Shown here in pieces: positions 1 to 64,000 of a stretch of DNA of 64,000 bases. The notes under the pieces were generated by a model, which worked only from the letters and a program-made list of their open reading frames with translations, did not search any database and was not told the DNA's origin. The position numbers were made by a program, and so were the translations under genes. Source of the stretch: Agrococcus jejuensis (GTDB taxonomy: Bacteria; Actinomycetota; Actinomycetes; Actinomycetales; Microbacteriaceae); assembly GCF_007679035.1 (NCBI RefSeq), contig NZ_VEFR01000001.1:620001-684000 (forward strand). The letters run 5' to 3'. Every line of letters begins with the position of its first letter. Within the stretch, counting starts at the first letter, position 1.

Positions 1-2112
1 CTGCTGAGCGGCGGGGGCCGTCCGCTCCTCGCCGGTCGGCTCGTGGCCGTGCTCGTCGTCGTGACCGGGCTCGCGCCCCTTCGACGTCGCCGCAGCCATC
101 TGCGACAGACCCTTGCGGGCGTCGTCGGTGATGCCGTGCGTGCCCTGCTGCTGCGAGTGCTGCTGGCCGCCCTGGCCGCCGCCGTTGCCCGCCGCGGGCT
201 CCTGGCGCTTGCCGCCGCGACGGCGACCGCCGTCCGAACCGCCGTTGCCGCCGTTGCCACCGCCGCGCGACGAGCGCGACACGGGCTCGTGGTGCACGAT
301 CAGGCCGCGACCCGCGCACGCCTCGCACGTCTCCGAGTACGCCTCGAGCAGGCCGAGGCCCAGGCGCTTGCGCGTCATCTGCACGAGGCCGAGGCTCGTG
401 ACCTCCGCCACCTGGTGCTTCGTGCGGTCGCGCGACAGGCACTCGATGAGGCGACGCTGCACGAGGTCGCGGTTCGACTCGAGCACCATGTCGATGAAGT
501 CGATGACCACGATGCCGCCGAGGTCGCGCAGTCGCAGCTGGCGCACGACCTCCTCCGCGGCCTCGAGGTTGTTCTTCGTGACGGTCTCCTCGAGGTTGCC
601 GCCCTGGCCGACGAAGCGGCCGGTGTTGACGTCGATGACCGTCATCGCCTCGGTGCGGTCGATGACGAGCGAGCCGCCCGACGGCAGCCACACCTTGCGG
701 TCGAGGGCCTTGTCGATCTGCTCGGAGACGCGGAAGTGCTCGAACGGGTCGACCTCGAGCTCGAACGGCTCGATGCGCTCGAGCAGGTCGGGCGCGATCG
801 CGCCGAGGTACTCGCGGATGGTCGCGAGGGCCCCGTCGCCCTGGATGACCATGCGCTGGAAGTCCTCGTTGAAGACGTCGCGCACGATCTTGACGAGCAG
901 GTCGGGCTCGGCGTGCAGACGTGCGGGCGCGGAGCCCTTCGCCGTCTGGTCCTGGATCGACTGCCACTGACGGCCGAGTCGCTCGACGTCGCGCGTGAGC
1001 TGGTCCTGCGTGGCGCCCTCGGCGGCGGTGCGCACGATGACGCCCATGCCCTCGGGGAGCACCTCCTTGAGGATCTTCTTCAGGCGGGCGCGCTCGGTGT
1101 CGGGCAGCTTGCGCGAGATGCCGCTCATCGAGCCGCCGGGGACGGACACGAGGTAGCGGCCCGGCAGCGAGATCTGGCTCGTCAGGCGGGCGCCCTTGTG
1201 GCCGATCGGGTCCTTCGTGACCTGCACGAGCACGGTGTCGCCGGGCTTGAGCGCGAGCTCGATCTTGCGCGGCTGGTTCTCGAGGCCCGCGGCCTCCCAG
1301 TCGATCTCGCCCGAGTAGAGCACGGCGTTGCGACCGCGGCCGATGTCGACGAAGGCCGCCTCCATGCTGGGCAGCACGTTCTGCACCTTGCCGAGGTAGA
1401 CGTTGCCGATGAGGCTCGTCTCCGACGACTTGGCGACGTAGTGCTCGACGAGGATGCCGTCCTCGAGCACCGCGAGCTGCACGCGGTCGTGGCGCGAGCG
1501 CACGACCATGGTGCGCTCGACGGCCTCGCGGCGGGCGAGGAACTCGCTCTCGGTGACGACCGCACGACGACGGCCGGCGTCGCGCCCCTCGCGGCGGCGC
1601 TGCTTCTTGGCCTCGAGGCGCGTGGAGCCCTGCACCTTCTGCGGCTCGGTGATGAGCGGACGCTCGGCCTGACGCTCCTCGCGGGTGCGGCCACGGCGGC
1701 GACGGCGGTTCGAGCGGGGCTCGTCGTCGTCCTCGTCGTCGCCGTCGTCGACCTGGTCCCGGCGCTGCGAGGGCAGCGGAGGCAGGGGTGCGAGGCTCGC
1801 GATGTCGGGCGCGAAGAACTGGATCGCGAAGGGCAGTGCATCGTCGCTGCGCTCGGGCAGCGTGAGCTCCGCAGGTCCCTCGAGACCCGGCTCGTGGCCG
1901 GGCTCGGGCTCGCCGTCGGCAGCGAGCGGCGCCTCGGCGGGCTGCTCCTGCTCTGCGGGCTGCGCCTGCTCGGCGGGCTGCTCCTGCTCGGCGGTCTGCG
2001 CCTGCTCGGGAGCCGTCTGCTCGGTCACCTCGTCCTCGACGCCGGGCGTCGCGATCTCGGTGCTGGTCTCGTCGTGGTTCGCGTCTGCCGACGCGTCGTG
2101 TGCATCCACCAT
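1..2112 (-). CDS. rne: Ribonuclease E/G, 3' end cut by the window edge
   Basis: Endoribonuclease for mRNA turnover and rRNA processing. The reverse-strand frame is open from ATG at 2112 to base 1 (704 codons, no stop), so the C-terminus lies outside. Residues 1-200 are low-complexity, acidic and QPAEQ-rich; an S1 domain starts near residue 225. The catalytic core carries the metal-binding aspartates in VIDVNTGRF (about residue 493) and VVIDFIDM (about 535), followed by the zinc-link CEACAGRG near 595. The tail after that is Gly/Arg-rich, as in actinobacterial RNase E, where it binds RNA and partners. AGGAG lies 10 nt before the ATG. A long forward ORF over the same DNA is a composition shadow. 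Confidence 0.93.
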   Translation of the reverse strand, partial: MVDAHDASADANHDETSTEIATPGVEDEVTEQTAPEQAQTAEQEQPAEQAQPAEQEQPAEAPLAADGEPEPGHEPGLEGPAELTLPERSDDALPFAIQFFAPDIASLAPLPPLPSQRRDQVDDGDDEDDDEPRSNRRRRRGRTREERQAERPLITEPQKVQGSTRLEAKKQRRREGRDAGRRRAVVTESEFLARREAVERTMVVRSRHDRVQLAVLEDGILVEHYVAKSSETSLIGNVYLGKVQNVLPSMEAAFVDIGRGRNAVLYSGEIDWEAAGLENQPRKIELALKPGDTVLVQVTKDPIGHKGARLTSQISLPGRYLVSVPGGSMSGISRKLPDTERARLKKILKEVLPEGMGVIVRTAAEGATQDQLTRDVERLGRQWQSIQDQTAKGSAPARLHAEPDLLVKIVRDVFNEDFQRMVIQGDGALATIREYLGAIAPDLLERIEPFELEVDPFEHFRVSEQIDKALDRKVWLPSGGSLVIDRTEAMTVIDVNTGRFVGQGGNLEETVTKNNLEAAEEVVRQLRLRDLGGIVVIDFIDMVLESNRDLVQRRLIECLSRDRTKHQVAEVTSLGLVQMTRKRLGLGLLEAYSETCEACAGRGLIVHHEPVSRSSRGGGNGGNGGSDGGRRRGGKRQEPAAGNGGGQGGQQHSQQQGTHGITDDARKGLSQMAAATSKGREPGHDDEHGHEPTGEERTAPAAQQ

Positions 2113-2447
2113 CGCTGGCGTACTCCTCAGGCCCGGCATCGCCGGGCGACTCTCGCGCGGCTGGCAGTGCCCGCCGCGAATCCCTGTGGGCGCGTGCGGT
2201 GTCGCACGGCACCTGTTCGTCTGCTCGGAGCTGGCGATCCGACACCTCCTCGCGGAGGCGGCCCGGTGTGCCCGGTCAAATCTGCGGCGCTGGTGCGCCG
2301 TCGTCCACGATACCCCACGGGCTGCGCGTCGGCCGTGAGCGGCGCTCACGACCGGGATCCGGCCGGTCGGCGCATCCATAGGGTCTGCTGGTGGGATGCT
2401 CGTGCCGAGGCATGCGCGACCGCGATGCCCGCAGCCGAGAGGTGGAC
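2113..2447. other. Divergent intergenic region rne / VKOR gene
   Basis: 335 bases without a convincing gene. A reverse-strand TATCGT box (2312-2307) would give rne a 5' leader of nearly 190 nt. A perfect hairpin at 2131-2147 (GCCCGGC-atc-GCCGGGC) lies just upstream of the rne Shine-Dalgarno, so it could affect rne translation. A forward TAGGGT box (2379-2384) could start the VKOR transcript. Boxes are inferred from pattern only. Confidence 0.45.
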
Positions 2448-3110
2448 ATGGCCACGAAGCAGACCGAGCGCGCGACGCCGGCGAACGACGACGCCGTGCC
2501 GGCGGCCGCGGGCTTCACGCCTCCGCGGTGGCTCGGCATCCTGCTCGTCGTGACGGGCGCCGCAGGGCTCACCGCCGCGCTCACGCTCGCGATCGAGCGC
2601 GTGCACCTGCTGCAGAACCCCGACGAGGGCCTCGGCTGCGACATCAGCCCGTTCGTGAGCTGCTCGGGCGCGATGGAGTCGTGGCAGGGCAGCCTGCTCG
2701 GCTTCCCCAACCCGTTCATCGGCCTCATGGCCTTCCCCATCGTCATCGTGATGGGCGTGCTGGCGCTCGCGCTCGTGCGCATGCCCCGCTGGGTGTGGTC
2801 GACGTTCACCGTCGGCGTGCTCGGCGGCCTGGCGTTCGCGCTGTGGCTGTGGCAGCAGAGCGTGTTCGAGCTCGGGCTCGTCTGCCCGTGGTGCTTCCTC
2901 GTCTACATGACGATGTCGGCGATGGCGCCCACGTTCGTGTCGTGGTCGATCGGGTCGGGTGCGATGGTCGCGCCCGCCGGCCTCCGCAGGTTCGTCGCGC
3001 GCTGGGGCGAGTGGTCGTGGGTCGTGAGCCTCGCGCTCGCGCTCGTCATCGTGCTCGTCATCGTCGTGCGCCTGCCCGACATCCCCAGGTTCCTGCTGCT
3101 GGGCTACTGA
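2448..3110 (+). CDS. Vitamin K epoxide reductase (VKOR) family membrane protein
   Basis: Predicted quinone-linked thiol oxidoreductase that recharges a DsbA-like partner for disulfide formation outside the cell; this role is known for actinobacterial VKORs and inferred here. 220 aa with several hydrophobic segments. The two expected cysteine pairs are present: C64 and C72 in the first loop and the CPWC active site at 146-149. I chose ATG 2448 because GAGAGG lies just upstream and the VKOR domain begins soon after; an upstream in-frame ATG at 2391 would add an unconserved Arg-rich stretch. It is convergent with ndk across a very strong terminator. No DsbA partner is adjacent. Confidence 0.9.
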   Translation: MATKQTERATPANDDAVPAAAGFTPPRWLGILLVVTGAAGLTAALTLAIERVHLLQNPDEGLGCDISPFVSCSGAMESWQGSLLGFPNPFIGLMAFPIVIVMGVLALALVRMPRWVWSTFTVGVLGGLAFALWLWQQSVFELGLVCPWCFLVYMTMSAMAPTFVSWSIGSGAMVAPAGLRRFVARWGEWSWVVSLALALVIVLVIVVRLPDIPRFLLLGY

Positions 3111-3164
3111 CCGCAGACGCGAGACGCCCCCGGCCGTGCGGCCGGGGGCGTCTCGCGTCTGCGG
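3111..3164. terminator. Bidirectional terminator with a perfect 25-bp stem
   Basis: Arms 3111-3135 and 3140-3164 are exactly complementary around a GTGC loop. It begins right after the VKOR stop and ends 10 nt from the ndk stop, so it can end both convergent transcripts. Confidence 0.9.
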
Positions 3165-3174
3165 GGATGCCCGC

Positions 3175-3585
3175 TCAGTCGAACCAGAGCGCGAGCTCGC
3201 GCGCCGACGACTCCTCGGAGTCGGAGCCGTGCACGAGGTTCTGCTGCACCGTGAGGCCCCAGTCACGGCCGAGGTCGCCGCGGATCGTGCCGGGCGCCGC
3301 CGTCGTCGGGTCGGTCGTGCCCGCGAGCGAGCGGAAGCCCTCGATCACGCGGTCGCCCTCGAGGCGCACCGCGACCGACGGGCCCGAGAGCATGAACTCG
3401 ACGAGCGGCTCGAAGAACGGCTTGCCCTCGTGCTCGGCGTAGTGCTCCTCGAGCAGCGCGCGCTCGGGCTGCACGAGCCGGAGGTCCGCGATGCGGTACC
3501 CCTTCGCCTCGATGCGGCTGAGGATCTGGCCGGTGAGTCCGCGGGCGACGCCGTCGGGCTTCACCAGGACGAGGGTCTGCTGCAT
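3175..3585 (-). CDS. ndk: Nucleoside diphosphate kinase
   Basis: Transfers the gamma-phosphate of ATP to NDPs through a phosphohistidine, balancing (d)NTP pools in the cytoplasm. 136 aa, the normal family length. It starts MQQTLVLVKPDGV (the conserved KPDG) and contains the catalytic His in NLVHGSDS near the C-terminus. ATG 3585 fits the family start; the longer frame reading to 3858 is upstream noise. It is last in the operon ileS-folC-DUF4233-ndk, 29 nt after the DUF4233 stop. Confidence 0.97.
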   Translation of the reverse strand: MQQTLVLVKPDGVARGLTGQILSRIEAKGYRIADLRLVQPERALLEEHYAEHEGKPFFEPLVEFMLSGPSVAVRLEGDRVIEGFRSLAGTTDPTTAAPGTIRGDLGRDWGLTVQQNLVHGSDSEESSARELALWFD

Positions 3586-3614
3586 CGGATGGGTTCCTTC
3601 GTTGTCCTGCTGGT

Positions 3615-3959
3615 TCACTGCGGCTGCCCGCGCCCGATCTGGCGCGCGCGCACGAAGCAGAATATCCACATCGCGATGAACGCCAGGGAGACGCCGATCA
3701 TCACCGGCTCGACGAACGCGAGGCACGCCATGAGGGTCTGCGCGACGAGGCTCGCGACCCATCCCCAGCGGTAGCGCAGCACCTTGAGCGTGAGGATGAG
3801 CAGGGCCGCGACGACCGCGAACGCCGTGGGCGCCGGCCAGTCGCGCGTGACGCCCCACACGGCGAGGGCGCCGAACGCGAGCGCGAAGACCTCGAGGCCG
3901 TGCACGATCGTGAGGAGCTTCTCGAGCAGACCGCGCTCGCGGCGCGCGGCGGCGCTCAT
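3615..3959 (-). CDS. DUF4233 small membrane protein
   Basis: 114 aa with about three or four hydrophobic segments and few charged residues, matching the DUF4233 family, which sits between folC and ndk in many actinobacteria. Its biochemical role is unknown. Its ATG overlaps the folC stop (ATGA, 3959-3956), so translation is probably coupled. The conserved folC-DUF4233-ndk order is the main evidence for identity. Confidence 0.85.
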   Translation of the reverse strand: MSAAARRERGLLEKLLTIVHGLEVFALAFGALAVWGVTRDWPAPTAFAVVAALLILTLKVLRYRWGWVASLVAQTLMACLAFVEPVMIGVSLAFIAMWIFCFVRARQIGRGQPQ

Positions 3960-5542
3960 CGATGCATCCAGCGCTCGGCGCGAGCCTTGGCCTGCACGGC
4001 CCCCAGCAGCGTGATCGAGCCGGTGACGACGACGGCCCCGCCGCGGTCCTCCGCCTGCTCGCGCGCCATCTCGACGGCGCGCTCGAGCACGGGCTCCACC
4101 GAGACGCGCTCGGCGCCGAAGACCTCGACGGCGATGCGCGCGAGGTCGTCGGCGGGCACGGCGCGCTCGGAGTCGGACTGCGTCACGACGACCTCCTCGA
4201 CATGCGGCTCGAGGATGCGCAGCACGCCTGCGGCGTCCTTGCCCTCGACCATGCCGACGACGAGCTGCACGTGCTCGAACGCGAACACCTCCTGCAGCGC
4301 CGTCGCGAGCGACTGCGCGCCGTGCGGGTTGTGCGCCGCGTCGACGACGACGCTCGGGTCGGTGCCGACGACCTCGAGCCGCCCGGGCGACGTCACCGCT
4401 GCGAACGCCGACGACAGCACGTCCTGCGCGATGGGCCGCGTGCCCGCGCCGAGGAACGCCTCGACCGCGACGAGCGCGAGCGCGGCGTTCTGGCCCTGGT
4501 GTCGCCCGAGCAGCGGCAGCGGCTGGTCCTCGTAGGCGGCGGCGAGGCCGCGCACCGTCACGAGCTGGCCGCCGACCGCGAGGGTGCTCTCGCGCTCGAA
4601 GTCCCGGCCCTCGACGAGCACGCGGGCGGCGCCGACCTCGGCCGCGCGGGCCTCGACGATCGCGAGCACGCCGGGCTCCTGCTCGGCCGTCACGACGATC
4701 GCGCCGGGCTTGACGATGCCGGCCTTCTCGGTCGCGATCGCCTCGACCGTCGCGCCGAGCCTGTTCGTGTGGTCGAGCGCGATGGGCGTCAGCACCGCGA
4801 CGTCGCCGTCGGCGACGTTCGTCGAGTCCCACGTGCCGCCCATGCCCACCTCGACGACCGCGACCTCGATCGGCGCGTCGGCGAAGATCGCGTACGCGAG
4901 CACCGTGATGGCCTCGAAGAACGTCAGCCGTCGCTGCCCGTCGCGCTCGAGCTCGCCGTCGACGAGATCGAGGAAGGGCGTGATCTCCTCCCAGACGCGG
5001 GCGAAGACCGCATCCGACACCGGCTCCCCGTCGATGAGGATGCGCTCGGTCACGCGCTCGAGATGCGGGCTCGTGAGCAGGCCGGTGCGCAGCCCGTGGG
5101 CACGCAGCAGCGCCTCGGCGATGCGGGCCGTGGAGCCCTTGCCGTTCGTGCCCGTGACGTGCACGACGCCGTACGAGCGCTGCGGGTCGCCGAGCAGCTC
5201 GACGGCGCGCGCCGTCGCGGCGAGGCGCGGCTCGATCGCCGTCTCCCCCGCGCGCTCGAGCAGCTGCGCATAGGCGGCGTCGGCGGCCTCGCGATCCTCG
5301 AGCGAGTCGAGGATGCGCTCGTCGGTCGCGTCCTGCTCGGCGTCGGGATCGTCGTCGTCGGCGTCGCCGCCGAACGGGTCGGGCACGCGCACGATCGCGT
5401 CGCCGTCGCCCTCGAGCTCGTCGAGGTCGATCGCGTCGGCGTCGACCTCCTCCTCGTACGCGTCGTCCCACGCGTTCATCTCGTCGCCGTCGGCGTTGCG
5501 CCGGGTGGGCTCGGGGTGCCGCGGCTCGCGGTCGTCGCTCAT
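3956..5542 (-). CDS. folC: Folylpolyglutamate synthase / dihydrofolate synthase
   Basis: Adds glutamate to dihydropteroate and to reduced folates (Mur-ligase fold). The ATP loop GTNGKGS is at residues 131-137, followed by [12 protein letters not shown] and the [12 protein letters not shown] helix; the C-terminal domain has [10 protein letters not shown]. At 528 aa it is longer than usual because residues 1-80 form an unusually acidic extension (runs such as [12 protein letters not shown]). The start ATG 5542 overlaps the ileS stop (ATGA); an internal ATG (MNAWDD, residue 22) is possible but lacks that coupling. Confidence 0.95.
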
Positions 5543-8500
5543 GCGCGCTCCAGTCGGATCGTGAGGGGCGAGCCGTCGCCGACGCGCACGTCGGCGGCGT
5601 CGGCCGCCTCGCCTGCGGTGTCGTCGACGCGCTCGATCGTCAGCGTCGTCGCGAGCGTCTCGCCCGCCACGAGGTCGCGGTGCGTCTCGAGCGCCGCGAC
5701 GCCGTGCGCATCGCTGCCGAGCACGAGCGCGATGCGGTCGGAGACGTCGAGACCGGCCTGCTTGCGCGCATCCTGGATCGCGCGCACGGCGTCGCGAGCG
5801 AGGCCCTCGGCCTCGAGCGCGGGCGTCGTGACCGTGTCGAGGTCGAGGTGCGTGTGGCCGAGCAGCGTCGTCTCGCCGCCCTCGTACGCCGACTCGGTCG
5901 GCTCGTCGAGCAGCTGGAACTCGCCGGGCTCGAGCACGACGCCGTCGACGAGCAGACGCTCGCCGTCGACGCTCCACTCGCCGGCGCGGATCGCTGCGAA
6001 GACGCGTGCGAAGTCGCCCTTCAGGCGCGGTGCGGCGACCTTCGAGACGATCTGCGCCGTCTTCGACAGGCCGGGCAGCGCCTCGCCCTCGGCGACGTGC
6101 ACGACGTGCACGGCCTTGAGGTTGACCTCGTCGCGCACGAGGTCCGCGAACGCCGACAGGTCGACGCGGCTCGTGATCGTCGCCTCGGCGAGCGGCAGGC
6201 GCACGCGCAGCCTGCGCTGCTTGCGCATGGCGTGCAGCGCGTTGACGACGGCTCGCGCCTCGTCCATCTGCGCCACGAGCGCGGGGTCCGCGGGGAGCGC
6301 GGATGCGTCGGGCCAGTCGGTGAGGTGCACCGAGCGACCGCCCGTGAGCCCGCGCCACACCTCCTCGGCGACGAGCGGCGCGAGCGGCGCCGCGATCGTC
6401 GTGAGCGTCTCGAGCACGAGCGCGAGCGTGTCGAACGCCTCGGTCGAGCTGGGGTCCTCCGTCACGCCCGCCCAGAAGCGATCGCGCGAGCGACGCACGT
6501 ACCAGTTGGTGAGCGTGTCGGTGAACTCGCGCAGCGCGAGCGTCGCCCCCGTCGCGTCGAGCGCATCCATCGCGGCCGTCACAGCCTCGACGGTCTCGCG
6601 CAGCTTCGCGAGCACGTAGCGGTCGAGCACGTCGCTCGAGTCCGCGCGCGGCGTCGCGACGTAGGGCCGGCCGTCCTTCGCGCGGTTCGCGTACGTCGTG
6701 AGGAAGTACCACGTCGACCACAGCGGCAGGTGGAACTGCCGCAGCGCCTCGCGGATGCCCTCCTCCGACACGATGAAGTTGCCACCGCGCAGGATCGAGC
6801 CCTGCAGCAGGTTCCAGCGCACCGCATCCGACCCGTACGCGTCGAACGACTCGTTGACGTCGGGGTAGTTGCGCCGCGACTTCGACGCCTTGAAGCCGTC
6901 GTCGCCGAGGATGATGCCGTGGCTGATGACGTTGCGGAACGCCTCCCGACCGAACAGCGCCACCGACAGCACGTGCAGCACGTAGAACCAGCCGCGGGTC
7001 TGCCCGATGTACTCGACGATGTAGTCGGCGGGGCTGTGGGTGTCGAACCACTCCTGCTGCTCGAACGGGTAGTGCACCTGCGCGAACGGCATCGAGCCCG
7101 AGTCGAACCACACGTCGAGCACGTCGGGGATGCGACGCATCGTCGAGCGCCCCGTCGGGTCGTCGGGGTTCGGTCGCGTGAGCTCGTCGATGTAGGGGCG
7201 GTGCAGGTCGGTGGGCCGCACGCCGAAGTCGCGCTCGAGCTCGTCGAGCGAGCCGTACACGTCGATGCGCGGGTGGTTGGGGTCGTCGCTCTTCCACACC
7301 GGGATGGGGCTGCCCCAGTACCGGTTGCGGCTGATCGACCAGTCGCGGGCGCCCTCGAGCCACTTGCCGAACTGCCCGTGCTTCACGTTCTCGGGCACCC
7401 AGTTGATGCGCTCGTTCGCCGCGATCAGGTCGTCCTTGATGTCCGTGACGCGCACGAACCACGACGACACCGCCTTGTAGATGAGGGGGTTCCGGCAGCG
7501 CCAGCAGTGCGGGTACGGGTGCAGGTACGACGCCTCGCGCAGCAGGCGACCCTTCGCCTGCAGGGCGCGGATGATCGTGCGGTTCGCCTCGAACACCTGC
7601 ACGCCGGCGATCTCGGCGAGCTCGCCGTCTGCGAAGAGCTGCAGGAAGCGGCCGCCGTCGTCGACGGAGAGGATCGTGGGGATGCCGGCCGCGGCCGTGA
7701 CACGCTGGTCGTCCTCGCCGTAGGCGGGCGCCTGATGCACGATGCCGGTGCCCTCGCCCGTCGCGACGTAGTCGTCGACGAGCACGCGCCACGCGGATGC
7801 GGTGTCCCACTCCTCGGCGTCGGCGAAGTCGTCGAACAGGCGCCGGTAGGCGAGGCCGCCCAGGTCGGCTCCCGTGACGGTGCGCAGCACCTCGGGAGCG
7901 CCCTCGTCGTAGCCGAGCGCCTTGGCGTGCGCGCCGAGCGTGTCGGCGGCGAGCAGGTATCGCGTCTCGCCCGCGACGCCGCCGTCGGCCGCGCCGGCGG
8001 GGCCTGCGGCCACGACGACGTACGCGATGGCGGGTCCGACCGCGAGGGCCATGTTCGTGGGCAGCGTCCACGGCGTCGTCGTCCAGGCGAGCATCCGCAC
8101 GCCGCCGAGCCCGGCGGCATCCGCCGCCTCGCCCTCGAGCGGGAACGTCACCGTCACCGACGGGTCCTGGCGGTCCTGGTAGACGTCGTCGTCCATGCGC
8201 AGCTCGTGCGCCGACAGCGGCGTCTCGTCGCGCCAGCAGTACGGCAGCACCCGGTAGCCCTCGTACGCGAGGCCCTTGCGATGCAGCTCGGAGAACGCCC
8301 AGATCACCGACTCCATGTAGCCGACGTCGAGCGTCTTGTAGTCGTGCTCGAAGTCGACCCAGCGAGCCTGGCGCGTGACGTAGTCCTGCCATTCGCGCGT
8401 GTACTCGAGCACCGACTCGCGCGCCTTCGCGTTGAAGACGTCGACGCCCATGGCCTCGATCTCGGCCTTCTCGGTGATGCCGAGCTGCTTCATCGCCTCG

Positions 8501-8805
8501 AGCTCGGCGGGCAGGCCGTGCGTGTCCCAGCCGAACCGACGCTGCACCTGCTTGCCGCGCATCGTCTGGTAGCGGGGGAACACGTCCTTCGCGTAGCCCG
8601 TGAGCAGGTGCCCGTAGTGCGGCAGGCCGTTCGCGAACGGCGGGCCGTCGTAGAAGACCCACTCCTCGCAGCCGTCGCGCCGGTCGATCGACGCCTGGAA
8701 CGTGTCGTCGCCCTTCCAGAACGCGAGGATGCCCTCCTCGACCGCCGGGAACGACGGATTGGGCACGACGGTGCCGCCGTGCCTCGGGTAGCGCTGCTCG
8801 TCCAC
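5539..8805 (-). CDS. ileS: Isoleucyl-tRNA synthetase
   Basis: Class I synthetase charging tRNA-Ile, with editing of valine. 1088 aa. HIGH-type motif HYGH at 63-66 and KMSKS-type KASKS near 638-642 followed by RRNYPD, as in the long eukaryote-like IleS2 form common in actinobacteria. I chose GTG 8805 because GGAGAAGGAG precedes it by a few bases and it follows the T-box. IleS2 enzymes are often less sensitive to mupirocin (family knowledge). The stop overlaps the folC start. Expression should follow tRNA-Ile charging through the leader. Confidence 0.97.
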
Positions 8806-9009
8806 TCGACTCCTTCTCCAGCTGCTGCTGCTCTCGGAGCCGGGACGCTCTCGCGCGGTACCACCCGGCTTGCAGCCTCGTGGAGGCTGCCGCTCGCTCT
8901 TCGGCTGTGACGGGCCGGACCCGCTCGGATCTACTGGGCTGCCGCACCTCGCGGATGCGGTGGCCGTTCTGCCGAGGACTCCCCGGTGATGGCCGGATCG
9001 ACGTCGCTG
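8806..9009 (-). promoter_or_regulatory. T-box riboswitch of ileS (short Stem I, translational type)
   Basis: The T-box sequence GGGTGGTACCGCG lies at 8866-8854 inside a helix AGCCGGG/CCCGGCT (8870-8864 with 8844-8838), the expected antisequestrator holding the NCCA-binding bulge. An ATC codon at 8990-8988 within GGCCATCACCGGGGAG is the likely isoleucine specifier in a very short Stem I. No terminator run follows; instead CTCC upstream can pair with GGAG of the ileS ribosome site. Uncharged tRNA-Ile should open that site. A reverse TACGAT box at 9021-9016 places the RNA start near 9009. Confidence 0.9.
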
Positions 9010-9103
9010 CACGCCATCGTACGCGCTCGCCGCGCGACGCGCATGCCGCTCGGCGCGACGGCCTCGGCCGTCCCCATCAAAGGCGACGCATGGGAAGCCG
9101 TCC

Positions 9104-9109
9104 TATCCT
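9104..9109 (+). promoter_or_regulatory. -10 box TATCCT of the 9117 lipoprotein gene
   Basis: Seven bases separate TATCCT from ATG 9117 and there is no Shine-Dalgarno, so the transcript should begin at or next to the start codon. Confidence 0.6.
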
Positions 9110-9116
9110 GGCGACC

Positions 9117-9575
9117 ATGCGCATCCGCACCGGACTCCCTCTCGCCCTCGCGGCGATCGCGATGTTGACCGCGTGCTCCGGCGGTGGCCAGCCCGACGCG
9201 TCGGCGTCCGCCTCGCCGTCGCCGACGGCCGAGGCGACGACCGCCGCGCAGTGCGACCAGGTCATCTCCGACGCCGAGCAGCTCATGGCCGACGTGTCGG
9301 AGCTCGCGACGCGGTTCGGCAGCGACCCGCTCGGCGCGCTCGCCGCCGTGCCGGGCATCGTCGATCGCGTCACGACGCTCGGCGACCAGGTCACCGACCC
9401 CGAGCTCGCCGCGCACGTCGACGCGATCACCTCGGTCGCCACGACCGCGGTCGAGGAGGCGCAGTCGGCGATCGCCCAGGGCGACACGCAGGGAGCGATC
9501 GATGCGCTGTCGCAGGCGGCGACCGACGTGCAGCCGGCCGTGACGGCATTGCAGGAGTACTGCGCGGCGCAGTGA
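9117..9575 (+). CDS. Small lipoprotein, function unknown
   Basis: 152 aa. A short basic n-region and hydrophobic stretch lead to the lipobox LTAC at about residue 20, followed by a Gly/Ser/Pro/Ala linker, so it is predicted to be a lipid-anchored surface protein. The rest is a helical, Ala-rich domain of about 110 residues with one cysteine near each end (QCDQ and EYCAAQ) that could form a disulfide. No family recognised. It is divergent from the ileS leader. ATG 9117 is set by the TATCCT box; longer reading upstream crosses the T-box DNA and is not real. Confidence 0.8.
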   Translation: MRIRTGLPLALAAIAMLTACSGGGQPDASASASPSPTAEATTAAQCDQVISDAEQLMADVSELATRFGSDPLGALAAVPGIVDRVTTLGDQVTDPELAAHVDAITSVATTAVEEAQSAIAQGDTQGAIDALSQAATDVQPAVTALQEYCAAQ

Positions 9576-9594
9576 CCGCGGGCTCGATCGCTCG

Positions 9595-9600
9595 TAGCCT
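9595..9600 (+). promoter_or_regulatory. -10 box TAGCCT of the pabC-like gene
   Basis: Six bases before ATG 9607 with no ribosome-binding site between, so leaderless. Confidence 0.6.
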
Positions 9601-9606
9601 GACGGC

Positions 9607-10455
9607 ATGAGCGCTCCCCTCCTCGCGCTGCTCGACGGCTCGATCGTCGACGTCGCGACCCCCATCATCCGAGCCGACGACCTGGGCGTCGTGCGCGGCG
9701 ACGGCGTCTTCGACGCGACGCTCGTGCGCCGCGGCGAGCTGCGCGACACCGACGCGCACCTCGACCGCCTGGCGCGGTCCGCCGAGATCCTCGCGCTGCC
9801 CGAGCCCGACCGCGACGGCTATCGACGCGCGATCGCGGCGCTCGTCGACGCGTGGGACTGGGACGCGGCACCCGAGGCCGTCGCGAGGCTCGTGCTCACC
9901 CGCGGCCCCGAGGGCGGCGGCGGGCCGGCGACGGCCTACGTGCTGCTGCAGGCGCTGTCGGCTGCGGTCGTCGCCGAGCGCTCGACGGGCGTGCGCGTGC
10001 TGCTGCTCGATCGCGGCTTCGACGGCGAGGTCGTGGCGGCGATGCCGTGGCTGCTGCCGGGCGCCAAGAGCCTGTCGTACTCGATCAACATGGCGGCCAA
10101 GCGGTACGCGCACGAGCACGGCGCCGACGACGTGCTGTTCGTCGCGCCGTCGGGTCGCCTGCTCGAGGGGCCGACGTCGACGCTCGAGCTCGACGTCGAC
10201 GGCGAGCTGTGCACGCCCGAGCAGGACGGCATCCTCGCGTCGATCACCCTCGAGCAGCTCGAGCGCGACGCGCCCGCGCACGGCCTGACGGTGCGGCACG
10301 CGCCGCTCACCCGCGACGATCTCGCTCGCGCACGCGGCGGTTGGCTCATCTCGTCGGGCAGGCTCGCATCGGCGATCACGTCGATCGACGGCGTCGCCTA
10401 CCCGGCATCGCCGCTGCACGACGCGCTGTTCCGCGTGCTCGAGGTCGACGGCTGA
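9607..10455 (+). CDS. pabC: Aminodeoxychorismate lyase-like class IV aminotransferase
   Basis: PLP enzyme of fold type IV, 282 aa. Likely reaction: 4-amino-4-deoxychorismate to p-aminobenzoate plus pyruvate, for folate. The PLP lysine is K154 in PGAKSLSYSINM, followed by LLEGPTSTLEL, the phosphate-binding and Glu region. Class IV enzymes also include D-amino-acid and branched-chain aminotransferases, so the exact substrate is inferred from length and actinobacterial annotation practice; no pabAB is adjacent. Start fixed by the TAGCCT box six bases upstream. Confidence 0.82.
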   Translation: MSAPLLALLDGSIVDVATPIIRADDLGVVRGDGVFDATLVRRGELRDTDAHLDRLARSAEILALPEPDRDGYRRAIAALVDAWDWDAAPEAVARLVLTRGPEGGGGPATAYVLLQALSAAVVAERSTGVRVLLLDRGFDGEVVAAMPWLLPGAKSLSYSINMAAKRYAHEHGADDVLFVAPSGRLLEGPTSTLELDVDGELCTPEQDGILASITLEQLERDAPAHGLTVRHAPLTRDDLARARGGWLISSGRLASAITSIDGVAYPASPLHDALFRVLEVDG

Positions 10456-10482
10456 CGACGCGCCCGCGGCGCTCGCGCCGCC

Positions 10483-11025
10483 TCAGGCGAGCGACGCCCC
10501 CGCGCGCCGCACGGCGTCGCTCGCCGAGCCGCGGGACCGGCCGTCCTGGCCCCACTCGACGACGGCCGTCGCCGTCGCGGTGACGAGCGCGGCGGCGACG
10601 TGCAGCGCCGCGCGCCCCTCGTTGCCGCGCAGCGCGCGCTCGACGCGCGCGACGAGGGGCTCGAGGCGCTCGAACGCCGACTGCCGCAGCACGGCGTCGG
10701 TGCCCATGATCGTCGTCTCGCGCAGCATCCACGGCACGCGGTCGCCCCAGGGCTCGAGCGCGACCGCGATGGCCTCGACGACCGCGGCGCGATCCATGCC
10801 GTCGACGAGCCGCACGCGTGCGAGCACCTGGTCGACGTCGTGCCAGAGCAGGTCGGACTTCGCGCCGACGTACCCGAAGAACGCGCTGCGCGAGATGCCG
10901 GCGCGGCGGGCGATGTCGTCGATCGACGTCGACTCGTAGCCCTGCTCGAGGAAGAGCTCGACCGCCGCCTCCTCGAGGTCCGCGACCGACGATGATCGCG
11001 GTCTGCCGCGGACGCCTGCTGCCAT
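10483..11025 (-). CDS. TetR-family transcriptional regulator
   Basis: 180 aa. N-terminal helix-turn-helix (about residues 12-58) reads VELFLEQGYESTSIDDIARRAGISRSAFFGYVGAKSDLL, typical of TetR; the C-terminal ligand domain is not recognisable. It is divergent from the MHS-type transporter at 11090, with only 64 bases between, so it probably controls that transporter and itself. A TACTGT box (11037-11032) six bases before ATG 11025 suggests a leaderless mRNA. An imperfect inverted repeat, GGGTC...GACCC, in 11043-11065 is a candidate operator. Confidence 0.9.
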   Translation of the reverse strand: MAAGVRGRPRSSSVADLEEAAVELFLEQGYESTSIDDIARRAGISRSAFFGYVGAKSDLLWHDVDQVLARVRLVDGMDRAAVVEAIAVALEPWGDRVPWMLRETTIMGTDAVLRQSAFERLEPLVARVERALRGNEGRAALHVAAALVTATATAVVEWGQDGRSRGSASDAVRRAGASLA

Positions 11026-11031
11026 GGGACT

Positions 11032-11037
11032 ACAGTA
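11032..11037 (-). promoter_or_regulatory. -10 box TACTGT of the TetR gene
   Basis: Spacing of six bases to ATG 11025; the box lies in the divergent TetR/transporter region. Confidence 0.55.
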
Positions 11038-11089
11038 TGCGAGGGTCGCAGGCGTTCCTGGACCCGATCCATCATTCCTTGGAGCATCC

Positions 11090-12421
11090 GTGAGCAGCAT
11101 CTCGCGCACCTCGAGCCCGCGCCGCGTCGCCGCGGCCGCCACGATCGGCACCGCGCTCGAGTCGTACGACTTCTACGTCTACTCGTACTTCGCCGCGTTC
11201 TTCGCTGGCCCCTTCTTCTTCTCGGCGCTCGGCGCCGCCGGCGCGCAGCTCGCCGCCTTCGCGACGATCGGCATCGCCTTCGTGGTGCGCCCCATCGGCG
11301 CGGTCGTCTTCGGCCATCTCGGCGACCGACTCGGCCGGCGCCGCACCCTCATCCTCACCGTGACGCTCATGGGCGTCGCGACGGGTCTCGTCGGCCTGCT
11401 GCCGACGGGCACCGAGTGGGCGGCGATGAGCGCCGTCGTGCTCGTGCTCCTGCGCGTCGTGCAGGGCCTCTCGCTCGGCGGCGAGTGGGGCGGCGCCATC
11501 CTGCTCGCGACCGAGCACGCCGACGCGCGCCGACGTCCCTTCTTCGCGTCGCTGCCGCAGCTCGGCTCCCCCATCGGCTCCGTCGCCGCCGGCGGCTTCA
11601 TGCTCGCGCTCTTCTTCGGCCTCGGCCCGGAGGCCGTGTCGGCGTGGGGCTGGCGCATCCCGTTCCTCGTCGCCATCCCGCTCATCGCCGTGTCCCTCTA
11701 CCTGCGCGCCTCCGTCGACGAGACGCCCGTCTTCAAGGCCCTCGAGCAGCGCGGCGAGCGCCAGCGGGTGCCCGCGCTCGCCGCGATCGCGAGCCAGCCC
11801 ACCGCCTTCGTCGTCGCGATCCTCACGGCGCTGCTCGGCATCGGCTCGTACTCGCTCATGAACACGTACACGATGGACTACGGCGCCGAGTCGCTCGGCT
11901 TCGACCCCATGCAGCTGCTGCTCGCCGCGACGATCGGCGGCCTGCTGCAGTTCGTGACGGTGCCGGCGTTCGGCTGGCTCGCCACGCGCATCGGCTCGCC
12001 GACCGTCGTCGCGATCGGCGCGATCGGCACGCTGCTCATCGCGTTCCCGATGTACTGGCTGCTGTCGAGCGCGACGTTCGGCTTCCTCGTCACGATGATG
12101 CTCGTCGGCGGCGTGCTGCCGACGGCGTCGTGGGCGGCGCTCGGCGGCACGATGAGCGAGCTCTTCCGCGGCCGTCACGCGTACTCGGCGCTCTCGATGG
12201 CCTACGCGATCGCCGCCGTGATCTCGGGCTTCATCCCGCTCGTGACCGACGCGCTCGGCGACGCGACGGCGAACGCGTGGTGGCACCCGGGCATCGTGCT
12301 CGCCGTGCTGTCGATCGCGACCCTCGTCGGCGCGGTCGCCGCACGCTCGATGCGCAAGCTGGGCGACGAGGAGGCGGATGCCGCGCAGGCTGCGCCCGCC
12401 CGGGAGCCCGCGCGCGTCTGA
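11090..12421 (+). CDS. MFS transporter, metabolite:H+ symporter (MHS) type
   Basis: 443 aa with about 12 hydrophobic segments. The motif GDRLGRRRTL between segments 2 and 3 and the opening AAAATIGTALESYDFYVYSY are characteristic of the ProP/ShiA/KgtP group, which imports organic acids or compatible solutes with protons. Substrate not predictable. GTG 11090 is chosen because GGAG lies 5 nt upstream and the conserved core begins 15 residues later. Divergent from a TetR regulator, its probable controller. Confidence 0.92.
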   Translation: MSSISRTSSPRRVAAAATIGTALESYDFYVYSYFAAFFAGPFFFSALGAAGAQLAAFATIGIAFVVRPIGAVVFGHLGDRLGRRRTLILTVTLMGVATGLVGLLPTGTEWAAMSAVVLVLLRVVQGLSLGGEWGGAILLATEHADARRRPFFASLPQLGSPIGSVAAGGFMLALFFGLGPEAVSAWGWRIPFLVAIPLIAVSLYLRASVDETPVFKALEQRGERQRVPALAAIASQPTAFVVAILTALLGIGSYSLMNTYTMDYGAESLGFDPMQLLLAATIGGLLQFVTVPAFGWLATRIGSPTVVAIGAIGTLLIAFPMYWLLSSATFGFLVTMMLVGGVLPTASWAALGGTMSELFRGRHAYSALSMAYAIAAVISGFIPLVTDALGDATANAWWHPGIVLAVLSIATLVGAVAARSMRKLGDEEADAAQAAPAREPARV

Positions 12422-12456
12422 CGCGACCTCGCGGCACGTGGGCGGCGGATGGCACG

Positions 12457-12867
12457 ATGCGGATCGTGACCATCCCGCCGCCCGACGCGCATCCGCGCGA
12501 TGCCGTGGCCGCCGCCGTGCGCGCGCTCGGCGAGCAGGCGGTCGTCGCGTGGTGCGGCGAGCTCGTGCGCGGCGCCGACTCGCGGCATCCGCTCGCGTTC
12601 CTCGGCGGCGCCGAGGACTGGCCCGACCACTGGCGCCGCGAGTGGGGCGTGCGCGGCCTGCGGTACGCGTGGGGCGACGGCGCCGACGCCACCGTGCTGC
12701 TCGCGCTCGGCGACGACCACGGGCGCGTGCGGGCCATGGCCGTCGCGGTCGCGGTCGCCCGCGGCGTCGACGAGGCGCTGCCGGCGGTCGAGGCCCTGCG
12801 CGACGATCCCGTGCCGCGCGTCCGTGCCGCCGTGGACCGCGCGCTCGTACGCTGGGCGGCACGATGA
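12457..12867 (+). CDS. Hypothetical protein, 136 aa
   Basis: Not recognised. The product is soluble, Ala/Arg/Asp-rich, with DDPVPRVRAAVDRALVRW at the end resembling one HEAT-like helix pair, and a single cysteine in VVAWCGEL. Its stop overlaps the next start (ATGA at 12864), so it is probably co-translated with the MDMPI protein. ATG 12457 or the in-frame GTG four codons on could start it. Confidence 0.6.
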   Translation: MRIVTIPPPDAHPRDAVAAAVRALGEQAVVAWCGELVRGADSRHPLAFLGGAEDWPDHWRREWGVRGLRYAWGDGADATVLLALGDDHGRVRAMAVAVAVARGVDEALPAVEALRDDPVPRVRAAVDRALVRWAAR

Positions 12868-13565
12868 CCCTCGACACGACCGACCTGCGCATCCACCTCG
12901 CCCGCGAGGTCCGCGCGATGGTGGCGCTCGCGCGCCGGGCCGACGACGCCGGCGCCTGGGACGCGCCCGTGCCCTCGTGCCCCGGCTGGTCGCTGCGCGA
13001 GCTCGTCGCGCACGTCGGCGCGGTCGAGCGATGGGTGCTGCACGCGCTCGCGCGCGGCGACGGCGACGCGCCCGCTCCGCGCCTGCCCGACGACGCCGGA
13101 CTCGCCGCATGGCTCGCCGAGTCGTCGCAGGCGCTGCTCGAGGCCCTCGCGGTCGACGCCGCGACGGCCGCGTGGACGATCGCGCCGCCGCGCACCGTGG
13201 GGTTCTGGATCCGCAGGCAGGCCCACGAGCATGCGATCCACGCGTGGGATGCCGCCGCGGCGCTCGGCGAGCCCGGCGCGCTCGACGCAGCGCTCGCCGC
13301 CGACGGCATCGACGAGGTCGTCGGCACGATGTGGCCCCGACAGCTGCGGCTCGGTCGCGTCGCAGAGCCCGCGACCGGCTTGGCCCTCGTCGCCGACCGC
13401 GGAGCCTGGCTGCTCGGCCGCGAGGCGGCGGCGACGGTCGAGGGCGATGCCGAGGCGCTCGCGCTCGCGCTGTGGCACCGCATCCCTGCCGACGACGACC
13501 GCCTGCGCTGGTCGGGCGACGTCGCCGCGGGTCGCGCGGTGCTCGCGCTGCCGCTCGCACCCTGA
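12864..13565 (+). CDS. Maleylpyruvate isomerase-family (mycothiol-dependent, DinB-like) protein
   Basis: 233 aa. The N-terminal signature VPSCPGWSLRELVAHVGAVERWVL and the helix-bundle His in WIRRQAHEHAIHAWDA are typical of the MDMPI/TIGR03083 group. Members include mycothiol S-transferases and maleylpyruvate isomerase with metal-binding His residues; most actinobacterial paralogues have no known substrate. It overlaps the preceding hypothetical gene by four bases. A TACGCT box at 12848-12853 is 10 bases upstream and probably fortuitous. Confidence 0.82.
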   Translation: MTLDTTDLRIHLAREVRAMVALARRADDAGAWDAPVPSCPGWSLRELVAHVGAVERWVLHALARGDGDAPAPRLPDDAGLAAWLAESSQALLEALAVDAATAAWTIAPPRTVGFWIRRQAHEHAIHAWDAAAALGEPGALDAALAADGIDEVVGTMWPRQLRLGRVAEPATGLALVADRGAWLLGREAAATVEGDAEALALALWHRIPADDDRLRWSGDVAAGRAVLALPLAP

Positions 13566-13592
13566 CGGCACCCGGAGCGCCCGTGCGCTGGC

Positions 13593-13598
13593 TACGCT
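13593..13598 (+). promoter_or_regulatory. -10 box TACGCT of the 13606 membrane gene
   Basis: Seven bases before ATG 13606, without a Shine-Dalgarno. Confidence 0.5.
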
Positions 13599-13605
13599 CG
13601 TCAGC

Positions 13606-13815
13606 ATGCTGCGCCGCATCCCCCGCGCCACCTGGATCCTCGTCGCCGTCGCCGCCGTGCTCGGCCTCGTCGGCATGACCATGGAGCTCATGCTCGTCCG
13701 CGACATCCTGCTCATGGCGTCGATCGGCACCCTCGCGTTCGCGTTCATCCTCGTGGTCAAGCCCAGCCGCGAGCGGCGCTATCCCGACCCGCCCGCGAGC
13801 GACGACGCACCGTGA
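13606..13815 (+). CDS. Small two-TM membrane protein, function unknown
   Basis: 69 aa: a short Arg-rich start, two hydrophobic segments (about residues 8-28 and 33-51) and a charged, proline-rich cytoplasmic tail ending DDAP. Not recognised. The long frame that contains it belongs to the neighbouring gene's shadow; the TACGCT box sets this start. It stands alone between the MDMPI gene and valS. Confidence 0.65.
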   Translation: MLRRIPRATWILVAVAAVLGLVGMTMELMLVRDILLMASIGTLAFAFILVVKPSRERRYPDPPASDDAP

Positions 13816-13844
13816 CCGGGTCCTCAGGATCCATCACGGATCGA

Positions 13845-13850
13845 TAGACT
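13845..13850 (+). promoter_or_regulatory. -10 box TAGACT of valS
   Basis: Predicts a leader of about 52 nt ending in the ribosome site GAGAAGGGG (13895-13903). No T-box sequence is present in it. Confidence 0.45.
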
Positions 13851-13908
13851 CGAGCGCACAACCAGGCATCCACGGACACGATGCCGCGCAGAGCGAGAAG
13901 GGGACGCC

Positions 13909-16482
13909 ATGAGCGCCATGCCGGAGAAGCCCGCCCTCGAGGGACTCGAGACGAAGTGGGACGCCCACTGGGAGCAGGAGGGCACGTACCGGTTCGACCG
14001 CACGGGGCAGAGCCGCGACACGATCTACTCGATCGACACGCCGCCGCCGACCGCCTCCGGATCGCTCCACGTCGGGCACGTCTTCTCGTACTCGCACACC
14101 GACGTCATCGCCCGCTTCCAGCGCATGCGCGGCCGCACGGTCTTCTACCCGATGGGCTGGGACGACAACGGCCTGCCCACCGAGCGCCGCGTCCAGAACT
14201 ACTACGGCGTGCGCGTCGATCCCTCGCTGCCTTACGACGCCGACTACACGCCGCCCTTCGACGGCGATGCGCCCGCGAAGGCGCAGCAGCAGCCCGTGTC
14301 GCGCCAGAACTTCATCGAGCTGTGCGAGCGCCTCACGGAGGAGGACGAGCGCAAGTTCGAGGAGCTGTGGCGCACGCTCGGCCTCTCGGTCGACTGGTCG
14401 CAGACGTACCGCACCATCTCGAGCCACGCGCGCGCGACGAGCCAGCGCGCCTTCCTGCGCAACCTCGAGCGCGGCGAGGCCTACCAGTCCGACGCCCCGA
14501 CGCTGTGGGACGTGACGTTCCGCTCCGCCGTCGCGCAGGCGGAGCTCGAGGACCGCGAGCAGCCCGGCACCTTCCACACGCTGCTGTTCACGAGCGGCGA
14601 CGGCGACCTGCGCATCGACACGACGCGTCCCGAGCTGCTGCCCGCGTGCGTCGCCGTCGTGGCCCACCCCGACGACGAGCGCTACCAGCACCTCTTCGGC
14701 TCCACGGTGCGCACGCCGGTGTTCGACGTCGAGGTGCCCTTCCTGGCGCACCACCTCGCGCAGCCCGACAAGGGCACGGGCGTGGCGATGGTCTGCACGT
14801 TCGGCGACATGACCGACGTGATCTGGTGGCGCGAGCTCGACCTGCCCGCGCGACCCGTCATCGGCTTCGACGGCCGCTTCCTCCCGGACGCACCCGCCGC
14901 GATCACGTCGCCCGAGGGCACGGCGCTCTACGCCGAGCTCGCAGGCAAGACGGTCTTCAGCGCCAAGGAGGCGCTCGTCGCCGCCCTCGCGGCCGCCGAG
15001 CGCACCGTCGGCGAGCCGCGCCGCATCACGCACCCGGTGAAGTTCTACGAGAAGGGCGACAAGCCGCTCGAGATCGTCACGACCCGCCAGTGGTACGTGC
15101 GCAACGGCGGCCGCGACGCCGAGCTGCGCGAGCGGCTGCTCGAGCTCGGCCGCGGCATCGAGTGGCACCCCGACCACATGCGCGTGCGCTACGAGAACTG
15201 GGTGCAGGGCCTCGCGGGCGACTGGCTCATCTCGCGGCAGCGCTTCTTCGGCGTGCCGATCCCCGTCTGGTACCGCGTGGGCGAGGACGGCGAGACGCGC
15301 TTCGACGACGTGCTGCTGCCGAACCCGTCGCAGCTGCCGGTCGACCCGTCGACCGACGTGCCCGACGGCTTCGAGGCCTCGCAGCGCGGCGCCGCAGGCG
15401 GCTTCGTCGGCGAGGTGGACATCATGGACACGTGGGCGACGTCGTCGCTCACGCCGCAGCTCGCGGGCGGCTGGGGCGGCGTCGACGACGAGCTCTGGGA
15501 TCTCGTGGCGCCGTTCGACCTGCGTCCGCAGGGCCAGGACATCATCCGCACGTGGCTGTTCTCGACGGCGCTGCGCGCGCTCTTCGAGGGCGGCAAGGCA
15601 CCGTGGCGCCACACGGCGATCTCGGGCTGGATCCTCGACCCCGACCGCAAGAAGATGTCGAAGTCGAAGGGCAACGTCGTCACGCCGCTCGGCATGCTCG
15701 AGGAGCACGGCGCCGACGGCGTGCGCTACTGGGCGCTGTCGTCCCGGCTCGGCGTGGACGCCACGCTCGACCCGCAGAACCCGAAGATGATCAAGATCGG
15801 TCGTCGCCTGGCGATGAAGGTGCTCAACGCGGCGCGCTTCGTCTACCAGATGGAGGGCGAGCCGGGCGAGATCGCGAACCCGATCGACATCGACATGCTC
15901 GCGGAGCTCGGCCAGGTCATCGACCAGGCGACCGCGGCGCTCGAGCGGTACGACCACGCGCGGGCGCTCGAGCTCACCGAGACGTTCTTCTGGACGTTCT
16001 GCGACGACTACCTCGAGGTCGTGAAGCAGCGCGCGTACCAGGGCGACGAGATCGGCCGCGCGTCGGCGATCGGTGCGCTTCGCTCCGCGATCGACGTGCT
16101 GCTGCGTCTCCTCGCGCCGGTGCTGCCGTTCGCGACCGAGGAGGTCTGGTCGTGGACGCACGAGGGCTCGATCCACGTCGCACCCTGGCCGACGCGCAGC
16201 GACCTGCCGACGAGCGCGGGCACCACGGGTCTGCTGCCCGCGGTGTCGGAGGCGCTCATCGGCATCCGCCGCGCGAAGTCGGACGCGAAGGCCAGCCAGC
16301 GCACGCCCGTGACGCACGCGGTGCTCGCGGCTCCGTCGACGCAGCTGGGCCTGCTCGAGCAGGCGGCGCGCGACCTCGCCGACGTGGGACGCATCGAGCG
16401 GCTCGAGCTCGTCGCGGGCGACGCGCTCGAGGTGCGCTCGATCGAGCTCGCGCCCGAGGGCGACGCGCAGGCGCAGCGGTGA
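13909..16482 (+). CDS. valS: Valyl-tRNA synthetase
   Basis: Class I synthetase for tRNA-Val with an editing domain. 857 aa. HIGH-type HVGH at 54-57 and canonical KMSKS at 582-586 (KKMSKSKGNV). The C-terminal anticodon-binding domain has TEEVWSWTHEGSIH. Start ATG 13909 follows GAGAAGGGG at good spacing. The overlapping 872-codon frame from 13881 is the +1 shadow. A short hypothetical ORF follows after 13 bases. Confidence 0.97.
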   Translation: MSAMPEKPALEGLETKWDAHWEQEGTYRFDRTGQSRDTIYSIDTPPPTASGSLHVGHVFSYSHTDVIARFQRMRGRTVFYPMGWDDNGLPTERRVQNYYGVRVDPSLPYDADYTPPFDGDAPAKAQQQPVSRQNFIELCERLTEEDERKFEELWRTLGLSVDWSQTYRTISSHARATSQRAFLRNLERGEAYQSDAPTLWDVTFRSAVAQAELEDREQPGTFHTLLFTSGDGDLRIDTTRPELLPACVAVVAHPDDERYQHLFGSTVRTPVFDVEVPFLAHHLAQPDKGTGVAMVCTFGDMTDVIWWRELDLPARPVIGFDGRFLPDAPAAITSPEGTALYAELAGKTVFSAKEALVAALAAAERTVGEPRRITHPVKFYEKGDKPLEIVTTRQWYVRNGGRDAELRERLLELGRGIEWHPDHMRVRYENWVQGLAGDWLISRQRFFGVPIPVWYRVGEDGETRFDDVLLPNPSQLPVDPSTDVPDGFEASQRGAAGGFVGEVDIMDTWATSSLTPQLAGGWGGVDDELWDLVAPFDLRPQGQDIIRTWLFSTALRALFEGGKAPWRHTAISGWILDPDRKKMSKSKGNVVTPLGMLEEHGADGVRYWALSSRLGVDATLDPQNPKMIKIGRRLAMKVLNAARFVYQMEGEPGEIANPIDIDMLAELGQVIDQATAALERYDHARALELTETFFWTFCDDYLEVVKQRAYQGDEIGRASAIGALRSAIDVLLRLLAPVLPFATEEVWSWTHEGSIHVAPWPTRSDLPTSAGTTGLLPAVSEALIGIRRAKSDAKASQRTPVTHAVLAAPSTQLGLLEQAARDLADVGRIERLELVAGDALEVRSIELAPEGDAQAQR

Positions 16483-16495
16483 CCGAGGCGCCTTC

Positions 16496-16723
16496 GTGAA
16501 CATCGGATCGCGCTGGCCGGTCGGCGGCGACGCACCCGCGTCGCTGCCGCCGATCGTGCGCGAGGCGATCGCCGCCGAGGAGCGGGCGCTCGTCGACCTC
16601 GGCGCCGACACGACGGGCTGGGGCTGGACGCTCACCTACCTCGAGGGGGCGCCGATCGTCGAGTGCGACGACGGCACGCGCATCACGCTCGCAGGCGACG
16701 GCGTGCTCGTGGAGCGCGACTGA
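16496..16723 (+). CDS. Hypothetical protein, 75 aa
   Basis: Not recognised. Acidic, single small domain; GTG start 13 bases after the valS stop, so probably co-transcribed. It lacks signal peptide, cysteine clusters and membrane segments. It ends just before a strong hairpin, which supports it as the last gene of the valS unit. Confidence 0.55.
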   Translation: MNIGSRWPVGGDAPASLPPIVREAIAAEERALVDLGADTTGWGWTLTYLEGAPIVECDDGTRITLAGDGVLVERD

Positions 16724-16748
16724 CGCGACGCATCCGCCTCCGGACACG

Positions 16749-16781
16749 ACGAAGGCCCCCGCTGCTCGCGGGGGCCTTCGT
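16749..16781. terminator. Terminator hairpin, 14-bp stem
   Basis: Arms 16749-16762 (ACGAAGGCCCCCGC) and 16768-16781 with a TGCTC loop; it ends the valS unit and, from the other side, the small ORF after the ArsR-type gene. Confidence 0.85.
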
Positions 16782-16801
16782 GCTGCGTCGCGCGACGCGG
16801 A

Positions 16802-16894
16802 TCAGCGCATGGGGCGCATCATGATCTGCGCGACGACGAACGTGTCGTTGACGATCGCGATGGGTCGCGTCACCGGCTGCTCGTGCGTGCTCAT
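16802..16894 (-). CDS. Small ORF of 30 aa coupled to the ArsR-type gene
   Basis: Begins MSTHEQPVTRPIAIV and ends MMRPMR. Its ATG overlaps the stop of the upstream regulator (ATGA at 16894-16891), AGGAG sits five bases before it, and a strong terminator follows 21 bases after its stop. It is amphipathic and Met/Arg-rich at the end, without a clear TM segment. I do not recognise it. The coupling and terminator argue that it is translated; its size leaves doubt. Confidence 0.5.
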   Translation of the reverse strand: MSTHEQPVTRPIAIVNDTFVVAQIMMRPMR

Positions 16895-17508
16895 GGAGCT
16901 CCTCTCGTGGATGTTCGGGCTGCCCGGTCGGCCACCGGGAAGGCGTGGAGCTGCACGAGGACGCGCAACGCGTCCTCGTCGCCCTCGTGCGTGCGCGACG
17001 CGGCGAGGCGCTCGACGATGAGCGCCTCCACGTCGCGGGTCAGTGCGTGCAGCTCGTCGACGGCCAGGTGGCCGTGCATCGTCGCGACGCGTGCGGCGTC
17101 GTTGACCTCGGGAGCGAACTCGTCCTCGCCGTGGTCGATGAACTCCTGCAGCAGGCGCGTGCCCTCCGCGCTCCACGCGCCGAGCACGGCCGCGGCCGCG
17201 GCGCGGCCCTCCTGCATCTCGGCGAGCTCGGGCGTCCACACGTCGACGGGGCCGACGGCGCGCTCCCACCAGCGCTCTCGCGCCGTGCCGCGACCCTCGA
17301 CCTCGCGCACGAAGCCGGCACGCTCGAGCTGACGCAGGTGGTAGCTCGTGGATCCGCTCGACTCCCCCAGCCGAGCACCGAGCGACGATGCCGTCTGGGC
17401 GCCGTGCGTCGTCAGGGCATGCAGCAGCGCGACCCTCAGCGGGTGGGCGAGGGCCTTGAGGGATGGGAGGTCGACGGATGCGCGCCGACCATCGTCGGCG
17501 ACGGGCAT
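16891..17508 (-). CDS. ArsR-type helix-turn-helix regulator
   Basis: 205 aa. Residues 12-85 form a winged helix: LKALAHPLRVALLHALTTHG, then GESSGSTSYHLRQLERAGFV, the recognition helix of the ArsR/HTH_20 type. The remainder is a helical ligand or dimer region without the metal-binding CxC of metal sensors, so it is more likely a small-molecule sensor. A TAGCAT box six bases before ATG 17508 gives a leaderless mRNA. The palindrome at 17526-17547 covers its -35 region and spacer and probably mediates autorepression. A coupled 30-codon ORF follows. Confidence 0.85.
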   Translation of the reverse strand: MPVADDGRRASVDLPSLKALAHPLRVALLHALTTHGAQTASSLGARLGESSGSTSYHLRQLERAGFVREVEGRGTARERWWERAVGPVDVWTPELAEMQEGRAAAAAVLGAWSAEGTRLLQEFIDHGEDEFAPEVNDAARVATMHGHLAVDELHALTRDVEALIVERLAASRTHEGDEDALRVLVQLHAFPVADRAARTSTRGAP

Positions 17509-17514
17509 GCCCCC

Positions 17515-17547
17515 ATGCTATTCGATGCAAAGAGGTCTTTGCAAAGA
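17515..17547 (-). promoter_or_regulatory. Autoregulatory promoter/operator of the ArsR-type gene
   Basis: The -10 TAGCAT is at 17520-17515. Upstream, TGCAAAGA-gg-TCTTTGCA (17526-17543) is a perfect inverted repeat, and TCTTTGCAAAGA (17536-17547) is a second perfect palindrome sharing one arm. The three half-sites cover the -35-like TTGCAA and the spacer, a position that blocks RNA polymerase. Confidence 0.7.
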
Positions 17548-17602
17548 CTCCTCGGCGTGTTCGCGCCGAGCGTCGAGCTCCCAGCCGTCGCGGTGGCGAG
17601 CG

Positions 17603-18400
17603 TCAGGCGCGCGCGACGATCCAGCCGTGGATCATCGACATCCAGCCGTCGGGATCCGCCGCCCATGCCGTCCAGGCCTCGGCGATCGCCTCGCGCTCGG
17701 CAGGCGTCGCGAGCCCGTGGTCGTCGGTCCCGCTCGCGAAGCTCGACGTGATCGCGCGCTCCGCCCACTGGTGGCCCCACCACGCGCGCGCCCGATCCGA
17801 CTCGAAGCACCAGGTCTCGACGTCGGTCGCGATGTCCGAGAGCCCCGCGGCGCGCGCCCACGCCTTGAGGTGCGATCCCGCGTCGGCCTCGCCGCCGTTC
17901 GCGTCCTGCAGCGCCACGATGATGCGGCGCCACTCGCGCAGGCCCTCGCTGAACGGATGGATGGCCGTCGCCGAGTAGACGACGTCGCGTGCCGCGACGA
18001 TGCCCCGGGAGGCGCGCCGCCACTCGGTCAGCGCCGCCACGGGATCGCCGAGGTGCTGCAGCACCTGGTGCGCATGCACGACGTCGAACGCGCCGTCGGC
18101 CGCGTCGAGCGCGTACGCGTCGCCGACCTCGAAGCGCACGTTCGTCACACCCGAGGCCGCCGCGAGGGCTCGCGCCTGCTCGACGACCTGCTCGCTCGCG
18201 TCGATGCCCACGACCTCGCCGTCGCCGACGCGACGCGCGAGGTCGATCGTGATCGAGCCCGGTCCGCAGCCCACGTCGAGGATGCGTTGACCGCGCTCGA
18301 GATGCGGCACGAGGTACGCGGCGGAGTTCTCGACGGTGCGCGCGGCATGCGCGCGGGTGACGGACTCGTGGTGGCCGTGGGAGTAGACGACGTCGCTCAC
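17603..18400 (-). CDS. SAM-dependent class I methyltransferase
   Basis: 265 aa. Rossmann motif I ILDVGCGPGSITIDLA, motif II GIDASEQVVEQAR, and a later DVVHAHQVLQHLGDP mark a UbiE/BioC-like Methyltransf_11/25 protein. Substrate unknown. GTG 18400 is preceded by a TAGGCT box (18414-18409, eight bases away) without a ribosome site. It is divergent from the M3 peptidase gene across about 50 bases that hold both promoters. Confidence 0.88.
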   Translation of the reverse strand: MSDVVYSHGHHESVTRAHAARTVENSAAYLVPHLERGQRILDVGCGPGSITIDLARRVGDGEVVGIDASEQVVEQARALAAASGVTNVRFEVGDAYALDAADGAFDVVHAHQVLQHLGDPVAALTEWRRASRGIVAARDVVYSATAIHPFSEGLREWRRIIVALQDANGGEADAGSHLKAWARAAGLSDIATDVETWCFESDRARAWWGHQWAERAITSSFASGTDDHGLATPAEREAIAEAWTAWAADPDGWMSMIHGWIVARA

Positions 18401-18408
18401 GACAGCCG

Positions 18409-18447
18409 AGCCTAGCCAGCCGGCGAACCGTGTGACGCACCTAGGCT
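18409..18447. promoter_or_regulatory. Paired divergent TAGGCT boxes
   Basis: Reverse TAGGCT at 18414-18409 serves the methyltransferase (8 bases to GTG 18400); forward TAGGCT at 18442-18447 serves the peptidase (6 bases to ATG 18454). Confidence 0.55.
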
Positions 18448-18453
18448 GGCGGC

Positions 18454-20484
18454 ATGCAGAACCCGTTCCTCGAGCCGTCCACCCTGCCCTACCAGCTGCC
18501 GCCGTTCGCCGACGTGCGCGACGAGCACTACCGCCCCGCGTTCGACGCGGGCTTCGCGCAGCAGCTCGAGGAGATCGCGGCCATCACGGCGCAGGAGGGC
18601 ACGCCGACGTTCGACGACACGATCGCGCCGCTCGAGGCATCCGGGGGCATCCTCGGCCGCGTCGGCCACGTGTTCTTCGCGCTGTCGTCGTCGGACACCA
18701 CGCCGTTCCTCGACGAGCTCGAGGCGGAGATCGCGCCGCGCTGGGCCGCGCACGCCGATGCGATCGAGCTCGACCCTGCGTTGTACGCGCGGATCGCGCA
18801 CCTGCACGAGCACCCGGACGCGTCGTGGATGCCCGAGCAGGCGTGGGTCGTCGAGCAGTGGCACCTGCGCATGAGGCTCGCGGGCGCGGCGCTCGACGAG
18901 GCGAGCACGACCCGGCTCAAGGAGCTGAACCAGCGGCTCGCGACGCTCACGACGACCTTCGACCAGCAGCTGCAGGCCGACACCAACGACCTCGCCGTCG
19001 TCGTCGACACGGCGGAGGAGCTCGACGGGCTCTCGGCAGGCGACATCGCGTCGGCAGCGCAGGCAGCAGCCGATCGAGGGCTCGAGGGCAAGCATCTCAT
19101 CACGCTGCCCCTCTTCTCGGGGCACCCGTGGCTCTCGCAGCTCACGAACCGTGCGCTGCGCCAGCGGGTGATGGAGGCGTCGCTCGCGCGCGGCACGCGG
19201 GGCAACCCGCACGACAACCGCGCCGTCATCCTCGAGATCGTCGCGCTGCGCGCCGAGCGCGCCGCGCTGCTGGGCTTCCCGACGCATGCGCACGTCGTGA
19301 CGGCGGATGCGACGGCGAAGACGCCGGAGGCGGTCGACGCCATGCTCTCGCGCCTCGCACCCGCTGCGGCACGCAACGCGCGGGCCGAGGCCGCCGACCT
19401 GCAGGCGCTCGTCGACGAGGCCGGCGAGGACTACGCGCTCGCGTCGTGGGACTGGGCGTTCTGGACCGAGCGGCTGCGCACGGCGCGCTACGACGTCGAC
19501 ACGCAGGCGCTCAAGCCGTACTTCCCCGCGGAGCGCGTGCTGCGGGACGGCGTCTTCGCCGCCGCGACGCAGATCTACGGCGTCACGTTCTCGGAGCGCG
19601 ACGACCTGCACGGCTACCACCCCGACGTGCGCGTCTTCGAGGTGCACGACGCCGACGGCAGCGAGGTCGGCCTGTACCTGCTCGACCTCTACACGCGCGA
19701 CTCGAAGCGCGGCGGCGCGTGGATGAACCCGCTCATCTCGCAGAACCGTCTGCTCGACCAGCCGACGGTCGTCATGAACAACCTCAACGTGCCCAAGCCG
19801 CCCGCCGGCTCCCCCACGCTGCTCACGTTCGACGAGACGAACACGCTCTTCCACGAGTTCGGCCACGCGCTCCACGGGCTCTTCGCGATCGTCGGGTACC
19901 CGAGCGTCGCCGGCACGAACGTGCCGCGGGACTTCGTCGAGTTCCCGAGCCAGGTGAACGAGATGTGGATGCTGTGGCCCGGCATCGTGGAGCAGTACGC
20001 ACGCCACGTCGAGACGGGCGAGCCCATCCCCGCCGACGTGCTCGAGCGCATCCGCGCGACCGAGACCTTCGACCAGGGGCACGGGACGAGCGAGTACCTC
20101 GCCGCGGCACTGCTCGACCAGGCATGGCACACGCTCGCGCCCGGCGAGACCGTCGACGACGTCGCGGCGTTCGAGCGCGCAGCGCTCGAGCGCGTCGGCC
20201 TGCTGCTCGACACCGTGCCGACGCGCTACTCGTCCGGCTACTTCCAGCACGTGTTCTCGGGCGGCTACTCGGCGGCCTACTACTCGTACATCTGGTCGGA
20301 GGTGCTCGACGCCGACACCGTGCAGTGGTTCCAGGAGCACGGCGCGACGCGCGAGTCGGGCCAGCGCTTCCGCGAGCGGCTGCTCGGCGTCGGCGGCTCG
20401 AAGGACCCGCTCGAGGCGTACCGCGACTTCCGCGGTCGCGATGCAGAGCTCGCGCCGCTGCTCGCTCGCCGCGGCCTGGAGTGA
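18454..20484 (+). CDS. M3-family zinc oligopeptidase (Dcp/OpdA type)
   Basis: 676 aa cytoplasmic metallopeptidase that degrades short peptides. Zinc site HEFGH at 467-471 within FHEFGHALHGLF, with the third ligand Glu in the following helix (FVEFPSQVNE). Length and the closing tyrosine-rich SGYFQHVFSGGYSAAYYSYIWSE fit peptidyl-dipeptidase Dcp or oligopeptidase A; dipeptidyl-carboxypeptidase versus endopeptidase activity cannot be told from sequence by eye. It is convergent with the siderophore permease over a long hairpin. Confidence 0.93.
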   Translation: MQNPFLEPSTLPYQLPPFADVRDEHYRPAFDAGFAQQLEEIAAITAQEGTPTFDDTIAPLEASGGILGRVGHVFFALSSSDTTPFLDELEAEIAPRWAAHADAIELDPALYARIAHLHEHPDASWMPEQAWVVEQWHLRMRLAGAALDEASTTRLKELNQRLATLTTTFDQQLQADTNDLAVVVDTAEELDGLSAGDIASAAQAAADRGLEGKHLITLPLFSGHPWLSQLTNRALRQRVMEASLARGTRGNPHDNRAVILEIVALRAERAALLGFPTHAHVVTADATAKTPEAVDAMLSRLAPAAARNARAEAADLQALVDEAGEDYALASWDWAFWTERLRTARYDVDTQALKPYFPAERVLRDGVFAAATQIYGVTFSERDDLHGYHPDVRVFEVHDADGSEVGLYLLDLYTRDSKRGGAWMNPLISQNRLLDQPTVVMNNLNVPKPPAGSPTLLTFDETNTLFHEFGHALHGLFAIVGYPSVAGTNVPRDFVEFPSQVNEMWMLWPGIVEQYARHVETGEPIPADVLERIRATETFDQGHGTSEYLAAALLDQAWHTLAPGETVDDVAAFERAALERVGLLLDTVPTRYSSGYFQHVFSGGYSAAYYSYIWSEVLDADTVQWFQEHGATRESGQRFRERLLGVGGSKDPLEAYRDFRGRDAELAPLLARRGLE

Positions 20485-20493
20485 TCCGCAGCG

Positions 20494-20533
20494 GTCGCGG
20501 CGTGCGCGCCCCTATTGGGCGCGGCGCCGCGAC
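20494..20533. terminator. Long convergent terminator overlapping a gene end
   Basis: Outer arms GTCGCGGCG/CGCCGCGAC (20494-20502, 20525-20533) and inner arms CGCGCCC/GGGCGCG around CTATT. It overlaps the last codons of the siderophore permease and follows the M3 peptidase stop by 9 bases. Confidence 0.75.
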
Positions 20534-22590
20534 TGCAGCACGAGCAGGATGAAGTACGGCACGCCGACGAGCGACGTCATGATGCCGGCCGGCAGCTGCT
20601 CGGGGTAGATGAGGCGGCGGCCCAGGAGGTCGGCGACGCCCACGAGCGTCGCGCCCAGGAGGATCGCGAGCGGCACGAAGCGGTGGTGCGCCGAGCCGAC
20701 GAGCGCGCGGGCGGCGTGCGGCGCGATGAGGCCGACGAAGGCCACGACGCCGACGGCCGCGACGGCGGTGCCCGTGAGCAGCACCGCGAGCACGAGCGCG
20801 AGCAGCTGGATGTGGGACAGGCGCACGCCCAGCAGTCGCGGGGTGTCCTGGTCGAGCTGGACGAGGTCGAGGTCGTGGCGCATGCCCCACGCGACGACGC
20901 CGCAGACGACGAGCGCGCCGAGCACGGGCAGCGAGTCCTCGAACCCGCGGCCGTAGGTGCTGCCGCCGAGCCACGTGATGGCCTTCGCCGCGTTCCACGG
21001 GTCGGTCGTCGTGATGAGCATGCTCGTGAGCGCGCCGAACGCAGCGCTCACGCCGATGCCCGTGAGCACGAGCCGCAACGTGCCGAGCATGCGCCAGCCG
21101 ACGACGGCGAGCACGATGCCGGCCGCGACGAGCCCGCCCGCGAGCGCGCCGCCGGCGATGAGCCAGCCCGACGCCGCCGACGAGAGCGTGATGACCGTGA
21201 TGGCGCCGAAGCCCGCCCCGTTGGCGACGCCGAGCAGGTACGGGTCGGCGAGCGGGTTGCGGGCGACGGTCTGCACGAGCGACCCTGCGAGCGCGAGCGC
21301 CGCGCCCGCGAGCACGCCGGCGACGACGCGCGGCGCGCCGGCGTCGAGCGCGATCGACACCTGCCTGCCCGCCTGCCCCTGCAGCCAGTTGAGGACGTCG
21401 CCGAGCAGCATCGGCCGGCCGCCGACGAGCAGCCCCGTGACGACGAGCGCGAGCAGCGCGACGGCCGCGATGCCGATGGGGATCCACGCCCGACGGAAGG
21501 TCGCGCGCTCGCCGAGCGCCGACATCGGCTCGGCCTGGTTCGCGCCGGGCAGCGTGCGGGCGAGCACGACGAGGAAGACGGCGCCGACGATGCTCGTGAC
21601 GACGCCCGTCGGCACGTCGAGCGACGCGCGGCCCTGCAGCACGGCGCGCAGCAGCACGTCGGCGACGAGCACGAGCGCAGCACCCGCGAGTCCCGCGATG
21701 GGCAGGGCGAGGATGTGGCGGTGCAGACCGGCGATGCGGGAGCCCGCGAGACGGATCGCCGCGGGGGCTGCGAGGCCGACGAAGCCGATGGGGCCGGCGA
21801 TGGCGACGGCGCTCGCCGCCAGCAGCACGGAGGCGACGAGCGTCGTGAGGCGCAGCGATCGCACGCCGACGCCCAGCAGCGAGGCGGTGTCCTCGCCGAG
21901 GGCCAGCAGGTCGAGGCGTCTGGCGAGCACCAGCAGCACGACGATGCCGCCGACGACGATCGGCAGCGCCTGCACGACCGTGCCGATGCCGTTCTGCGAC
22001 AGCTGCCCGACGCCCCACGCGAACAGGCCGCGCGTCTGCTGCTCGGCGAGCAGGATCGTGACGGTCACGACGCTCTGCAGCGCGAGCGCGAGGGCGGTGC
22101 CGACGAGGATCATCCGCGTGCTCTGGCCCTTGCCGCGACCGATCGCGACGACGATCGCCGCGGCGGCGATGCCGCCGACGAAGGCGAGCGCGGCACCCCC
22201 GAGGAAGGGCAGCGTGATGCCGAACGCCGCGGTGAGGCCGAGGGCCGCGGCCGCGCCGGCGTTCACCGCGAGGGTGTCGGGCGACGCGAGCGGGTTGCGC
22301 ACGAGCGACTGCATCGCGTACCCGGCGACGCCGAGGGCGATGCCGACGACGAGGGCCGCCGCGAGGCGCGGCACGCGTCCGTCCTGCAGGATCGCGTCGT
22401 AGCGGGCGTCGCCGAGCGCCCACGCGACGACGTCGGCGAACCCGAGGGAGGTCGTGCCCTGCGACAGGTGCCAGATCGACAGCGGCGCGATGAGCGCGAC
22501 GAGGGCGACCGCGAGCACGACGACGCCCGCGCCGAGACGACGCGATGGCGTCGCCGGCGGCGCCGTCGTGCTCGCGGTCGCCACGGTCAT
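20512..22590 (-). CDS. Iron-siderophore ABC permease, two FecCD domains fused
   Basis: 692 aa, roughly twice the length of a single FecCD permease, with about 20 hydrophobic segments. Each half has the hallmark sequence: RVPRLAAALVVGIALGVAGYAMQSLVRNPLASPDTLA in the first, and RVVAGVLAGAALALAGSLVQTVARNPLADPYLLG in the second, as in FhuB. It forms the whole channel for the lipoprotein and ATPase encoded upstream. Its ATG overlaps the lipoprotein stop (ATGA, 22590-22587). Confidence 0.94.
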   Translation of the reverse strand: MTVATASTTAPPATPSRRLGAGVVVLAVALVALIAPLSIWHLSQGTTSLGFADVVAWALGDARYDAILQDGRVPRLAAALVVGIALGVAGYAMQSLVRNPLASPDTLAVNAGAAAALGLTAAFGITLPFLGGAALAFVGGIAAAAIVVAIGRGKGQSTRMILVGTALALALQSVVTVTILLAEQQTRGLFAWGVGQLSQNGIGTVVQALPIVVGGIVVLLVLARRLDLLALGEDTASLLGVGVRSLRLTTLVASVLLAASAVAIAGPIGFVGLAAPAAIRLAGSRIAGLHRHILALPIAGLAGAALVLVADVLLRAVLQGRASLDVPTGVVTSIVGAVFLVVLARTLPGANQAEPMSALGERATFRRAWIPIGIAAVALLALVVTGLLVGGRPMLLGDVLNWLQGQAGRQVSIALDAGAPRVVAGVLAGAALALAGSLVQTVARNPLADPYLLGVANGAGFGAITVITLSSAASGWLIAGGALAGGLVAAGIVLAVVGWRMLGTLRLVLTGIGVSAAFGALTSMLITTTDPWNAAKAITWLGGSTYGRGFEDSLPVLGALVVCGVVAWGMRHDLDLVQLDQDTPRLLGVRLSHIQLLALVLAVLLTGTAVAAVGVVAFVGLIAPHAARALVGSAHHRFVPLAILLGATLVGVADLLGRRLIYPEQLPAGIMTSLVGVPYFILLVLQSRRRAQ

Positions 22591-23561
22591 GCCTGGACGG
22601 CCGCGACGAGCTCGTCGAGGTAGGTCGACACCGAGTGCACGCCGCCGAACAGCCAGATGCCGTCGGGCAGACGCGTCACGTGGCCCTCCTGCACGGCAGC
22701 GAGGCCCGTGTAGATGGCGTTCGACTGCAGCGCGCCGTCGAAGACGTCGTCGTCGCCGACGGTCATGTAGACGAGGCGAGCGTCGTCGGGCAGGTCGGTG
22801 AGGCCCTCGACGTCGGTGATGCCGAGGCCGTACTGCTCGTCGCCCTCGCCCGTGAAGGCCGTCGTGAAGCCGATGCGCTGCGCGGCTGCCGCGAGCAGCG
22901 ACCCGCTCTCGTAGGTGCGGATCTCGACCTGACCGCCGTTCTCGTAGCCGTCGAGGTGCGCGATGGGCGTGCCGGCGAGACCGGCCTCCTCGACGGTCGA
23001 GGTCAGCTCGTCGAGGTGCGTCTCGAACTCGTCGATCGCGGCCTCGGCCTCGTCCTCGTGTCCCGTCGCCTCGCCCACGAGACGCAGGTCGGCCAGCATG
23101 GTGTCGAGCGGCGCCGACGCGTCGGCCGCCTGCAGGATCACGACGGGCGCGATCGCCTCCATCTGCTCGACCTGCTCGTCGGTGCCGCCCGCGACGCCGA
23201 TGATGAGGTCGGGGGCGATCTCGGCGACGGCATCCACGCTCGACTCGCCGCGCGTGCCGACGTCGACCGGGTCGCCCTCGAGCGGTGCGCCCGTGCCCGA
23301 CCAGTCCTCGTAGCCGTCGACGTCGGCGACGCCGGCGAGCTCGAGGCCGACGGTCTGCACGTGCTCGACCGCGACCCACTCGAGCGCCACGACGGACTCG
23401 ACGGGGCCCTCGATCGTGACCTCGACGCCGCGGGCGTCGGTCACCGTGATCGAGTCGCCCGATGCGGCGCCCTCCTCCTCGGGTGCCTCGGTCGTGCCGC
23501 AGCCTGCGAGCGCGATGGCGGCTGCGGCGGCGATCGCCGTGACGGCCAGGGTTCGACGCAT
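22587..23561 (-). CDS. Iron-siderophore substrate-binding lipoprotein
   Basis: 324 aa. Signal peptide with lipobox LAGC at about residue 21, then the FepB/FhuD fold: TVTDARGVEVTIEGPVESVVAL, IAPDLIIGV and GGVHSVSTYLDELV. It should capture a ferric siderophore outside the membrane and deliver it to the fused permease. Order on this strand is ATPase, lipoprotein, permease, all under the DtxR-type box. An abundance of Asp/Glu in the binding face leaves the siderophore class open. Confidence 0.93.
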   Translation of the reverse strand: MRRTLAVTAIAAAAAIALAGCGTTEAPEEEGAASGDSITVTDARGVEVTIEGPVESVVALEWVAVEHVQTVGLELAGVADVDGYEDWSGTGAPLEGDPVDVGTRGESSVDAVAEIAPDLIIGVAGGTDEQVEQMEAIAPVVILQAADASAPLDTMLADLRLVGEATGHEDEAEAAIDEFETHLDELTSTVEEAGLAGTPIAHLDGYENGGQVEIRTYESGSLLAAAAQRIGFTTAFTGEGDEQYGLGITDVEGLTDLPDDARLVYMTVGDDDVFDGALQSNAIYTGLAAVQEGHVTRLPDGIWLFGGVHSVSTYLDELVAAVQA

Positions 23562-23616
23562 GTCGGATCCTCTCTGCGGGCGCGCGTCTGCGCGCCCAGT
23601 CGGTGTCGTCGCCCGA

Positions 23617-24426
23617 TCAGGCGGCGGCAGGGGTGCGCCGCGTACGGCGCGCAGGGCGGACGTGCAGATGCCCGTCCTCGTCGGTGACGACGTCGATCGC
23701 GACGCCGTAGGCGGCGCTCAGCCGCTCGGCCGTGAGCACGTCGGCGGGAGCGCCGGCCGCGACGATGCGCCCGTCGACGAGCAGCACGGCGTCGTCGGCG
23801 ACGTCGGCGGCCTGGTCGAGGTCGTGCAGCACGACGCCCACGGCCACGCCGTCGGCGGCGAGGTCGCGCACGATGTCGAGGATCTCGACCTGGAAGCGCA
23901 GGTCGAGGTACGTCGTCGGCTCGTCGAGCAGCACGATGCCCGTCTGCTGCGCGAGGCACGAGGCCAGCCAGACGCGCTGGCGCTGCCCGCCCGAGAGCTC
24001 GGCGACCGGACGGTCGGCGAGCTCGGCGACGCCCGTCGCGGCGAGCGCGCGGTCGACGATCCCCGGCCCCTCGGGGTCGCGGCGGCGCATGCGGCCGCGG
24101 TGCGGGAAGCGACCGTACTCGACGACCTCGCGCACCGTGACGCCCGAGGGCGTCGGGCGCGACTGCGAGAGCATCGCGACGCGCTGCGCCAGCTGGCGCT
24201 CGCTGAGGTCGGCGGCCATGATGCCGTCGCCGTAGAGGATCGCGCCGTCCGACGGACGGTGCAGGCTCGTGAGGCCGCGCAGCAGGGTCGACTTGCCACT
24301 GCCGTTGGGCCCGACGAGCACGGTCACCCGACCCGGCTCGAGCGTGATGGAGGCGTCGTGCACGACGTCCTGCCTGCCGTAGGCGAGGCGAAGATCGGTC
24401 GCGGAGAGGCGCTGCGCATCGGTCAC
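23617..24426 (-). CDS. Iron-siderophore ABC transporter ATPase
   Basis: 269 aa, FepC/FhuC type. Walker [10 protein letters not shown] at 39-47, signature [12 protein letters not shown], Walker [12 protein letters not shown] and the switch His in [11 protein letters not shown] 24426 is preferred: a TAGCCT box ends eight bases before it, and upstream in-frame codons would be within the promoter. First gene of the uptake operon; the iron box covers its promoter, so iron sufficiency should shut it off. Confidence 0.94.
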
Positions 24427-24429
24427 GAG

Positions 24430-24446
24430 AGGTAAGGCTATCCTCA
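24430..24446 (-). promoter_or_regulatory. DtxR/IdeR-type iron box over the siderophore operon promoter
   Basis: AGGTAAGGCTATCCTCA agrees with 14 of 17 positions of the known DtxR/IdeR core AGGTTAGGCTAACCTAA. It includes the reverse-strand -10 TAGCCT (24440-24435), so an iron-loaded repressor would block the polymerase directly. Confidence 0.82.
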
Positions 24447-24484
24447 CCAAGGTGCCGAACGCGAACGCGACGGCGATGCGGACG

Positions 24485-25762
24485 TCAGGCCGAGAGCTGC
24501 TCGATGTCGTCGGCGGTGAGCATGACGGGCATCTCCCCCGCCGTCACCGACTCCTCGGTCACGATGACGCGCGCGACGCCCTCCTGCGACGGCACCTCGA
24601 ACATCACCGGCGCGAGGATGTCCTCGAGGATGGCGCGCAGACCGCGAGCACCCGTCTTGCGCAGCACCGCGAGGTCGGCGATCGCGTCGAGCGCGGCCGG
24701 CTCGAAGTCGAGCCGCACGCCGTCGAGCTCGAACATGCGCTGGTACTGCTTCACGAGCGCGTTCTTCGGCACGCTGAGGATGTCGACGAGCGCGGACCGG
24801 TCGAGCGGCGACACCGTCGCGATGACGGGCAGACGACCGATGAACTCGGGGATGAGCCCGAACTTGTGCAGGTCCTCCGGCAGCACCTCGCTGAAGATGT
24901 CGAGATCCGCCTTCGCCGACGAGATCTCGGCACCGAAGCCGATGCCGCGCTTGCCGGCTCGGCCGGCGATGATGTCCTCGAGCCCCGCGAACGCACCGGC
25001 CACGATGAACAGCACGTTCGACGTGTCGATCTGGATGAACTCGGAGTTCGGGTGCTTGCGACCGCCCTGCGGCGGCACCGACGCGACCGTGCCCTCGAGG
25101 ATCTTCAGCAGCGCCTGCTGCACGCCCTCGCCCGACACGTCGCGCGTGATCGACGGGTTCTCGGCCTTGCGGGCGACCTTGTCGATCTCGTCGATGAAGA
25201 TGATGCCGGTCTCGGCGCGCTTCACGTCGTAGTCGGCGGCCTGGATGAGCTTCAGCAGGATGTTCTCGACGTCCTCGCCGACGTAGCCCGCCTCCGTGAG
25301 CGCCGTCGCGTCGGCGACCGCGAACGGCACGTCGAGCCTGCGGGCGAGCGTCGACGCGAGATACGACTTGCCGCAGCCCGTGGGGCCGACCATGAGGATG
25401 TTGGACTTCTGCAGCTCGACCTGCTCGCGCGCCACCTCGGCGCTCGACAGCGACTGCATGGCCTGCACGCGCTTGTAGTGGTTGTAGACCGCGACCGACA
25501 GCGAGCGCTTCGCGGGCCGCTGGCCGACGACGTACTCCTCGAGGAACTCGAAGATCTCCTTCGGCTTCGGCAGCGGCATGTCGCTCTCGGGCGACGCCTC
25601 GCCCGCCTCGGCGAGACGCTCCTCGATGATCTCGTTGCACAGCTCGACGCACTCGTCGCAGATGTACACGGCGGGGCCGGCGATGAGCTGCTGCACCTGC
25701 TTCTGGCTCTTGCCGCAGAAGGAGCACTTGAGCAGGTCACCGCTCTCTCCGAGTCGTGCCAT
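24485..25762 (-). CDS. clpX: ATP-dependent Clp protease ATP-binding subunit ClpX
   Basis: AAA+ unfoldase that feeds tagged or native substrates to ClpP. 425 aa. N-terminal zinc domain with C13, C16, C35, C38; Walker A GPTGCGKS at 126-133; pore loop GYVGED; Walker B IIFIDEID; sensor region through the ClpP-docking LxF/IGF-type loop ([10 protein letters not shown]). AAGGAG precedes ATG 25762. Reverse TAGGCT at 25798-25793 is the likely -10. The clpP pair lies 900 bases upstream, separated by an opposite-strand CopC-domain gene. Confidence 0.97.
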
Positions 25763-25865
25763 GGCACCGCTCCTTCCTCATCGGTGCCACAGAGCCTAGC
25801 GTCGCGCGCTGACAGGAACGTGCAGCGTGACGCGTGGCGTGGAGAACCCGACGCATCCGCGCGGC

Positions 25866-25871
25866 TAGCGT
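25866..25871 (+). promoter_or_regulatory. -10 box TAGCGT of the CopC-domain gene
   Basis: Six bases before GTG 25878; leaderless arrangement, divergent from clpX. Confidence 0.6.
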
Positions 25872-25877
25872 GGAGCC

Positions 25878-26588
25878 GTGATCCAGACCCTCGCGCTCGC
25901 GGCCGCCGCCGCATCTCTCGTGCTGCCGCTGCCCGCCCACGCCTCGATCGTCGACACGAACCCGCAGGACGGCGCGACGATCACGACGCTGCCGGAGGCG
26001 TTCACCGTGACGGCCAACGAGGACGTGCTCGCCGTCGAGGGCTCGACGTCGAACGTCATCCTCATCACCGACCAGGACGGCCTGTACTACGGCGACGGCT
26101 GCACCGTCGCCTCCGGCCCGACGCTGTCGACCGCCGCGACGCTCGGCGAGGCCGGCGTCTACACGATGCGGTACGGGCTCGTCTCGGCCGACGGGCACCC
26201 GATCGAGGGCGTCGCGACCTTCGCGTGGGAGCCCGGCGACGACGCAGCGGCCGTGACCGGCATGGCCTCGGCGCCCACGTGCGGCGCGACGTCGCCGAGC
26301 GCGACGCCGACCGCCGAGCCCACCACCGAGCCGACCGCCGAGCCCACCGACTCCGCCGAGCCGACCGCGACCTCCCAGCCGCCGTCGTCGAGCACCGCGC
26401 CCTCGGCACCCGCCTCGGGCGCCCCCGAGGACGGCGACGACGAGGGCGGCCTGCCGCCGCTCGCGTACGTCGGCATCGGCATCGCCCTGCTCGCCGGCGT
26501 CGCCGGCGTGCTCGTCGCGACGTATCGCCGAGGCCTCAGGAAGGAGCTCGGCGACCGGGACGAGCCGCAGGATCCCGACGCGCGCTGA
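25878..26588 (+). CDS. CopC-domain exported membrane-anchored protein
   Basis: 236 aa. Signal peptide (residues 1-20, PLPA just before H21), CopC domain of about 95 residues with NPQDGATI and SADGHPIEGVATFAWEP, a Thr/Pro/Glu-repeat linker (PTAEPTTEPTAEPT), a C-terminal TM segment near residues 188-210 and a basic tail. The mature N-terminal His21 and the later conserved His suit copper binding, as known for CopC; function in copper uptake or handling is inferred. No CopD is adjacent. Confidence 0.88.
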   Translation: MIQTLALAAAAASLVLPLPAHASIVDTNPQDGATITTLPEAFTVTANEDVLAVEGSTSNVILITDQDGLYYGDGCTVASGPTLSTAATLGEAGVYTMRYGLVSADGHPIEGVATFAWEPGDDAAAVTGMASAPTCGATSPSATPTAEPTTEPTAEPTDSAEPTATSQPPSSSTAPSAPASGAPEDGDDEGGLPPLAYVGIGIALLAGVAGVLVATYRRGLRKELGDRDEPQDPDAR

Positions 26589-26606
26589 CGCCGTCCGCAC
26601 CGACGA

Positions 26607-26639
26607 GAAGGCCCCCACCCGACGCGGGTGGGGGCCTTC
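26607..26639. terminator. Bidirectional terminator, CopC gene / clpP2
   Basis: Arms GAAGGCCCCCACCC (26607-26620) and GGGTGGGGGCCTTC (26626-26639), loop GACGC, between convergent genes. Confidence 0.87.
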
Positions 26640-26652
26640 CTGACGACGGGGC

Positions 26653-27315
26653 TCAGCCCAGCAGCGCGGGCTGCGTCTTGCGCGACGTCAGCACCTGGTC
26701 GATGAGGCCGTACTCCAGCGCCTCCTCGGCCGAGAGGAACGTGTCGCGCTCGATGTCCTTCGACACCTGCTCGACGTCCTTCTTCGTGTGCGACGCGAGC
26801 GTCTGCTCGAGCCAGCCGCGCATGCGCAGCACCTCGCGCGCCTGGATCTCGATGTCCGAGGCCTGGCCGCGCGACGCATCCGACGTCGACGGCTGGTGGA
26901 TGAGGATGCGTGCGTTCGGCAGCGCGAGGCGCTTGCCGGGCTCGCCGGCGCCGAGCAGCACGGCTGCGGCGGACGCCGCCTGGCCGAGGCACACCGTCTG
27001 CACCTGCGGACGGATGTACTGCATCGTGTCGTAGATCGCCGTCATGGCCGTGAACGAGCCACCGGGCGAGTTGATGTACATGACGATGTCGCGCTCGGGG
27101 TCCTGCGACTCCAGCACGAGCAGCTGCGCCATGATGTCGTCGGCCGAGGCGTCGTCGACCTGCACGCCGAGGAAGATGATGCGGTCCTCGAACAGCTTGT
27201 TGTACGGGTCCTGGCGCTTGAATCCGTAGGGCGTGCGCTCCTCGAACTGCGGCAGGATGTAGCGCGACTGCGGCAGCGCGAGCGACTGCCCGCCCGCCTC
27301 GAACGTCGGGGTCAT
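26653..27315 (-). CDS. clpP2: ATP-dependent Clp protease proteolytic subunit 2
   Basis: 220 aa. Catalytic triad Ser115 ([11 protein letters not shown]), His140 (LIHQP), Asp191. The N-terminal extension of about 30 residues before the handle is typical of actinobacterial ClpP2. In this phylum ClpP1 and ClpP2 form a mixed tetradecamer essential for growth. ATG 27315 overlaps the clpP1 stop (ATGA). Confidence 0.96.
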
Positions 27316-27908
27316 CGGTTCTCCTCCTGATCGGTGCCGCCGCCGCCCGCGACGTCGGTCGCCGACTCGCGGAGGTGGTCGACGAAGCCGTACTCGAGCG
27401 CCTCCTGCGCCGTGAACCAGCGGTCGCGGTCGCCGTCGGCGTTGACCTGCTCGACCGTCTTGCCGGTGCGCTCGGCCGTGATCTCGGCGAGGCGGCGCTT
27501 CATGTCGAGGATGAGCTGCGCCTGCGTCTGGATGTCGGACGAGGTGCCGCCGAAGCCACCGTGGGGCTGGTGCAGCAGCACGCGCGCGTTCGGCGTGATG
27601 TAGCGCTTGCCGATCGTGCCCGACGTCAGCAGCAGCTGCCCCATCGAGGCGGCCATGCCGATGCCGACCGTGACGATGTCGTTCGGCACGAACTGCATCG
27701 TGTCGTAGATCGCCATGCCCGCGGTGACCGAGCCGCCGGGCGAGTTGATGTAGAGGTAGATGTCCTTGTTCGGATCCTCGGCTGCGAGCAGCAGGATCTT
27801 CGCGCAGATCTCGTTCGCGTTGTCGTCGCGCACGTCCTCGCCGAGCCAGATGATGCGATCGCGCAGCAGCCGGTCGAAGACAGTGGGCGGGAAGCCGGTT
27901 TCAGCCAC
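27312..27908 (-). CDS. clpP1: ATP-dependent Clp protease proteolytic subunit 1
   Basis: 198 aa. Triad Ser88 ([10 protein letters not shown]), His113 (LLHQP), Asp162. GTG 27908 is chosen: AAGGAG is seven bases upstream; a nearby ATG is out of frame. First gene of the clpP1-clpP2 unit, with a TAGGGT box at 27938-27933. The tig terminator separates it from trigger factor. Confidence 0.96.
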
Positions 27909-27966
27909 GTCATGCTCCTTCGGTCGGGATCAACCCTATGGGGGTGCAACGCACGCGCCGGGCCCT

Positions 27967-27980
27967 GTTCGCCGCAGGCG
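27967..27980. promoter_or_regulatory. Possible ClgR-type site upstream of clpP1
   Basis: GTTCGCCGCAGGCG contains CGCC-gca-GGCG and resembles the GTTCGC...GCG operator reported for ClgR in Streptomyces, but the spacing is one base short. It lies just upstream of the expected -35, a proper place for an activator. Weak evidence. Confidence 0.25.
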
Positions 27981-27991
27981 TGCGGGGACGA

Positions 27992-28027
27992 CGAAGGGGC
28001 CCGACCGCACGCGGTCGGGCCCCTTCG
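27992..28027. terminator. Terminator after tig
   Basis: 17-bp arms CGAAGGGGCCCGACCGC and its complement (28011-28027) with a very short loop, seven bases beyond the tig stop. Confidence 0.85.
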
Positions 28028-28033
28028 ATCGGA

Positions 28034-29386
28034 TCAGTCCTGGGCGTCGGCGGCGATGCGCGCCTCGGCCTGGCGGATGGCGGCCTCGACGTCGCTCTCG
28101 GTCGTCTCGGGCTCCGTCTGCGTGAACTCGGACAGGTCGACGACGGCGCCGTCGGTGTCCTTGACCTCGACCTTGCCGAGCGCCCACGTGAGCGCCTTGC
28201 CGCGCAGCAGGTCGGCGAGGATCGTCGGCAGCTGACCGTTCTGCTGGAGGATCTCGACGAGCTCCTGCGGCGGCATCTGGTACTGCTGCGCCATCTGCAT
28301 GACGTACTGCGAGAGCTCGGTCTGCGAGACCTGCAGGTCCTGCTCCTCCGCGATGCGGTCGAAGAGGATGCCCGAGCGGATCTGCTTCTGCGTCTCCTCC
28401 GTCACCTCTGCGCGGTGCACGTCGTCCTCGAGGCGGTTCTCGCCCTCGAGGTGGCGGTGCACCTCGTCCTCGACGGCCTGCGTCGGCACGGGGATGTCGG
28501 CGTCGGCCACGAGGGCCTCCTGCAGCGCCTGGCGAGCGTCCTGCGCCTGGCGCAGGGTCTCGCGGCGGGCGACGTTCGTCGAGAGGTCCTCGCGGAGCTC
28601 GGCGATCGTGTCGAACTGGCTGGCCATCTGGGCGAAGTCGTCGTCGGCGGCCGGGAGCTCGCGCTCCTTGACGGCCGTGACCGACACGGCGACCTCGGCG
28701 TCGGCGCCGGCGTGCTCGCCGCCGACGAGCGTCGACGTGAACGTGGTGTCCTCGCCGGCCGTCAGCGTCTCGATGGCGTCGTCGATGCCGTCGAGCAGCT
28801 CGCCGGAGCCGACCTCGTACGAGACGCCTGCGGCGCGGTCGACCTCGGCGCCGTCGATGGTCGCGACGAGGTCGAGCGTCACGAAGTCGCCCTTGGCGGC
28901 GGGACGATCGACGGTCACGAGGGTGCCGAAGCGCGAGCGCAGCGTGTCGAGCTCCGCGTCGATCGCCTCGTCGCCGATCGCGACGGGCGAGACCTCGACG
29001 GTGCGGCCCTCGAGGGCCGGCATCTCGAACTCGGGGCGCACGTCGACCTCGATCTCGAGCACGAGGTCGCCGGAGTAGTCCTTGGCCTCGGGCCACGTGG
29101 CGATGTCGGCGCTCGGGCGGCCGAGGGGCTTGATGCCCGACTCGGCGACGCCGGCACGGTAGTGCTCGTCGATGGACTCGGACACCGCCTGGCTCAGCAC
29201 CTGGTCGCGACCGATGCGCTGGTCGATGATGGCCGCGGGCACCTTGCCCTTGCGGAAGCCGGGGATCTGGATCTGCTCCGCGATCTCCTTGTAGGCGGCG
29301 TCGATGGCGGGACGCAGCTCCTCGGGGGTCACCGCGATGGTGAGCTTCGCGCGCGTCGGCTCGAGCTGCTCGACCGTGGTCTTCAC
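28034..29386 (-). CDS. tig: Trigger factor
   Basis: Ribosome-bound peptidyl-prolyl isomerase and chaperone. 450 aa. Ribosome-binding loop IPGFRKGKVP (the family GFRxGxxP) near residue 45, FKBP domain around 150-240 (PAAKGDFVTLDL), then the long helical C-terminal arms and an acidic tail. GTG 29386 has CAGGAG eight bases upstream. tRNA-Pro lies 42 bases upstream on the same strand and may share the transcript. Confidence 0.96.
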   Translation of the reverse strand: MKTTVEQLEPTRAKLTIAVTPEELRPAIDAAYKEIAEQIQIPGFRKGKVPAAIIDQRIGRDQVLSQAVSESIDEHYRAGVAESGIKPLGRPSADIATWPEAKDYSGDLVLEIEVDVRPEFEMPALEGRTVEVSPVAIGDEAIDAELDTLRSRFGTLVTVDRPAAKGDFVTLDLVATIDGAEVDRAAGVSYEVGSGELLDGIDDAIETLTAGEDTTFTSTLVGGEHAGADAEVAVSVTAVKERELPAADDDFAQMASQFDTIAELREDLSTNVARRETLRQAQDARQALQEALVADADIPVPTQAVEDEVHRHLEGENRLEDDVHRAEVTEETQKQIRSGILFDRIAEEQDLQVSQTELSQYVMQMAQQYQMPPQELVEILQQNGQLPTILADLLRGKALTWALGKVEVKDTDGAVVDLSEFTQTEPETTESDVEAAIRQAEARIAADAQD

Positions 29387-29428
29387 GTGGTCGTCTCCTG
29401 GATTCGGATTCGGGTGGGTCTGTGGGTG

Positions 29429-29503
29429 TCGGGGCGGCGGGATTCGAACCCGCGGCCTCCCGCTCCCAAAGCGGGTGCTCTAGCCAGGCTGAGCTACGCC
29501 CCG
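29429..29503 (-). tRNA. tRNA-Pro (TGG anticodon)
   Basis: Complete cloverleaf: acceptor CGGGGCG/CGCCCCG, D arm GCTC...GAGC, anticodon arm CCCGC-TTTGGGA-GCGGG giving anticodon TGG (reads CCA), T arm GCGGG-TTCGAAT-CCCGC, discriminator A. The 3' CCA is not encoded. Confidence 0.96.
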
Positions 29504-29597
29504 TGGGCGCCGAGCCCTGGCAGGAGGCGCACCGAGCGAGTCTAGCCCACCACGGCGTGTCACCCGAGGGACGGAGGGGATCCGATCTGCGACTGTG

Positions 29598-29625
29598 CCA
29601 ATCCGATGCGTGAGGCGTTCCGAAG
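29598..29625 (+). promoter_or_regulatory. SigK-like promoter of sigK
   Basis: CCAATCC (29598-29604), 15-base spacer, CCGAAG (29620-29625). It resembles the mycobacterial SigK consensus CCATCC...CCGAAT and suggests autoregulation. Transcription should begin near 29632, which rules out the in-frame ATG at 29606. Confidence 0.7.
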
Positions 29626-29686
29626 CACACCCGTGACGACGATCGCAACGCCGTGGCACCGACCGGTGTCGCGAAGCCCACGTGGG

Positions 29687-30286
29687 ATGCTGGTGCATGT
29701 GCCAGCAGTCCCAGAGTCGAGCCCCGTGACGCCCACCAGGCGTGCGACCGAGGTCGACGATGCGCTCGTGCGCGTCGCCGGCGGCGATCGCGAGGCCTTC
29801 GCGATCGTCTACGACGCGCTGTCGGCGCGGGTCTTCGGACTCGTGCTCCGCGTGCTCGTCGATCGCTCGCAGGCCGAGGAGGTGACGCAGGAGGTGTTCG
29901 TGGACATGTGGCGCAAGGCGCAGACGTTCGACCCCGCCCGCGGATCCTCCGTGGGCTGGGCGCTCGCGCTCGCGCATTCGAAGGCCGTCGATCGCGTGCG
30001 ATCGTCGCAGGCCCAGCGCGACCGCGACGAGCGCATCGGCATCCGCGACTCCGTGGCGCCGTTCGACGTCGTCAGCGAGGCGGCGGACGTGAAGGTCGAG
30101 GGCGCCCGCGTCCGCGAGGCGCTCGCGACGCTGACCGAGGCGCATCGAGAGGCCATCGTACTCGCCTACTACGGCGGGCTCACGCAGACCGAGATCGCCG
30201 AGCGGCTGGATACGCCGCTCGGGACCGTGAAGACGAGGCTGCGAGACGGCATGATCCGTCTCCGCGCGGCATTGGGGGTGTCGTGA
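29687..30286 (+). CDS. sigK: ECF sigma factor, SigK type
   Basis: 199 aa from ATG 29687. Region 2 (ALVRVAGGDREAFAIVYDAL ... AEEVTQEVFVDMWRKA) and region 4 (HREAIVLAYYGGLTQTEIAERLDTPLGTVKTRLR) are complete. Identity as SigK rests on the coupled RskA-type anti-sigma gene and the nearby fasciclin gene, the arrangement known for SigK and MPT70/83 in mycobacteria. GTG 29699 is an alternative start. There is no cysteine in the protein, unlike the disulfide-switching mycobacterial SigK. Confidence 0.85.
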   Translation: MLVHVPAVPESSPVTPTRRATEVDDALVRVAGGDREAFAIVYDALSARVFGLVLRVLVDRSQAEEVTQEVFVDMWRKAQTFDPARGSSVGWALALAHSKAVDRVRSSQAQRDRDERIGIRDSVAPFDVVSEAADVKVEGARVREALATLTEAHREAIVLAYYGGLTQTEIAERLDTPLGTVKTRLRDGMIRLRAALGVS

Positions 30287-30288
30287 CC

Positions 30289-31095
30289 ATGAAGCACCGT
30301 GAAGACATCGCGGCTCGGGCGCTGGACGCGCTCGCGGCCGACGAGCGTCGTCGATTCGACGCAGAGGCAGACGAGGCGACGCTCGCCGAGCTGTCCGACA
30401 TGCGCGAGACCGCTGCGGCACTCGCCGACGCCGTCGCCATCGCACCGCCGGCCGAGCTGCGTGCGCGCATCTTCGAGCAGGTGGCTGCGACCGAGCAGCT
30501 GACCGCCGAGGAGATCGCCGCCGAGGCAAGGCCCGCGGTCGCGGCCGTCGAGTCGTCCGATGCCGTCGACGCCGAGGTGGACGACGATCGCGAGCCCGCG
30601 CTCGTGGGCGGCGGCTCGACCGTCGTCGGTCCGCGCGAGCTCGCGGCACGACGCCGCTGGTTCCAGCGTCCTGGCTCCCTGCTCGGCGCCGCCGCAGCAG
30701 CGGTCGTGCTGCTCGTGGGCGGCATCGGCATCGGCCAGGCCATCCGCACGCCCGACCCGGTGTCGGCGCTCGTGCACGCTGCCGACGTGCGCACGCAGAC
30801 CGCGTCGCTCGCCGACGGCTCGCGCGCCACGCTCATGTGGTCCGACGAGCAGGGCGAGGCCGCGTTCGTCTTCGAGGGGCTCTCGCAGCTCGAGGCCGAC
30901 GAGGTCTACCAGGCGTGGTTCATGCCTGCCGACGGCGACCCGATCCCGGCAGGCACGTTCGCGGGCGGCGACGGCAGCGTCGTGCACGCGCTCGACGGCA
31001 CGCTCGACGAGGGCGACGGCGTCGCCATCACGGTCGAGCCCGAGGGCGGCTCGGAGCAGCCGACCACGCAGCCGCTGCTCGTGATGGGCACGTAG
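30289..31095 (+). CDS. rskA: Anti-sigma-K factor, RskA family
   Basis: 268 aa membrane protein that should hold SigK inactive. Cytoplasmic sigma-binding region (residues 1-75, AARALDALAADERRRFDAEA) without a zinc HCC motif, acidic linker, one TM segment (about 127-147, LLGAAAAAVVLLVGGIGIG) and an external RskA domain with DEVYQAWFMPADGDPIPAGTF. Known members are cleaved by regulated intramembrane proteolysis. GTG 30283, overlapping the sigK stop as GTGA, is an equally possible start two codons upstream. Confidence 0.9.
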   Translation: MKHREDIAARALDALAADERRRFDAEADEATLAELSDMRETAAALADAVAIAPPAELRARIFEQVAATEQLTAEEIAAEARPAVAAVESSDAVDAEVDDDREPALVGGGSTVVGPRELAARRRWFQRPGSLLGAAAAAVVLLVGGIGIGQAIRTPDPVSALVHAADVRTQTASLADGSRATLMWSDEQGEAAFVFEGLSQLEADEVYQAWFMPADGDPIPAGTFAGGDGSVVHALDGTLDEGDGVAITVEPEGGSEQPTTQPLLVMGT

Positions 31096-31113
31096 CAGCA
31101 GCTCCCTACGACT

Positions 31114-31147
31114 CGACGCCCCCGGTCCTCGCCGACCGGGGGCGTCG
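31114..31147 (+). terminator. Terminator after rskA
   Basis: 13-bp arms CGACGCCCCCGGT (31114-31126) and complement (31135-31147), loop of eight bases; it closes the sigK-rskA unit. Confidence 0.83.
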
Positions 31148-31184
31148 TCGTGCGGCGGTGGAGGCTCGGATGCGAGGATGCGGC

Positions 31185-31841
31185 ATGCCGTACGCACGCC
31201 CTGCCGTCGTGACGCCTCGGATCGTGGATGCCGACGGCTCGCCGATCGCGTTCGGCGAGCGGTGGGGCATGGATGGCCCACCGGAGGAGACGTACTCCGT
31301 CGACGCGCACCCCGAGCGCTTCGCTCCCCTGCATCCGATCGCCGACGCGCTGGTCGCGCACCTCGTCACGACGTTCGACGCCTCCACCACGGATGCGCTC
31401 GACGAGGCGACCTCGTGGTTCGGCGGCGACGGCCCGAGGCTGCTGCGCGCCGTGCGCGTCGAGGCCACCGCTCGCGATGCCGCAGCCCTCACCATCGCGT
31501 GGACCGACTACCCGGGCATCCGCCTGCGCGCAGGCGCCGCGCATGAGGGCCTCTACCCCGTCTGCGGCTGCGAGGCCTGCGACGAGCCGTGGGAGCGCGT
31601 CGCCGACGACCTCGAGGAGCTCGTGCTGGCCGTCGCCGACGGTCGACTGCAGGAGTCGACGGATCGCGGCATCGGATACGCGATCGAGGATGCGGACGGC
31701 GCGGTGCGAGCGAGCGGCTGGGGTTCGGCGCGCAGCATGGGCGCCGGCGGCCGCGCTCGACGACGCGCCGCGCGCGCCCTGCTCGCAGCGCGCGACGGCG
31801 CGCGCTGGCTGCCCTGGCCACCACGGTCCGACGCCCGCTAG
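31185..31841 (+). CDS. DUF6226-like protein
   Basis: 218 aa. Opens [28 protein letters not shown] and carries [20 protein letters not shown] and the cysteine trio in [10 protein letters not shown], which I recognise from memory as the DUF6226 family of Microbacteriaceae and relatives. The CxCxxC group may bind a metal. Function unknown. It has its own unit between two hairpins, and I see no SigK-type promoter for it. Upstream in-frame ATG 31171 is an alternative. Confidence 0.75.
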
Positions 31842-31885
31842 GGCCCGCGCGTCCGCCTGGCAGTCGAGCGAGGCGCGATCGCTGG

Positions 31886-31926
31886 GCACGGCGGGGATGC
31901 GAGGACAGGAGGCATCCCCGCCGTGC
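31886..31926. terminator. Bidirectional terminator, DUF6226 gene / small ORF
   Basis: 15-bp arms GCACGGCGGGGATGC (31886-31900) and complement (31912-31926). It ends four bases before the stop of the reverse 32-codon ORF and 45 bases after the DUF6226 gene. Confidence 0.8.
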
Positions 31927-31929
31927 GTC

Positions 31930-32028
31930 TCAGGGCCTCCGCGTGCCGATCTCGGCAGGGAGGGACGTCGCGAGCGGCTCGTCGATCGTGGGCGCCCAGG
32001 GCGCCTCGGTGATCGCGGTCTCCTGCAT
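31930..32028 (-). CDS. Small ORF, 32 aa, with SigK-like promoter
   Basis: Begins [18 protein letters not shown] and ends EIGTRRP; acidic, Pro/Ala/Thr-rich, without TM or signal peptide. A perfect AGGAGG is five bases before ATG 32028. A SigK-like promoter (32079-32053) lies upstream and a 15-bp hairpin follows the stop. These three signals make it a likely translated peptide, divergent from the fasciclin gene. No family recognised; it could be a secreted or modified peptide, a regulator of RskA, or a leader. Confidence 0.6.
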
Positions 32029-32052
32029 GGAGGCCTCCTCGCGTCGCTAGTG

Positions 32053-32079
32053 CTTCGGAGCAGGCGCGTCCACGGATGG
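32053..32079 (-). promoter_or_regulatory. SigK-like promoter of the 32-codon ORF
   Basis: CCATCC (32079-32074), 15 bases, CCGAAG (32058-32053) on the reverse strand; RNA start near 32046, leader about 18 nt containing AGGAGG. Confidence 0.65.
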
Positions 32080-32113
32080 CGCGCGCGCGAACGCGATCGG
32101 ATCCCGATCCATT

Positions 32114-32141
32114 CCAATCCGGCTGAGCGAACGCGACGAAG
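32114..32141 (+). promoter_or_regulatory. SigK-like promoter of the fasciclin gene
   Basis: CCAATCC (32114-32120), 15 bases, ACGAAG (32136-32141); leader of about 58 nt to ATG 32206. Confidence 0.7.
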
Positions 32142-32205
32142 CCCTCTCAGCCCCGGCGAACGTCGGGATTCCGATCCAATGATGGACAGTGGAAGGAGAG
32201 CTGTG

Positions 32206-32877
32206 ATGCTCACCCGAAGGAACCCGCTCACCGCGGGACTCGTGCTGGCAGGCGTCGCGACGTTCGCGCTCGTCGGCTGCTCGACCGGCACCTCCGACAG
32301 CGGCTCCGACGAGTCGTCGGCACCCGAGACCTCCGCCTCGGAGGCCCCTGAGACGTCGGCAGCCGCCGACCCCGCTGCCAACCTCGTCGGCTCCGGCTGC
32401 GCCGCCTACGCGGAGGCAGTGCCGGACGGCGACGGCTCCGTCGCAGGCATGGCCGAGGACCCGGTCGCGGTCGCCGCCTCCAACAACCCGCTCCTCACGC
32501 AGCTCACGGCTGCCGTGTCGGGCCAGCTGAACCCCGACGTCAACCTCGTCGACACGCTCAACGGCGACGAGTTCACCGTCTTCGCACCGGTCGACGACGC
32601 CTTCGCGGCGCTGCCGGCCGACACGGTCGCTGCCCTGCAGACGCCCGAGGGTGCTGCGACGCTGACGTCGGTGCTCACGTACCACGTCATCCCCGGCCAG
32701 ATCGCTCCCGACGACATCGACGGCGAGCACACCACGGTCAACGGCGCGACCCTCACGGTCGAGGGCTCGGGCGACGACATCACGGTGAACGGCACCGCGA
32801 CGGTCATCTGCGGTGGCGTCCAGACGGCGAACGCGACCGTCTACCTCATCGACTCGGTGCTGATGCCCCCGATGTGA
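32206..32877 (+). CDS. Fasciclin (FAS1) domain lipoprotein, MPT70/83-like
   Basis: 223 aa. Lipobox LVGC with C25, Ser/Glu/Ala-rich linker to residue 60, then one FAS1 domain: [34 protein letters not shown] and the closing [13 protein letters not shown] cysteine pair (SGCAAY and VICGGV) could stabilise the domain. Surface-exposed, lipid-anchored. GGAAGGAGAG precedes ATG 32206. The mycobacterial homologues are the classical SigK targets, and the same promoter type is present here. Confidence 0.92.
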
Positions 32878-32886
32878 TCGGGTGCC

Positions 32887-32960
32887 TCGATCCTCGGATC
32901 GAGTCGATCTGCGATCGACACGGGTGATGCGACGGGGTCGGCCTTCGGGCCGGCCCCGTC
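32887..32960. terminator. Three consecutive hairpins between fasciclin gene and moaA
   Basis: TCGATCC-tc-GGATCGA (32887-32902), GTCGATC-tgc-GATCGAC (32903-32919) and a 13-bp stem with a TTCG loop at 32931-32960 (one G-T pair). The last is the likely terminator. Confidence 0.75.
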
Positions 32961-33063
32961 GTCGTGCGTGCGGCGGCGGCACCCGAGCGCACGGATGCCG
33001 CAGCGACGACGTGCGCACGGCAGCCGGCGTCCGCGCGCAGCAGCCAGCCCGCGATGTGCGCCG

Positions 33064-34146
33064 TCAGCCGCCGATGGCGTTCATGCCGCGCGCCGGCTGC
33101 AGGAAGCCCGGATCGTCGATGGCATGGCCGGGCAGCTTGCCGCGGACGCAGGCACGCAGCACGGCATCGATCGCCGCGTCGGTGGGGGCGTCGCCGCGCA
33201 GCACCGGCAGCAGGTCGTACTCGCTCGTCGAGAAGAGGCAGTTGCGCAGCTGGCCGTCGGCCGTGAGGCGCAGTCGGTCGCAGTCGCCGCAGAACGGCGC
33301 CGTGACCGAGGCGATGACGCCCACGGTGTGCGGCTGGCCGTCGCGCGTCGTCTCGCCCGCGAGCGTCCAGCGCTCCGCGGGCGCGCCTCCGCGCCCGGGC
33401 ACGGGCTCGAGGTCCCAGCGCGCCGAGAGCGTCTCGAGGATCTCCTCGCGCGTCACCATCGTCGCGCGATCCCATGTGTGGCCGGCGTCGAGCGGCATCT
33501 GCTCGATGAACCGCAGCTGCGCATCGTGCGCGATCGCGAACTCGACGAGGTCGACGAGCTCGTCGTCGTTGACGCCGCGCATCGCGACGGCGTTGAGCTT
33601 GAGCGGGCGCAGGCCGGAGGCGCGAGCCGCCTCGATGCCCGCGAGCACGTCGTCGAGTCGATCGCGCCGCGTGAGGGCGGCGAACCGCTCGCGGTCGATC
33701 GTGTCGATCGAGATGTTGAGGCGTCGCAGGCCCGCGTCGACGAGCTGCGGGAGCAGCTCCGCGAGCCGGATGCCGTTCGTCGTCATCGCCAGATGCAGCG
33801 GCTCGCCGTCGACGCCCCGGATGCGCGAGAGACGGTCGACGACCTCGACGATGTCGGGCCGCAGCAGCGGCTCGCCGCCCGTGAGGCGCAGGGTCGTGAT
33901 GCCCGCTGCCGCCGCGACGCGTGCGACGCGCTCGATCTCGTCGAGCGTGAGGATGCTCGTGCGAGCGAGCCACTCCATGCCCTGCTCGGGCATGCAGTAG
34001 GTGCAGCGCAGCGAGCAGCGATCGGTGAGCGAGACGCGCAGGTCGCGGTGCACGCGTCCGAACCCGTCGACGAGCGGCCCGGAGGCTGCCTCGTCGCTCG
34101 GCAGCACGCTCGGGCGACGGCCGATCGTGACCGGCGTCGCGCTCAC
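33064..34146 (-). CDS. moaA: GTP 3',8-cyclase, molybdenum cofactor step 1
   Basis: Radical SAM enzyme that converts GTP to the cyclic intermediate of Moco. 360 aa. First [4Fe-4S] site C44-x3-C48-x2-C51 (DRCSLRCTYC), second C286, C289, C303, and the required C-terminal GG (MNAIGG). I chose GTG 34146: AGGAG is nine bases upstream and the preceding -10 box starts the RNA only about 20 bases before. The start overlaps the stop of a 7-codon leaderless ORF. Separate transcript from the other Moco genes. Confidence 0.95.
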   Translation of the reverse strand: MSATPVTIGRRPSVLPSDEAASGPLVDGFGRVHRDLRVSLTDRCSLRCTYCMPEQGMEWLARTSILTLDEIERVARVAAAAGITTLRLTGGEPLLRPDIVEVVDRLSRIRGVDGEPLHLAMTTNGIRLAELLPQLVDAGLRRLNISIDTIDRERFAALTRRDRLDDVLAGIEAARASGLRPLKLNAVAMRGVNDDELVDLVEFAIAHDAQLRFIEQMPLDAGHTWDRATMVTREEILETLSARWDLEPVPGRGGAPAERWTLAGETTRDGQPHTVGVIASVTAPFCGDCDRLRLTADGQLRNCLFSTSEYDLLPVLRGDAPTDAAIDAVLRACVRGKLPGHAIDDPGFLQPARGMNAIGG

Positions 34147-34166
34147 GGGCGTCGCTCCTGCTGCAT
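34143..34166 (-). CDS. Seven-codon leaderless ORF coupled to moaA
   Basis: ATG 34166 encodes MQQERRP and stops in TGA that overlaps the moaA GTG (GTGA). A TAGCGT box (34178-34173) ends six bases before the ATG. Its own sequence contains the moaA AGGAG. It may be only the 5' leader, or a translated coupling peptide. Confidence 0.35.
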   Translation of the reverse strand: MQQERRP

Positions 34167-34270
34167 GCTCCGACGCTACTGCGCGCGTCCGCGGGCGACG
34201 AGAGGGCGAGCGGGCTTCCGCCGATGGCGCAACCGGCAATCCGTCCGCGGGGCCGCTCCGCACCGTCGCG

Positions 34271-35362
34271 TCACGACACGAGGAGTCGCACCGCGGCGGG
34301 CTCGATGCGCAGCGTCACCGGGACGCCGGGCGCGAGAGCGAGATCGGCCGCGTGCGCGAGGGCGAGCTCGGCGGCGACGAGCTGCCCATCGGCCTCCGCG
34401 ACGACGCGGACGCCGCCGAGGGTCGCCTCGAGCCGCACGACGCGCGCCGGCCAGGCGCTCGGATCGCGCGAAGGATCGCCGCCGGGCCGCACCTCCACGG
34501 CCGCGGGCGGGAACACGGCCACGAGCGCTCGACCCTGCCCGGTCGGCGCCGGACGGCGTACCGCGTCGCTGCCGGGCAGCGCGAGTCGCGCATCCGCCGA
34601 CGCCCATCCCCCGCCGCTCGCGACGCCCTCGAGGCGGTTCACGCCGGCGATCGCGGCCGCGAACCGCGTCGCAGGCGCGTCGAGCACCGCGCGCACCGCA
34701 TCGTGCTGCACGACGCGACCCCGCTCGACGATCACGAGCCGGTCGGCGAGGGCGACGGCGTCGATGGCGTCGTGCGTGACGACGACGGTGGTCATGCTCG
34801 TCTCGGCGAGCTGCTCGGCCAGCACCGAGCGGATGTCCGCCGCGGTCTCGGGGTCGAGGGACGTCAGGGGCTCGTCGAGCAGCAGCGCCTGCGGTGCCGC
34901 CGCCAGCGCGCGTGCGAGGGCGACGCGCTGCTGCTGGCCGCCCGACAGCTGCGCGGGTCGACGATCGGTCGCACCGCCCAGGCCCACGCGGTCGAGCCAG
35001 GAGGTGGCGCGACGAGTCGCCTCCACGCCGCGCACGCCCCGCGCGTGCAGCGCGAAGGCGACGTTGTCGCGCGCGCCGAGGTGCGGGAAGAGGCGCGGAT
35101 CCTGACCGAGCAGCACGACGCCGCGATGCATGGGCGCGACGTGCGCGCGTCGCGAGCCGTCGTCGAGCACGGCATCGCCCAGCAGGACGCGACCGCCCGT
35201 GGGGCGCACGAGGCCCGCGAGCGCGCCGAGCAGCGTCGACTTGCCTGCTCCGCTCGGCCCCATGACGGCGACGACCTCGCCCGCCTCGACGCGGATCGAC
35301 GCGTCGAGCGTGAAGTCGCGCCGCGCCACGACGACGTGCGCGTCGAGGGCTGCGGCGGTCAC
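34271..35362 (-). CDS. modC: Molybdate ABC transporter ATPase
   Basis: 363 aa. Walker A GPSGAGKST at 35-43, signature LSGGQ at 140-144, Walker B LLLDEPLTSLD, then a C-terminal TOBE/Mop-like domain (about 290-360) that binds oxyanions in ModC. GTG 35362 overlaps the modB stop (GTGA). Last gene of the regulator-modA-modB-modC unit. Confidence 0.95.
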   Translation of the reverse strand: MTAAALDAHVVVARRDFTLDASIRVEAGEVVAVMGPSGAGKSTLLGALAGLVRPTGGRVLLGDAVLDDGSRRAHVAPMHRGVVLLGQDPRLFPHLGARDNVAFALHARGVRGVEATRRATSWLDRVGLGGATDRRPAQLSGGQQQRVALARALAAAPQALLLDEPLTSLDPETAADIRSVLAEQLAETSMTTVVVTHDAIDAVALADRLVIVERGRVVQHDAVRAVLDAPATRFAAAIAGVNRLEGVASGGGWASADARLALPGSDAVRRPAPTGQGRALVAVFPPAAVEVRPGGDPSRDPSAWPARVVRLEATLGGVRVVAEADGQLVAAELALAHAADLALAPGVPVTLRIEPAAVRLLVS

Positions 35363-36180
35363 CGTGCGGCTCCCGGGCGCCACGCGCGCACGAGCAGCAG
35401 CACCGCGACCGAGGTGGCGAGCAGCAGCAGCGACAGCGCGACGGCGGTGCCCTGCGAGACGCCGGCGCCGTTGAAGGCCGTGTAGATCGCGAGCGGCATC
35501 GTCTGCGTCGTGCCGGGCGCGTTGCCTGCGAAGAGCGCCGTCGCCCCGAACTCGCCGATCGCGCGCGCGAAGCACAGGATGATGCCGGCGACGAGCCCCG
35601 GCGCCGCGAGCGGCAGCGTGATGCGCAGCAGGATGCGCCACCGGCCCGCGCCGAGGGCCGCGGCCGCCTGCTCGTAGCCCACCCCGACCGAGCGCAGGGA
35701 TCCCTCGACCGCGAGCACGAGGAAGGGGAGCGCGACGAACGTCTGGGCGAGCACGACGGCGGGCGTCGAGAAGGGGATGCGGATGCCCCAGTCGGCCAGC
35801 AGCGGTCCGAGCCAGCCGGTCCGGCCGAAGAGGAAGAGCAGCGCGACGCCGCCGACCATGGGGGGCAGCACGAGCGGCACCGTCACGACGGCGCGCAGCA
35901 GCGCTGCGACGCGGTCGCCCGAGCGGGCGATGCACAGGGCGATCGGCACGCCGAGCACGATGCAGAGGAGCGTCGCGACGAGCCCGGTCTGCAGCGACAG
36001 CCCGAGCGCCGAGAGCGCTGCGGGCGCCGTGACGTCGGCGACGAGCGTCGACCACTCGACGCGTCCGACGAGCGCGAGCAGCGGCACGACCAGCAGGGCG
36101 AGGCCGAGCGCCGCCGGCACGAGCAGCGCGCGCGGCACGAAGCCGCGCGGCGCGCTCGCCTCGCGCTCGGCGCGGCTCAC
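35359..36180 (-). CDS. modB: Molybdate ABC transporter permease
   Basis: 273 aa, about six TM segments, with the ATPase-docking EAA loop [29 protein letters not shown]. Sequence VTVPLVLPPMVGGVALLFLFGR is typical of ModB/CysT. GTG 36180 overlaps the modA stop (GTGA). Works with ModA and ModC for high-affinity molybdate uptake. Confidence 0.95.
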   Translation of the reverse strand: MSRAEREASAPRGFVPRALLVPAALGLALLVVPLLALVGRVEWSTLVADVTAPAALSALGLSLQTGLVATLLCIVLGVPIALCIARSGDRVAALLRAVVTVPLVLPPMVGGVALLFLFGRTGWLGPLLADWGIRIPFSTPAVVLAQTFVALPFLVLAVEGSLRSVGVGYEQAAAALGAGRWRILLRITLPLAAPGLVAGIILCFARAIGEFGATALFAGNAPGTTQTMPLAIYTAFNGAGVSQGTAVALSLLLLATSVAVLLLVRAWRPGAAR

Positions 36181-36971
36181 GGTGCGCCGAAGCCGAGCTC
36201 GGCGAGCACGGCGAGCCCTTCCTCGCTGCGCACGAACGCGACGAACGCGGCGGCGGCGTCCGGGTTCGCCGCGTCGTCGAGCGCGACCACCGGATAGGTG
36301 TTCACCACCTCGTCCGCACCCTCGGTCTCCACGGTCTCGACGTCGTCGGTCGTCGCAGCGTCGGTCACGTAGACGAGGCCGGCGTCGGCCTCCCCCGTCT
36401 CGACCTTCGTGAGCACGGCGGTCACGTTCTGCTCGGCGCTGTCGACCGCCGCCGTCACGCCGGCGGCCTCGAGCAGGCGCTCGGATGCGGCACCGCACGG
36501 CACCTCGGGCGCGCAGAGCACGACGGTGAGGTCGGGATCGGCGAGGTCGGCGAGGCCCTCGACGCCGCGGGGGTTGCCCGCGGGCACGACGAGCACGAGC
36601 GTGTTCGTCGCGAACGCCTGCGGATCGGCCGCGAGGCCCGCGTCGACGACGCGCTGCATGCTCGCCTCGTCGGCGGAGGCGAACACGTCGACGGGTGCAC
36701 CCTCCTCGATCTGCGTCGCGAGCGTCGACGACCCGTCGTACGTGATGGGACGCACGTCGACGCCGGGGTGGAGGTCCTCGAACTCGGCGCTCAGCTCGTC
36801 GAACGCGGCGGTGAGCGAGGCGGCGGCGAAGATCGTGAGCTCGCCCGTGAGCGCGTCGTCGGACGCCGTCGCCTCGGTCGACGACTCCGGCGCCGCACCG
36901 CCGCTCGCGCAGCCGGCGAGCACGAGGGCGGCGAGGGCGATGCCCGCTGCGGGGAGCCTGGAGATGCGCAC
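36177..36971 (-). CDS. modA: Molybdate-binding lipoprotein
   Basis: 264 aa. Lipobox LAGC near residue 21, acidic linker, then the ModA fold: LTIFAAASLTAAFDELSAEF, YDGSSTLATQIEEGAPVDVFASAD and the later AGLVYVTDA. The Ser residues in AASL and GSST are the usual oxyanion contacts. GTG 36971 begins two bases after the stop of the HTH-TOBE gene. Confidence 0.95.
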   Translation of the reverse strand: MRISRLPAAGIALAALVLAGCASGGAAPESSTEATASDDALTGELTIFAAASLTAAFDELSAEFEDLHPGVDVRPITYDGSSTLATQIEEGAPVDVFASADEASMQRVVDAGLAADPQAFATNTLVLVVPAGNPRGVEGLADLADPDLTVVLCAPEVPCGAASERLLEAAGVTAAVDSAEQNVTAVLTKVETGEADAGLVYVTDAATTDDVETVETEGADEVVNTYPVVALDDAANPDAAAAFVAFVRSEEGLAVLAELGFGAP

Positions 36972-36973
36972 GG

Positions 36974-37366
36974 TCAGCCCCCCGGTGCCTCGACGATGAC
37001 GGTGGTGGCCTTCACGACGGCGACGGCCAGCGAGCCTGGCGCGAGCGCGAGCTCGTCGACGGCCTCGGCGGACATCAGGGAGACGACGCGGTGGGGGCCC
37101 GCCTGGATGTCGACCTGCGCCATGACGCCGTCGCGCTGCACGCGCGTGACGAGCCCGACGAAGCGGTTGCGCGCGCTCGACGTCGTCGATGCCGGATCCT
37201 CCGCCGCCCTCGCGAGCTCGACGGCGTGCGCCGCGAGCGCTGCGCCGGGGATGCGCGCCGGGCTCTCGCCCGTCGTCGGCAGCGCGCCGTGGTCGATCCA
37301 GCGCCGCACGGTGTCGTCGCTCACGCCGAGCAGTCGTGCTGCCTCGGCGATGCGGAAGGTGTCCAT
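36974..37366 (-). CDS. HTH-TOBE molybdate-responsive regulator
   Basis: 130 aa. MerR/excisionase-type helix-turn-helix in residues 1-40 (RIAEAARLLGVSDDTVRRWIDHGALP) and a Mop/TOBE oxyanion domain in 66-128 (RNRFVGLVTRVQRDGVMAQVDIQAG). Probably senses molybdate and controls modABC, of which it is the first gene. TATGAT six bases before ATG 37366 gives a leaderless mRNA, and a 12-base palindrome sits in the promoter spacer. Divergent from moeB. Confidence 0.88.
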   Translation of the reverse strand: MDTFRIAEAARLLGVSDDTVRRWIDHGALPTTGESPARIPGAALAAHAVELARAAEDPASTTSSARNRFVGLVTRVQRDGVMAQVDIQAGPHRVVSLMSAEAVDELALAPGSLAVAVVKATTVIVEAPGG

Positions 37367-37372
37367 GCAGCG

Positions 37373-37394
37373 ATCATAGCCGCATCCGCGGATG
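37373..37394 (-). promoter_or_regulatory. Promoter and palindrome of the HTH-TOBE/mod operon
   Basis: -10 TATGAT at 37378-37373; CATCCGCGGATG, a perfect palindrome, at 37383-37394 occupies the spacer to the -35. Candidate operator for the HTH-TOBE protein. Confidence 0.5.
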
Positions 37395-37476
37395 ATCGTG
37401 CGGCGCAGGCCCGCGGATGCGGATCGGTCGGGCAGCGGGCCGATGTCGCCGACCGCTCCTTCGCGGTCGCAGCGCC

Positions 37477-37482
37477 TAGCCT
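37477..37482 (+). promoter_or_regulatory. -10 box TAGCCT of moeB
   Basis: Seven bases before ATG 37490; leaderless start of moeB-moeA-moaC-moaD. Confidence 0.6.
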
Positions 37483-37489
37483 GGGCAGC

Positions 37490-38605
37490 ATGCCGTTCCC
37501 ACCGCTGGTCGAGCCGGTCGAGCACCTGAGCGCTGCGGAGCAGCGCCGCACGGCACGGCACGCCGTGCTCGCGGGATTCGGCGAGCTCGGGCAGCGCCGA
37601 CTCGCCGCCGCGCACGTCGCCGTCGTCGGCGCGGGCGGGCTCGGCTCCCCCGTCGTGCTCGCGCTCGCCGCCGCGGGCATCGGCACGATCACGATCCTCG
37701 ACGACGACGCCGTCGAGGCGTCGAACCTGCAGCGGCAGGTGCTGCACCGCATGACCGACGTCGGCCGGCCGAAGGCCGACTCCGCCGTGCGCGCCGCCGC
37801 CGACCTGTCGCCGGAGACGCGCGTCGAGGCAGTGCGGCTGCGCGTCACGGCCGACTCCGCCGCGAGCCTGCTCGCCGGCGCCGACGTGGTGATCGACGGC
37901 ACCGACACGTTCGAGACCCGTGCTGCCGTCGCCGCCGCGTGCGAGGAGCTGGGCGTGCCGCTCGTCTGGGGCGTCGTGCAGGAGTTCCACGCGCAGGTCA
38001 CCGTGCTCTGGTCGAGCCCACCGGCCGGCGCGTCGCCCGTCGCGCTCGACGACCTCTACCCGCCCGAGAGCGTCGGCGAGGTGCCGACGTGCGCGCAGGT
38101 GGGCGTGCTGGGCGCGCTGTGCCTGCAGGTGGGCGGTCTCATGGCGCTCGAGGCCGTCAAGCTCGTCACGGGCATCGGCGAGCCTCTGCTCGGTCGCGTC
38201 GCCGTGATCGACGCGCTGCGCGCGCGCCAGACCGAGGTGCCGCTGCGCGCGGCCGACGGCGCTCCCGCCGCGACGCCCGCGGCGCCCGCCCCGGTGCCGC
38301 ACGTCACGGTCGCCGACGCCGCGGCCGCGCGCGACGCGGGTGCCATCGTGCTCGACGTCCGCGAGCCGCACGAGACCGCCGCGGGCATCATCCCCGGCTC
38401 CGCGCTGCTGCCGCTCGCCACGCTCCTCGCCGATCCGGCCGCGGCGGGCGCGGGACCGTTCGTCGTCGTGTGCCAGCGCGGCACGCGTGCGCTGCAGGCG
38501 GCGCGCGCGCTGCGCGAGGCCGGCATCGAGGCATCCGTGCTCGCGGGTGGCATCGAAGCACTGGCATCCGTGGATGCACTGGGACCCGAGGAGGACCTTG
38601 CATGA
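37490..38605 (+). CDS. moeB: Molybdopterin-synthase adenylyltransferase with rhodanese domain
   Basis: 371 aa fusion. ThiF/MoeB domain (about 1-250): nucleotide motif GAGGLGSPVVLALAAAGIGTITILDDD and SNLQRQVLHR; it adenylates the MoaD C-terminus. C-terminal rhodanese domain (about 268-365) has LDVREPHETAAG and the active-site Cys in VCQRGTRA, so it may supply the sulfur for MoaD thiocarboxylate directly. This fusion is common in actinobacteria. moeA starts within its stop (ATGA). Confidence 0.93.
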   Translation: MPFPPLVEPVEHLSAAEQRRTARHAVLAGFGELGQRRLAAAHVAVVGAGGLGSPVVLALAAAGIGTITILDDDAVEASNLQRQVLHRMTDVGRPKADSAVRAAADLSPETRVEAVRLRVTADSAASLLAGADVVIDGTDTFETRAAVAAACEELGVPLVWGVVQEFHAQVTVLWSSPPAGASPVALDDLYPPESVGEVPTCAQVGVLGALCLQVGGLMALEAVKLVTGIGEPLLGRVAVIDALRARQTEVPLRAADGAPAATPAAPAPVPHVTVADAAAARDAGAIVLDVREPHETAAGIIPGSALLPLATLLADPAAAGAGPFVVVCQRGTRALQAARALREAGIEASVLAGGIEALASVDALGPEEDLA

Positions 38606-39834
38606 GCGCGATGCGATCCGTCGAGGAGCACCTCGCCGAGGTGCTCGCCGCCGTCGCGCTGCTCGAGCGCGAGACGGTGGCCGTCGCCGCTGCGCACGGC
38701 ACGGTGCTGCGCGAGCCCGTGCTCGCGGCCAACGACATCCCCGCCTTCGACAACTCGGCGATGGACGGCTTCGCGGTGCGCTTCGCCGACGTGCGGGCGG
38801 CGAGCGCCGATGCGCCCGTGACGCTCGAGGTCGTCGCCGACCTGCCCGCCGGCAGCCCCGACGACCCGTCGCTCGCCGCCGGCCAGGCTGCCCGCATCAT
38901 GACGGGCTCCGCGATCCCCTCGGACGCCGACGCGATCGTGCCCTTCGAGGACACCGTGGGCGGGCTCAGCGACTCGCTCGGCACCGCGACGGTCGTCGCA
39001 GCGCCCTCCGCGACCGGCGCCTTCGTGCGCCGCGGCGGCCAGGACGCGCGCCGCGGCGACGAGGTGCTCGCGGCCGGCACGTGGATGGGTCCGCTGCAGT
39101 GCTCGGCGGCAGCGGCGGCGGGCGTCGCCGAGGTCGTCGTCTCGCGTCGCCCGCGCGTCGCGATCGTCTCGACCGGCTCCGAGCTCGTCGCCCCCGGCAT
39201 GCCGCTGCGCCGCGGCCAGATCCCCGACTCCAACGGCATCCTGCTCGCGACGCTCGCGGCCGAGGCCGGTGCGCTCGTCGTGCACCGCAGCACGATCGAC
39301 GACGAGGGCTCGTCGCTGCGGTCGCTGCTCGCGGGCCTCGACGGCGTCGACGCGGTCATCCTCTCCGGCGGCGTCAGCGCCGGCGCGTACGAGGTCGTGC
39401 GCACCGAGCTCGCCGACGCGATGGCGTTCGTGCGCGTCGCGATGCAGCCCGGCAAGCCGCAGGGGTTCGGGCGCCTGCCCGACGGGCCGCTGCTCTTCGG
39501 CCTCCCCGGCAACCCCGTGAGCTCCGCCGTCTCGTTCGAGACGTTCGTGCGCCCTGCGCTGCTCGCGCTGCAGGGGCGCATCGATGGCGAGCGAGCGCGC
39601 GCGACCCTGCCCGCCGCCGCGGCGTGGCGCACGCCTCCTGGGCGCAGGCAGTACCTGCCCGCGGTCGTCGATCGCTCGGATCCCGCACGGTGGACCGTCG
39701 CACCCGCGACCGCAGGTGGCTCGGGCTCGCACCTCGCCGGCGGCCTCGGCCGCGCCGAGGCCTACGCGATCGTGCCCGCCGACGTCGAGGCCGTGGCGGT
39801 CGGCGATCTCGTCGATGTCATGCTGGTCGCATGA
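38602..39834 (+). CDS. moeA: Molybdopterin molybdenumtransferase
   Basis: Inserts molybdate into adenylylated molybdopterin. 410 aa: MoeA N domain with IPAFDNSAMDGFAVR, the MoCF-binding domain with STGSELV and SGGVSAG, FGLPGNPVS, and the C-terminal domain. Starts in the moeB stop and ends in the moaC start, so translation is coupled on both sides. Confidence 0.95.
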   Translation: MSAMRSVEEHLAEVLAAVALLERETVAVAAAHGTVLREPVLAANDIPAFDNSAMDGFAVRFADVRAASADAPVTLEVVADLPAGSPDDPSLAAGQAARIMTGSAIPSDADAIVPFEDTVGGLSDSLGTATVVAAPSATGAFVRRGGQDARRGDEVLAAGTWMGPLQCSAAAAAGVAEVVVSRRPRVAIVSTGSELVAPGMPLRRGQIPDSNGILLATLAAEAGALVVHRSTIDDEGSSLRSLLAGLDGVDAVILSGGVSAGAYEVVRTELADAMAFVRVAMQPGKPQGFGRLPDGPLLFGLPGNPVSSAVSFETFVRPALLALQGRIDGERARATLPAAAAWRTPPGRRQYLPAVVDRSDPARWTVAPATAGGSGSHLAGGLGRAEAYAIVPADVEAVAVGDLVDVMLVA

Positions 39835-40310
39835 GCCTCACGCACCTCGATGCCGCGGGCCACGCCCGCATGGTCGACGTCACGGCGAAGCAACCCACGG
39901 TGCGGTCGGCGTCGGCCCGCGGATTCGTGCGCTGCTCCCCCGCCGTCGTCGCGACGCTGCGCGACGGCACCGCGCCGAAGGGCGACGTGCTCGCCGTCGC
40001 ACGCATCGCCGGCATCCAGGCCGCCAAGCACACCGCGACGCTGCTGCCGCTCGCGCACGTCATCGGCGTGCACGGTGCCGTCGTCGACCTCGAGATCGTC
40101 GACGAGGGCGTCGAGGTCGCGGCCACCGTGCGCACGGCCGACCGCACGGGCGTCGAGATGGAGGCGCTCACGGCCGTGTCGGTCGCGGCGCTCGCCATCG
40201 TCGACATGGTGAAGGGCATGGATCGCTCGACGTCGATCGAGCGACTGCGCATCACCGCGAAGGAGGGCGGCCGGTCGGGCTCGTGGTCGCTCGAGGACGA
40301 CGAGGACTGA
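39831..40310 (+). CDS. moaC: Cyclic pyranopterin monophosphate synthase
   Basis: 159 aa; second step of Moco synthesis after MoaA. Motifs MVDVTAKQPTVRSA, KHTATLLPLAH (active-site Lys/His) and GVEMEALTAVSVAALAIVDM with KGMDR. ATG 39831 overlaps the moeA stop; moaD begins in its own stop (TGATG). Confidence 0.95.
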   Translation: MSLTHLDAAGHARMVDVTAKQPTVRSASARGFVRCSPAVVATLRDGTAPKGDVLAVARIAGIQAAKHTATLLPLAHVIGVHGAVVDLEIVDEGVEVAATVRTADRTGVEMEALTAVSVAALAIVDMVKGMDRSTSIERLRITAKEGGRSGSWSLEDDED

Positions 40311-40543
40311 TGGCGCGCGTCCGCTACTTCGCCGCCGCCGAGGAGCTCGCAGGCGTCGCGAGCGAGCAGCGCCCCGAGGCGACGCTCGGTGCGCTGCGGG
40401 CGGCGCTGGCGACCGAGCGTCCCGGCCTCGGCGGCATCCTGCCGCGCTGCGCCGTGCTCGTCGACGGCGCGCGCGTCGACGACGAGACCGCCCTGGGCGA
40501 CGACGTGCTCGTCGACGTGCTGCCGCCCTTCGCAGGCGGCTGA
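40310..40543 (+). CDS. moaD: Molybdopterin synthase small subunit
   Basis: 77 aa ubiquitin-fold sulfur carrier ending in the required Gly-Gly (PPFAGG). The terminal Gly is adenylated by MoeB and thiocarboxylated. Start shares bases with the moaC stop. Convergent with moaE, 13 bases apart. Confidence 0.92.
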   Translation: MARVRYFAAAEELAGVASEQRPEATLGALRAALATERPGLGGILPRCAVLVDGARVDDETALGDDVLVDVLPPFAGG

Positions 40544-40556
40544 CGCCGTCGGCGGC

Positions 40557-40982
40557 TCAGCCGCCGATGCCCTTCCAGGCCGTCGTGCCGTCGGCCTCGA
40601 CCTGCCGCTTCCAGACGGGCAGGTCGGTCTTGATCGTCTCGATCACCGCTCGGCACACCTCGAACGCCTCCGCGCGATGCGACGACGAGACCGCGATGAC
40701 GACGGCGACGTCGCCGACGCCGAGCCTGCCGACGCGATGGCTCACGGCGACGATCGCACCCGTGCTGCCGACGGCGCGCTCGGCGATCGCCCGCAGCGTC
40801 GACTCGGCGTCGGGATGCGCGGAGTACTCGAGGCCGACCACGGCGCCCGCCGCGTCGGGGTCATGGTCGCGCACGCGGCCGACGAACGACGTCGTCGCGC
40901 CCGCGCTCGGGTCGTCGACGGCGTCGAGATGGGCTGCGACGTCGAGCGGCTCGTCGACGACGCGGGCGATGCGCACGCTCAC
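40557..40982 (-). CDS. moaE: Molybdopterin synthase large subunit
   Basis: 141 aa. Contains SFVGRVRDHD, EYSAHPDAE, SHRVGRLGVGD, and the catalytic Lys region KTDLPVWKRQ ending WKGIGG. Works with MoaD to put two sulfurs on the pterin. GTG 40982 overlaps the mog stop (GTGA). Confidence 0.95.
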   Translation of the reverse strand: MSVRIARVVDEPLDVAAHLDAVDDPSAGATTSFVGRVRDHDPDAAGAVVGLEYSAHPDAESTLRAIAERAVGSTGAIVAVSHRVGRLGVGDVAVVIAVSSSHRAEAFEVCRAVIETIKTDLPVWKRQVEADGTTAWKGIGG

Positions 40983-41458
40983 GGGTGGTCGGCGCCGTCC
41001 AGCTGGTGCACGACGTGGCCGGCGACCGACAGCACGACGGGCATGCCCGACGTCACGGCGTTCGGCGACCCGGGCAGGTTCACGACGAGGGCGCCCTGCG
41101 CGATGCCCGCCAGCCCGCGCGAGAGCATGCCCTGCGGCAGCTCCGCGGTGCCGATGCGGCGCAGCTCCTCGGCGATGCCGGGCACGTGCGTCTCGAGCAC
41201 CTGCGCCGTGCCCTCGGGCGTCTCGTCGCGGGGCGCGAGCCCGGTGCCGCCCGTCGTCACGACCACGCGCGCGCCGCCGGCGATCGCCGCGCGCAGCGCA
41301 TCCGCCACGCTCTGCGCGCCGTCGGGCACGATCGTCGCGTCGGGGCAGTCGAAGCCGGCGGCGCGGAACGCCTCGACGGCGATGGGGCCGCCCGCGTCGC
41401 GACGCGCGCCGCTCGCGGAGCGGTCGGAGACGGTGATGACGGCGACGGTGGTCGGCAT
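40979..41458 (-). CDS. mog: Molybdopterin adenylyltransferase (Mog/MoaB type)
   Basis: 159 aa. MoCF domain with ITVSDRSASGARRDAGGP, VVTTGGTGLAPRDETPEG and LPGSPNAV. Adenylates molybdopterin before MoeA. A TAGGGT box at 41470-41465, six bases before ATG 41458, gives a leaderless transcript with moaE. Confidence 0.93.
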   Translation of the reverse strand: MPTTVAVITVSDRSASGARRDAGGPIAVEAFRAAGFDCPDATIVPDGAQSVADALRAAIAGGARVVVTTGGTGLAPRDETPEGTAQVLETHVPGIAEELRRIGTAELPQGMLSRGLAGIAQGALVVNLPGSPNAVTSGMPVVLSVAGHVVHQLDGADHP

Positions 41459-41464
41459 GGCCTC

Positions 41465-41470
41465 ACCCTA
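41465..41470 (-). promoter_or_regulatory. -10 box TAGGGT of mog-moaE
   Basis: Spacing six to ATG 41458. Confidence 0.55.
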
Positions 41471-41496
41471 CGCGGCCGCGAGGCCAGCCGCGCCGG

Positions 41497-43074
41497 TCAT
41501 CCGGTGACCGTGATGAGCGGGCGGTGCCAGCCGGCGGATCCGTCGGGCGCGATGGGGGCGCGCTCCTCGATCTGCGTCTCGCCCGCCTTGTTGACCGCCC
41601 GCACGGCGATGTAGTGCGTGCCGGGCTCCGCCTGCCACTCGAGGTACCACTGCACCCAGCTGTCGTCGTTGACGGCAGTCGAGAGCGTCGCCTGCTGCCA
41701 GTCGCCGTCGTCGATGCTCACCTCGACGCGATCGATGCCGACGGTCTGCGCCCATGCCATGCCGGCGATCGGCACCGTGCCTGCCGCGACGGGCGTGCCC
41801 GCCTTCGGGGTGTCGACGCGCGACGAGAACTTGATGGGCGCCTCGGCGGCGTAGCCGCGCGGCGTCCAGTACGCCTCGTCGTCGGCGAACGTCGTGACCT
41901 TGAGCTCGGTGACCCACTTCGTGGCCGAGACGTAGCCGTAGAGCCCGGGCACGACCATGCGCACGGGGAAGCCGTGCTCGAGCGGCAGGGGCTCGCCGTT
42001 CATGGCGATCGCGAGGATGGCGTCGCGGCCCTCGTCGGTGACCGCCTCGAGCGGCGTGCTCGCGGTGTAGCCGTCGACGCTCGTCGACAGCACCATGTCG
42101 GCACCGTCCTGCACGCCCGCCATCGCGAGCACGTCGCGGATCGGCACGCCGAGCCAGGTCGCGTTGCCGACGAGCCCGCCACCGACCTCGTTCGACACGC
42201 ACGTCAGCGTGATGACGTACTCGTCGACGCCCATGTCGATGAGGTCCTGGAACGACAGCTCGACGCGCTCGTCGACCATGCCGTCGATCACGAGCCGCCA
42301 CGTGTCGGGGTCGACCTCGGGCACGGTGAGCGCGGTGTCGACGCGATAGAAGTCCGCGTTCGGGGTGAAGAGCGGCGAGACGCCCTCGACGTCGAGCTCG
42401 GCACCCTGCGGGATCGTGACGGTGCTGTTCGGCGTGGGCAGCTGCAGCGCGTCGCGCACGGCCTCGAGCGAGGCGGTCGCCGCCGAGGTGACTCGGGCGC
42501 CGATGCCGACGGCGACGGCTGCGGCGCTCGAGATCGCGGCGATGACGAAGAACTGCCGTCGGTCGACGCCCGACGCCGCGGTCGATCGCTGCGCGCCGGC
42601 GCCCCCGCCGTCCCGCCATCCACGGAGGCGACGGGCGAGGATCACGAGCAGGATGGCGCTTGCGACGGCGCCGACGACGGGCGGCAGGAATCCGAGCGGC
42701 GAGCCGCCGGCGCGCGTGACGGTCGCGGCCGTCGCGAGGGCGCCGGCCAGCAGCACGATGGCGACGCCGAGCGGCGGGCGCACGAGCTGCAGCACGCCGC
42801 CGAGCGCCGAGGCGATGACGACCGCGAGCCCGAGGCTCGCCAGCAGCACGACCTTGTCGCTCTCGCCGAACGTCGCGATCGCGAACTCCTTGACCGGCTG
42901 CGGCACGATGTCGATGACGAAGGCGCCGACCGCGAGGATCGGGCTCGCCGTACGCGCGACGATGAGCGCCACCAGCTCTGCGACGCCGAGGAAGACCGCG
43001 CCGCTCACGACGCCCATGACCGCCGCCCAGGCGATGAACCGCTTGCCCGTCGTGCCGTTGCCGTGCCTCGCCAT
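41497..43074 (-). CDS. Membrane-anchored molybdopterin oxidoreductase (sulfite oxidase family)
   Basis: 525 aa. Five hydrophobic segments (about 12-40, 74-98, 101-122, 128-149, 174-198); the last is preceded by a twin-arginine motif DRRQFF (R172, R173), so the catalytic domain (about 200-525) is probably exported by Tat after Sec inserts the first four helices. The Mo-ligand is Cys292 in TLTCVSNEVGGG, followed by the Ig-like dimer domain. Substrate unknown (sulfite, protein methionine sulfoxide, others). Preceded by AGGGAGG and a SigK-like promoter; divergent from a TetR gene. Confidence 0.9.
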   Translation of the reverse strand: MARHGNGTTGKRFIAWAAVMGVVSGAVFLGVAELVALIVARTASPILAVGAFVIDIVPQPVKEFAIATFGESDKVVLLASLGLAVVIASALGGVLQLVRPPLGVAIVLLAGALATAATVTRAGGSPLGFLPPVVGAVASAILLVILARRLRGWRDGGGAGAQRSTAASGVDRRQFFVIAAISSAAAVAVGIGARVTSAATASLEAVRDALQLPTPNSTVTIPQGAELDVEGVSPLFTPNADFYRVDTALTVPEVDPDTWRLVIDGMVDERVELSFQDLIDMGVDEYVITLTCVSNEVGGGLVGNATWLGVPIRDVLAMAGVQDGADMVLSTSVDGYTASTPLEAVTDEGRDAILAIAMNGEPLPLEHGFPVRMVVPGLYGYVSATKWVTELKVTTFADDEAYWTPRGYAAEAPIKFSSRVDTPKAGTPVAAGTVPIAGMAWAQTVGIDRVEVSIDDGDWQQATLSTAVNDDSWVQWYLEWQAEPGTHYIAVRAVNKAGETQIEERAPIAPDGSAGWHRPLITVTG

Positions 43075-43111
43075 GATGCGCCGCCTCCCTGCCGCTGTCG
43101 GCCTTCGAGTG

Positions 43112-43138
43112 ATTCGGAGCCGCGCGACGAACGGATGC
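43112..43138 (-). promoter_or_regulatory. SigK-like promoter of the Moco oxidoreductase
   Basis: GCATCC (43138-43133), 15 bases, CCGAAT (43117-43112) on the reverse strand; leader about 30 nt with AGGGAGG. The -10 matches the mycobacterial SigK consensus exactly. Confidence 0.6.
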
Positions 43139-43195
43139 GGCAATCGTGGGCCCGACGCGGCGGCCGTGACCCACGACACACGGGTCCCTGCAGAA

Positions 43196-43209
43196 CTGAA
43201 CGCGTTCAG
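43196..43209. promoter_or_regulatory. Palindromic TetR operator candidate
   Basis: CTGAACGCGTTCAG is a perfect 14-base palindrome ending 13 bases before the TetR start; typical place for autorepression. Confidence 0.65.
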
Positions 43210-43222
43210 GTGCGCTGCTGCC

Positions 43223-43906
43223 ATGGCTTCCGACCGGCAGGACACCAAGGGCGAGCGCACTCGTGCGCGCGTCGTCGAGGCGGCGCTCGCCACGTTGGCC
43301 GAGGACGGCTACGCCGCAGCGTCCATGCGCCGCATCGCGCGGCGCGCCGGCGTCGCGCCGGGCACGATCTACCTCTACGTGCCGTCGAAGGCGCACCTCG
43401 TGCACCTCGTCTACGACGCCGTCACCGGGCGCATCGTCGATCGGCTTGGCGCCGAGCTCGGCGCGACGCGAGCCTTCGGTCGGCGACTCGACGCCGCGAT
43501 GACGATCGTGCTCGACGAGATCGCGCCGCACCACGCCGTCGCGGTCGAGATGCTCGGCGCATCGCTCGATCCCGCCTCCCCCACGAGCCCCTTCGGCGAC
43601 GCGAGCGCCGAGTCGCGGGAGCGCATGATCGCGGCGCTCGCGGAGGTCGTCGCCGGCTCGGACCTGCGTGCCGACGCCGAGGTGCTCGATGCGCTGCCCG
43701 AGCTGCTGTGGGCCGCGGTCATGGCCGTGATGCTCGCGTGGTCGATGGATCGCAGCGACGACCAGCGCCGCACGCGTGCGCTCGTGACCGAGGTCGTGCC
43801 GCTCGTCGACGACCTCGCTCGTACGAGCCGGCTGCCGGTGCTGCGCGGGCAGGCCCGCCGCGTGCTCGCGCTCGCGCGCATGGCGAAGGAACTGGGCGAT
43901 GCGTGA
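43223..43906 (+). CDS. TetR-family regulator
   Basis: 227 aa. HTH in residues 9-58: TRARVVEAALATLAEDGYAAASMRRIARRAGVAPGTIYLYVPSKAHLV. The C-terminal helical domain is unassigned. ATG 43223 is chosen because the palindromic operator sits immediately upstream. Divergent from the Moco oxidoreductase; overlaps the next gene by eight bases. Confidence 0.9.
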   Translation: MASDRQDTKGERTRARVVEAALATLAEDGYAAASMRRIARRAGVAPGTIYLYVPSKAHLVHLVYDAVTGRIVDRLGAELGATRAFGRRLDAAMTIVLDEIAPHHAVAVEMLGASLDPASPTSPFGDASAESRERMIAALAEVVAGSDLRADAEVLDALPELLWAAVMAVMLAWSMDRSDDQRRTRALVTEVVPLVDDLARTSRLPVLRGQARRVLALARMAKELGDA

Positions 43907-44435
43907 GGACGCTTGGCACGAGGATGCGTACGACCGCGACGACGTGCACCCCGTGGCCGACCAGATCGACATGGACGCCCGGTACGGGCGTCCGGACCCA
44001 CGCGAGAACGACTGGACGTGGGTGGACATCGGCGTCGGCTGGGTCGCCGGACTCGTCGCGCTTCTGGCCGTCGGCGTCGGGCAGGGCATCTGGCTCGGCG
44101 TGGTGCATGGCGACCCCGCCTCGATCCTCATGATCCCGCTGTTCATGCTCGTACCGGGTGCGGCGGTGCTCGCGATCTACGGCATCCCCGTATCGATCTT
44201 GCTGGCGACGGTGCTGCGTCCAGTGCGCTCCGAGATCGTGCATCTCGTCGTCTTCCTCGCGGCCGGAGTGCTCGGCGCCGCCCTGCTCGAGCTGCTGCTC
44301 GGAGGCTTCGGCGTCTTCGTCGTCGCTGCACCCTACGCCGCCGCAGCGGCGGTCGTCGGCAGGTTCGTCGCGAAGCGTCGTGCCGTGCGTCGGGTCGGCC
44401 GGTCGCACGAGACGCTGCCCGCCGATCCCGGATGA
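43899..44435 (+). CDS. Hypothetical membrane protein, 178 aa
   Basis: Acidic His/Asp-rich N-terminus of about 40 residues, then four hydrophobic segments (about 43-70, 76-103, 111-135, 136-152) and a basic tail. Not recognised. Its start overlaps the TetR gene by eight bases, so they are probably co-transcribed; TetR may regulate it. Confidence 0.75.
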   Translation: MREDAWHEDAYDRDDVHPVADQIDMDARYGRPDPRENDWTWVDIGVGWVAGLVALLAVGVGQGIWLGVVHGDPASILMIPLFMLVPGAAVLAIYGIPVSILLATVLRPVRSEIVHLVVFLAAGVLGAALLELLLGGFGVFVVAAPYAAAAAVVGRFVAKRRAVRRVGRSHETLPADPG

Positions 44436-44497
44436 CGCCGGAGGCTCCGCCGACCGTGTACCGTTGAGAGGTCGCGCAGCCTGGCTGCGCAGCACGC

Positions 44498-44568
44498 GGG
44501 GGTGTAGCTCAATGGTAGAGCTCCAGTCTTCCAAACTGGTGGCGCGGGTTCGATTCCCGTCACCCCCT
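44498..44568 (+). tRNA. tRNA-Gly (TCC anticodon)
   Basis: Acceptor GGGGGTG/CACCCCC, D arm GCTC...GAGC, anticodon arm CCAGT-CTTCCAA-ACTGG giving TCC (reads GGA), T arm GCGGG-TTCGATT-CCCGT, discriminator T. CCA not encoded. A TACCGT box at 44459-44464 is the possible promoter. Confidence 0.96.
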
Positions 44569-44603
44569 CCGAACCGCCGCGCGAGTGCCGCGCAGGCCCT
44601 CCG

Positions 44604-45302
44604 TCAGGCGAGTCCCGCCACCGTCTCCTCCGGCACCTCCTCGGCCTCCTCGTGCCAGCGGCGCGCGCTGAGCCAGTTGCCGATCGCGCGCACGCCGAAC
44701 GCGAGCACCATGAAGCCGACGACCATGCCGACGCACAGCAGCGCGACGCCGCCGTAGCCGCCCGACGCCGCGGGGTCGAAGAACGGGTACGGGTAGAAGC
44801 CGTCGATCGCCCCGCGCACGACCGAGAAGATCGCGTACACCGCGGGCCAGATCATCCACCAGCCGACGACCGACATCGGCAGGCGGCGTCGCGGGGGCCA
44901 CAGGATCCAGTCGACGATGCCGAGCACCGGCAGCAGGAAGTGCATGATGCCGTTCACCCAGGGCAGCAGGTCGCCGAGGTCGACGTCGGTGAGCAGGGTG
45001 TTGAACACGAGGCCGACGAACGCGATGTACACGACCACGCCGCCACGGATCGCGACGTCGGTCGACGAGGGGTCGGTGCGTCCGTTGATGAGGCGGATGG
45101 CGCTCACGACGAACACGACCGAGATCATGATGTTGCTGAGGTTCGTGAAGTACACGAAGAAGTTCACGACGCTGTAGCCGGCCGGAATGTGGATCGCGAG
45201 CAGCTGGTAGAGCATCGCGAACATCGAGAGCGTAGCGCCTCCGAGACGCAGGCCGATCGCGAGCGTGCGCGAGGAGCTCGCGGAGGTGGCACGAGTGTTC
45301 AT
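44604..45302 (-). CDS. Pr6Pr-family integral membrane protein
   Basis: 232 aa, six hydrophobic segments. The features YFTNLSNIMISVVFVVSA, LLPWVNGIMHFLLPVLGIVDWILWPPRR and YPYPFFDP are those of the Pr6Pr (FAR-17a/AIG1-like) group; function unknown. TATGGT at 45314-45309 is six bases before ATG 45302, so leaderless. An in-frame upstream ATG would lie above the promoter. Confidence 0.82.
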   Translation of the reverse strand: MNTRATSASSSRTLAIGLRLGGATLSMFAMLYQLLAIHIPAGYSVVNFFVYFTNLSNIMISVVFVVSAIRLINGRTDPSSTDVAIRGGVVVYIAFVGLVFNTLLTDVDLGDLLPWVNGIMHFLLPVLGIVDWILWPPRRRLPMSVVGWWMIWPAVYAIFSVVRGAIDGFYPYPFFDPAASGGYGGVALLCVGMVVGFMVLAFGVRAIGNWLSARRWHEEAEEVPEETVAGLA

Positions 45303-45308
45303 GGGGGA

Positions 45309-45314
45309 ACCATA
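45309..45314 (-). promoter_or_regulatory. -10 box TATGGT of the Pr6Pr gene
   Basis: Six bases before ATG 45302. Confidence 0.5.
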
Positions 45315-45408
45315 GCCCGCGGATGCGTCGATCTCGTCTCGGACGCGGCGCACGGGTGAACGATCCTCGACGGGCGAGACCGTCGGGACGGGCTGGTCGC
45401 GATGCGGC

Positions 45409-46806
45409 CTAGAGCGCCCGGTCGCGCGCGATGCGCTGGAACGCGAGCGCGGAGTCCTTCAGCGTGCGCTCCTGCGTCTCGTAGTCGACGCGCACGAGCC
45501 CGAAGCGCTTGTGGTAGCCCCACGCCCACTCGTAGTTGTCCATCATCGACCAGTAGAAGTAGCCGTCGACGGGCACGCCCGCATCGATCGCGTCGAGCAC
45601 CGCGCCCAGATGCGCCTCGAGGAACGCGACGCGCTCGACGTCGTGCACGGCACCGTCGTCGGCGACCGCGTCGTCGTAGGCGGCACCGTTCTCGGTGACC
45701 CACAGGTCGACGAGCGCCGGGCCCGCGTACTCCTCGTGCACGCGCTGCAGCAGGCGCGTGAGCCCCTCGGGCTGCACCTCCCACCCCATCGACGTCACGG
45801 GCAGGCCCCGCGGGTGCATGTGCACGCCGTCGGCGGCCGGGTACGGCGACCCGACCTCGCGCGTCGTCGGCGCATCCTGCGAGAGGGGCACGGCGGGCGG
45901 CTCGTACGAGACGGCGTCGCCGTGGTAGTAGTTCACGCCCAGCAGGTCGATGGGCGCGGAGATCGAGCCGAGGTCGTTCGGCTGGATGGCGTCGGCGAGG
46001 CCCAGGTGGCCGACGTCCTCCATGAGGTCGTCGGGGTAGGCGCCGCGGAAGATCGGATCGAGGAAGAAGCGGTTGAACTGGCCGTCGATGCGGCGCGCGG
46101 CGTCGCGATCCCGCTCGCTCGTCGGGTCGACGGGGTCCGCGACCGTGAGGTTGAGCGTCACGCCCACCCACGCATCGGGCGCGAAGCCGCGGATGACGTC
46201 GACGCCGAGGCCGTGCGCGAGCAGCAGGTGGTGGCCGGCCACGAGGCCGTCGCGCACGCTGCGACGCCCGGGCGCGTGCGCGCCCGCGGTGTAGGAGAGG
46301 AACGACGAGCACCACGGCTCGTTGAGCGTCGTGATGGTGGGCACGCGATCGCCGACCGCCTCGACGACGCTCGATGCGTACTCCACGAACCGCTCGACGG
46401 TGTCGCGCGACGTCCACCCGCCCTGCTCCTCGAGCGCCTGCGGCAGATCCCAGTGGTAGAGCGTGAGCCAGGGCGCGATGTCGTGCTCGAGCAGCTCGTC
46501 GACGAGCCGCCGGTAGAAGTCGAGGCCCTCCTCGTTGACGTCGCCGCCGTCGGGGCGCACGCGCGACCAGCTCGTCGAGAAGCGGTACGACTGCACGCCC
46601 ATGTCGGCCATGAGACGCACGTCGTCGCGGTACCGGTGATAGTGGTCGCACGCGACCGCGCCGTCATGGCCGTCGATCACGGCGCCCGGCACGCGGGCGA
46701 ACGCATCCCAGATCGAGTCGGTGCGACCGCCCTCGGTCGCCGCCCCCTCGATCTGGTAGGCCGCCGTGGCGACGCCGAGCGTGAAGTCCTCGGGAAGTTG
46801 ACGCAC
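45409..46806 (-). CDS. GH1 beta-glucosidase
   Basis: 465 aa TIM-barrel glycosidase. Acid/base Glu163 in TLNEPW, nucleophile Glu372 in VTENGAA, N-terminal signature FTLGVATAAYQIEGA. Cytoplasmic (no signal peptide); hydrolyses beta-glucosides or related beta-glycosides. GTG 46806 follows TAGCCT (46818-46813) by six bases. No sugar transporter or LacI regulator is adjacent. Confidence 0.95.
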   Translation of the reverse strand: MRQLPEDFTLGVATAAYQIEGAATEGGRTDSIWDAFARVPGAVIDGHDGAVACDHYHRYRDDVRLMADMGVQSYRFSTSWSRVRPDGGDVNEEGLDFYRRLVDELLEHDIAPWLTLYHWDLPQALEEQGGWTSRDTVERFVEYASSVVEAVGDRVPTITTLNEPWCSSFLSYTAGAHAPGRRSVRDGLVAGHHLLLAHGLGVDVIRGFAPDAWVGVTLNLTVADPVDPTSERDRDAARRIDGQFNRFFLDPIFRGAYPDDLMEDVGHLGLADAIQPNDLGSISAPIDLLGVNYYHGDAVSYEPPAVPLSQDAPTTREVGSPYPAADGVHMHPRGLPVTSMGWEVQPEGLTRLLQRVHEEYAGPALVDLWVTENGAAYDDAVADDGAVHDVERVAFLEAHLGAVLDAIDAGVPVDGYFYWSMMDNYEWAWGYHKRFGLVRVDYETQERTLKDSALAFQRIARDRAL

Positions 46807-46812
46807 GCGCTC

Positions 46813-46830
46813 AGGCTACCCACCTATCGT
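46813..46830. promoter_or_regulatory. Divergent -10 boxes, GH1 gene / DUF4352 lipoprotein
   Basis: Reverse TAGCCT (46818-46813) six bases from the GH1 GTG, and forward TATCGT (46825-46830), which gives the lipoprotein mRNA a leader of about 50 nt. Confidence 0.5.
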
Positions 46831-46885
46831 GGAGCCGGGCACGTCGCGCTCCGCGACCGCCCTCGACCGTCTGGAGCATGTGAGC

Positions 46886-47506
46886 GTGAGCACCCGCCCG
46901 TCCGCCGGCAGCCGGCTCGCAGGCCTCGGCATCGTCGCCGTGGCCGTGGGCCTCATCGTCGCGTGCGTGCCCGCACCCGTCGTCGCCCCCAGCGACCCCG
47001 ACATCCCCGGCGCATCGTCGACGCCCGCCTTCCCCAACCTCACGAACCCGCCGACGACCGCCGGGCCGAGCGTGCCGCCCGTGCCGACCACGGCGCCGGG
47101 CGACTTCGCGTACGGCGACACCATCACGATCCACACCGACCAGGGCACGACGTGGGAGATCACGCCGCTGCAGTCGATCGACCCTGCCGACTCGATCGTG
47201 CAGGCCAACGGCTACCAGCCGACGCAGGGCCAGCGCGCCGTGATCCTCGAGCTCACGATCCGCAACGTCGGCGTCGTCACGACGCATCCGTACTACGACA
47301 TGGCGTTCGCCTACCAGCCCGACAACGCGCCCCGGTACGACCAGAACTCGGGGGCGCTCATCGCAGCGCCCGACGACCTCGGGTACTACCCCGAGATCCA
47401 GATCGGCGAGTCGGTCACGGCCGAGATCGTCGTGCAGGTGCCCGAGAACGCGCCGGAGGGCTCGTGGGTCATCGGCGACGGCACGAGCGAGTACCGCTTC
47501 CGCTGA
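46886..47506 (+). CDS. DUF4352-like lipoprotein
   Basis: 206 aa. Hydrophobic signal ending in lipobox IVAC, Pro/Thr-rich linker to about residue 75, then an immunoglobulin-like domain (QRAVILELTIRNVGVVTTHPYYDMAFAYQPDNAPRY) like DUF4352. GTG 46886 has GGAG nine bases upstream; GTG 46880 and 46829 are also in frame. Function unknown; nine-strand exported domain often found with stress or cell-wall genes. Confidence 0.7.
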   Translation: MSTRPSAGSRLAGLGIVAVAVGLIVACVPAPVVAPSDPDIPGASSTPAFPNLTNPPTTAGPSVPPVPTTAPGDFAYGDTITIHTDQGTTWEITPLQSIDPADSIVQANGYQPTQGQRAVILELTIRNVGVVTTHPYYDMAFAYQPDNAPRYDQNSGALIAAPDDLGYYPEIQIGESVTAEIVVQVPENAPEGSWVIGDGTSEYRFR

Positions 47507-47527
47507 CGCGCAGGACGCGCGTGCCTC

Positions 47528-48502
47528 CTACAGCTGGCAGCCGGGGCACCAGTAGAGCTTGCGCTGCTGCATGACCTCGAGCGCCACGGTCGTGCCGCAC
47601 CGCAGGCACGGCAGGCCCTCGCGCTTGTAGACCCAGTGGCGGTCGGCGCGGCTCGCCATCGCCAGCTCGAGGCGCTTGCCGCGCAGGCCGTCGATCGTGA
47701 GCATCTGGCCGGTCTCGACGCCGATGCGCAGCAGTCTGACCCAGTCCTTCCACAGGCCGCGCAGCTCGTCGCTCGAGAGCGACTGCCCGGTGCGGTGCGG
47801 CGAGATGCGGGCACGGAAGAGCAGCTCCGCGCGATAGACGTTGCCGATGCCCGCGACGACGGACTGGTCCATGAGCAGCTGCCCGATGGGCTGCCGCGAT
47901 CGGCCGGCGCGCTCGACGAAGCGGCGCTCGGCGGCGGCCTTCGTCTCGAAGAGCGCCTCGGGATCGGGGCCGAGCCGCTGCGCGACGGCCTCGACCTCGT
48001 CGGGGTCGAGCACCTCGCACACGGTCGGGCCGCGCAGGTCGGCGACGGCGGCGTCGGTGAGGATGCGCACGCGCACCTGCCCGACCGGCGGGGGCGGGAA
48101 CTCGTCGACCTCGAGCGCCGACTCCGACTCCCCCATCCGCAGCCGCGCGAGACGCGGTGCGCCGATCGACGCGAGCGAGTGCTCGAAGCCGCCGTCGGCC
48201 ACGGTGCCGCGCATGCCGGTCTGGCCTGCACGGCCGCCCGCGGAGCGCAGCGTGGCGTCCTCGGCGATGCGGCCCGCGAAGTCCCACGCGCCGTAGATGC
48301 CGAGATGCACGTGCAGCCAGCGGCCGTCGAAGTCGAGCAGCAGATGCTTGCCGATCGCGCGCGACGCCGTCATGGTGCGGCCGTCGAGCGACCCCGCGCC
48401 GTCGGCGAAGCGACCCTGCGGCGACGACAGCGCGCACGCGTCGCCCACGAAGTTTGCATCGAACTGCCGCGCGATGCGATGGACGGAATGGCCCTCGGGC
48501 AT
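47528..48502 (-). CDS. nei: Fpg/Nei-family DNA glycosylase (endonuclease VIII-like)
   Basis: 324 aa base-excision repair enzyme. Catalytic Pro2-Glu3 in MPEGHSVHR (PEGH is the Nei form), helix-two-turn-helix with QLLMDQSVVAGIGNVYRAE, and the C-terminal zinc finger with two CxxC pairs (CLRCG, CPGC). Removes oxidised pyrimidines and cleaves the strand. Last of the reverse unit with rpiB. Confidence 0.93.
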   Translation of the reverse strand: MPEGHSVHRIARQFDANFVGDACALSSPQGRFADGAGSLDGRTMTASRAIGKHLLLDFDGRWLHVHLGIYGAWDFAGRIAEDATLRSAGGRAGQTGMRGTVADGGFEHSLASIGAPRLARLRMGESESALEVDEFPPPPVGQVRVRILTDAAVADLRGPTVCEVLDPDEVEAVAQRLGPDPEALFETKAAAERRFVERAGRSRQPIGQLLMDQSVVAGIGNVYRAELLFRARISPHRTGQSLSSDELRGLWKDWVRLLRIGVETGQMLTIDGLRGKRLELAMASRADRHWVYKREGLPCLRCGTTVALEVMQQRKLYWCPGCQL

Positions 48503-48521
48503 GCCTGGGTGCGCCTCGACG

Positions 48522-49004
48522 TCAGTCGAGCAGGCCGGCGATGCGGCCCGTCGTCTCGTACTCGGCGAGCTGCGCGATGCGGCGCGCGTGCCGCTCGACG
48601 CCGGGGAACGGCGTCGCGATGAAGCGGTCGATGAGCGCGAGCACCTCGTCCTCGCCGTGCTGCCGTGCGCCGATCGCGATGACGTTGGCGTCGTTGTGCT
48701 CCCGCGCGAGCTCGGCGGTCGCCTCGTTCCACACGAGTGCCGCGCGCACGCCCTCGACCTTGTTCGCGGCGATCTGCTCGCCGTTGCCCGATCCGCCGAA
48801 CACGACGCCGAGCGCCTCGACGCCCGCGCGCTGGTCGGCGACGACCGCGCGTGCGGCGGCGATGCAGAACGACGGGTAGTCGTCGTCGGCGTCGTACGCA
48901 GTCGGGCCGTGGTCGAGCACCTCGTGCCCGGCGGCCTGCAGGTGCGCGACGAGCGTCTTCGAGTACTCGAAGCCCGCGTGGTCGGTGGCGACGTGGATCC
49001 TCAC
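48522..49004 (-). CDS. rpiB: Ribose-5-phosphate isomerase B
   Basis: 160 aa. HVATDHAGFEYSK with the catalytic DHAG, GGSGNGEQIAANK (phosphate loop; actinobacterial RpiB uses the Glu of this kind as base) and EHNDANVIAIGAR. Interconverts ribulose- and ribose-5-phosphate. GTG 49004 chosen: GAGGGG seven bases upstream and no sequence similarity before it. Eleven bases after the Rv2466c-like gene. Confidence 0.93.
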   Translation of the reverse strand: MRIHVATDHAGFEYSKTLVAHLQAAGHEVLDHGPTAYDADDDYPSFCIAAARAVVADQRAGVEALGVVFGGSGNGEQIAANKVEGVRAALVWNEATAELAREHNDANVIAIGARQHGEDEVLALIDRFIATPFPGVERHARRIAQLAEYETTGRIAGLLD

Positions 49005-49014
49005 TGCGCACCCC

Positions 49015-49620
49015 TCACTGGGCACCTTCGTGCAGCAGCGGGCCGACGGTGCGGCTGCGCTTGAGCTCGAAGAAGCCCGGCACGCTCGCGGCGGCGACGA
49101 CGCCGTCGAAGAGGCGCAGCGCCTCCTCGCCCGTCGGGGCGGGGCTCACGACGGGGCCGAAGAACGCCACGCCGTCGACGGACACGACGGGCGTGCCCAC
49201 GTCGTCGCCGACGAGGTCGATCGCCTCCTGGTGGCTCGCGCGCAGCTGCGCGTCGTAGGCATCCGTCTCCTCGGCGAGCGCCGGGTCGAGGCCGACCTCG
49301 GCGAGGGCGTCGACGACGATGGCGTCGAAGTCGCGCTGCTCGCCGGGGTGGATGCGCGAGCCGAGGGCGTCGTAGAGCGGCTTCACGACCTGCTCGCCCG
49401 CCGTCTCGCGGGCGGCGATCACGAGCCGCGTGAGGCGCAGCGAGCGCGGCATGCGCCTCGCGTACTCCTCGGGCAGATCACGACCCTCGTTGAGGATCGC
49501 GAGGGACATGACGCGCCAGTCGACGTCGAATCCTCGCGTGCCGGCTACCTCGCCGAGCCACCGCGACGTCATCCACGCCCACGGGCACGTGGGGTCGAAC
49601 CACATGCGTACCTGAGTCAC
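49015..49620 (-). CDS. DsbA-fold oxidoreductase, Rv2466c (mycothiol-dependent) type
   Basis: 201 aa. Thioredoxin fold with CPWAW motif (WFDPTCPWAWMTSRW, C12) and cis-Pro in GTPVVSV. The DPxCPW signature matches the mycothiol-dependent reductase Rv2466c, which acts in oxidative-stress defence. Cytoplasmic. GTG 49620 is six bases after TACGCT (49632-49627), leaderless. First gene of the reverse unit with rpiB and nei. Confidence 0.88.
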   Translation of the reverse strand: MTQVRMWFDPTCPWAWMTSRWLGEVAGTRGFDVDWRVMSLAILNEGRDLPEEYARRMPRSLRLTRLVIAARETAGEQVVKPLYDALGSRIHPGEQRDFDAIVVDALAEVGLDPALAEETDAYDAQLRASHQEAIDLVGDDVGTPVVSVDGVAFFGPVVSPAPTGEEALRLFDGVVAAASVPGFFELKRSRTVGPLLHEGAQ

Positions 49621-49626
49621 AGGCCA

Positions 49627-49648
49627 AGCGTATCCGCGCGACTACGCT
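49627..49648. promoter_or_regulatory. Divergent TACGCT boxes, Rv2466c-like gene / pepN
   Basis: Reverse TACGCT (49632-49627) for the Rv2466c-like gene; forward TACGCT (49643-49648) for pepN, whose leader carries GGAGG (49672-49676). Confidence 0.55.
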
Positions 49649-49682
49649 GGCAGGCACGCCCACGACGCAACGGAGGACGAGC

Positions 49683-52226
49683 GTGCCCGGAGAGAACCTC
49701 ACCCGCCAGGAGGCCCAGGAGCGCGCTGCGCTCGTCGACGTGCAGTCGTACGACGTGGCGCTCGACCTCACGACCGGCGACGAGGTGTTCCGCTCGACGA
49801 CCACGGTGCGCTTCCGGACGCACACGCCGGGCGCGTCGACGTTCATCGACCACATCGCCCGCGAGGTGCTGTCGGTGACGCTCAACGGCGTCGAGCTCGA
49901 CGTCGCGACGGTCGCCGACGGCGCGCGGATCGCGCTCGCCGACCTCCAGGTCGACAACGAGCTCACCGTCGTCTCCGACGCGCTCTACGTCAACACCGGC
50001 GAGGGCCTGCACCGCTTCGTCGACCCCGTCGACGGCGAGGTCTACCTGTACTCGCAGTTCGAGGTGCCCGACTCCCGCCGCGTCTTCGCGGTGTTCGAGC
50101 AGCCCGACCTCAAGGCCGAGTTCACCTTCACCGTCACCGCCCCGGCGCGCTGGCAGGTCGTCTCGAACCAGCCGACCCCCGAGCCCGAGGTCGACGGCGA
50201 GAGCGGCACGTGGCGCTTCGGCACCACGCCGCGCATCTCCTCGTACATCACGGCGCTCGTCGCCGGCCCCTACTGGGTCACGCGCGACTCGCTCACGAGC
50301 GCCTCGGGCGCCGAGATCCCGCTCGGCATCTTCTGCCGCGCCTCGCTCGCGGAGCACATGGACGCCGACGCGATCTTCGCGACGACGAAGGCGGGCTTCG
50401 CGTTCTACGAGGAGCACTTCCAGACGCCGTACCCGTTCGACAAGTACGACCAGCTCTTCGTGCCCGAGTTCAACGCCGGCGCCATGGAGAACGCGGGATG
50501 CGTGACCTTCACCGAGGCGTACGTCTTCCGCTCGAAGGTGACCGACGCCATCCGCGAGCGTCGCGTCGTGACGATCCTGCACGAGCTGGCGCACATGTGG
50601 TTCGGCGACCTCGTGACGATGCGCTGGTGGAACGACCTGTGGCTCAACGAGTCGTTCGCCGAGTGGGCGTCGACGCTCGCGACGGCCGAGGCGACGGAGT
50701 GGACGCACGCGTGGACCACGTTCCAGGCGATGGAGAAGACCTGGGCGTACCGCCAGGACCAGCTGCCCTCGACGCATCCGATCGTCGCCGAGATCCGCGA
50801 CCTCGAGGACGTGCAGGTCAACTTCGACGGCATCACGTACGCCAAGGGCGGCTCGGTGCTGAAGCAGCTCGTGGCGTGGGTCGGCATCGAGGCGTTCATG
50901 CGCGGCCTCGCCGAGTACTTCCGCAAGCACTCCTACGGCAACACCGAGCTCTCCGACCTGCTCGTCGAGCTCGAGGCCGCGAGCGGCCGCGAGCTGTCGG
51001 GCTGGGCGTCGCAGTGGCTCGAGACGGCGGGCGTCAACACGCTGCGGCCCGAGCTCGAGACGACGCAGGACGGCATCATCACGTCGTTCGCGATCACGCA
51101 GACGGCGACCGCCGACTACCCGACGCTGCGCCCGCACCGCATCGCCGTGGGCTTCTACGCCGAGCGCAAGGGTCGTCTGCAGCGCGTGCACCGCGTCGAG
51201 CTCGACATCGACGGCGCGTCGACCGCCGTGCCGCAGCTCGTGGGCCACCAGCGCCCCGACCTCGTGCTCGTCAACGACGACGACCTCGCGTACGCGAAGA
51301 TCCGCCTCGACGAGCAGTCGACCAAGGTGGCGCTCGCCGGCCTGTCGAGGATCGAGGACCCCCTCGCGCGCGCCCTCGTGTGGGGTGCCGCATGGGATGC
51401 GACGCGCGACGGCGAGACGCCGGCCAGCGACTACGTCGAGCTCGTGCTCGCGAACATCGGCGCCGAGACCGAGTCCACGACCGTGCGCCTCGCGCTCGCC
51501 CAGCTCGCGCAGTCGGTGCGCACGTACGTCGCGCCCGAGCGCCGTGCCGGCCTCATCGAGACGACGGGCGACCGGCTGTGGGCGCTCGCGAAGGACGCGA
51601 AGGCCGGCTCCGACCTGCAGCTGCAGCTCGTGCAGGCGTTCGCGGGCCTCGCCTCGTCGCCGAGCCACGTCGCCGCCCTGCAGGGGCTGCTCGACGGCTC
51701 GGTGACGCTCAAGGGCCTCGAGGTCGACGCGGACCTGCGCTGGCAGATCCTCGACGGCGTCGTGCTGAACGGCGCCGCGGGCGACGCGGAGATCGACGCG
51801 CTGCTCGCGACGGACGACACCGCGACGGGTCGTCAGTTCGCGGCGCGCGCTCGCGCCACGATCCCCACGGCCGAGGCCAAGGAGCGCGCGTTCGCGTCGG
51901 TCGCCGACGCCGCGGGCGCCTCGAACCTCATCGTGCGCTACACCGGCATGGGCCTGCAGCACGTCAACGACCCCGCCGACCTCGCGACGCTCGTCGACCG
52001 CTACCACGCGGCGCTCATCCCGATCTGGGAGTCGCGGACGTACCAGATCGCCGAGGGCCTCATCGTGGGCCTGTACCCGTCGGTCGTCGCGACCGAGGAG
52101 CTCGCCGCCGCGACCCGCGCGTGGCTCGCCGAGCACCAGGACGTGCCCGCGCTGCGCCGCCTCGTGCATGAGCAGCTCGCCGGCGTCGAGCGCGCCCTGC
52201 GCGTGCAGGAGCGAGACCAGCGCTGA
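49683..52226 (+). CDS. pepN: Aminopeptidase N (M1 family)
   Basis: 847 aa zinc aminopeptidase. GAMEN exopeptidase motif in NAGAMENAGC, zinc site HELAH at 300-304 with distal Glu in NESFAEW, then the ERAP1-like C-terminal helical domain. Cytoplasmic; peptide turnover. Start GTG 49683 has GGAGG six bases upstream. mscS begins in its stop codon region (TGATG). Confidence 0.96.
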   Translation: MPGENLTRQEAQERAALVDVQSYDVALDLTTGDEVFRSTTTVRFRTHTPGASTFIDHIAREVLSVTLNGVELDVATVADGARIALADLQVDNELTVVSDALYVNTGEGLHRFVDPVDGEVYLYSQFEVPDSRRVFAVFEQPDLKAEFTFTVTAPARWQVVSNQPTPEPEVDGESGTWRFGTTPRISSYITALVAGPYWVTRDSLTSASGAEIPLGIFCRASLAEHMDADAIFATTKAGFAFYEEHFQTPYPFDKYDQLFVPEFNAGAMENAGCVTFTEAYVFRSKVTDAIRERRVVTILHELAHMWFGDLVTMRWWNDLWLNESFAEWASTLATAEATEWTHAWTTFQAMEKTWAYRQDQLPSTHPIVAEIRDLEDVQVNFDGITYAKGGSVLKQLVAWVGIEAFMRGLAEYFRKHSYGNTELSDLLVELEAASGRELSGWASQWLETAGVNTLRPELETTQDGIITSFAITQTATADYPTLRPHRIAVGFYAERKGRLQRVHRVELDIDGASTAVPQLVGHQRPDLVLVNDDDLAYAKIRLDEQSTKVALAGLSRIEDPLARALVWGAAWDATRDGETPASDYVELVLANIGAETESTTVRLALAQLAQSVRTYVAPERRAGLIETTGDRLWALAKDAKAGSDLQLQLVQAFAGLASSPSHVAALQGLLDGSVTLKGLEVDADLRWQILDGVVLNGAAGDAEIDALLATDDTATGRQFAARARATIPTAEAKERAFASVADAAGASNLIVRYTGMGLQHVNDPADLATLVDRYHAALIPIWESRTYQIAEGLIVGLYPSVVATEELAAATRAWLAEHQDVPALRRLVHEQLAGVERALRVQERDQR

Positions 52227-53194
52227 TGGGCGGCAGCACGGACGGCACCCTGCTCGGCGCCCTCAACGCGGCGCTGCCGATCTGGGGGCCGATCATCGCG
52301 ATCGCAGCCGTGCTGCTGCTCGCACCGATCACGTGGTGGATCGTGCGCACGATCATCGATCGCGTGGTGCAGAACATCGTCTCCGGCGCCAAGCGCAAGG
52401 CATCGGTCGCGGACACCGAGGCGCTCCAGCGCTCGCCGCTCTACCACGTGCGCATCGTGCAGCGCACGAAGGCGATGGGCGGGGTGCTGCGCACGGTCGC
52501 GGCATGGATCATCGTGATCGTCACGATCATCGTCGTGCTGTCGCTCGTCGGCATCTCCGGCTCCGCGCTCATCACCGCGGCGGGCCTGTTCGCCGCCGCG
52601 CTCGGCATCGGCGCGCAGAACGTCGTGAAGGACGTGCTGACGGGCCTGCTCATGGTGCTCGAGGACCAGCTGGGCATCGGCGACATCGTCGACCTCGGCA
52701 TGGCGACGGGCGTCGTCGAGCAGGTCGGCATCCGCGTGACGCAGGTGCGCGACGTCAACGGCACCCTCTGGTACGTGCGCAACGGCGAGGTGAACCGCGT
52801 CGGCAACATGTCGCAGGGATGGGCGCGCGTCGTCGTCGACCTCGGCATCCCGTACGAGGCCGACGTCGAGGCGGCGCAGCAGCGCATCCTGCGCACGGCG
52901 CGCGAGCTCGCGCACGAGCCGAAGTGGACGTCGCGCGTCATCGGCGACCCCGAGCTGTGGGGCATCGAGTCGGTGTCGGCCGACGTCATCGTCGTGCGCG
53001 TCACGATCAAGGTGCGCACGCAGTCGCGCGACGACGTCGCGCGCGAGCTGCGCGCCCGCCTCACGCACGACCTGCGCGCTGCTGGCATCCCGCTCCCCTC
53101 GCTCGCGCAGGTCGTGCTCGAGGGCATGGAGGGCGCGGCGAGCGTGTCGGGCGCCCGACCGCCGCGCACCGCCGAGCTGCCGAGGCAGGACTGA
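52226..53194 (+). CDS. MscS-family mechanosensitive channel
   Basis: 322 aa. Three hydrophobic segments; the pore helix GISGSALITAAGLFAAALGIGAQNVVKDVLTGLLMVLEDQ is the MscS signature, followed by the beta domain (IGDIVDLGMATGVVEQVGIRVTQVRD) and cytoplasmic cage. Releases solutes at hypo-osmotic shock. Its ATG overlaps the pepN stop, an unusual operon partner. Confidence 0.93.
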   Translation: MGGSTDGTLLGALNAALPIWGPIIAIAAVLLLAPITWWIVRTIIDRVVQNIVSGAKRKASVADTEALQRSPLYHVRIVQRTKAMGGVLRTVAAWIIVIVTIIVVLSLVGISGSALITAAGLFAAALGIGAQNVVKDVLTGLLMVLEDQLGIGDIVDLGMATGVVEQVGIRVTQVRDVNGTLWYVRNGEVNRVGNMSQGWARVVVDLGIPYEADVEAAQQRILRTARELAHEPKWTSRVIGDPELWGIESVSADVIVVRVTIKVRTQSRDDVARELRARLTHDLRAAGIPLPSLAQVVLEGMEGAASVSGARPPRTAELPRQD

Positions 53195-53195
53195 C

Positions 53196-53597
53196 GTGAC
53201 GTTCTACGAGCAGGTCGGCGGCCGGGCGTTCTTCGAGCGCCTGGTCGACGCGTTCTACGAGGGCGTGTGGACCGATGAGCTGCTGCGGCCGATGTATCCG
53301 CAGGACGACTACGACGGCGCCAAGGAGCGGCTCACGGGCTTCCTCGAGCAGTACTGGGGAGGCCCGGGCACGTACTCGCAGGAGCGCGGGCATCCGCGTC
53401 TGCGCATGCGCCATGCGCCCTTCCCCATCGGGCCCGAGGCGCGCGACCGGTGGCTGCACCACATGCGTGCAGCCGTCGACGTCGCGGACCCGCCGCCGCT
53501 GCTGCGCGAGGAGCTGCTCGACTACCTCGACCGCGCCGCGCATGCCATGGTGAACCGCAACCCGGCGTTCCGCGCCGACCCGCCCGCGACCCTCTAG
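53196..53597 (+). CDS. Group II truncated hemoglobin (trHbO)
   Basis: 133 aa. FYEQVGGRAFFERLVDAFYEGV, MYPQDDYDGAKERLTGFLEQYWGG, RLRMRHAPFPIG (proximal His) and RWLHHM (Trp of the G helix) define the O group. Binds oxygen; in mycobacteria it is linked with respiration and peroxide handling. One base after the mscS stop. Confidence 0.92.
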   Translation: MTFYEQVGGRAFFERLVDAFYEGVWTDELLRPMYPQDDYDGAKERLTGFLEQYWGGPGTYSQERGHPRLRMRHAPFPIGPEARDRWLHHMRAAVDVADPPPLLREELLDYLDRAAHAMVNRNPAFRADPPATL

Positions 53598-53606
53598 GAG
53601 CCTCCC

Positions 53607-55241
53607 GTGCCGCACAGCGACGTGCTCGTCATCGGCGCCGGACTCGCCGGCCTCGTCGCCGCCCGCGAGGCCGTGCGCGCCGGCCGCACCGTGACGATCG
53701 TCGACCAGGAGCCCGCCGCCTCGTTCGGCGGGCAGGCGTGGTGGTCGTTCGGCGGCCTCTTCCTCGTCGACTCCCCCGAGCAGCGACGCTTCGGCATCCG
53801 CGACTCCCTCGACCTCGCTCGCGACGACTGGCTCCGCACCGCGGGCTTCGACGACGCGGGCGACGAGTGGGGCAGGCAGTGGGCCGAGGCGTACCTGCAG
53901 TTCGCCGCCGGCGAGGCGCGGCCGTGGCTGCACGACCTGGGCGTGCGCTTCTTCCCCGTCATCGGGCACGCCGAGCGCGGCGACGGCTCGCGCGGCAACT
54001 CGGTGCCGCGCTTCCACATCGCGTGGGGCTCGGGGCCGGGCGTCGTCGCGCCGTTCACGCGCGCGGTGCGCGACGGCGTGGATGCCGGCCTCGTGACGAT
54101 CCGCATGCGCCACCGCGTCGACGCGCTCATCGTCGACGGCGGACGCGTGACGGGTGCGCGCGGCGCGGTGCTCGCGCCCGACGTCGCCGTGCGCGGCGAG
54201 TCGTCGAACCGCGACGTCGTGGGCGAGTTCGCCCTCACCGCCGACCACGTCGTCGTCGCGACGGGCGGCACGGGCGGCGCGCTCGCCTCCGTCGCCCGCG
54301 ACTGGCCGGCGCGGCTCGGCGCCATGCCGACCGCGCCGCTCGTGGGCGTGCCCGCGCACGTCGACGGCCGCGGCCTCGACGTCGCCGAGGCGGCAGGCGC
54401 CGCGGTCGTGCACCGCGACCGCATGTGGCACTACACCGAGGGCCTCGCCAACTGGGATCCCGTGTGGCCGCATCACGGCATCCGCATCCTGCCCGGACCC
54501 TCGAGTCTGTGGGTCGACAGCGTCGGCGACCGCCTGCCCGCGCCGCTCTACCCGGGCTTCGACACGCTCTCGACGCTCGAGCACCTGCGGCGCGGCGGCC
54601 ACGAGCACTCGTGGTTCGTGCTCACGTCGACGATCCTGCGCAAGGAGATCGCACTGTCGGGCTCCGAGCAGAACCCCGACTTCTCGGATCGCAGCCTGCG
54701 GCTCGTGCTCGACCGCATCCGGAGCGGGTCGGCGGGCGTGCAGGGCTTCCTGCACCACGGCGAGGACGTCGTCGTCGCACCGACGCTCGACGCGCTGCTC
54801 GACGGCATGCGCGCCCTCGAGCCGGGCCTCGACGCCGACCGCGTGCGCCGCGCGGTCGCGCAGCGCGACCGCGGCATCGACGCGCCCGGCACCGACCCGC
54901 AGATCGTCGCCATCGAACGGGCTCGCGAGCTCGTGGGCGAGCGTCTCATCCGCACCGCTCCCCCGCATCGACTGACCGACGACGCTCACGCGCCGATGGT
55001 CGCCTTCCGCCTGCGCACCGTCACGCGCAAGTCGCTCGGCGGCATCCTCACGGACCTCGACGCCCGTGTGCTCGGCGCACGACCGGACGGCTCGACCGGG
55101 CCCATCCCCGGCCTCTACGCCGTCGGCGAGGCCGCAGGCTTCGGCGGTGGCGGCGTGCACGGCTACCGATCGCTCGAGGGCACGTTCCTCGGCGGCTGCC
55201 TGCACTCCGGCCTGCGCGCCGGGCGCGCGATCGCGCGATGA
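53607..55241 (+). CDS. FAD-binding dehydrogenase (ketosteroid-dehydrogenase-like)
   Basis: 544 aa. FAD-binding VIGAGLAGLVAAREAVRAG at the N-terminus, the insert typical of fumarate-reductase/3-ketosteroid-dehydrogenase flavoproteins, and closing AVGEAAGFGGGGVHGYRSLEGTFLGGCL. Actinobacteria carry many such proteins without known substrate. GTG 53607 with GGAG seven bases before; nine bases after trHbO. Confidence 0.88.
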   Translation: MPHSDVLVIGAGLAGLVAAREAVRAGRTVTIVDQEPAASFGGQAWWSFGGLFLVDSPEQRRFGIRDSLDLARDDWLRTAGFDDAGDEWGRQWAEAYLQFAAGEARPWLHDLGVRFFPVIGHAERGDGSRGNSVPRFHIAWGSGPGVVAPFTRAVRDGVDAGLVTIRMRHRVDALIVDGGRVTGARGAVLAPDVAVRGESSNRDVVGEFALTADHVVVATGGTGGALASVARDWPARLGAMPTAPLVGVPAHVDGRGLDVAEAAGAAVVHRDRMWHYTEGLANWDPVWPHHGIRILPGPSSLWVDSVGDRLPAPLYPGFDTLSTLEHLRRGGHEHSWFVLTSTILRKEIALSGSEQNPDFSDRSLRLVLDRIRSGSAGVQGFLHHGEDVVVAPTLDALLDGMRALEPGLDADRVRRAVAQRDRGIDAPGTDPQIVAIERARELVGERLIRTAPPHRLTDDAHAPMVAFRLRTVTRKSLGGILTDLDARVLGARPDGSTGPIPGLYAVGEAAGFGGGGVHGYRSLEGTFLGGCLHSGLRAGRAIAR

Positions 55242-55248
55242 CGCGGAC

Positions 55249-55818
55249 TCAGCTGATGCGCGGCAGCGCGTCGCCCGCGAACGCCAGCAGCACGTCGACG
55301 TAGCGGGCGGGGTCGCGGCGCGTCGTCTCGTCGACGAGCAGCGTCGAGCCCTGCCGCACGGCCCATCGGTCGTCGAGCGGGAACACCAGGATGTGCGTGA
55401 GACCCGCCTGCCAGGCGAGCGTCGTCGCACCGACGTCGCGGCGCTCCGGCTGCTCGTGCAGCGGCCCCGTCGGCGGCCGCTTCGGCCAACGCTCGATCCA
55501 GGCCACGAGCGCAGCGTGGTCGATGCCGAGCGCTGCCTCGCGATCCGCGTCGAACGCGGCTCCGCTCACGGTGCGGTCGGGGGTCGCCGTCATGGCCACG
55601 GCGTCCCGCCACGCCGTGAGCGCCACGGGCGTCGCGTCGAGCGGACGATCGCCGACGACGACGCCGACCGGCGCGGGCCGGAGTGCCGGGATGCCGAGAT
55701 CGATGCGCCAGGCCTCGGCGACGGCGAGCGCCGCCAGCATGGCGCTGCTCGCGCGATCGATGTGCAGCACCATGTCGTGCGGCCACGGGTTCGCGGGGTC
55801 GGGCGTCAGCGAGCGCAT
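55249..55818 (-). CDS. Hypothetical protein, 189 aa
   Basis: Not recognised. Mixed alpha/beta composition, with DMVLHIDRASSAMLAALAVAEAWR and HILVFPLDDRWAVRQGSTLLVD; no signal, TM or cysteine. ATG 55818 overlaps the stop of the preceding gene (ATGA), so both are translated together. Convergent with the FAD dehydrogenase. Confidence 0.7.
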   Translation of the reverse strand: MRSLTPDPANPWPHDMVLHIDRASSAMLAALAVAEAWRIDLGIPALRPAPVGVVVGDRPLDATPVALTAWRDAVAMTATPDRTVSGAAFDADREAALGIDHAALVAWIERWPKRPPTGPLHEQPERRDVGATTLAWQAGLTHILVFPLDDRWAVRQGSTLLVDETTRRDPARYVDVLLAFAGDALPRIS

Positions 55819-56432
55819 CAGCGCACCAGCACGTCGCCGAGGCGGGTGGACGCGCGCGTCCAGGCCCCGACGCCCGTGATGGCGACGCGATCGGCGCCGA
55901 GGAAGCCGAGGCCCTCGAGCGCCGCGCAGTGCCCGAGCGTGAGCGGGTGGCCGTCGAGGCCCTGGCTCCACACCGAGCGGCGCACCGTGCGCACCACGGC
56001 GTCGCCGGGGCTCGCGGGCAGCTCGCGCTCGACGCGAGCGGCGGCGGCGCTCGCGCCGAGCCGCACGTCGTCGGCAGCGACGTCGCCCAGCGGCCGCCAC
56101 CCGGTGCGCGGCGCCGAGACCGACGCCCAGGCCGGCAGCGTCGCCGCGGCCGGCACGTCGAGGTCGGCGCCCTCGCCCAGCGCATCCATGACCGCGTCGG
56201 CAGGCACGACGGCGTCGAACTCGGCGGCGTCTCGCATGCGCACCGCCCGCATGCCGAGGATCGTCGGGCCCGCGTCGAGCAGGCCGCTCGACACCGTCAG
56301 CGGCACCGTCACGAGCACGACGTCGCCGTGCGCCGTGAGCCGCACGCTCGTCTCGCCGAAGCGGCCGGCGCGGCCCAGCAGCGTGCGCACGTCGGCGCGA
56401 GCACGGTCGTCGACCGCCAGCAGGGAGGGCAT
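55818..56432 (-). CDS. Hypothetical protein, 204 aa
   Basis: Not recognised. Two-part protein: VRLTAHGDVVLVTVPLTVSSGLLDAGPTILGMRAVRM (beta-rich) and a C-terminal part with TLGHCAALEGLGFL. TACGCT (56444-56439) is six bases before ATG 56432, so leaderless; divergent from tesB. Confidence 0.7.
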   Translation of the reverse strand: MPSLLAVDDRARADVRTLLGRAGRFGETSVRLTAHGDVVLVTVPLTVSSGLLDAGPTILGMRAVRMRDAAEFDAVVPADAVMDALGEGADLDVPAAATLPAWASVSAPRTGWRPLGDVAADDVRLGASAAAARVERELPASPGDAVVRTVRRSVWSQGLDGHPLTLGHCAALEGLGFLGADRVAITGVGAWTRASTRLGDVLVR

Positions 56433-56438
56433 GGCTCC

Positions 56439-56482
56439 AGCGTACGCGCGCGTCGGATGCGCACGCTCGCGCTGGCTAGGCT
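56439..56482. promoter_or_regulatory. Divergent -10 boxes, unknown pair / tesB
   Basis: Reverse TACGCT (56444-56439, six bases to ATG 56432) and forward TAGGCT (56477-56482, seven bases to GTG 56490). Confidence 0.55.
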
Positions 56483-56489
56483 GGCAGCC

Positions 56490-57398
56490 GTGAGCGCCGC
56501 CCCCGAGATGCCCCCGCCTCCCCCGGCCGACCCCATGGCCCTGCTGCGCGAGACGCTCGATCTCGTCGACACCGGGGCCCGCACGAGCGAGGACATCTTC
56601 ACCGGTCCGAGCCACTGGATGCCGCTCGGCCGCGTCTACGGCGGCCAGGTGATGGCGCAGGCCGTCGTCGCCGCGCAGCGCTCCGTCGCCGACGACCGCC
56701 GCATCCACTCGGTGCACGGCTACTTCCTGCGCCCCGGCGACGTCGCGAAGCCCATCACCTTCTCGGTCGACCGCATCCACGACGGCCGCTCGTTCGCCAC
56801 GCGACGCACGCAGGCGTACCAGGGTGGCGTGCCGATCCTGTCGATGATCGCCTCGTTCCAGGACGACGACGGCGGCGCCGAGTCGCAGTCGCCGATGCCC
56901 GAGGGCATGCCCGACCCCGAGTCGCTGCCGTCCGCAGCCGAGCTGCTCGGCGGCATCGACCACCCTGTCGCGCAGCACTGGTCGCGCGGGCGGCCCTTCG
57001 ACATCCGCCACGTCGAGGGTCCCGTCTACCTGCACGACCGGGATCGCCAGCGGTCGGGCGTCGAGCACGTGTGGATCAAGGCGATCGGGCCGCTCGACGG
57101 CGACGACGCCATCCATCGCGCGGCCCTCGCGTACCTGTCCGACTACGCGATCCTCGAGCCCGTGCTGCGACTGCACGGCTACGGCTGGTCGTCGCGCGAC
57201 ATCAAGGTCGCGAGCCTCGACCACGCCGTGTGGTGGCACCGGCCCGTGCGGGTCGACGAGTGGCTGCTCATGTCGCTCGAGGTGTCGTCGACCGGCGGTG
57301 GACGGGGCCTGACGCTCGCGCGCGTGCACGCGCAGGACGGCACCCATGTCGCCACGGTCGCGCAGGAGGGCATGGTGCGCCTGCCCGTCGCGGGCTGA
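56490..57398 (+). CDS. tesB: Acyl-CoA thioesterase II
   Basis: 302 aa double-hotdog thioesterase. VYGGQVMAQAVVAAQRSV, HSVHGYFLRPGD, ATRRTQAYQGG, and SLDHAVWWHRPVRVDEWLLMSLE with the catalytic Asp. Hydrolyses medium/long-chain acyl-CoAs. GTG 56490 set by the TAGGCT box. GNAT follows three bases on. Confidence 0.93.
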   Translation: MSAAPEMPPPPPADPMALLRETLDLVDTGARTSEDIFTGPSHWMPLGRVYGGQVMAQAVVAAQRSVADDRRIHSVHGYFLRPGDVAKPITFSVDRIHDGRSFATRRTQAYQGGVPILSMIASFQDDDGGAESQSPMPEGMPDPESLPSAAELLGGIDHPVAQHWSRGRPFDIRHVEGPVYLHDRDRQRSGVEHVWIKAIGPLDGDDAIHRAALAYLSDYAILEPVLRLHGYGWSSRDIKVASLDHAVWWHRPVRVDEWLLMSLEVSSTGGGRGLTLARVHAQDGTHVATVAQEGMVRLPVAG

Positions 57399-57401
57399 CC
57401 C

Positions 57402-57977
57402 GTGCCGGTCTCCCCCATCGATCCCGCCGACGCGACGGCCACGATCGACGCCGCCCTGCCGCTGCGCACCGAGCGCCTCGTGCTCCGCCGCTTCGCGCCC
57501 GACGACCTGGGCGCCTTCCGCGCGTACCAGTCGGATCCGGACAGCGTGCGGTACCTGTGGCGACCCGTCCTCACGCCCGAGCAGATGGGCGCGCGCATGA
57601 CCGAGACGCCTGCGCTCGCGGCGGATGGCGACGCCTACGGCATCGCGATCGAGCACGACGGAGCCCTGGTCGGCGAGACCGTCGTGAAGCTCACGGATGC
57701 CGCGGGCAGGCAGGCGGAGATCGGCTGGATCCTCGCGCCCGAGCATCGAGGCCGCGGCTACGCCCTCGAGGCCGGCCGAGCGGCCCTCGAGCTCGCATGG
57801 GCCATCGGCGCGCACCGCGTCACCGCCGTGCTCGACCACGAGAACCAGGCCTCGGCGCGCATCGCCGAGCGACTCGGCATGCGCCTCGAGGCCGTGCTGA
57901 TCGACGACGGCGTCAACGGCTTCACGGGCGAGCACGGCTCGACCGAGATCTGGGCGACGCTCGAGCGCGAGCGCTGA
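57402..57977 (+). CDS. GNAT acetyltransferase, RimJ/RimL type
   Basis: 191 aa. LRTERLVLRRFAPDDLGAFRAYQSDP at the start, acetyl-CoA loop ILAPEHRGRGYALEAGRAAL, and LDHENQASARIAERLGMRLEA. Substrate unknown (RimJ/L acetylate ribosomal-protein N-termini, others small molecules). Co-transcribed with tesB; the terminator stem overlaps its last codons. Confidence 0.9.
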   Translation: MPVSPIDPADATATIDAALPLRTERLVLRRFAPDDLGAFRAYQSDPDSVRYLWRPVLTPEQMGARMTETPALAADGDAYGIAIEHDGALVGETVVKLTDAAGRQAEIGWILAPEHRGRGYALEAGRAALELAWAIGAHRVTAVLDHENQASARIAERLGMRLEAVLIDDGVNGFTGEHGSTEIWATLERER

Positions 57978-57992
57978 GGCTCGCGCTCGAGC
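57959..57992. terminator. Convergent terminator overlapping the GNAT stop
   Basis: 14-bp arms GCTCGAGCGCGAGC (57959-57972) and complement (57979-57992); the loop contains the GNAT stop codon. Confidence 0.75.
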
Positions 57993-57998
57993 ATCCCG

Positions 57999-59525
57999 TC
58001 AGTTCTGCGGGAAGCCCAGGTTCACGCCGCCGTGGCTCGGGTCGAGCCAGCGGCTCGTCACGACCTTCTCGCGCGTGAAGAACTGGTAGCCGTGCGGGCC
58101 GTACGCCTTGCCCTGGCCGAAGATCGACGACTTCCAGCCGCCGAACGAGAAGTAGCCGACGGGCACGGGGATCGGCACGTTGACGCCGACCATGCCCACC
58201 TCGACCTCGTGCTGGAAGCGCCGCGCCGCGCCGCCGTCGTTCGTGAAGATCGCCGTGCCGTTGCCGTACGGGTTCGACGCGATGAGCGCCATGCCCTCCT
58301 CGTACGACGCGACGCGCACGACCGACAGCACGGGGCCGAAGATCTCGTCGCGGTAGACCGCCGACGACGGGTCGACGTGGTCGACGAGCGTCGGGCCCAG
58401 CCAGAAGCCGTCGGGCTCGCCGTCGAACTCCGCCTCGCGACCGTCGACGACGAGCGTCGCGCCGTCGGCCGTCGCGACGTCGAGGTAGCCGGCGACCTTG
58501 TCGCGGTGCACCTGCGTGATGAGCGGACCCATGTCGCACGCACGGCGGCCGTCGCCCGTGCGGATGCCCGCGATGCGCTGCCGGATGCGGTCGACGAGCT
58601 CGTCGGCGATCGACTCGACCGCCACGACGACCGAGATCGCCATGCAGCGCTCGCCCGCAGAGCCGAAGCCCGCGTTGACGGCCGCGTCGGCCGTGAGGTC
58701 GAGGTCGGCGTCGGGGAGCACGAGCATGTGGTTCTTCGCGCCGCCGAGGGCCTGCACGCGCTTGCCCTCGCGCGACGCCGTCTCGTAGACGTACTGGGCG
58801 ATGGGCGTCGAGCCGACGAACGAGATCGCCGCGACGTCGGGATGCGTCAGCAGCGCATCCACCGCCTCCTTGTCGCCGTGCACGACGTTGAAGACGCCGT
58901 CGGGCAGGCCGGCCTCGCGGTAGAGCTCGGCGATGAGCACCGCCGCCGACGGGTCCTTCTCGCTCGGCTTCAGCACGACGGCGTTGCCCGCCGCGATCGC
59001 GACGGGTGCGAACCACAGCGGCACCATCGCCGGGAAGTTGAACGGCGAGATGATGCCGACGACGCCGAGCGGCTGCCGCAGCGAGTACACGTCGACGCCC
59101 GTCGACACGTTCTCGGTGAACTCGCCCTTCGTGAGCAGCGGGAAGGCCGTCGCGAGCTCGACGACCTCGAGGCCGCGCGCGACCTCGCCGAGCGCATCCG
59201 ACACGACCTTGCCGTGCTCGCTCGTGATGAGCTCCGCGATCTGCTGCCGGCGAGCGGCGACGAGCTCACGGAACGCGAACATCACCTGCTGGCGCTTCGC
59301 GACCGACGTGTCGCGCCACTCGGCCGCCGCGGCCTTCGCCACCGCGACCGCCTCGCCCAGCTCGTCGGCCGTGGCGAGCGGCACCTCGCGGATCTGCCTG
59401 CCGAGCGCGGGATCGAACACGGGTGCGGTGCGCCCGCCCGTGGCGATGCGCGGCTCGCCGCCGATCCAGTGCGGGATGGGCTCGATCGTCGTCGTCGACG
59501 CCTGCGAGGGAGCGGTCTGGGTCAT
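57999..59525 (-). CDS. mmsA: CoA-acylating methylmalonate-semialdehyde dehydrogenase
   Basis: 508 aa. ALDH superfamily; catalytic Cys294 in GSAGERCMAISV, ISPFNFPAMVPLWFAPVAIAAGNAVVLKPSEKDPSA and the MMSDH-specific C-terminal FFTREKVVTSRW. Converts methylmalonate semialdehyde to propionyl-CoA, as in valine or inositol breakdown. No other catabolic gene adjoins. ATG 59525 gives the family start (an upstream ATG at 59567 would add 14 residues). Confidence 0.93.
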   Translation of the reverse strand: MTQTAPSQASTTTIEPIPHWIGGEPRIATGGRTAPVFDPALGRQIREVPLATADELGEAVAVAKAAAAEWRDTSVAKRQQVMFAFRELVAARRQQIAELITSEHGKVVSDALGEVARGLEVVELATAFPLLTKGEFTENVSTGVDVYSLRQPLGVVGIISPFNFPAMVPLWFAPVAIAAGNAVVLKPSEKDPSAAVLIAELYREAGLPDGVFNVVHGDKEAVDALLTHPDVAAISFVGSTPIAQYVYETASREGKRVQALGGAKNHMLVLPDADLDLTADAAVNAGFGSAGERCMAISVVVAVESIADELVDRIRQRIAGIRTGDGRRACDMGPLITQVHRDKVAGYLDVATADGATLVVDGREAEFDGEPDGFWLGPTLVDHVDPSSAVYRDEIFGPVLSVVRVASYEEGMALIASNPYGNGTAIFTNDGGAARRFQHEVEVGMVGVNVPIPVPVGYFSFGGWKSSIFGQGKAYGPHGYQFFTREKVVTSRWLDPSHGGVNLGFPQN

Positions 59526-59597
59526 CGCGGATCCTTCCGTCGGTGCTCGCCAGCGTAGTGGCCGCACCGCGCCCGCGTCAGCGCCCGACGACGCCCG

Positions 59598-60068
59598 TCA
59601 GCGACGGAAGGCGAGCGGCTCGCCGACGAACGGGGCCCACGCGGCGCGCTCCTCGTCGGTGAGACGGCGGGGACGTCCCGACTCGACGTCCACCATCACG
59701 AACGTCGACGACGCTCGCACGGCGACGCGGCCGCCCGGCTCGTCGGTCACCTCGTAGCAGAGCTCCACGCTCGAGCCGCCGATGCGCGAGAACCACATGT
59801 CGACCTCGAGCGGCGCGCGTCGGTACGGCACGGGCGCGAGGTACTCGATGTGGTGGCTCGCGATCAGCGTGAGCGTGCCCGCGTCGAGGCCCGGATCGAG
59901 GATCGCCGTGGCCGGCGCATCCTCGTCGCCCGTGCGGAAGAACGCGCGGACGCGCGCCTCCTCGAGGATCGTGAGCATCGTCGAGTTGTTGACGTGCTGG
60001 AACGCATCCTGGTCGCGCCACCGCATCGGCACGGCGACGCGCATGCGCGCGCCGGCGGGCTCGCCCAT
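59598..60068 (-). CDS. Hotdog-fold acyl-CoA thioesterase (4HBT type)
   Basis: 156 aa. MRWRDQDAFQHVNNSTMLTILEEARVRAFF has the Asp/His pattern of 4-hydroxybenzoyl-CoA thioesterase-like proteins. Start one base after the ettA stop; same operon, a pairing seen in many actinobacteria. Confidence 0.88.
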   Translation of the reverse strand: MGEPAGARMRVAVPMRWRDQDAFQHVNNSTMLTILEEARVRAFFRTGDEDAPATAILDPGLDAGTLTLIASHHIEYLAPVPYRRAPLEVDMWFSRIGGSSVELCYEVTDEPGGRVAVRASSTFVMVDVESGRPRRLTDEERAAWAPFVGEPLAFRR

Positions 60069-60069
60069 G

Positions 60070-61752
60070 TCAGTCGCGCGTGAGCTTGCGGTACGTGGAG
60101 CGGTGCGGCTTCGCCGCGTCGGGGCCGAGGCGCTCGACCTTGTTCTCCTCGTACGCCTCGTAGTTGCCCTCGAACCAGTACCAGTTCGACGGGTCCTCGT
60201 CCGAGCCCTCGTACGCGAGGATGTGCGTCGCCGTGCGGTCGAGGAACCACCGGTCGTGCGTCACGACCACGGCGCAGCCGGGGAACTCGAGCAGCGCGTT
60301 CTCGAGGCTGCCGAGCGTCTCGACGTCGAGGTCGTTGGTCGGCTCGTCGAGCAGCAGGAGGTTGCCGCCCTGCTTGAGCGTGAGCGCGAGGTTCAGGCGG
60401 TTGCGCTCGCCACCCGACAGCACGCCGGCCTTCTTCTGCTGGTCGGGGCCCTTGAAGCCGAAGCGCGACACGTAGGCGCGGCTGGGGATCTCGGTCGCGC
60501 CGACCTGGATGAAGTCGAGTCCGTCGGAGACGACCTCCCACAGCGTCTTCTGCGGGTCGAGGTTCGTGCGGCCCTGGTCGACGTACGAGATCTTCACGGT
60601 CTCGCCGATCTTCAGGTCGCCGCCGTCGAGCGGCTCGAGGCCCACGATCGTCTTGAAGAGCGTGGACTTGCCGACGCCGTTCGGGCCGATGACGCCGACG
60701 ATGCCGTTGCGCGGCAGCGTGAACGACAGGCCGTCGATGAGGATGCGGTCGTCGAAGCCCTTCTGCAGGCCCTTCGCCTCGAGCACGAGCGAGCCCAGTC
60801 GCGGGCCGACGGGGATCTGGATCTCCTCGAAGTCGAGCTTGCGCGTGCGCTCGGCCTCGGCAGCCATCTCCTCGTAGCGCGCGAGACGCGCCTTCGACTT
60901 GACCTGGCGGCCCTTGGCGTTGGAGCGCACCCACTCGAGCTCCTCCGAGAGGCGCTTCTGCAGCTTGGCGTCCTTCTTGCCCTGCACCTGCAGGCGCTCC
61001 TGCTTCTTCTCGAGGTACGTCGAGTAGTTGCCTTCGTAGGGGTAGAGGCGACCGCGGTCGACCTCGCAGATCCAGGTCGCGACGTGGTCGAGGAAGTACC
61101 GGTCGTGCGTGACGGCCATGACGGCGCCGGGGTACTTGGCGAGGTGCTGCTCGAGCCACTGCACGCTCTCGGCGTCGAGGTGGTTCGTGGGCTCGTCGAG
61201 CAGCAGGAGGTCGGGCTTCTCGAGCAGCAGCTTGCACAGCGCCACGCGACGGCGCTCACCACCCGAGAGGTTCTCGATCGACCAGTCGCCGGGCGGGCAG
61301 CGCAGCGCGTCCATCGCCTGCTCGAGCTGCGAGTCGAGGTCCCACGCGTCGGCGGCGTCGATCTCCTCCTGCAGCGTGCCCATCTCGGTCATGAGCGCGT
61401 CGAAGTCGGCGTCGGGGTTCGCCATCTCGGCGGAGATCTCGTTGAAGCGGTCGATCTTGCCGCGCATCTCGCCGAACGCCTCCTGGACGTTCTCGAGCAC
61501 GGTCTTCGACTCGTCGAGCTCGGGCTCCTGCATGAGGATGCCGACCGAGTAGCCGGCGGAGAGCCTCGCCTCGCCGTTCGAGGGCTGGTCGAGCCCCGCG
61601 ATGATCTTGAGGATCGTCGACTTTCCCGCACCATTGGGACCCACGACGCCGATCTTCGCGCCCGGCAGGATCGCCGTGGTCACGTCGTCGAGGATCACCT
61701 TGTCGCCCACCGTCTTGCGGGCGCGCACCATCGAGAACACGTACTCGGCCAT
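60070..61752 (-). CDS. ettA: Energy-dependent translational throttle protein (ABC-F)
   Basis: 560 aa, two ABC domains without membrane segments. Walker A at 38-46 (GPNGAGKST) and again GPNGVGKST; both LSGGE signatures; the P-site tRNA-interaction linker is rich in Arg/Lys/Glu (LEEKKQERLQVQGKKDAKLQ region). Gates the ribosome E site by ATP/ADP. TAGACT (61765-61760) seven bases before ATG 61752. Confidence 0.95.
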   Translation of the reverse strand: MAEYVFSMVRARKTVGDKVILDDVTTAILPGAKIGVVGPNGAGKSTILKIIAGLDQPSNGEARLSAGYSVGILMQEPELDESKTVLENVQEAFGEMRGKIDRFNEISAEMANPDADFDALMTEMGTLQEEIDAADAWDLDSQLEQAMDALRCPPGDWSIENLSGGERRRVALCKLLLEKPDLLLLDEPTNHLDAESVQWLEQHLAKYPGAVMAVTHDRYFLDHVATWICEVDRGRLYPYEGNYSTYLEKKQERLQVQGKKDAKLQKRLSEELEWVRSNAKGRQVKSKARLARYEEMAAEAERTRKLDFEEIQIPVGPRLGSLVLEAKGLQKGFDDRILIDGLSFTLPRNGIVGVIGPNGVGKSTLFKTIVGLEPLDGGDLKIGETVKISYVDQGRTNLDPQKTLWEVVSDGLDFIQVGATEIPSRAYVSRFGFKGPDQQKKAGVLSGGERNRLNLALTLKQGGNLLLLDEPTNDLDVETLGSLENALLEFPGCAVVVTHDRWFLDRTATHILAYEGSDEDPSNWYWFEGNYEAYEENKVERLGPDAAKPHRSTYRKLTRD

Positions 61753-61759
61753 GGTGTCG

Positions 61760-61765
61760 AGTCTA
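61760..61765 (-). promoter_or_regulatory. -10 box TAGACT of ettA
   Basis: Seven bases before ATG 61752, no ribosome site. Confidence 0.55.
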
Positions 61766-61838
61766 CGGGCCCGCGAGGGGCTCGGATGCCGCGGCGGGCT
61801 CGCGCTCGCGTCGGTGGTCCTGGGCCGGGACCGCGCGA

Positions 61839-62273
61839 TCAGGGCGTGAAGGGAGCGACGAGGCAGGTGCCCGTGCCGAGGACGGGCACGATCGTCGTCG
61901 TCGGCTCGCCATGGCCGACCTGGCCGAGCAGGCACTCCTGGTCCACGCGCACGGCGACGGTCATGAGCGCGACGGGGTTGCCCTGCACGTCGACGTCGTC
62001 GCTGCGCTCGATCGCGGCCTGGTCGAAGCCGGCGGCGACGAGCGCGGCGACGAGCGCCTCGCCGTCGGGGCGGCCTGCGACGTCGTTCGCGGCGAGCACG
62101 TCGGCGAACTGCTGCTGCAGGGCCGCAGCGCCCGTGAGCTCCTCGGCCGGCGCCGACTCGCTCGGCGCCGCCGACGCGCTGGGCGACGGGCTCGGTGCGG
62201 CGTCGCCGCTGCAGCCCGCGAGCGCGAGCAGCGCGGCCATCCCCGTTGCGAGCAGTGCTGCCTGGCGACGCAT
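61839..62273 (-). CDS. DUF6993-like lipoprotein
   Basis: 144 aa. Lipobox LAGC near residue 20, Ser/Pro/Ala linker, then a domain with PDGEALVAALVAAGFDQAAIERS, VAVRVDQECLLGQVGHGE and closing LGTGTCLV that I recall as DUF6993 of Microbacteriaceae; two cysteines probably pair. Surface-anchored, function unknown. A TAGGCT box near 62349-62344 and AGGGGGAG before ATG 62273 suggest its own promoter. Confidence 0.75.
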   Translation of the reverse strand: MRRQAALLATGMAALLALAGCSGDAAPSPSPSASAAPSESAPAEELTGAAALQQQFADVLAANDVAGRPDGEALVAALVAAGFDQAAIERSDDVDVQGNPVALMTVAVRVDQECLLGQVGHGEPTTTIVPVLGTGTCLVAPFTP

Positions 62274-62369
62274 CGCGCTCCCCCTGAGTCCCCGTGCACG
62301 GTGCGGCATCCCGACGCCGTGCGGTCGCGATGCGACCCGCGCCAGCCTACCGACGCATCGCCACCAGGG

Positions 62370-62406
62370 CCCGCGCGCCGACGCGCCTGCCACGTCGGCG
62401 CGCGGG
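62370..62406 (-). terminator. Terminator after ssb
   Basis: 14-bp arms CCCGCGCGCCGACG (62370-62383) and complement (62393-62406), loop nine bases; touches the ssb stop. Confidence 0.75.
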
Positions 62407-62408
62407 GG

Positions 62409-62933
62409 TCAGAAGGGGACGTCGTCGTCGACGCCGGCGAGCACGGGATGGAGGTCGGTCCGCTCGAGGTCGGGGGCCGACGCGGCCGCGCCCGGCGTGG
62501 CCCAGCCCTGCGCGTCGACGGCGGGTTCCGGAGCGCCGGTCGCGGACGACGCGGCGGTCGTGCGCTCCGACGCCGCGCGCGACGTGCGCTGGAAGGCCGT
62601 GGTGCCCCACCTCAGCGAGTGGCCGATGGCGTCGGCCTCGATCTCGACGGTCGTCGCGGGGCGGTCGTCGTCGCCCCACGTCGTGATGCGGAGCCTGCCC
62701 GTGACGAGCACGGGATCGCCCTGCCGGATCGACTGGGCGACGTGCGCCGCGAGGTCGCCCCACACGGCGACGGAGTACCAGTTCGTGCCGGCGTCGGACC
62801 ACTGGCCCGTCGACGGATCCTGCTTGCGCAGGGTGGATGCGACGCGCAGGTTCGCGACCTGGCGTCCGGACGGGATGGTGCGCAGCTGCGGGCTCGAGCC
62901 TGCGGTGCCCTCGATGGTGATGCGATCGGTCAT
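62409..62933 (-). CDS. ssb: Single-stranded DNA-binding protein (probably a second paralogue)
   Basis: 174 aa. OB fold with NLRVASTLRKQD, TNWYSVAVWGDLAAHVAQSIRQGDPVLVTGRL, and the acidic tip DDDVPF that recruits replication and repair partners. It opens MTDRITIEGTAGSSPQLRTIP, unlike the main replicative SSB beside rpsF/rplI, which is absent here; therefore likely SsbB-like. GATGGT seven bases before ATG 62933 may be its -10. Confidence 0.9.
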   Translation of the reverse strand: MTDRITIEGTAGSSPQLRTIPSGRQVANLRVASTLRKQDPSTGQWSDAGTNWYSVAVWGDLAAHVAQSIRQGDPVLVTGRLRITTWGDDDRPATTVEIEADAIGHSLRWGTTAFQRTSRAASERTTAASSATGAPEPAVDAQGWATPGAAASAPDLERTDLHPVLAGVDDDVPF

Positions 62934-63154
62934 GCGAGCACCATCGCGGTCGGCGCCGACTCTCGTGCCACGGGCATCGCGCTCCTGTGGAGGGGCTTCG
63001 CCTGTGGAGCCGCGACCGGCCGGCGATGCTGCGGCCGTGCCGATCGCGACCGACGTCAGCGGTGCGCGACGGCACGCCCGACGCTCGGCGTGTCGGTGGT
63101 CGCGCCTACGTTCGAGGCATCCGGGGCCGGCCGGCGATGAAGAGGGAGGCAGGG

Positions 63155-63394
63155 ATGTCCACCACCACCGCGTATCTGCCAGCGCGCTTCGGCATCGCCA
63201 TGGCGCAGGTCAACGAGTCGATGTGGCGCGTCACGCGCCCGAGCGGCGACGTCGTCGGCCACATCGAGAGGCTCCCCGGCGCAGACGGCGATCGCTTCCG
63301 CGCGCGCCGGCTGCTGCCGAGGAGCCATCGATACCTCTCCCTGGGCGAGTTCTGGTCGATCGACGACGCGATCGACTGCTTCCGCCAGGGATGA
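63155..63394 (+). CDS. Hypothetical protein, 79 aa
   Basis: Not recognised. MSTTTAYLPARFGIAMAQVNESMWRV..., basic centre (FRARRLLPRSHRYLS) and closing EFWSIDDAIDCFRQG. GGGAGG lies seven bases before ATG 63155; ATG 63137 (MKREAG) lacks one. Divergent from ssb, so a nucleic-acid link is possible but unproved. Confidence 0.65.
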   Translation: MSTTTAYLPARFGIAMAQVNESMWRVTRPSGDVVGHIERLPGADGDRFRARRLLPRSHRYLSLGEFWSIDDAIDCFRQG

Positions 63395-63424
63395 CTCGCC
63401 GCAGATCGGCGAGCGAGGGTCTCG

Positions 63425-63982
63425 CTACTGCTTGACCGCCGAGATCTCGACCTCGACCTTGACGTCGTCGCCCAGCATGAGGCCGCCGGTCTCGAGGGTC
63501 GTGTTGAACGAGATGCCGTACTCGTCGCGGCTGATCGTGAACGTGGCGGTGGCGCCCACGCGGGGGTTGCCGAAGCCGTCGACGCCGAAGCCACCGACCT
63601 CGAGGGCCAGGGTGATCTCGCGCTCGATGCCGCGCAGCTGGATGATGCCGTCGACGAGGTACTCGCCGTCGACGACGCGTGCGCCCGTCGAGCGGAACGT
63701 CCACTGCGGGTGCTCGTCGGTGGCGAAGAAGTCGCCCGAGCGCAGGTGGGCGTCGCGGTCGGCGTTGCGCGTGTTGATCGTCGCGGGGTCGACGGATGCC
63801 TCGACGGTCGACGCCGCCGGGTCGTCGGCGAGCACGATGGTGCCCTCGATGTGCTCGATGACGCCGCGCACCTTGGCGACGACGTGGCGCACCGAGAAGC
63901 TCACGGTGGAGTGGCTCGCGTCGATGACGTACGTGCCGGCCGTGTAGCCCGGGATCTGCGCAGCGGTGATGGTGTCGGTCAT
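63425..63982 (-). CDS. YceI-family lipocalin-like protein
   Basis: 185 aa beta-barrel. GTYVIDASHSTVSFSVRHVVAKVRGVIEHIEG, ADRDAHLRSGDFFATDEHPQWTFRS and RDEYGISFNTTLETGGLMLGDDVKVEVEI are the YceI hallmarks; members bind isoprenoids or similar lipids. No signal peptide, so cytoplasmic. AAGGAG precedes ATG 63982. Confidence 0.93.
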   Translation of the reverse strand: MTDTITAAQIPGYTAGTYVIDASHSTVSFSVRHVVAKVRGVIEHIEGTIVLADDPAASTVEASVDPATINTRNADRDAHLRSGDFFATDEHPQWTFRSTGARVVDGEYLVDGIIQLRGIEREITLALEVGGFGVDGFGNPRVGATATFTISRDEYGISFNTTLETGGLMLGDDVKVEVEISAVKQ

Positions 63983-64000
63983 GGGAACTCCTTGAGCGGG

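Follow-up and report, generated by a model that had tools for sequence, protein, structure and literature searches.

Organization of the sigK-fasciclin locus

The window analysed here is a 64,000-nt stretch of the Agrococcus jejuensis genome (G000), and it contains four plus-strand genes around the locus of interest, encoding a SigK-like sigma factor, an RskA-like anti-sigma factor, a DUF6226 protein and a fasciclin-domain protein. A short open reading frame (ORF) lies on the minus strand between the last two. The two closest relatives, G021 and G023, have fasciclin proteins with 96% and 86% identity to that of the window, respectively, and both retain sigK, DUF6226, fasciclin, a promoter that diverges from the fasciclin gene, and a hairpin. 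The features, from left to right, are as follows.

29601-29625, plus strand: SigK-type promoter 5′ of sigK (motif match)
29687-30286, plus strand: sigK-like ECF sigma factor gene (Pfam Sigma70_r2 and r4; start assigned by a codon-usage caller)
30283-31095, plus strand: rskA-like anti-sigma gene (Pfam RskA_C, E 1.9e-27)
31158-31841, plus strand: DUF6226 gene (Pfam; start assigned by the codon-usage caller)
31886-31926, no strand assigned: 15-bp hairpin with an 11-nt loop, a probable bidirectional terminator and possible minus-strand RNA element
31930-32028, minus strand: 32-codon ORF, with the frame found in G000 only
32034-32039, minus strand: Shine-Dalgarno sequence AGGAGG, 5 nt 5′ of the ATG and placed relative to the start like the GGAGG of Agrococcus dipZ genes
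32053-32077, minus strand: divergent SigK-type promoter ATCC-N15-CCGAAG, kept in G021 (N15) and G023 (N16)
32117-32141, plus strand: fasciclin SigK-type promoter, one base off (ACGAAG; seen in the sequence, with no exact motif match)
32206-32877, plus strand: fasciclin-domain lipoprotein-like gene (Pfam Fasciclin, E 1.7e-26)

A first-pass annotation of this DNA had described the ORF at 32028-31930, its AGGAGG, a SigK-like promoter and the 15-bp hairpin, and each of these is present as it had reported; the ORF encodes a peptide of 32 residues. From this full set of signals it had concluded that the ORF is a peptide gene, a conclusion to which we return below. G021 differs from the window in carrying a DUF222/HNH gene (2757-4376 of the fetched stretch, plus strand) between DUF6226 and the hairpin.

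SigK-type promoters at the locus

The motif ATCC-N13..18-CCGAA[GTC] was surveyed at 92 loci that carry a related fasciclin gene, 12 of them Agrococcus stretches and 80 taken from named genomes; three of these 80 repeat Agrococcus genomes. It is found upstream of fasciclin in 80 loci (shuffle mean 0.44, maximum 2) and in the divergent orientation in 28 (shuffle mean 0.24, maximum 1). ACGAAG replaces CCGAAG in the fasciclin promoters of the window and G021, and the window's fasciclin promoter therefore falls outside the 80. Exact N15 motifs number three in the window against 0.18 expected, one of them within the DUF6226 gene; the SigK-type motif at 31250-31274 (minus strand), antisense inside that gene, is probably a chance occurrence.

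A stricter N15 motif, requiring a pyrimidine before CCGAA, occurs three times in the 3.35-Mb G000 genome and not at all in a reversed control, with sites upstream of sigK, upstream of the tiny ORF and on contig C44. Counts for G021 and G023 are 6 and 11, again with controls of 0. The SigK-like promoter and the start signals of the first-pass annotation are thus supported, the promoter motif being common to the fasciclin and sigK promoters, which is what membership of a SigK regulon would entail, and two of the three genome-wide sites are at this locus. We regard the predicted divergent promoter as convincing, and we infer from the place of the motif before sigK and fasciclin that the window's sigma factor is what reads it. 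A longer version of sigK starting at 29606 would overlap the motif at 29601-29625, which makes autoregulation of sigK, with a start further downstream, probable.

In M. tuberculosis, mpt83, dipZ and mpt70 are named among the sigK-regulated genes in PMC3078919. The locus resembles the SigK regulon of Mycobacterium and Corynebacterium, with its dipZ and MPT70/MPT83-type fasciclin genes, in having a SigK/RskA pair beside fasciclin and a common promoter motif. It differs in that the dipZ slot is empty and the promoter reads into a 32-codon frame known from G000 only. A literature search for Agrococcus together with fasciclin found no paper, a statement that extends to that search and not to everything in print.

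A 32-codon ORF known from one genome

The peptide has no signal peptide, cysteine or hydrophobic stretch as judged by eye, and a Pfam search with it gave zero family matches. These properties offer nothing in favour of the suggestion that it is a surface or modified peptide, and nothing found here supports the further idea that it modulates RskA or the fasciclin protein. Tblastn of the peptide against 59 other genomes, including 23 congeners, gave nothing beyond chance level; with an E cutoff of 10, matches appear in 29 of the 60 genomes including its own, and the strongest one outside G000 has an E value of 0.009 and lies in a 153-aa frame. The same search of 397 other genomes of the family was likewise at chance level, with 11 of them giving matches at E 0.018-0.05 per genome where about 20 were expected by chance among the 398 searched. 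A plasmid collection gave zero matches to the peptide.

The stretch carrying the ORF is missing altogether from G021 and G023, in both of which the hairpin starts 7 nt past CCGAAG. The conservation check by tBLASTn that the first-pass annotation had put forward therefore goes against it: both close relatives retain sigK, DUF6226 and fasciclin and lack the frame, the relatives' genomes yield no homologue beyond chance level, and the ORF is without the conservation of reading frame that would mark an established small-protein gene. Because G021 and G023 carry the promoter and the hairpin without the ORF, neither signal lends it independent support, and the step from a full signal set to a peptide gene fails. 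If the simplest order of branching is adopted (G000 with G021, then G023, taken from the identities and not from a tree), G000 has gained the ORF stretch, or else G021 and G023 lost it separately. A search for the DNA source of the stretch gave short G+C-rich matches across all 24 genus genomes, none of them convincing. Two other origins were considered and rejected. As a fasciclin fragment, the ORF has a best score that is reached by 383 of 500 shuffles (by 32 of 300 codon shuffles at the DNA level), and in a second test 179 of 400 shuffles reach the score and 47 of 400 the mean score. A copy of a hairpin arm as the origin of the Shine-Dalgarno region is equalled by 391 of 2000 shuffles.

The composition of the ORF is coding-like. 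Its GC3 is 31/32, a value equalled by 5 of 20,000 shuffles, and not one stop-free shuffle in 20,000 attains its codon score. Among gene windows, 482 of 561 have a codon score at least as high. The ORF scores 11.7 against 9.9 for frame-matched antisense, and 807 of 6572 stop-free 96-mers of uncalled sequence score at least as high as the ORF, although these are mostly clustered in possibly uncalled genes. As such genes compromise uncalled sequence as a null, a comparison with short gaps was made instead, and 3 of the 12 other short gaps in the window contain stop-free 96-mers scoring at least as high as the ORF, two of these being perhaps start extensions of called genes. The codon bias of the ORF is coding-like, yet it is weak evidence for a gene. 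Apart from composition and signals, nothing found here favours a peptide gene. Elsewhere in the window, the 824 bp at 43075-43898 have no gene assigned by the codon-usage caller and are partly coding-like in composition, such that a missed gene is possible there.

A conserved hairpin beyond the ORF

The hairpin starts 3 nt beyond the TGA of the ORF and has 15 perfect pairs. The 61-nt stretch around it has a folding energy of -34.2 kcal/mol (z -3.6), and 0 of 200 shuffles are as good. It has no T-run, and a scan for T-tailed terminators found none. There are 10 other long perfect hairpins in the window, several of them just beyond gene ends; like these G+C-rich hairpins, which are probable terminators with no T-run, it has a long and perfect stem, and unlike them it has an 11-nt loop (GAGGACAGGAG) that is identical in three species, the window's own, G021 and G023. 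We consider it a probable bidirectional terminator. The longest exact inverted repeat listed for the window, a perfect one of 26 bp at 3111-3164, lies between converging genes.

Among the 24 genus genomes the 15-nt core of the hairpin matches exactly only at the fasciclin locus, with single-mismatch matches elsewhere. Comparison of the three sequences reveals two compensatory pair changes in G023, and two changes in G021 that give G-U pairs on the minus strand only. Together these changes mildly favour a role in a minus-strand transcript. Rfam gave only matches far below the gathering scores, and a possible pairing of the loop with the fasciclin leader was rejected as unremarkable (rank 29 of 59 leaders).

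dipZ is the usual divergent neighbour in Agrococcus

Fasciclin is divergent from dipZ in 40 of the 92 loci (within 500 bp in 39) and directly divergent from sigK in 41 further loci. The remaining 11 have neither in divergent orientation, and they include all three loci of the window's clade. In the fetched Agrococcus stretches outside this clade dipZ adjoins fasciclin divergently in 9/9, a set that leaves out G009, which has a partial fasciclin match only. The dipZ products have DsbD_TM, AhpC-TSA/Redoxin and Thioredoxin_10 domains (Pfam). A dipZ search at E 1e-10 found none in G000 or G023. G021 has a dipZ gene at G021:C1:1773326-1774159, some 1.4 Mb away from fasciclin, and the N15 motif search lists no site there.

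The initiation region of the tiny ORF looks like that of most Agrococcus dipZ genes whose leader has the motif. Seven of the nine Agrococcus leaders have the motif 5′ of dipZ (two are without it), and all nine have GGAGG before the start. Between the -10 element and the start codon, five of the seven have 23, 24, 24, 26 and 26 nt and the other two have 55 nt; outside Agrococcus, where measurable, the gaps are 27, 44, 48 and 48 nt. The corresponding distance to the ATG of the tiny ORF is 24 nt, and it thus has the leader geometry anticipated for a relic of dipZ, within the 23-26 nt of five of the seven. The locus resembles other Agrococcus dipZ-fasciclin loci in motif (seven of nine), start-codon gap (five of those seven) and GGAGG (nine of nine), and differs from them in that it has no dipZ coding sequence, nor did the search of the remaining genome find any.

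Residual dipZ coding sequence, which a relic might also be expected to contain, was not found in comparisons with nine proteins and with the DNA of the loci. The 31 codons after the ATG have no similarity to the nine dipZ proteins (96 to 193 of 200 shuffles equal the score), and the ORF has no supported similarity to the dipZ loci at the DNA level (19 loci). The likeness to dipZ is therefore limited to the initiation region. Matches in G022 (two loci; 0 and 1 of 40 shuffles) were discarded as dipZ-locus matches, as the match sits in fasciclin and 6 of 400 shuffles score as well.

Origin of the ORF and alternative explanations

We favour, at somewhat better than an even chance, an interpretation in which a SigK-controlled dipZ gene, divergent from fasciclin, once occupied this slot and left behind a start region that now drives an unrelated short frame. 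This is the simplest reading, and it is drawn from position and spacing, not from leftover dipZ codons. The coding part of dipZ would have been lost or replaced, and what survives of the gene (promoter, ribosome-binding site and start codon) would drive 31 unrelated codons that end at the hairpin, which would terminate both the minus-strand transcript and the opposing sigK-rskA-DUF6226 transcript. The peptide, if made, would be a by-product or the product of a very young gene with no established role, and the tiny ORF is probably a remnant, or else a frame of very recent origin, rather than an established peptide gene. Against a dipZ relic we count that the 31 codons after the ATG are unlike dipZ in protein and DNA, that AGGAGG is a general signal, that two Agrococcus dipZ leaders have 55-nt gaps and two of the nine have no motif, that the gaps outside Agrococcus are 27, 44, 48 and 48 nt, that the simplest branching order makes the ORF stretch a gain in G000 short of two separate losses, and that the composition of the ORF is coding-like.

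This same composition also speaks for the idea that the ORF is a young SigK-dependent microprotein gene, gained in the window's species and co-expressed with fasciclin when SigK is active. The full signals, the GC3 of 31/32, a codon score beyond all 20,000 shuffles and the 482 of 561 gene windows that score as high are all in keeping with such a gene, whereas the lack of homologues, its absence from the two closest relatives, the antisense score of 9.9 against 11.7, and the frequency of equally high scores (3 of 12 gaps, 807 of 6572 uncalled 96-mers) are not, and we view it as unlikely, if a serious contender. Chance would account for the ORF as a stop-free stretch that happens to lie behind a Shine-Dalgarno-like string and a promoter of older date, given that short G+C-rich frames are frequent and several of the signals are older than the ORF, but AGGAGG is well spaced from both the -10 element and the ATG and the in-frame GC3 bias is strong, which makes this explanation very improbable.

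The hairpin could instead be the functional product, as a SigK-dependent RNA, with the ORF lying incidentally between promoter and hairpin. In keeping with this, all three species retain promoter and hairpin (with just 7 nt between them in G021 and G023), the loop is identical, the core has its exact copies at this locus alone among the 24 genus genomes, and there are two compensatory changes in G023 and two minus-strand G-U changes in G021. Only three sequences contribute to this pattern, an ordinary terminator accounts for a conserved stem, and neither the loop-leader pairing nor Rfam points to such an RNA, so that we think it quite doubtful. A composite scenario, in which dipZ is gone, the clade keeps the SigK promoter for a functional short transcript, a stable hairpin RNA with an invariant pyrimidine-rich loop, and the window's species has added a young 32-aa microprotein frame by putting the start signals of dipZ to new use, strikes us as rather unlikely.

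With the vacated dipZ slot as the preferred interpretation, the complete expression signals around the tiny ORF probably come from a neighbouring gene since lost, and loci of this type would be a trap for the discovery of small proteins from sequence alone. The promoter itself, which three species have retained in the absence of its customary gene, is an orphan of a sigma-factor regulon, and as such it may be a natural site at which to seek gene birth or a small RNA.
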